Assembly (NCBI GenBank): GCA_012838715.1
Contig: DUOR01000389.1
Span: 1-11,085 of the forward strand
Length of the DNA stretch: 11,085 nt
Direction: 5' to 3'
Origin: Actinomycetales bacterium
Lineage (GTDB): Bacteria; Actinomycetota; Actinomycetes; Mycobacteriales; Mycobacteriaceae
Made by a program: the position numbers and the translations under genes. Under the pieces are notes generated by a model that was given only the letters and a program-made list of their open reading frames with translations, was not told the origin of the DNA and ran no database searches. Positions 1-11,085 of this stretch are shown here, one piece after another (position 1 is the first letter of the stretch; every line of letters begins with the position of its first letter).

Positions 1-795
1 GATCGCGGTGACTTCGAAGTCACCGCGGCAACGGTCGACGCGCTGTTCGATCAATTACTGCCCCACTACGCCAGCGAGCTCGCCCTCCCGGGGAAGGCGC
101 GGTTGCACGGCCAGGTACGCAATGAAGCCCTCACCGCGATTCCGGCGATGTTCACGATGTTGCGTGAAGCGGGAATGACGGTGACCGGCGCGGAAAAGGG
201 ATTCGAGAAGGATCTGGAGTTGATGCTCCGAGCTCCGGGCGATGACCGTTCGAAGGACCTCCGGCACACGGTGACCATCGTCGGTTACCGGGACCTCGAC
301 GCCCAGGACGCCACCGGCCCCGTCGTCGTGGACATGAAGTACTCGATGAGCCGCAGGCGGTTCCCGGAACTCGTCGCGGCGGGCCGGGCCCTGCAGTTGG
401 CGACCTACGCCTGGTCCGTCACGAACGGCGACGGGGATACTCTGCCGCTGGCTTCCGTGACTTCGGCGTACTTCGAGCTGAAGTTCGCCCGTTTCGCCTC
501 CACCGACGCCAGATTGTCCGACATCGAATCAAATGGCCCGGACTTGGGAACGTTGTGGGAGCGGGCCGTCGCCGGAATCGAGCACGCGCTGTCGCAGATT
601 GCATTCGAAGGCTTGGTCCGCGACGAAGCGAACTCGCTCATCCTGCGGACGCGGGACGAGACGGACGGCGGCGCAAAGGAGATCGTCGAACGCGTCGCAG
701 GCGCCGCGGACATGGTCGGCCGGTTCCTGCCGGTCGAGGGCTACAAATACCTGGACTACGGAATCATCACCGGCATTGAGGCGGATCTGTCATGA
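1..795 (+). CDS. AddB-like PD-(D/E)XK nuclease, C-terminal part (5' end outside window)
   Basis: The frame is open from the first base to TGA at 793-795, so this is the C-terminal ~264 residues of a longer protein. Seen: a PD-(D/E)XK (RecB-type) nuclease core, with GYRDLD at 283-300 (metal-binding acid before the core strand), VVVDMK at 322-339 (the D..K pair) and QLATY at 394-408 (the Q-x-x-x-Y signature of RecB/AddB nucleases). Known of the family: such domains end AddB and related subunits and cut single strands during double-strand-break end resection. The gene overlaps the downstream helicase by ATGA, so the two are surely co-translated and probably form one complex; the order nuclease then helicase matches addB-addA. 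Odd: the visible part has no cysteine, whereas typical AddB has three cysteines C-terminal to the nuclease core that hold an Fe-S cluster. Whether an inactivated helicase domain precedes it cannot be seen. Nuclease assignment is firm; the AddB label is inference. Confidence 0.82.
   Translation, partial: DRGDFEVTAATVDALFDQLLPHYASELALPGKARLHGQVRNEALTAIPAMFTMLREAGMTVTGAEKGFEKDLELMLRAPGDDRSKDLRHTVTIVGYRDLDAQDATGPVVVDMKYSMSRRRFPELVAAGRALQLATYAWSVTNGDGDTLPLASVTSAYFELKFARFASTDARLSDIESNGPDLGTLWERAVAGIEHALSQIAFEGLVRDEANSLILRTRDETDGGAKEIVERVAGAADMVGRFLPVEGYKYLDYGIITGIEADLS
4..27. repeat. 24-bp perfect palindrome inside the nuclease gene
   Basis: Bases 4-15 (CGCGGTGACTTC) are the exact reverse complement of 16-27, with no spacer and TTCGAA at the centre; symmetry stops at 3/28. 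It lies in frame in the coding sequence (residues R-G-D-F-E-V-T-A around it). A perfect 12-bp half-site is far beyond chance for a window this size. It is three bases from the window edge, so a regulatory role, a mobile remnant and a sequence-end artefact are all open. Confidence 0.85.
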
Positions 796-3700
796 GCAGC
801 AACAACACCACGACCATTTCCGGTGATTCCGGCAACCCGGGCGGGACGATGCGTTCGTCGATCATCACCGCGAGTGCGGGCTCCGGCAAGACCTACACCA
901 TCACCCAAAAGCTGGCGGAACGTATCCGCGGGGGTCTTTCCCCCTCGGCGTTCATCGCGACGACGTTCACCACGAAAGCCGCGGCGGAGCTCTCCTCGCG
1001 CATCCGCACCCGGCTCATGTCGGATGGATTGACCGAGGAAGCACAGGCATTGGACTCCGCGTTGGTCGGCACCGTCAACGCGGTCTCCGCGACCCTGGTC
1101 CGGGACTTCGCCATCGATGCGGGATTGTCCCCGGAACTGGAAACCCTCACCGAGGACACCGCAAAGCAGGCGTTCAGCCTGGCATGCGACGGCATCGTCG
1201 CCGATCGGGAGAACAGCCACCGGGACCTCATCGCCCGCGTCGGCTACGACAAAGCCGTCGACGCCGCTGAATGGGATCGCGGCAAATCCTTCGCCGAAAC
1301 CGTGCAGGACATCGCCGATACGGCCCGCCAGAACCTCATTTCCCCCGAGGAACTGCGCCGTTCCGCCGCGCCATCCATCGAATCCCTGATGGACGTCCTC
1401 GATTCGCTCGCCACCGCGGCCGCAACGGACGAGCGTGCGACTTGGGTGGGGCCGGCGCTCGCCGGCATCGAGGCCGCAATCGCCTGCGAAACCCCTCCGA
1501 AATCGGCGACGGCGGAGAAGCGGGTGGCGGCCTTCGAAAAGGCGCGTTCGTGGTCCACCGATGAATGGGAAAGTTTGACCTGGAACGCCTGGGCGCGGCT
1601 GATGGATGCGAAGGTGCCCGGCGGCGGCACCACCAAAACCGTCGCGAAGGCCTTCACCGGGGCCTGCACCCTCACGGGCCGTGACATCGCGGCGAACCCC
1701 TCCTACCGCGCGGATATCGCGGCCATGACGAACCTCGTCCTCGACACCGCCGCCGACTGCCTCGTCGCCTACGACGAATACAAGAAGGCCCTCGGCTTCA
1801 TCGACTTCACCGACCAGGAAGTGCAGGCCCTCGAGGTCATCCGGTCGTCCCAGTCGGTGCGCGACGCCATCGCCGCCACTTACGAGGTGCTCGTAGTCGA
1901 CGAGTTCCAGGACACCAACCCGATTCAGTTGGCGCTCTTCTTCGAGCTCGGTCAGCTGGCCGGCGAAGTCATTTGGGTGGGCGACCCGAAACAGTCGATC
2001 TATGGCTTCCGCGGATCGGATCCTTCGCTGATGGCCGCCGCCATCGATGCGTTGCGGGAGAACGGTGACGTCACAGCGCTGGACAAGTCCTGGCGTTCGC
2101 ATCGGCAACCGCTTCAACTGACGAACGAGCTGTTCTCCGCGGTGATGCCCGACGACCCGAACGTCCGGCTCGGCATCGACGAGTCCATCGCCCCGAAGCG
2201 AGACGGCGGCGACGTTCGCCTGTGGGACATCGGTTCGCCGGGCCGCGGCAACGCCGTTTGGCTTGGTTCCGTGGCCAAGGGCATGCGGGATCTTCTCGAG
2301 GAAACCGGGCTCCCCGGCGGTCGGACCGCTGTGTTGGCGCGGACCAAGGCCAACGTCGACGCCATCGTCGAGAAGTTGACCGAGCTCGGGGTCGCCTGCA
2401 CGGGTGAACGGACCAATCTCAGGACCGTCCGTGAGGGCCAGATCATTCGCGCTGCGCTCGCGTTCCTCCTCGACGAACGCGACACCCGGGCGCTGGTCGA
2501 ACTCATCGTCCTCCTCGACGACCACGCCGCTCACGAGACGTGGTTCGGGCAACTGGAAAGTGCCCCCGATCGCGAGGCCCGCCGCGAGATTCTCTCCGGA
2601 TGGGCGCATGACCCGTCGCTGCGCCACCTCCAAGATCTGCGGGCGGTCGCCGTGAATCTCACCCCGGTCGAAATCGTCCGGCACTCCGTTGACGCTTTGG
2701 ATCTTCGCCGCCGCATCGCCGGATGGACGAATCCCGCGCACCGGATGACCTCGCTCGACGCGTTCACGGGGATGGCCGCCGAGTACCAGGACGAATGCCG
2801 GGCCGGAGGCTCCCCCGTCACCCTTTCCGGATTCCTCACCTGGTTTGATGCCGCGGATCCCCGAAGTTCGACAACGGACGATCCGGATTCCGTTTACGTC
2901 GGCACCATCCACTCTTCGAAGGGCCTCGAATGGGAGGCGGTGTGCGTGGCGGTCGGTGACCCGAAGGATCGGTTCACACCGGACGGTTACTGGGTGGGCT
3001 CGCACCGGCCGCCCACCATCGTGGACCCGCTCGGTGACCGTTACCTGCGCTTCTGGCCGGCGGTAACGCCGGATGCCGCACTTATCGTCGAGACGATGCA
3101 GCGTCATCCGGAGCAGGATGCGCAGCACAAGGCGTCCATCGAGGATGCCCGGCGACTTTCGTACGTGGCCCTCACGCGTGCCGCCCGGCACTCCATATTG
3201 TGTCCGCGCAAGGATTTCACGGATTACGACGCCGTTCGGGGCACCAAGGTGACGCTGACGTGGACGAAGGATGAACCGCAGCTGCTCGTCAGAAAAACCA
3301 AGAAGAGCGAAGGCATTCCCGTTCCCGCGAGGATCGAGGCGAAGACCCCCGCGGATGAGGACGACCTGATGGTGGAACGCGGTACCGCCCATGCCCTCGG
3401 CATCGACGAACTCCGCGGTGACTCCACTCCCCGACTGCACGTTGGAACCGTGCTTTCCGACGATGTCCCGGCAGCCACCGCTGATTCCGCGGCCCCGGCG
3501 ACGCAAGCCATGGCATTGCCGCGGCCGGCCCGGATCACCCCCTCCGGTCTCTCGGCCACGGATGCGGAGAAGGCACGGGCGGGCGTCATGACCAGGGCGT
3601 CTCTCGGCGTCCCTTTGGTCTCCGGCGGTGACGAAAAATGGGAACTCGTCGGCGAGGCCGTCCACGACTACCTTGCACTCCCCCTCGGCGTCCTCGACGA

Positions 3701-4106
3701 CGGCTCGAAGCAATCGGCCGCCGATCGCCTCGTCGCCTCCTGGGGCGTCGGTTCCCTCGTCGACGCGGGAAGGCTCATCGAGACCGGGCGTCGCTGGGCG
3801 GAGTGGCTCGACGCCGAGTATCCGGGCGCGAACATCCGGAGCGAGGTTCCGGTCACCTGGCGAAATGCCTCGCACCAGGTCGCGGAAGGTTGGATCGACC
3901 AGCTCATCGAAACCGCCGACGGTTCGCTCGTGCTGGTCGACCACAAGACCTACCCGGGTCCCGAACCCGAAAAGCACGTCCGCGAGAAATACGTCGGCCA
4001 GCTCTCCGGGTACGCCGACGCCCTCGAGCTCGCGGGCCTCGGCCGGCCGAAGGAAATCCTCGTGCACCTGCCCCTGAAGGGACTGGTCGTTTCCGTCCGC
4101 CCGTAA
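792..4106 (+). CDS. AddA/RecB-like UvrD-family helicase with C-terminal PD-(D/E)XK nuclease
   Basis: Complete 1104-aa SF1A helicase-nuclease. Seen: Walker A ASAGSGKT (27-34), motif Ia TFTTKAAAEL (58-67), Walker B VDEFQD (369-374), motif III GDPKQSIYGFRGSD (397-410), SWRS (433-436), motif V TIHSSKGLEW (705-714) and motif VI EDARRLSYVALTRA (784-797). The C-terminal nuclease has H958 (GEAVH), D1036 (GWID), D1050/K1052 (LVDHKT) and Q1070/Y1074 (QLSGY), so all its catalytic positions appear intact. Known of the family: ATP-driven 3'-5' translocation unwinds DNA ends while the nuclease cleaves one strand, preparing tails for RecA. Start chosen at 792 because ATG overlaps the previous TGA (ATGA, translational coupling); ATG at 849 (M20) is a possible alternative, as domain homology begins only at about residue 22. 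Motifs match AddA/RecB (DEFQD, GDPKQSIYGFRG) better than mycobacterial AdnB as I remember it. With the upstream nuclease this gives two nuclease sites, as in AddAB rather than RecBCD. Role in repair versus anti-phage defence cannot be told from sequence. Confidence 0.93.
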   Translation: MSSNNTTTISGDSGNPGGTMRSSIITASAGSGKTYTITQKLAERIRGGLSPSAFIATTFTTKAAAELSSRIRTRLMSDGLTEEAQALDSALVGTVNAVSATLVRDFAIDAGLSPELETLTEDTAKQAFSLACDGIVADRENSHRDLIARVGYDKAVDAAEWDRGKSFAETVQDIADTARQNLISPEELRRSAAPSIESLMDVLDSLATAAATDERATWVGPALAGIEAAIACETPPKSATAEKRVAAFEKARSWSTDEWESLTWNAWARLMDAKVPGGGTTKTVAKAFTGACTLTGRDIAANPSYRADIAAMTNLVLDTAADCLVAYDEYKKALGFIDFTDQEVQALEVIRSSQSVRDAIAATYEVLVVDEFQDTNPIQLALFFELGQLAGEVIWVGDPKQSIYGFRGSDPSLMAAAIDALRENGDVTALDKSWRSHRQPLQLTNELFSAVMPDDPNVRLGIDESIAPKRDGGDVRLWDIGSPGRGNAVWLGSVAKGMRDLLEETGLPGGRTAVLARTKANVDAIVEKLTELGVACTGERTNLRTVREGQIIRAALAFLLDERDTRALVELIVLLDDHAAHETWFGQLESAPDREARREILSGWAHDPSLRHLQDLRAVAVNLTPVEIVRHSVDALDLRRRIAGWTNPAHRMTSLDAFTGMAAEYQDECRAGGSPVTLSGFLTWFDAADPRSSTTDDPDSVYVGTIHSSKGLEWEAVCVAVGDPKDRFTPDGYWVGSHRPPTIVDPLGDRYLRFWPAVTPDAALIVETMQRHPEQDAQHKASIEDARRLSYVALTRAARHSILCPRKDFTDYDAVRGTKVTLTWTKDEPQLLVRKTKKSEGIPVPARIEAKTPADEDDLMVERGTAHALGIDELRGDSTPRLHVGTVLSDDVPAATADSAAPATQAMALPRPARITPSGLSATDAEKARAGVMTRASLGVPLVSGGDEKWELVGEAVHDYLALPLGVLDDGSKQSAADRLVASWGVGSLVDAGRLIETGRRWAEWLDAEYPGANIRSEVPVTWRNASHQVAEGWIDQLIETADGSLVLVDHKTYPGPEPEKHVREKYVGQLSGYADALELAGLGRPKEILVHLPLKGLVVSVRP

Positions 4107-4116
4107 CCGAACCCCT

Positions 4117-4186
4117 GTCAGCCCACCCCCGTCAGCCCACCCCGGTCAGCCCACTCCGTTGAACCCAGCCCGGTCAGCCCAACTCC
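4117..4186. repeat. Five-copy 14-bp tandem repeat at convergent gene ends
   Basis: Units start at 4117, 4131, 4145, 4159 and 4173, with consensus GTCAGCCCACCCCG; the first three are nearly identical, the fourth (TTGAACCCAGCCCG) is degenerate, the fifth (GTCAGCCCAACTCC) slightly diverged. The array begins 11 bp after the helicase stop. Its last unit holds the final codons and TGA stop of the minus-strand ABC-F gene (TCA at 4174-4176), so each intact unit carries the same TCA. No self-complementary arms were found, so it is not an obvious terminator; it looks like slippage expansion of the ABC-F 3' end. Confidence 0.85.
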
Positions 4187-5811
4187 AACCGGGGCCAGTC
4201 GCGCAGGTCGGACAGCATCTGCCGGTCGTGGGTGGCAATCACCACCGCCGCCGACGTACCGCGCAGATGGCCGGTCAACTCATCCACCAACGTCGCCGAC
4301 AAATGATTCGTCGGCTCATCCAACATCAGCACGTCCGGGCGTGCCGCCAGGCACATCGCCAGCTGCAGCCGCCGCTGCTGACCCTGCGACATCCTCCCGA
4401 CCGGCGTCCGCATCGCCTCCCGATCCAGCAGGCCCATCGCATACGGCGACGGCCCCACCTCACCGGACACGCCCGTCAGCGTGCCGACGCGGGCCGCCGT
4501 CGCCTTTCCGTCCCACTCCGGCGTCTCCTGGGACAGCAACCGCACGACCGCACCCTCGCCGACGAGGACCGAGCCGGTCGCCGGATCGATCAACCCGGCC
4601 AGCACCGCCAGCAGCGTCGACTTCCCGGCCCCGTTCGGGCCGACGACCAGCAGCCGGTCCCCGCCCTCGAGCCGCGCCGACGCCGGCGAATCCAGGCGCC
4701 CCGGCACCGTCACGTCGGCGGCCTCCAGCAGGAACGCGCCCTCACGGACCTCCGGGTCGGGCGCCCGCAACGTCAACGGGGGCTCCGGCACGGTGATCCG
4801 GTGCTTCTCCAGTTCCTCGACCCGCCGGTTGAACGCCTGCACGACGCCGGCCGTCCGCACCGCCCGCTGATGTTTGCCGCTGCCCTTGCCGGGTCGCCAA
4901 CCAGTGCGCAGCCGGCCCCGCGCCTCGTCGCCGGAACGGGTCAGTTCGTCAAGTTCGGACAGCTGCCGCGCATGCTCCTGTTCCCAGGTTTCGCGTTCGC
5001 GCCGCCGCCCCTCGATCCATCCGTCGTAACCGCCGGCGTACACGCGGGGCGCGCCATCGCGGCTCGGGTCGAGGTCGACGAACTCGGACGCCACGTCGCG
5101 CAGCAACGCCCGGTCGTGGCTGACCACCGCGAAGCCACCGGCCCGCTCCTTCAGGGCGCGGGTCAGGTAGGCGAGTGCGGCGGCATCGAGGTGGTTGGTC
5201 GGTTCGTCGAGAAGCAGCAGGTCAGTGCCGGAACCGAGCGCGAGGGCGAGGCGCACCCGGTACCGCTGCCCCACGGACAGCGTCGACAGGACGCGCTCAC
5301 GGTCCGTCGACGCGCCCAGCCCTTCGAGGGCGACGTCGATGCGCCGTTCCGCGTCCCACGCGTCCAGCCGGGTCGCGGTATCGAGGGCGCGGGCGAAGGC
5401 ATCGTCGGCGCCGGGTTCGCCGGCCGCCATCGCGACCGACGCGGCATCGAGGTTCTCCAATGCGGCGAGGGATTCGCCGTTGGCGTCGGCGATGACCGCG
5501 CCGACCGTTCTTTCGTCGGTGGCGTCGAGGTCCTGCTCGACGACGGTGACGGTGCCCGCGCCGTCGACGATCCCGGAATCCGGGGCCAGCCGACCGGCGA
5601 GGACGTTGAGCAGGGTCGTTTTTCCGCGGCCATTCTCGCCGACGATGGCGAGCTTCGAGCCCGCGGACACCGTCAGGGTGACGCCGTGGAGTATTCGTCG
5701 GCCGCCTCGGGTGACGGCGACGTCGTGCAGTCGGATGTGGGCCGCCGTTCCGGCGGAGGTACGTCCCGAATTCCGGTTGCCGGAAGTTCGGTTGGGGTTC
5801 GTGGCGTGCAT
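4174..5811 (-). CDS. ABC-F family ATPase, possible ribosome-protection protein
   Basis: 545 aa with two ABC cassettes and no membrane segment, the ABC-F layout. Seen: first cassette Walker A GENGRGKT (58-65), signature LSVGQ (178-182), Walker [13 protein letters not shown] with E203, H232; second cassette Walker [10 protein letters not shown] (391-399), signature MSQGQ (474-478), [11 protein letters not shown] with E499, H528. Between them, about residues 255-345, is a charged helical linker ([20 protein letters not shown] onward). Known of the family: ABC-F proteins bind the ribosomal E site and the linker reaches toward the P-site tRNA and peptidyl-transferase centre; some displace antibiotics, others act in translation. 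The length fits actinobacterial resistance ABC-Fs (OleB/TlrC type), but no drug class can be assigned. The first ~25 residues are low-complexity (N, S, T, R). ATG 5811 is the first usable start; an AAGGA lies 17 nt upstream, too far for a normal Shine-Dalgarno. The second cassette has NHLS in place of NHLD. Expression is probably governed by the leader at 5812-6000. Confidence 0.9.
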
Positions 5812-5822
5812 TTCGTGCTTTC

Positions 5823-5865
5823 GGCTCGTCCTTGAGCCGGGCGCACCGCGAAGGGGCCGCCCGGC
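5823..5865 (-). promoter_or_regulatory. Overlapping hairpins next to the ABC-F start
   Basis: Two stem-loops in the minus-strand leader share bases 5836-5838. One pairs 5858-5865 with 5836-5843 (8 bp, GCCGGGCG/CGCCCGGC, 14-nt loop). The other pairs 5834-5838 with 5823-5827 (GGCTC/GAGCC) and shows AAGGAC, the only Shine-Dalgarno-like motif here, in its loop. They cannot both form fully, so they could switch access to the ribosome site. Stems are seen; switching is inference. Confidence 0.45.
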
Positions 5866-5903
5866 GAAATTTCACCTGGACGGCGTGCGAAATGCCGTGA
5901 TGG

Positions 5904-5923
5904 GCCGGGGTCTATCCCCCGGC
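5904..5923 (-). promoter_or_regulatory. 7-bp GC hairpin in the ABC-F leader
   Basis: Perfect stem GCCGGGG/CCCCGGC with a 6-nt loop (GATAGA on the minus strand), 26 nt after the stop of the putative leader ORF. No U-run follows, so it is not a classical intrinsic terminator; it may be a pause site or attenuator element. A weaker 5-bp stem (ACGGC/GCCGT) lies at 5880-5898. Confidence 0.45.
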
Positions 5924-5935
5924 GCGCGTCATGAG

Positions 5936-5963
5936 GGGTTCCGCCGCCGTCAGCGGCGGACCC
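5936..5963 (-). promoter_or_regulatory. Strong hairpin enclosing the leader-ORF stop codon
   Basis: Eleven base pairs with one bulge: minus-strand GGGTCCGCCGC (5963-5953) pairs with GCGGCGG plus ACCC (5947-5936, bulged A), loop TGACG. The TGA in the loop is the stop of the candidate leader ORF, so a ribosome finishing or stalled on that ORF would melt this stem. That is the layout expected for translation-coupled attenuation of ABC-F or erm-type genes; the role is inferred. Confidence 0.5.
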
Positions 5964-5994
5964 ACAGCTTCATGGAAGCGATGCCCTTGTACAT
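5950..5994 (-). CDS. Candidate leaderless 14-codon leader peptide upstream of ABC-F
   Basis: Minus-strand ATG at 5994-5992 opens a short frame, MYKGIASMKLWVRR, ending with TGA at 5952-5950. A TAACTT -10 box (6006-6001) lies exactly 6 nt upstream of the ATG, so the transcript could begin at the A of the ATG, a common leaderless arrangement in actinobacteria. There is no Shine-Dalgarno site. The stop codon lies in the loop of a strong hairpin, and the ABC-F start is 138 nt beyond it. Many antibiotic-inducible ABC-F and erm genes carry such a short ORF whose stalled ribosome rearranges the leader. The peptide is not one I recognise and lacks a clear R/K-x-R/K macrolide-stalling motif. An ORF this short can arise by chance; the promoter position and hairpin are what make it credible. 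Confidence 0.42.
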   Translation of the reverse strand: MYKGIASMKLWVRR

Positions 5995-6000
5995 GCCCCG

Positions 6001-6006
6001 AAGTTA
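6001..6006 (-). promoter_or_regulatory. Candidate -10 box for the ABC-F leader transcript
   Basis: Minus-strand TAACTT fits TAnnnT, with 6 nt to the leader ATG. No convincing -35 lies at 17-18 nt (GGCTCC); a TTGACG at 6040-6035 is 28 nt away, too far to pair with it. Actinobacterial -35 elements are often weak. Confidence 0.4.
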
Positions 6007-6053
6007 ACACGCGGAATCCGGTCGGAGCCAACGCCGTCAACTCCGCCGGCGCC

Positions 6054-6130
6054 GCCGAACCCCAAACCCCGGATTTCGGACCCCGGCACCGCCGAAACCC
6101 TGACCCCGGATTCCGGACCCCGGCGCCGCC
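6054..6130. repeat. 37-bp-period tandem repeat downstream of polA
   Basis: Two copies offset by 37 bp. The core 6067-6093 matches 6104-6130 at 25 of 27 positions (both start CCCCGGATT), and the preceding 13 bases (6054-6066 and 6091-6103) match at about 10. The cores contain imperfect CCGGATTCCGG symmetry. It fills most of the gap between polA and the ABC-F leader promoter and holds no gene. Confidence 0.75.
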
Positions 6131-6133
6131 GGG
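6119..6133 (-). terminator. GC hairpin 20 nt after the polA stop
   Basis: Perfect 6-bp stem CCCGGC/GCCGGG with a 3-nt loop. It is suitably placed to end polA transcription, but no U-run follows, so termination would be U-independent or Rho-assisted if it occurs. It may simply be a by-product of the GC-rich repeat. Confidence 0.35.
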
Positions 6134-6153
6134 CCCCGGAACCCGCCCGCGCC

Positions 6154-8916
6154 CTAGTGCGCGGCCTCGTCCCAGTTGGCGCCGTAGCCGACGGACACGT
6201 CCAGCGGGACGCGCAGTTCGAAGGCGGCGTCCATTTCCCGTTCGAGGATGTCGATGACCTGATCGCGCTCCCCGGGGGCGACTTCCACGACGAGTTCGTC
6301 GTGCACCTGCAGCAGCACGCGGGACTTCAGCGGCTCGCCGACGGTCACGCCGGCCACGGTCTCCGCCGCGCCACCCGAGCCCGCACCACCCGAACCCGCG
6401 TCTCCCTCGGCGACCGCCGAACCACCGCGTCGGAAAGCATCCTCGACGCGGAGCATGGCCACCTTGATGATGTCCGCCGCGGTGCCCTGAATCGGCGAGT
6501 TCAGCGCCGCGCGCTCGGCGTTGTCGCGGGCCATGCGGTTGTCGGAGTTGAGGTCCGGCAGGTAGCGGCGGCGGTCGAACAGCGTGGCGGTGTAGCCGTC
6601 CTTGCGGGCCTGCTCGACCACGCCGTCGAGGTAGGCGCGGACGCCGCCGAAACGCTCGAAGTACTCCTCCATCAGGCGCTTCGCCTCGCCCTGCGGGATG
6701 TCCAGCTGCGCCGCCAGGCCGAATGCGCTCAGTCCGTAGGCCAGGCCGTAGGACATGGCCTTGACGCGGCGGCGCAGTTCCGGGGTGACGCCGTCGATGG
6801 GGACGTCGAACACCTTGGAGCCGACGTAATTGTGCAGGTCCTCGCCGCGCTGGTACGCCTCGATGAGCCCCTCGTCGCCGGACAGGTGCGCCATCACGCG
6901 CATCTCAATCTGGGAGTAGTCGGCGGTGACCAGCGCCTCGTACCCTTCGCCGGCCACGAACGCGGAGCGGATTTGGCGGCCGAAATCGGTGCGCACGGGG
7001 ATGTTCTGCAGGTTCGGTTCCGTCGACGACAGGCGGCCGGTCGCCGTGACCGCCTGGTTGAAGGTGGTGTGGATGCGGCCGTCGTCGGCGACGGCCTTGA
7101 TCAGCCCCTCCACGGTGGACTTCATCTTCTGCGATGCGCGGAACTTCAGCAGGTACTCGAGGAAGGGGTGCGGGTCGCTCTTGGCCAGCGTCTCGATTTC
7201 CTTCGCCGCCGTCGAGTACCCGGTCTTCGTCTTCTTCGTCTTGGGCATGCCGAGCTGGTCGAACAGCACTTCCTGCAGCTGCTTCGGCGAGCCGAGGTTC
7301 AGCTCGGGCCGGTCGACGAGGCCGCGCGCCTCCGCCTCGGCCGCCAGCTGCGCGCTTTCCGCCTGCCCACGCAAGTCCTCTAGCTTTCCGACGTCGACCG
7401 CGATCCCGGCCTTTTCCATCCGGGCCAGGGCGGGCGCCAGCGGGATTTCGATGTCCGCGTAGACGTCGTACAGGCCGTTGTCGTCGAGCTCGGCGGCCAG
7501 GGCCGCCGCCAGATCGAGGATGGCGCCGGCGCGTTCGGTGTCGCCGGAGTCCTCGTCGAGGAGGGTCATCTGGCCCTCGGATCGGGACAGCGTCCGGTTG
7601 AGGTGGCGCTGCAGCACGTTCTCCAGCGTGTAGCTGCGCTGGCTCGGGCGCAGCAGGTAGGACGCGAGGAAGGTGTCGTGGCTGACGCCCGCCAGTTCCA
7701 GGTCATGGGCCCACAGGGCGTGCATGGCGGACTTGGCGTCGTGGACGATCTTCGGGTGCGGCCCGGCGAGCCAGGTCTCCAGTGCGTCCCGGTCGGCCGG
7801 GGTGAGCTTGGCCGGGTCGACGACGACGGCCTCGACGTCCGGGGCATCGTCGGAATCGCCGACCTCCGCGGGCGCGTCGGCTTCCGCCGGCGCGGCGATG
7901 GCCAGCTGCCCGCCGAAGTAATCGATGGCGGCGGGACCCTGTTTGGCCGCCAGCCATGCCGCAAGTTCACCGTCGGCAAGCTCGACGGCGGTGACCTCGG
8001 AGGCCTCGCCGTCACCGGCGACGATGCCCGCGCCCTCGACGGCGAGGGTGCGGAACAGGCGGTCGCGGAGGGAGTCGCCGAACTCGAGGCGGTCGAAGAA
8101 GTCGGAGATGCCCTGCGCGTTGGCCGGGCGGCGCTCCAGCTCCGTCGGCTTGTACGGCAAGGGCAGATCCTTGACCATTTCAGTGAGGTCGCGGTTCATC
8201 TGCACGGAGGAGATGCGTTCGCGGAGGTTGTCGCCGACCTTGCCGCGGACCTCGTCGGCGCGGTCGATGAGCTCGGCCAGCGAACCGAACTGCAGGATCC
8301 ACTTCTGGGCGGTCTTCTCGCCGACGCCGGGGATGCCCGGCAGATTGTCGGACGGGTCGCCGCGCAGCGCCGCGAAATCGGGGTACTGCTCCGGGGTCAG
8401 CCCGTACTTCTCCTGCACGGCCTCCGGGGTGAAACGGTGCAGCGTGGACACGCCGCGCATGGGGTACAGGACGGTGGTGGCGGGGTTGACCAGCTGCAGG
8501 GCGTCGCGGTCACCGGTGACGATGAGGGTCTCGAACCCCTCCGGCAGCGCCTGCGTGGCCAGCGTCGCGATGATGTCGTCGGCCTCGTAGTTGTCCTTCT
8601 CCAGCGTGACGATGCCCATTTCCTTCAGCACCTGCTGCAGCAACGGCACCTGGCCGCGGAACTCCTCCGGCGTCTTCTCGCGCTGGGCCTTGTACTCCGG
8701 GAACTTGTCGGTGCGGAAGGTCTTCCGCCCGACGTCGAAGGCGACCGCCACGTGCGTGGGGTTCTCCTCGGCGAGCAGGTTCGACAGCATCGAGAGGAAT
8801 CCGTAGACCGCGTTCGTGTACTGACCGCCGGTGGTGGAGAAATTGTCCGTCGGCAGGGCGAAGAACGCGCGGAAGGCCATCGAGTGCCCGTCGATGAGCA
8901 TGAGAGTTCGCTTCAT
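6154..8916 (-). CDS. polA: DNA polymerase I
   Basis: 920 aa, close to the ~904 aa of mycobacterial PolI. It fills gaps and removes RNA primers in Okazaki maturation and excision repair. 5' nuclease domain (about 1-290): LMLIDGHSMAFRAFFALP with D9, D61, EADD (111-114), GDRD (135-138), and the helix-3-turn-helix GDPSDNLPGIPGVGEKTA (186-203). Proofreading domain (about 300-490) is degenerate: the first exonuclease motif reads IDYFGG (331-336), without the D-x-E pair, and is followed by an acidic Ala-rich stretch. Polymerase domain: motif A DYSQIE (D666-E671), O-helix RRRVKAMSYGLAYG (R715, K719, Y723), motif C VHDE (H872, D873, E874). Odd: about 30 extra residues rich in Gly, Ser and Ala (about 831-861) sit just before motif C. 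Start 8916 puts Met two residues before the conserved RTLMLIDG; the frame stays open to 9060 but that stretch has no PolI character. No Shine-Dalgarno site: TACACT lies 7 nt upstream. Confidence 0.97.
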   Translation of the reverse strand: MKRTLMLIDGHSMAFRAFFALPTDNFSTTGGQYTNAVYGFLSMLSNLLAEENPTHVAVAFDVGRKTFRTDKFPEYKAQREKTPEEFRGQVPLLQQVLKEMGIVTLEKDNYEADDIIATLATQALPEGFETLIVTGDRDALQLVNPATTVLYPMRGVSTLHRFTPEAVQEKYGLTPEQYPDFAALRGDPSDNLPGIPGVGEKTAQKWILQFGSLAELIDRADEVRGKVGDNLRERISSVQMNRDLTEMVKDLPLPYKPTELERRPANAQGISDFFDRLEFGDSLRDRLFRTLAVEGAGIVAGDGEASEVTAVELADGELAAWLAAKQGPAAIDYFGGQLAIAAPAEADAPAEVGDSDDAPDVEAVVVDPAKLTPADRDALETWLAGPHPKIVHDAKSAMHALWAHDLELAGVSHDTFLASYLLRPSQRSYTLENVLQRHLNRTLSRSEGQMTLLDEDSGDTERAGAILDLAAALAAELDDNGLYDVYADIEIPLAPALARMEKAGIAVDVGKLEDLRGQAESAQLAAEAEARGLVDRPELNLGSPKQLQEVLFDQLGMPKTKKTKTGYSTAAKEIETLAKSDPHPFLEYLLKFRASQKMKSTVEGLIKAVADDGRIHTTFNQAVTATGRLSSTEPNLQNIPVRTDFGRQIRSAFVAGEGYEALVTADYSQIEMRVMAHLSGDEGLIEAYQRGEDLHNYVGSKVFDVPIDGVTPELRRRVKAMSYGLAYGLSAFGLAAQLDIPQGEAKRLMEEYFERFGGVRAYLDGVVEQARKDGYTATLFDRRRYLPDLNSDNRMARDNAERAALNSPIQGTAADIIKVAMLRVEDAFRRGGSAVAEGDAGSGGAGSGGAAETVAGVTVGEPLKSRVLLQVHDELVVEVAPGERDQVIDILEREMDAAFELRVPLDVSVGYGANWDEAAH
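6371..6400 (-). repeat. 15-bp duplicated unit within the polA insert
   Basis: Bases 6371-6385 and 6386-6400 are two copies of CCACCCGAGCCCGCA with two differences. On the coding strand they give the repeated Gly-Ser-Gly-Gly-Ala of residues 841-850, so the insert probably grew by slippage, and in frame. Confidence 0.8.
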
Positions 8917-8923
8917 GGGCACC

Positions 8924-8929
8924 AGTGTA
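8924..8929 (-). promoter_or_regulatory. Candidate -10 box of polA (leaderless)
   Basis: Minus-strand TACACT (TAnnnT) ends 7 nt before the polA ATG (8916), placing the transcription start at or next to the start codon. With no Shine-Dalgarno site, a leaderless mRNA is likely. No recognisable -35 at 17-18 nt. Confidence 0.5.
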
Positions 8930-9251
8930 GGAAACGTCCCGGATTGGGCCTCTGATTGATCCGCCGGCCACGGGCGGCCAAACTTGCCGACGCACCGTCG
9001 GTTCCACCCGTATGGACTACCCCGAAAACGGGTGGGATCTGAACCACGGTTAACCCCCATTCGGGTGATGCATTGTTTGCCCCCTATTGGGGGTGTTCGC
9101 AGAAAACTGCACTATGGGTTTTGCCCAATCAGCCTATTTGCCTGCAGAAAGTGAGCGTCGTTACCCTCACTATGGGGAGAGGTCGCGTCACTATCCGTCG
9201 AACGTGGCACATCAACGGGGCCAGCGACTAGGAACATACCCCCCATGGCTC
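8930..9251. promoter_or_regulatory. Divergent polA/tetR intergenic region with repeats
   Basis: No gene seen. It is visibly richer in A/T than its flanks, especially 9040-9180. It holds an 8-bp inverted repeat CCACCCGT/ACGGGTGG (9004-9011 and 9028-9035), a CCCCC-TATT-GGGGG hairpin (9080-9093), two CACTATGGG copies (9110-9118, 9168-9176) plus a third CACTAT (9189-9194), and two GCAGAAA copies (9099-9105, 9144-9150). Binding sites for the TetR protein or another regulator are plausible, but none matches an operator I know. Confidence 0.5.
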
Positions 9252-9257
9252 TAGGCT
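9252..9257 (+). promoter_or_regulatory. Candidate -10 box of the tetR gene (leaderless)
   Basis: TAGGCT fits TAnnnT and lies 6 nt before the ATG at 9264, again suggesting transcription starting at the start codon; no Shine-Dalgarno site is present. No clear -35. Confidence 0.45.
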
Positions 9258-9263
9258 GAACCC

Positions 9264-9878
9264 ATGGATAGCGAGAAGACTCGGCCGCGTCGTCAGAACT
9301 CTGCGGCGACGCGCGCCCGGATCGTCGAGGTGGCGGCGGATTACTTCACCCGCAAGCCGTTCTCGAAGGTTTCCCTCAAGGAGATTGCGACGGAGGCGGG
9401 CGTCAGCGCGCCCCTCATCATCAAGTACTTCCGTACCAAGGAGGGTTTGCTTGAGGAGCTCATCGACTTCGAGGACATGAAGAACCTCATCTGCGACGTC
9501 CCCTTCTCCGACATCGGCCGGACGCTTGCCGACGACGCGATCAACGGCGATCGCCAGTCCCCCAGCTCCCTGGTGGCGCTGCTCATGGCGACATCCGGTA
9601 GCCCGGCGGCCGTGACGACGGTGACCGACCAGTTCCAGGAGGCCATCGGCGGCGCCCTGTTCGACCGCATCCGCGACGACGGACCCGGCGTCCTCGGTGA
9701 CCATGACGCCGAACAGCGCTGCCAGTACGCCCTGGCCATGTACACCGGCCTGGGCACCGTGATGGTCAGCTACAGCCGCGGCATCCCCTTCGAGGGCGAT
9801 GAGGCCGTGACCTCGTACGGCAAGCACATCCAGAGCGTCCTGGACACCCCGATTCCGCTGCCGGAGCCCGCGCAGTAG
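9264..9878 (+). CDS. TetR-family transcriptional regulator
   Basis: 204 aa. The N-terminal third is a TetR DNA-binding domain: ATRARIVEVAADYFTRKPFSKVS, then the helix-turn-helix SLKEIATEAGVSAPLIIKYFRTKEGLLEE (about 37-65; written here only as a landmark of its position, key residues A42, G46, V47, Y55, F56). LIIKYF takes the place of the more usual LY.HF recognition helix. The C-terminal two thirds is a helical ligand-binding domain I cannot assign to an effector. Known of the family: dimers repress nearby genes until a small ligand binds. It is transcribed away from polA, and the DUF368 gene follows 92 bp downstream on the same strand, with an imperfect palindrome over that gene's promoter, making popT a likely target; self-regulation through the repeats at 8930-9251 is also possible. 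Start chosen because the domain begins soon after this ATG and TAGGCT is suitably placed. Confidence 0.88.
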   Translation: MDSEKTRPRRQNSAATRARIVEVAADYFTRKPFSKVSLKEIATEAGVSAPLIIKYFRTKEGLLEELIDFEDMKNLICDVPFSDIGRTLADDAINGDRQSPSSLVALLMATSGSPAAVTTVTDQFQEAIGGALFDRIRDDGPGVLGDHDAEQRCQYALAMYTGLGTVMVSYSRGIPFEGDEAVTSYGKHIQSVLDTPIPLPEPAQ

Positions 9879-9883
9879 GTCCC

Positions 9884-9921
9884 GGTGGTTCCCGGCGGCG
9901 CCTTTTGTGGCGAGAACCACC
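9884..9921 (+). terminator. Stem-loop between tetR and popT
   Basis: Perfect 8-bp outer stem GGTGGTTC/GAACCACC (9884-9891, 9914-9921) around an inner CGCC/GGCG stem (9899-9902, 9909-9912) with loop TTTTGT. It starts 5 bp after the tetR stop. With no U-run after the stem it is a doubtful intrinsic terminator; it could also be an RNA-processing site or a regulator site. Confidence 0.4.
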
Positions 9922-9928
9922 CGTGCGG

Positions 9929-9961
9929 GATACCGATTTACCTGGACAAACCGGGTATCAT
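9929..9961 (+). promoter_or_regulatory. popT promoter with overlapping palindromic operator candidate
   Basis: TATCAT (9956-9961) is a good -10, 9 nt before the popT ATG. It overlaps the right arm of an inverted repeat, GATACC (9929-9934) and GGTATC (9954-9959). Inner bases continue the symmetry with one offset (left GATTT, right AAACC). A protein bound here would block the promoter; the adjacent TetR protein is the obvious candidate, though the span is at the long end for a TetR site. Confidence 0.45.
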
Positions 9962-9970
9962 CCACCGGCG

Positions 9971-10930
9971 ATGAATACTCACGAAGCAACTTCGACGGCG
10001 ACCCGGGCCGACGCGGGCGCGGATCGCCGCCCCCGCCCGACCCCGGCAGGCACCGCCGGCAACGTGGTCCGCGGTGGCCTGATCGGTTTGGCCGAGACCG
10101 TCCCGGGCGTGTCCGGCGGCACGGTCGCGTTGGTCACGGGCATCTACGAGCGCCTGATCGCCTCGGGCAAGGCCATCACGGATCTGCCGAAGTCCCTGTT
10201 CGGCAAGGGCGGCGACGCCGCCCGCCGCATCGACTGGTGGCTGCTCATCCCCGTCGCCATCGGCATGTTGGCGGTCGTGTTCACGATGGCCGGCCCGATG
10301 GAGTCGTTCGTCACCAATCAGCCGGTGGCGTCGAAGGCCCTGTTCATGGGCATGATCGCGGCGTCCATCATCGTGCCGTTCCAGGAGCTGCGCGATGGTG
10401 CGATGAAGCCGCCGGGCATGCGCGGCAAGGCCGTCGCCGTGTTCGTGTTCTTCGCGGTGGCGACGTTCTGGTTGACGTCCCTTCCGTCGGCCGCCCCCAC
10501 CGAGCCGCCGCTGTGGCTGGTGTTCATCGCCGCGTCGATCGCCATCTGCGCCCTGGTCCTGCCGGGCGTCTCGGGTTCCTTCTTCCTTCTGGTCATCGGC
10601 CTGTACGCGCCGACGATGGCCGCCGTCGACCAGTTCAACATCCCGTACATGGCCACGTTCATGCTGGGCGCCCTGGTGGGCATCGTGCTGTTCGTGCGTC
10701 TGCTGGAGTGGCTGCTGGAGCACAAGCACACCCTGACGCTCGTCGCGATGGCCGGCCTGCTGCTGGGTTCCCTCCGTGCGCTGTGGCCGTGGCAGGGCGA
10801 AGACAACGAGATGCTCCGCGCCGGTTCGGATTGGCCGATGGCGCTGGGGCTTTTCGTCCTGGGCGCCGCCATCGTCGGCGTCGTCGCGTGGGTGCAGGCC
10901 CGTTTTTCCTCGCCGGAGCACGTGGCCTAA
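9971..10930 (+). CDS. popT: DUF368 membrane protein, PopT-type polyprenyl-phosphate transporter
   Basis: 319 aa polytopic membrane protein. Seen: hydrophilic N-terminus rich in T, A, R and D (1-27), then GLIGLAETVPGVSGGTVAL (36-54) and, in the second half, CALVLPGVSGSFFLLVIGLY (193-212). The paired PGVSGG/PGVSGS motifs are the DUF368 (PF04018) hallmark and reflect an internal repeat. About seven to eight hydrophobic segments (about 92-109, 122-137, 153-170, 181-197, 200-215, 226-243, 254-270, 289-308). Known: DUF368 proteins were shown in Vibrio cholerae and Staphylococcus aureus to return undecaprenyl phosphate across the membrane, recycling the carrier for wall synthesis; in mycolic-acid bacteria the substrate would be decaprenyl phosphate (inference). 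The frame is open from 9905, but ATG 9971 is preferred: it follows the -10 at 9956 and the upstream codons fall in the promoter. It follows tetR by 92 bp and is probably its target. The family is firm; the transporter role in this organism rests on homology. Confidence 0.85.
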   Translation: MNTHEATSTATRADAGADRRPRPTPAGTAGNVVRGGLIGLAETVPGVSGGTVALVTGIYERLIASGKAITDLPKSLFGKGGDAARRIDWWLLIPVAIGMLAVVFTMAGPMESFVTNQPVASKALFMGMIAASIIVPFQELRDGAMKPPGMRGKAVAVFVFFAVATFWLTSLPSAAPTEPPLWLVFIAASIAICALVLPGVSGSFFLLVIGLYAPTMAAVDQFNIPYMATFMLGALVGIVLFVRLLEWLLEHKHTLTLVAMAGLLLGSLRALWPWQGEDNEMLRAGSDWPMALGLFVLGAAIVGVVAWVQARFSSPEHVA

Positions 10931-10966
10931 TATGGGTTAGTCGCTTGCCGACGGGGCCACGCCCCG
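10928..10966 (+). promoter_or_regulatory. Possible tRNA promoter and hairpin after popT
   Basis: TAATAT (10928-10933), overlapping the popT stop codon, is a good -10 and would start an RNA about 45 nt before the tRNA; a -35 is not clear. Downstream, CGGGGC/GCCCCG (10952-10957, 10961-10966) with a 3-nt loop makes a compact hairpin without a U-run. It could end popT transcription or lie in the pre-tRNA leader. Confidence 0.3.
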
Positions 10967-10982
10967 CCGCCGCGGCCCATCG

Positions 10983-11056
10983 GCCCCTGTAGCCCAATTG
11001 GCAGAGGCAACGGATTCAAAACCCGTCCAGTGTGGGTTCGAGTCCCACCGGGGGCA
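10983..11056 (+). tRNA. tRNA with anticodon CAA (Leu) but a short variable loop
   Basis: A full cloverleaf folds by hand. Acceptor stem 10983-10989/11049-11055 (7 bp, one U-G). D-arm 10992-11008 with a 3-bp stem GCC/GGC and an 11-nt loop CAATTGGCAGA. Anticodon arm 11010-11026 with loop TTCAAAA, anticodon CAA at 11017-11019 (reads UUG, Leu) and an A-C mismatch closing the loop (11014, 11022). Variable loop CCAGT, only 5 nt (11027-11031). T-arm 11032-11048 with five pairs and loop TTCGAGT. Discriminator A at 11056, then CCG, so the terminal A of CCA is not encoded. The 3-bp D-stem, AATTGGCAGA loop, A73 and CAA are Leu-like, but bacterial tRNA-Leu is class II with a long variable arm, absent here. 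It may be an unusual Leu isoacceptor, a variant charged with something else, or a non-decoding tRNA-like RNA. Confidence 0.88.
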
Positions 11057-11085
11057 CCGGCAACAACCCCCGCTGAACTGTTTCA

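Follow-up and report, generated by a model that had tools for sequence, protein, structure and literature searches.

Background

In bacteria a long variable arm is regarded as characteristic of tRNA-Leu. Two leucine tRNA genes of Mycobacterium tuberculosis, leuV (anticodon CAA) and leuX (UAA), are listed at 74 bp, and in vitro the leuV transcript is a substrate for modification by MiaA; the available text of that report gives the two lengths and does not discuss the missing arm (PMC9336784). As the lengths are printed there, this kind of gene was already known. In the accessible part of a second report (PMC11541572) the M. tuberculosis tRNALeu-2, -3 and -5 have a long loop, and the naming of only these three implies that the other leucine tRNAs of the species do without it. 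A cluster-borne tRNA-Leu(TAG) with a short variable loop is described for the M. mucogenicum clade (PMC6582537, accessible part). Leucine identity in E. coli is given as A73, A15-U48, G18G19 and A20a, with no need for the variable arm, and U8:A14 is given as an identity element in A. aeolicus (PMC9976931, in the text available). The sources searched, in the parts available, held no statement of an exchange between the two shapes or of the short arm as a clade-wide trait; most subscription journals and the tRNA databases lay outside that search, so both may be known there.

The window and its tRNA gene

The window, ie the whole 11,085-nucleotide stretch of DNA that was analysed, encodes a DNA polymerase I (PolA) that shares 80% identity with its Corynebacterium freneyi counterpart; among the 120 matches listed, those with a name were Corynebacterium. 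Judged by this protein comparison, the source genome is a Corynebacterium. ARAGORN, run over the whole window, reported a single tRNA gene, tRNA-Leu(CAA) at 10983-11058 on the + strand, and the Rfam tRNA model aligned over its full length to 10983-11056 (54.6 bits, E 9.1e-10). The features of the locus are as follows.

6154..9060, - strand: polA (DNA polymerase I), a conserved neighbour of short- or long-armed tRNA-Leu(CAA) in the genus
9905..10930, + strand: PF04018 gene (undecaprenyl phosphate translocase-like, formerly DUF368), upstream of the tRNA; several congeners have a homologue next to tRNA-Leu(CAA)
10983..11056, + strand: tRNA-Leu(CAA) gene of class I shape, 74 nt long as far as A73 and lacking an encoded CCA (ARAGORN, Rfam, parsed arms)
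10992..11008, + strand: D arm GCCC-AATTGGCAG-AGGC, 3 pairs, carrying A14, A15, G18G19 and A20a of the leucine identity set (parsed; identity list from the available text of PMC9976931)
11010..11026, + strand: anticodon arm ACGGA-TTCAAAA-CCCGT, anticodon CAA at 11017-11019, A31.C39 non-pair (parsed)
11027..11031, + strand: variable loop CCAGT, 5 nt, the last base being U48, which pairs with A15 (Rfam, parsed)
11056..11056, + strand: discriminator A73 (parsed)

An earlier note, made from the letters of the window, had described a leucine-type CAA tRNA without a long variable arm and with a 5-nt loop, and ARAGORN, Rfam and the parsed arms all bear this out: the arm of at least 10 nt by which a bacterial class II tRNA-Leu is recognised is absent, its place being taken by CCAGT. 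The leucine-like D arm with a 3-pair stem and the A73 that it pointed to are likewise present, together with the leucine identity set. The parsed acceptor arm is GCCCCTG/CGGGGGC and the T arm GTGGG-TTCGAGT-CCCAC; the D arm has a C13.A22 non-pair besides its three pairs, and A73 is followed by CCG, so that CCA is not encoded. The A-C mismatch closing the anticodon loop (A31.C39, positions 11014 and 11022 of the window) also exists as described. It does not hold as a private defect, being common to 14 of the 28 distinct short-armed CAA bodies; 24 of 47 UAA bodies have A31-U39. The short-armed tRNA-Leu gene in the window is real and complete.

The contig ends 27 bases past the ARAGORN end of the gene, and the window covers its upstream side. 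Scanning of 10850-11085 predicted no promoter in that interval; the one terminator-like site that it gave falls within the preceding gene. The gene was also considered as tRNA-Sec and rejected, having 74 nt and CAA as against about 95 nt and UCA. Plain energy folding of the naked RNA gave another fold at -30.0 kcal/mol against -26.9 kcal/mol for the cloverleaf. The anticodon stem appeared in the plain minimum-energy fold of 63 of 93 short leucine tRNAs and of 23 of 31 other class I tRNAs of a complete congener (G019), and energy folding was discarded as a mark of the short leucine kind, which it does not separate from other tRNAs.

Leucine tRNA complements

The assembly to which the window belongs (2.38 Mb, 480 contigs, 87.7% complete, 41 tRNA matches) has a short-armed tRNA-Leu for CAA and long-armed ones for CAG, GAG and UAG. 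A UAA tRNA-Leu gene was not found in this 87.7% complete assembly, nor was a long-armed match for Leu(UUR), and because of that incompleteness the lack of a long CAA gene in it is weak evidence. A Corynebacterium congener, G019, is assembled in one contig and 100% complete. Its 53 tRNA matches reduce to 45 distinct tRNAs, five of them tRNA-Leu: CAA and UAA short-armed, and CAG, GAG and UAG long-armed. The short-armed gene is its sole CAA tRNA, so with UUR short and CUN long, the UUR codons are read there only by short-armed tRNAs. UUG is the only codon served by the CAA tRNA, and it may also be read through wobble by the UAA tRNA, itself short-armed.

Distribution of short-armed Leu(UUR) genes

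A pattern built on the D arm and anticodon loop matched 200 of 201 Corynebacterium genomes, the source genome included, and 194 of the 194 good ones. Exactly two short matches, counted from the table, occurred in 182 of the 201, as a rule one UAA and one CAA among the matches listed. With a longer pattern, permitting 14-40 bases between the anticodon loop and the T loop, 124 of 150 genomes of the order matched (108 of 128 good ones), and the gene was short in every case among the matches listed. The strict pattern matched 98 of 396 genomes across the phylum, a few of these being doubtful (G226, G284 and one of two matches in G263). A scan of named sequences gave at least 117 stretches; the 80 titles listed include Gordonia, Nocardia, Nocardioides, Rhodococcus and Tsukamurella, as well as Mycobacterium, Bifidobacterium, Microbacterium, Micromonospora and others. 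Among these 80 titles are also six metagenome assemblies titled outside the phylum, where the titles may be wrong. A metagenome contig titled Chloroflexaceae (L316) packs 26 tRNA genes into about 4.4 kb; its Leu(CAA) and Leu(UAA), both short-armed, lie beside long-armed Leu(GAG) and Leu(CAG).

The window gene fits into this short-armed actinobacterial tRNA-Leu(UUR), which has a CAA or UAA anticodon, a variable loop of 5-6 nt, a 3-pair D stem and a CCAA..GGYAGAG D arm. Among 30 genus loci that were fetched, 8 of the 12 short CAA loci have polA or PF04018 as a neighbour, as against 0 of 18 short UAA loci. Chance is rejected as the origin of the feature, since the same kind of gene is present in 200 of 201 genomes and keeps its neighbours at CAA loci. 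The assembly is fragmented and the gene lies 27 bases from a contig end, as might be expected of a pseudogene or of a sequencing error that removed a long arm. All 28 distinct short CAA bodies from actinobacteria have, however, a variable loop of 5 nt, and this conservation reduces the likelihood of either to practically nil.

Some short Leu(CAA) genes depart from the common form. Divergent bodies in G149, G028 and G070 (L399, L402 and L409) have a variable loop and T stem unlike the usual CAGTGTG, and those of G028 and G070 are additional to the usual pair. In two Corynebacterium genomes there are duplicate short Leu(CAA) copies 2-3.2 kb apart (L367, 1765-1838 and 4974-5050; G022, C27:135792 and 137785). 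In G154 the duplicate copies flank a transporter-like ORF, a peptidase-like ORF and an integrase-like fragment, named from their translations, and look as if they bounded an integrated island.

Leucine identity and decoding

The published identity nucleotides A73, A15-U48, G18G19, A20a and U8:A14 are all present in the window tRNA. The set was complete in 27 of 28 short CAA and 45 of 47 short UAA actinobacterial bodies, a score of 72/75 that is partly circular, as most of the short leucine genes were fetched with a pattern presetting A14, A15, G18G19 and A20a and the D-loop letters were thus fixed at most loci. It was complete also in 12 of 16 short leucine tRNAs from phage and cyanobacterial records, in 8 of 8 long ones and in none of 102 non-leucine tRNAs, 15 of which reached six of the seven features. 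Short leucine tRNAs fetched without a D-arm query had the set in 8 of 8 cases, and BLAST matches in plasmid records in 4 of 4. A20a by itself, again partly preset by the pattern, was found in 75/75 short actinobacterial Leu(UUR), 8/8 long leucine and 15/16 phage or cyanobacterial short leucine tRNAs, and in 0/102 non-leucine tRNAs.

The gene might still be a tRNA of another isotype in which the anticodon has shifted. Most amino acids normally have tRNAs of class I shape, and a human precedent exists (PMC8450103, accessible part). The bodies of the G019 tRNAs were compared with that of the window gene: on 64 positions the nearest was Leu(UAA) with 53 identities, then Leu(UAG) with 47 and Arg(ACG) with 45; on 30 loop and core positions Leu(UAA) was again nearest with 27, and three long leucine tRNAs, Lys(CTT) and Ala(TGC) all had 22, so that lysine and alanine tie there with the class II leucine tRNAs. 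In a tree computed without the anticodon and the variable region, 197 of 197 leucine bodies fell in one split, together with two Gln; when the D-loop columns were left out as well, a split of 196 leucine bodies took in 27 non-leucine ones. In the G019 set and the trees the body was not closest to a non-leucine tRNA, ties with these occurring only below Leu(UAA). Whether models of another amino acid would fit better had been raised as a test of the leucine reading, and by body distances and trees, some ties aside, no better isotype emerged. With A20a shared by short and long leucine tRNAs (the preset letters being borne in mind), and with UUG aligning to leucine and to no other residue in preference, a shifted anticodon is highly improbable.

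UUG is leucine in Corynebacterium. When 18 leuS genes of the genus were aligned to E. coli LeuS, 48 of 98 UUG codons fell on leucine (CUN, 490 of 1100), and the second most frequent residue at the UUG positions accounted for 7%; the single UUA codon was not on leucine. The polA gene of the window has just two alignable UUG codons, one on Leu and one on Pro, which is too few. The suggestion that the tRNA might be defective, mischarged, stress-specialised or non-decoding is not supported by these results: it is of the kind that provides the sole CAA tRNA in G019, UUG positions are leucine and the identity set is intact.

A bacterial-type leuS scored above the curated cut-off in 31 of 31 genomes, with one locus each among the matches listed. 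In Corynebacterium and in several other families of the order the LeuRS match is interrupted at model position ~142-143, which suggests an insertion there; in five other genomes of the order (G041-G044 and G048) the match runs through that place without a break.

Proposed exchange of short- and long-armed genes

A long-armed Leu(UUR) pattern matched 11 of the 201 Corynebacterium genomes and had no match in 190. All 11 genes are CAA and were called by ARAGORN as tRNA-Leu(CAA) of 84-87 nt. Nine of these genomes (G003, G030, G072, G119, G121, G136, G152, G191 and G201) have no short CAA match, and, the incomplete G000 aside, they are exactly the genomes with a single short match, which is UAA in 9 of 9. 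The other two, G149 and G210, have a short UAA, a short CAA and a long CAA gene; with both CAA forms in only 2 of 201 genomes, the proposal of a distinct RNA kept beside a separate class II CAA gene finds no support in nearly all of the genus. Of the matches of 43 nt containing TTCAAA, the two that were checked (L109 and L110) proved to be tRNA-Sec and not class II Leu(CAA).

polA lies within the 1.5-kb flanks of 10 of the 11 long CAA genes. The exception is G210, in which the copy beside polA is the short CAA gene; in G149 the short CAA gene is a divergent copy away from polA. As polA stands beside both long and short CAA genes, one locus holds either shape. Short and long CAA genes at this locus differ in the D and anticodon stems besides the arm, and the T arm of the window gene is identical, letter for letter, to that of the long gene in G030. 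The earlier note's reading of a leucine tRNA that has lost its variable arm is thus right in that the arm is absent and too simple as regards its loss, the differences in the D and anticodon stems indicating that this is not the whole story.

Across the phylum the long-armed pattern matched 288 of 396 genomes. For 29 of the 98 short-form genomes a long row was available among the matches listed, and in 28 of these 29, likewise among the matches listed, the long form serves the other anticodon; the exception is G284, with its doubtful short match. A short UAA commonly goes with a long CAA; the reverse pairing, short CAA with long UAA, occurs in G293, G475, G255, G380 and G592. Thirteen genomes have both short anticodons and no long match, and 36 of the 98 have one short anticodon and no long match.

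A functional leucine tRNA could have some added role, in regulation through rare UUR codons or in evading toxins that grip a long arm. UUR codons are a minority of leucine codons in the five window genes counted, and MenT3 of M. tuberculosis favours tRNAs whose variable loop is long and well placed (PMC11541572, in the text available). Nothing direct points to such a role in Corynebacterium, and nine congeners use a long-armed CAA gene instead; we consider an added role unlikely.

Occurrence in phages and mobile tRNA arrays

Of 50,697 phage records, 294 matched a 76-nt query and 293 a 74-nt query, 168 of them Mycobacterium phages. Short-armed leucine tRNAs with CAG, GAG, UAG and AAG were also present in five phage regions and two other records that were opened, and arrays in metagenome or other actinobacterial contigs carry them for CAG and GAG. 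The arrays L152, L345, L358, L245 and L248, from actinobacterial contigs and phages, carry short-armed leucine tRNAs for CAG, GAG or AAG, anticodons for which the two Corynebacterium tRNA sets examined have a long-armed tRNA or none. In a tree, 174 of 177 short leucine bodies share one split. A prophage integrase adjoins the short leucine gene in Tsukamurella, and attB-11 of M. smegmatis overlaps tRNA-Leu-CAA (PMC10865867, accessible part); this kind of gene serves as an integration site.

These matching records, the short-armed CUN tRNAs of phages and arrays and the Tsukamurella integrase would suit an accessory tRNA derived from a phage or mobile array, dispensable or used against host defences that cut tRNA. 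Such an origin for the window gene is nevertheless very unlikely, as the gene stands by polA or PF04018 in many species of the genus and is the sole CAA gene in the complete congener G019. The window itself has no second tRNA, its contig ending 27 bases downstream, and congeners carry the gene at polA/PF04018.

Interpretation

The window gene is, with high confidence, a Corynebacterium housekeeping tRNA-Leu(CAA) of the ordinary sort, like leuV of M. tuberculosis, and reads UUG as leucine. It is intact, belongs to a widely conserved kind and has the published leucine identity nucleotides; the 5-nt variable loop, conserved in all the distinct short CAA bodies, also disposes of the suspicion that a sequencing error hides a long arm. 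A bacterial-type LeuRS would be expected to charge the tRNA through A73, A15-U48, G18G19, A20a and U8:A14, and, by analogy with what is reported for E. coli, to ignore the variable arm. Short- and long-armed genes are probably interchangeable in function, and have probably taken each other's place for one anticodon after another, in some cases at a single locus.

More tentatively, and at somewhat less than even odds, we suggest that throughout Actinomycetota either arm length will serve in a Leu(UUR) gene, and that genes of the two shapes have repeatedly displaced each other, one anticodon at a time. In Corynebacterium this would have happened at the polA-side locus, short in many species and long in ten; on this suggestion the occurrence of either shape there would mean that one LeuRS serves both, and phages or mobile tRNA arrays may be the vehicle.

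For this gene the puzzle is gone, and the remaining interest is in short and long Leu(UUR) genes that substitute for one another, within one genus at a single locus. Across a large clade UUA and UUG are for the most part read with no long variable arm, and related species carry either shape at the same place. This provides a natural experiment on the E. coli finding of a LeuRS indifferent to the arm, and a case in which replacements between tRNA genes of unlike shape can be counted. It bears on toxins that select tRNAs by the variable arm, and is a warning that such genes should not be discarded as isotype conflicts or pseudogenes.

Comparison with known systems

Class II bacterial tRNA-Leu shares the identity nucleotides and a non-paired 13-22 with the window tRNA (8 of 8 examined), but its variable arm is 13-18 nt long compared to 5 nt, and its D stem differs. 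Human mitochondrial tRNA-Leu(UUR) also reads UUR, has no long arm, has the A73 and A14 determinants and has a mismatch closing the anticodon loop (PMC9976931, in the text available); unlike the window tRNA it is organellar, and an independent origin is presumed. The tRNA-Leu(TAG) of the M. mucogenicum clade is, like the window gene, an actinobacterial leucine tRNA with a short variable loop, whereas, in the available description, it is accessory, has a CUN anticodon and stands in a tRNA array beside a normal long-armed isoacceptor. The host tRNA-Leu-CAA at attB-11 of M. smegmatis and the copy carried by phage Gaia have the same anticodon as the window gene, the host gene being the integration site; the available text of that report (PMC10865867) concerns lysogeny and does not mention the shape of the tRNA. 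In gene length and anticodon leuV and leuX of M. tuberculosis match the short Corynebacterium pair, a likeness of lengths and not of whole sequences in the text available, and the M. tuberculosis T1 fragment ACUCAAAACCCG (PMC9336784, accessible part) has the same A31.C39 context as the window tRNA.
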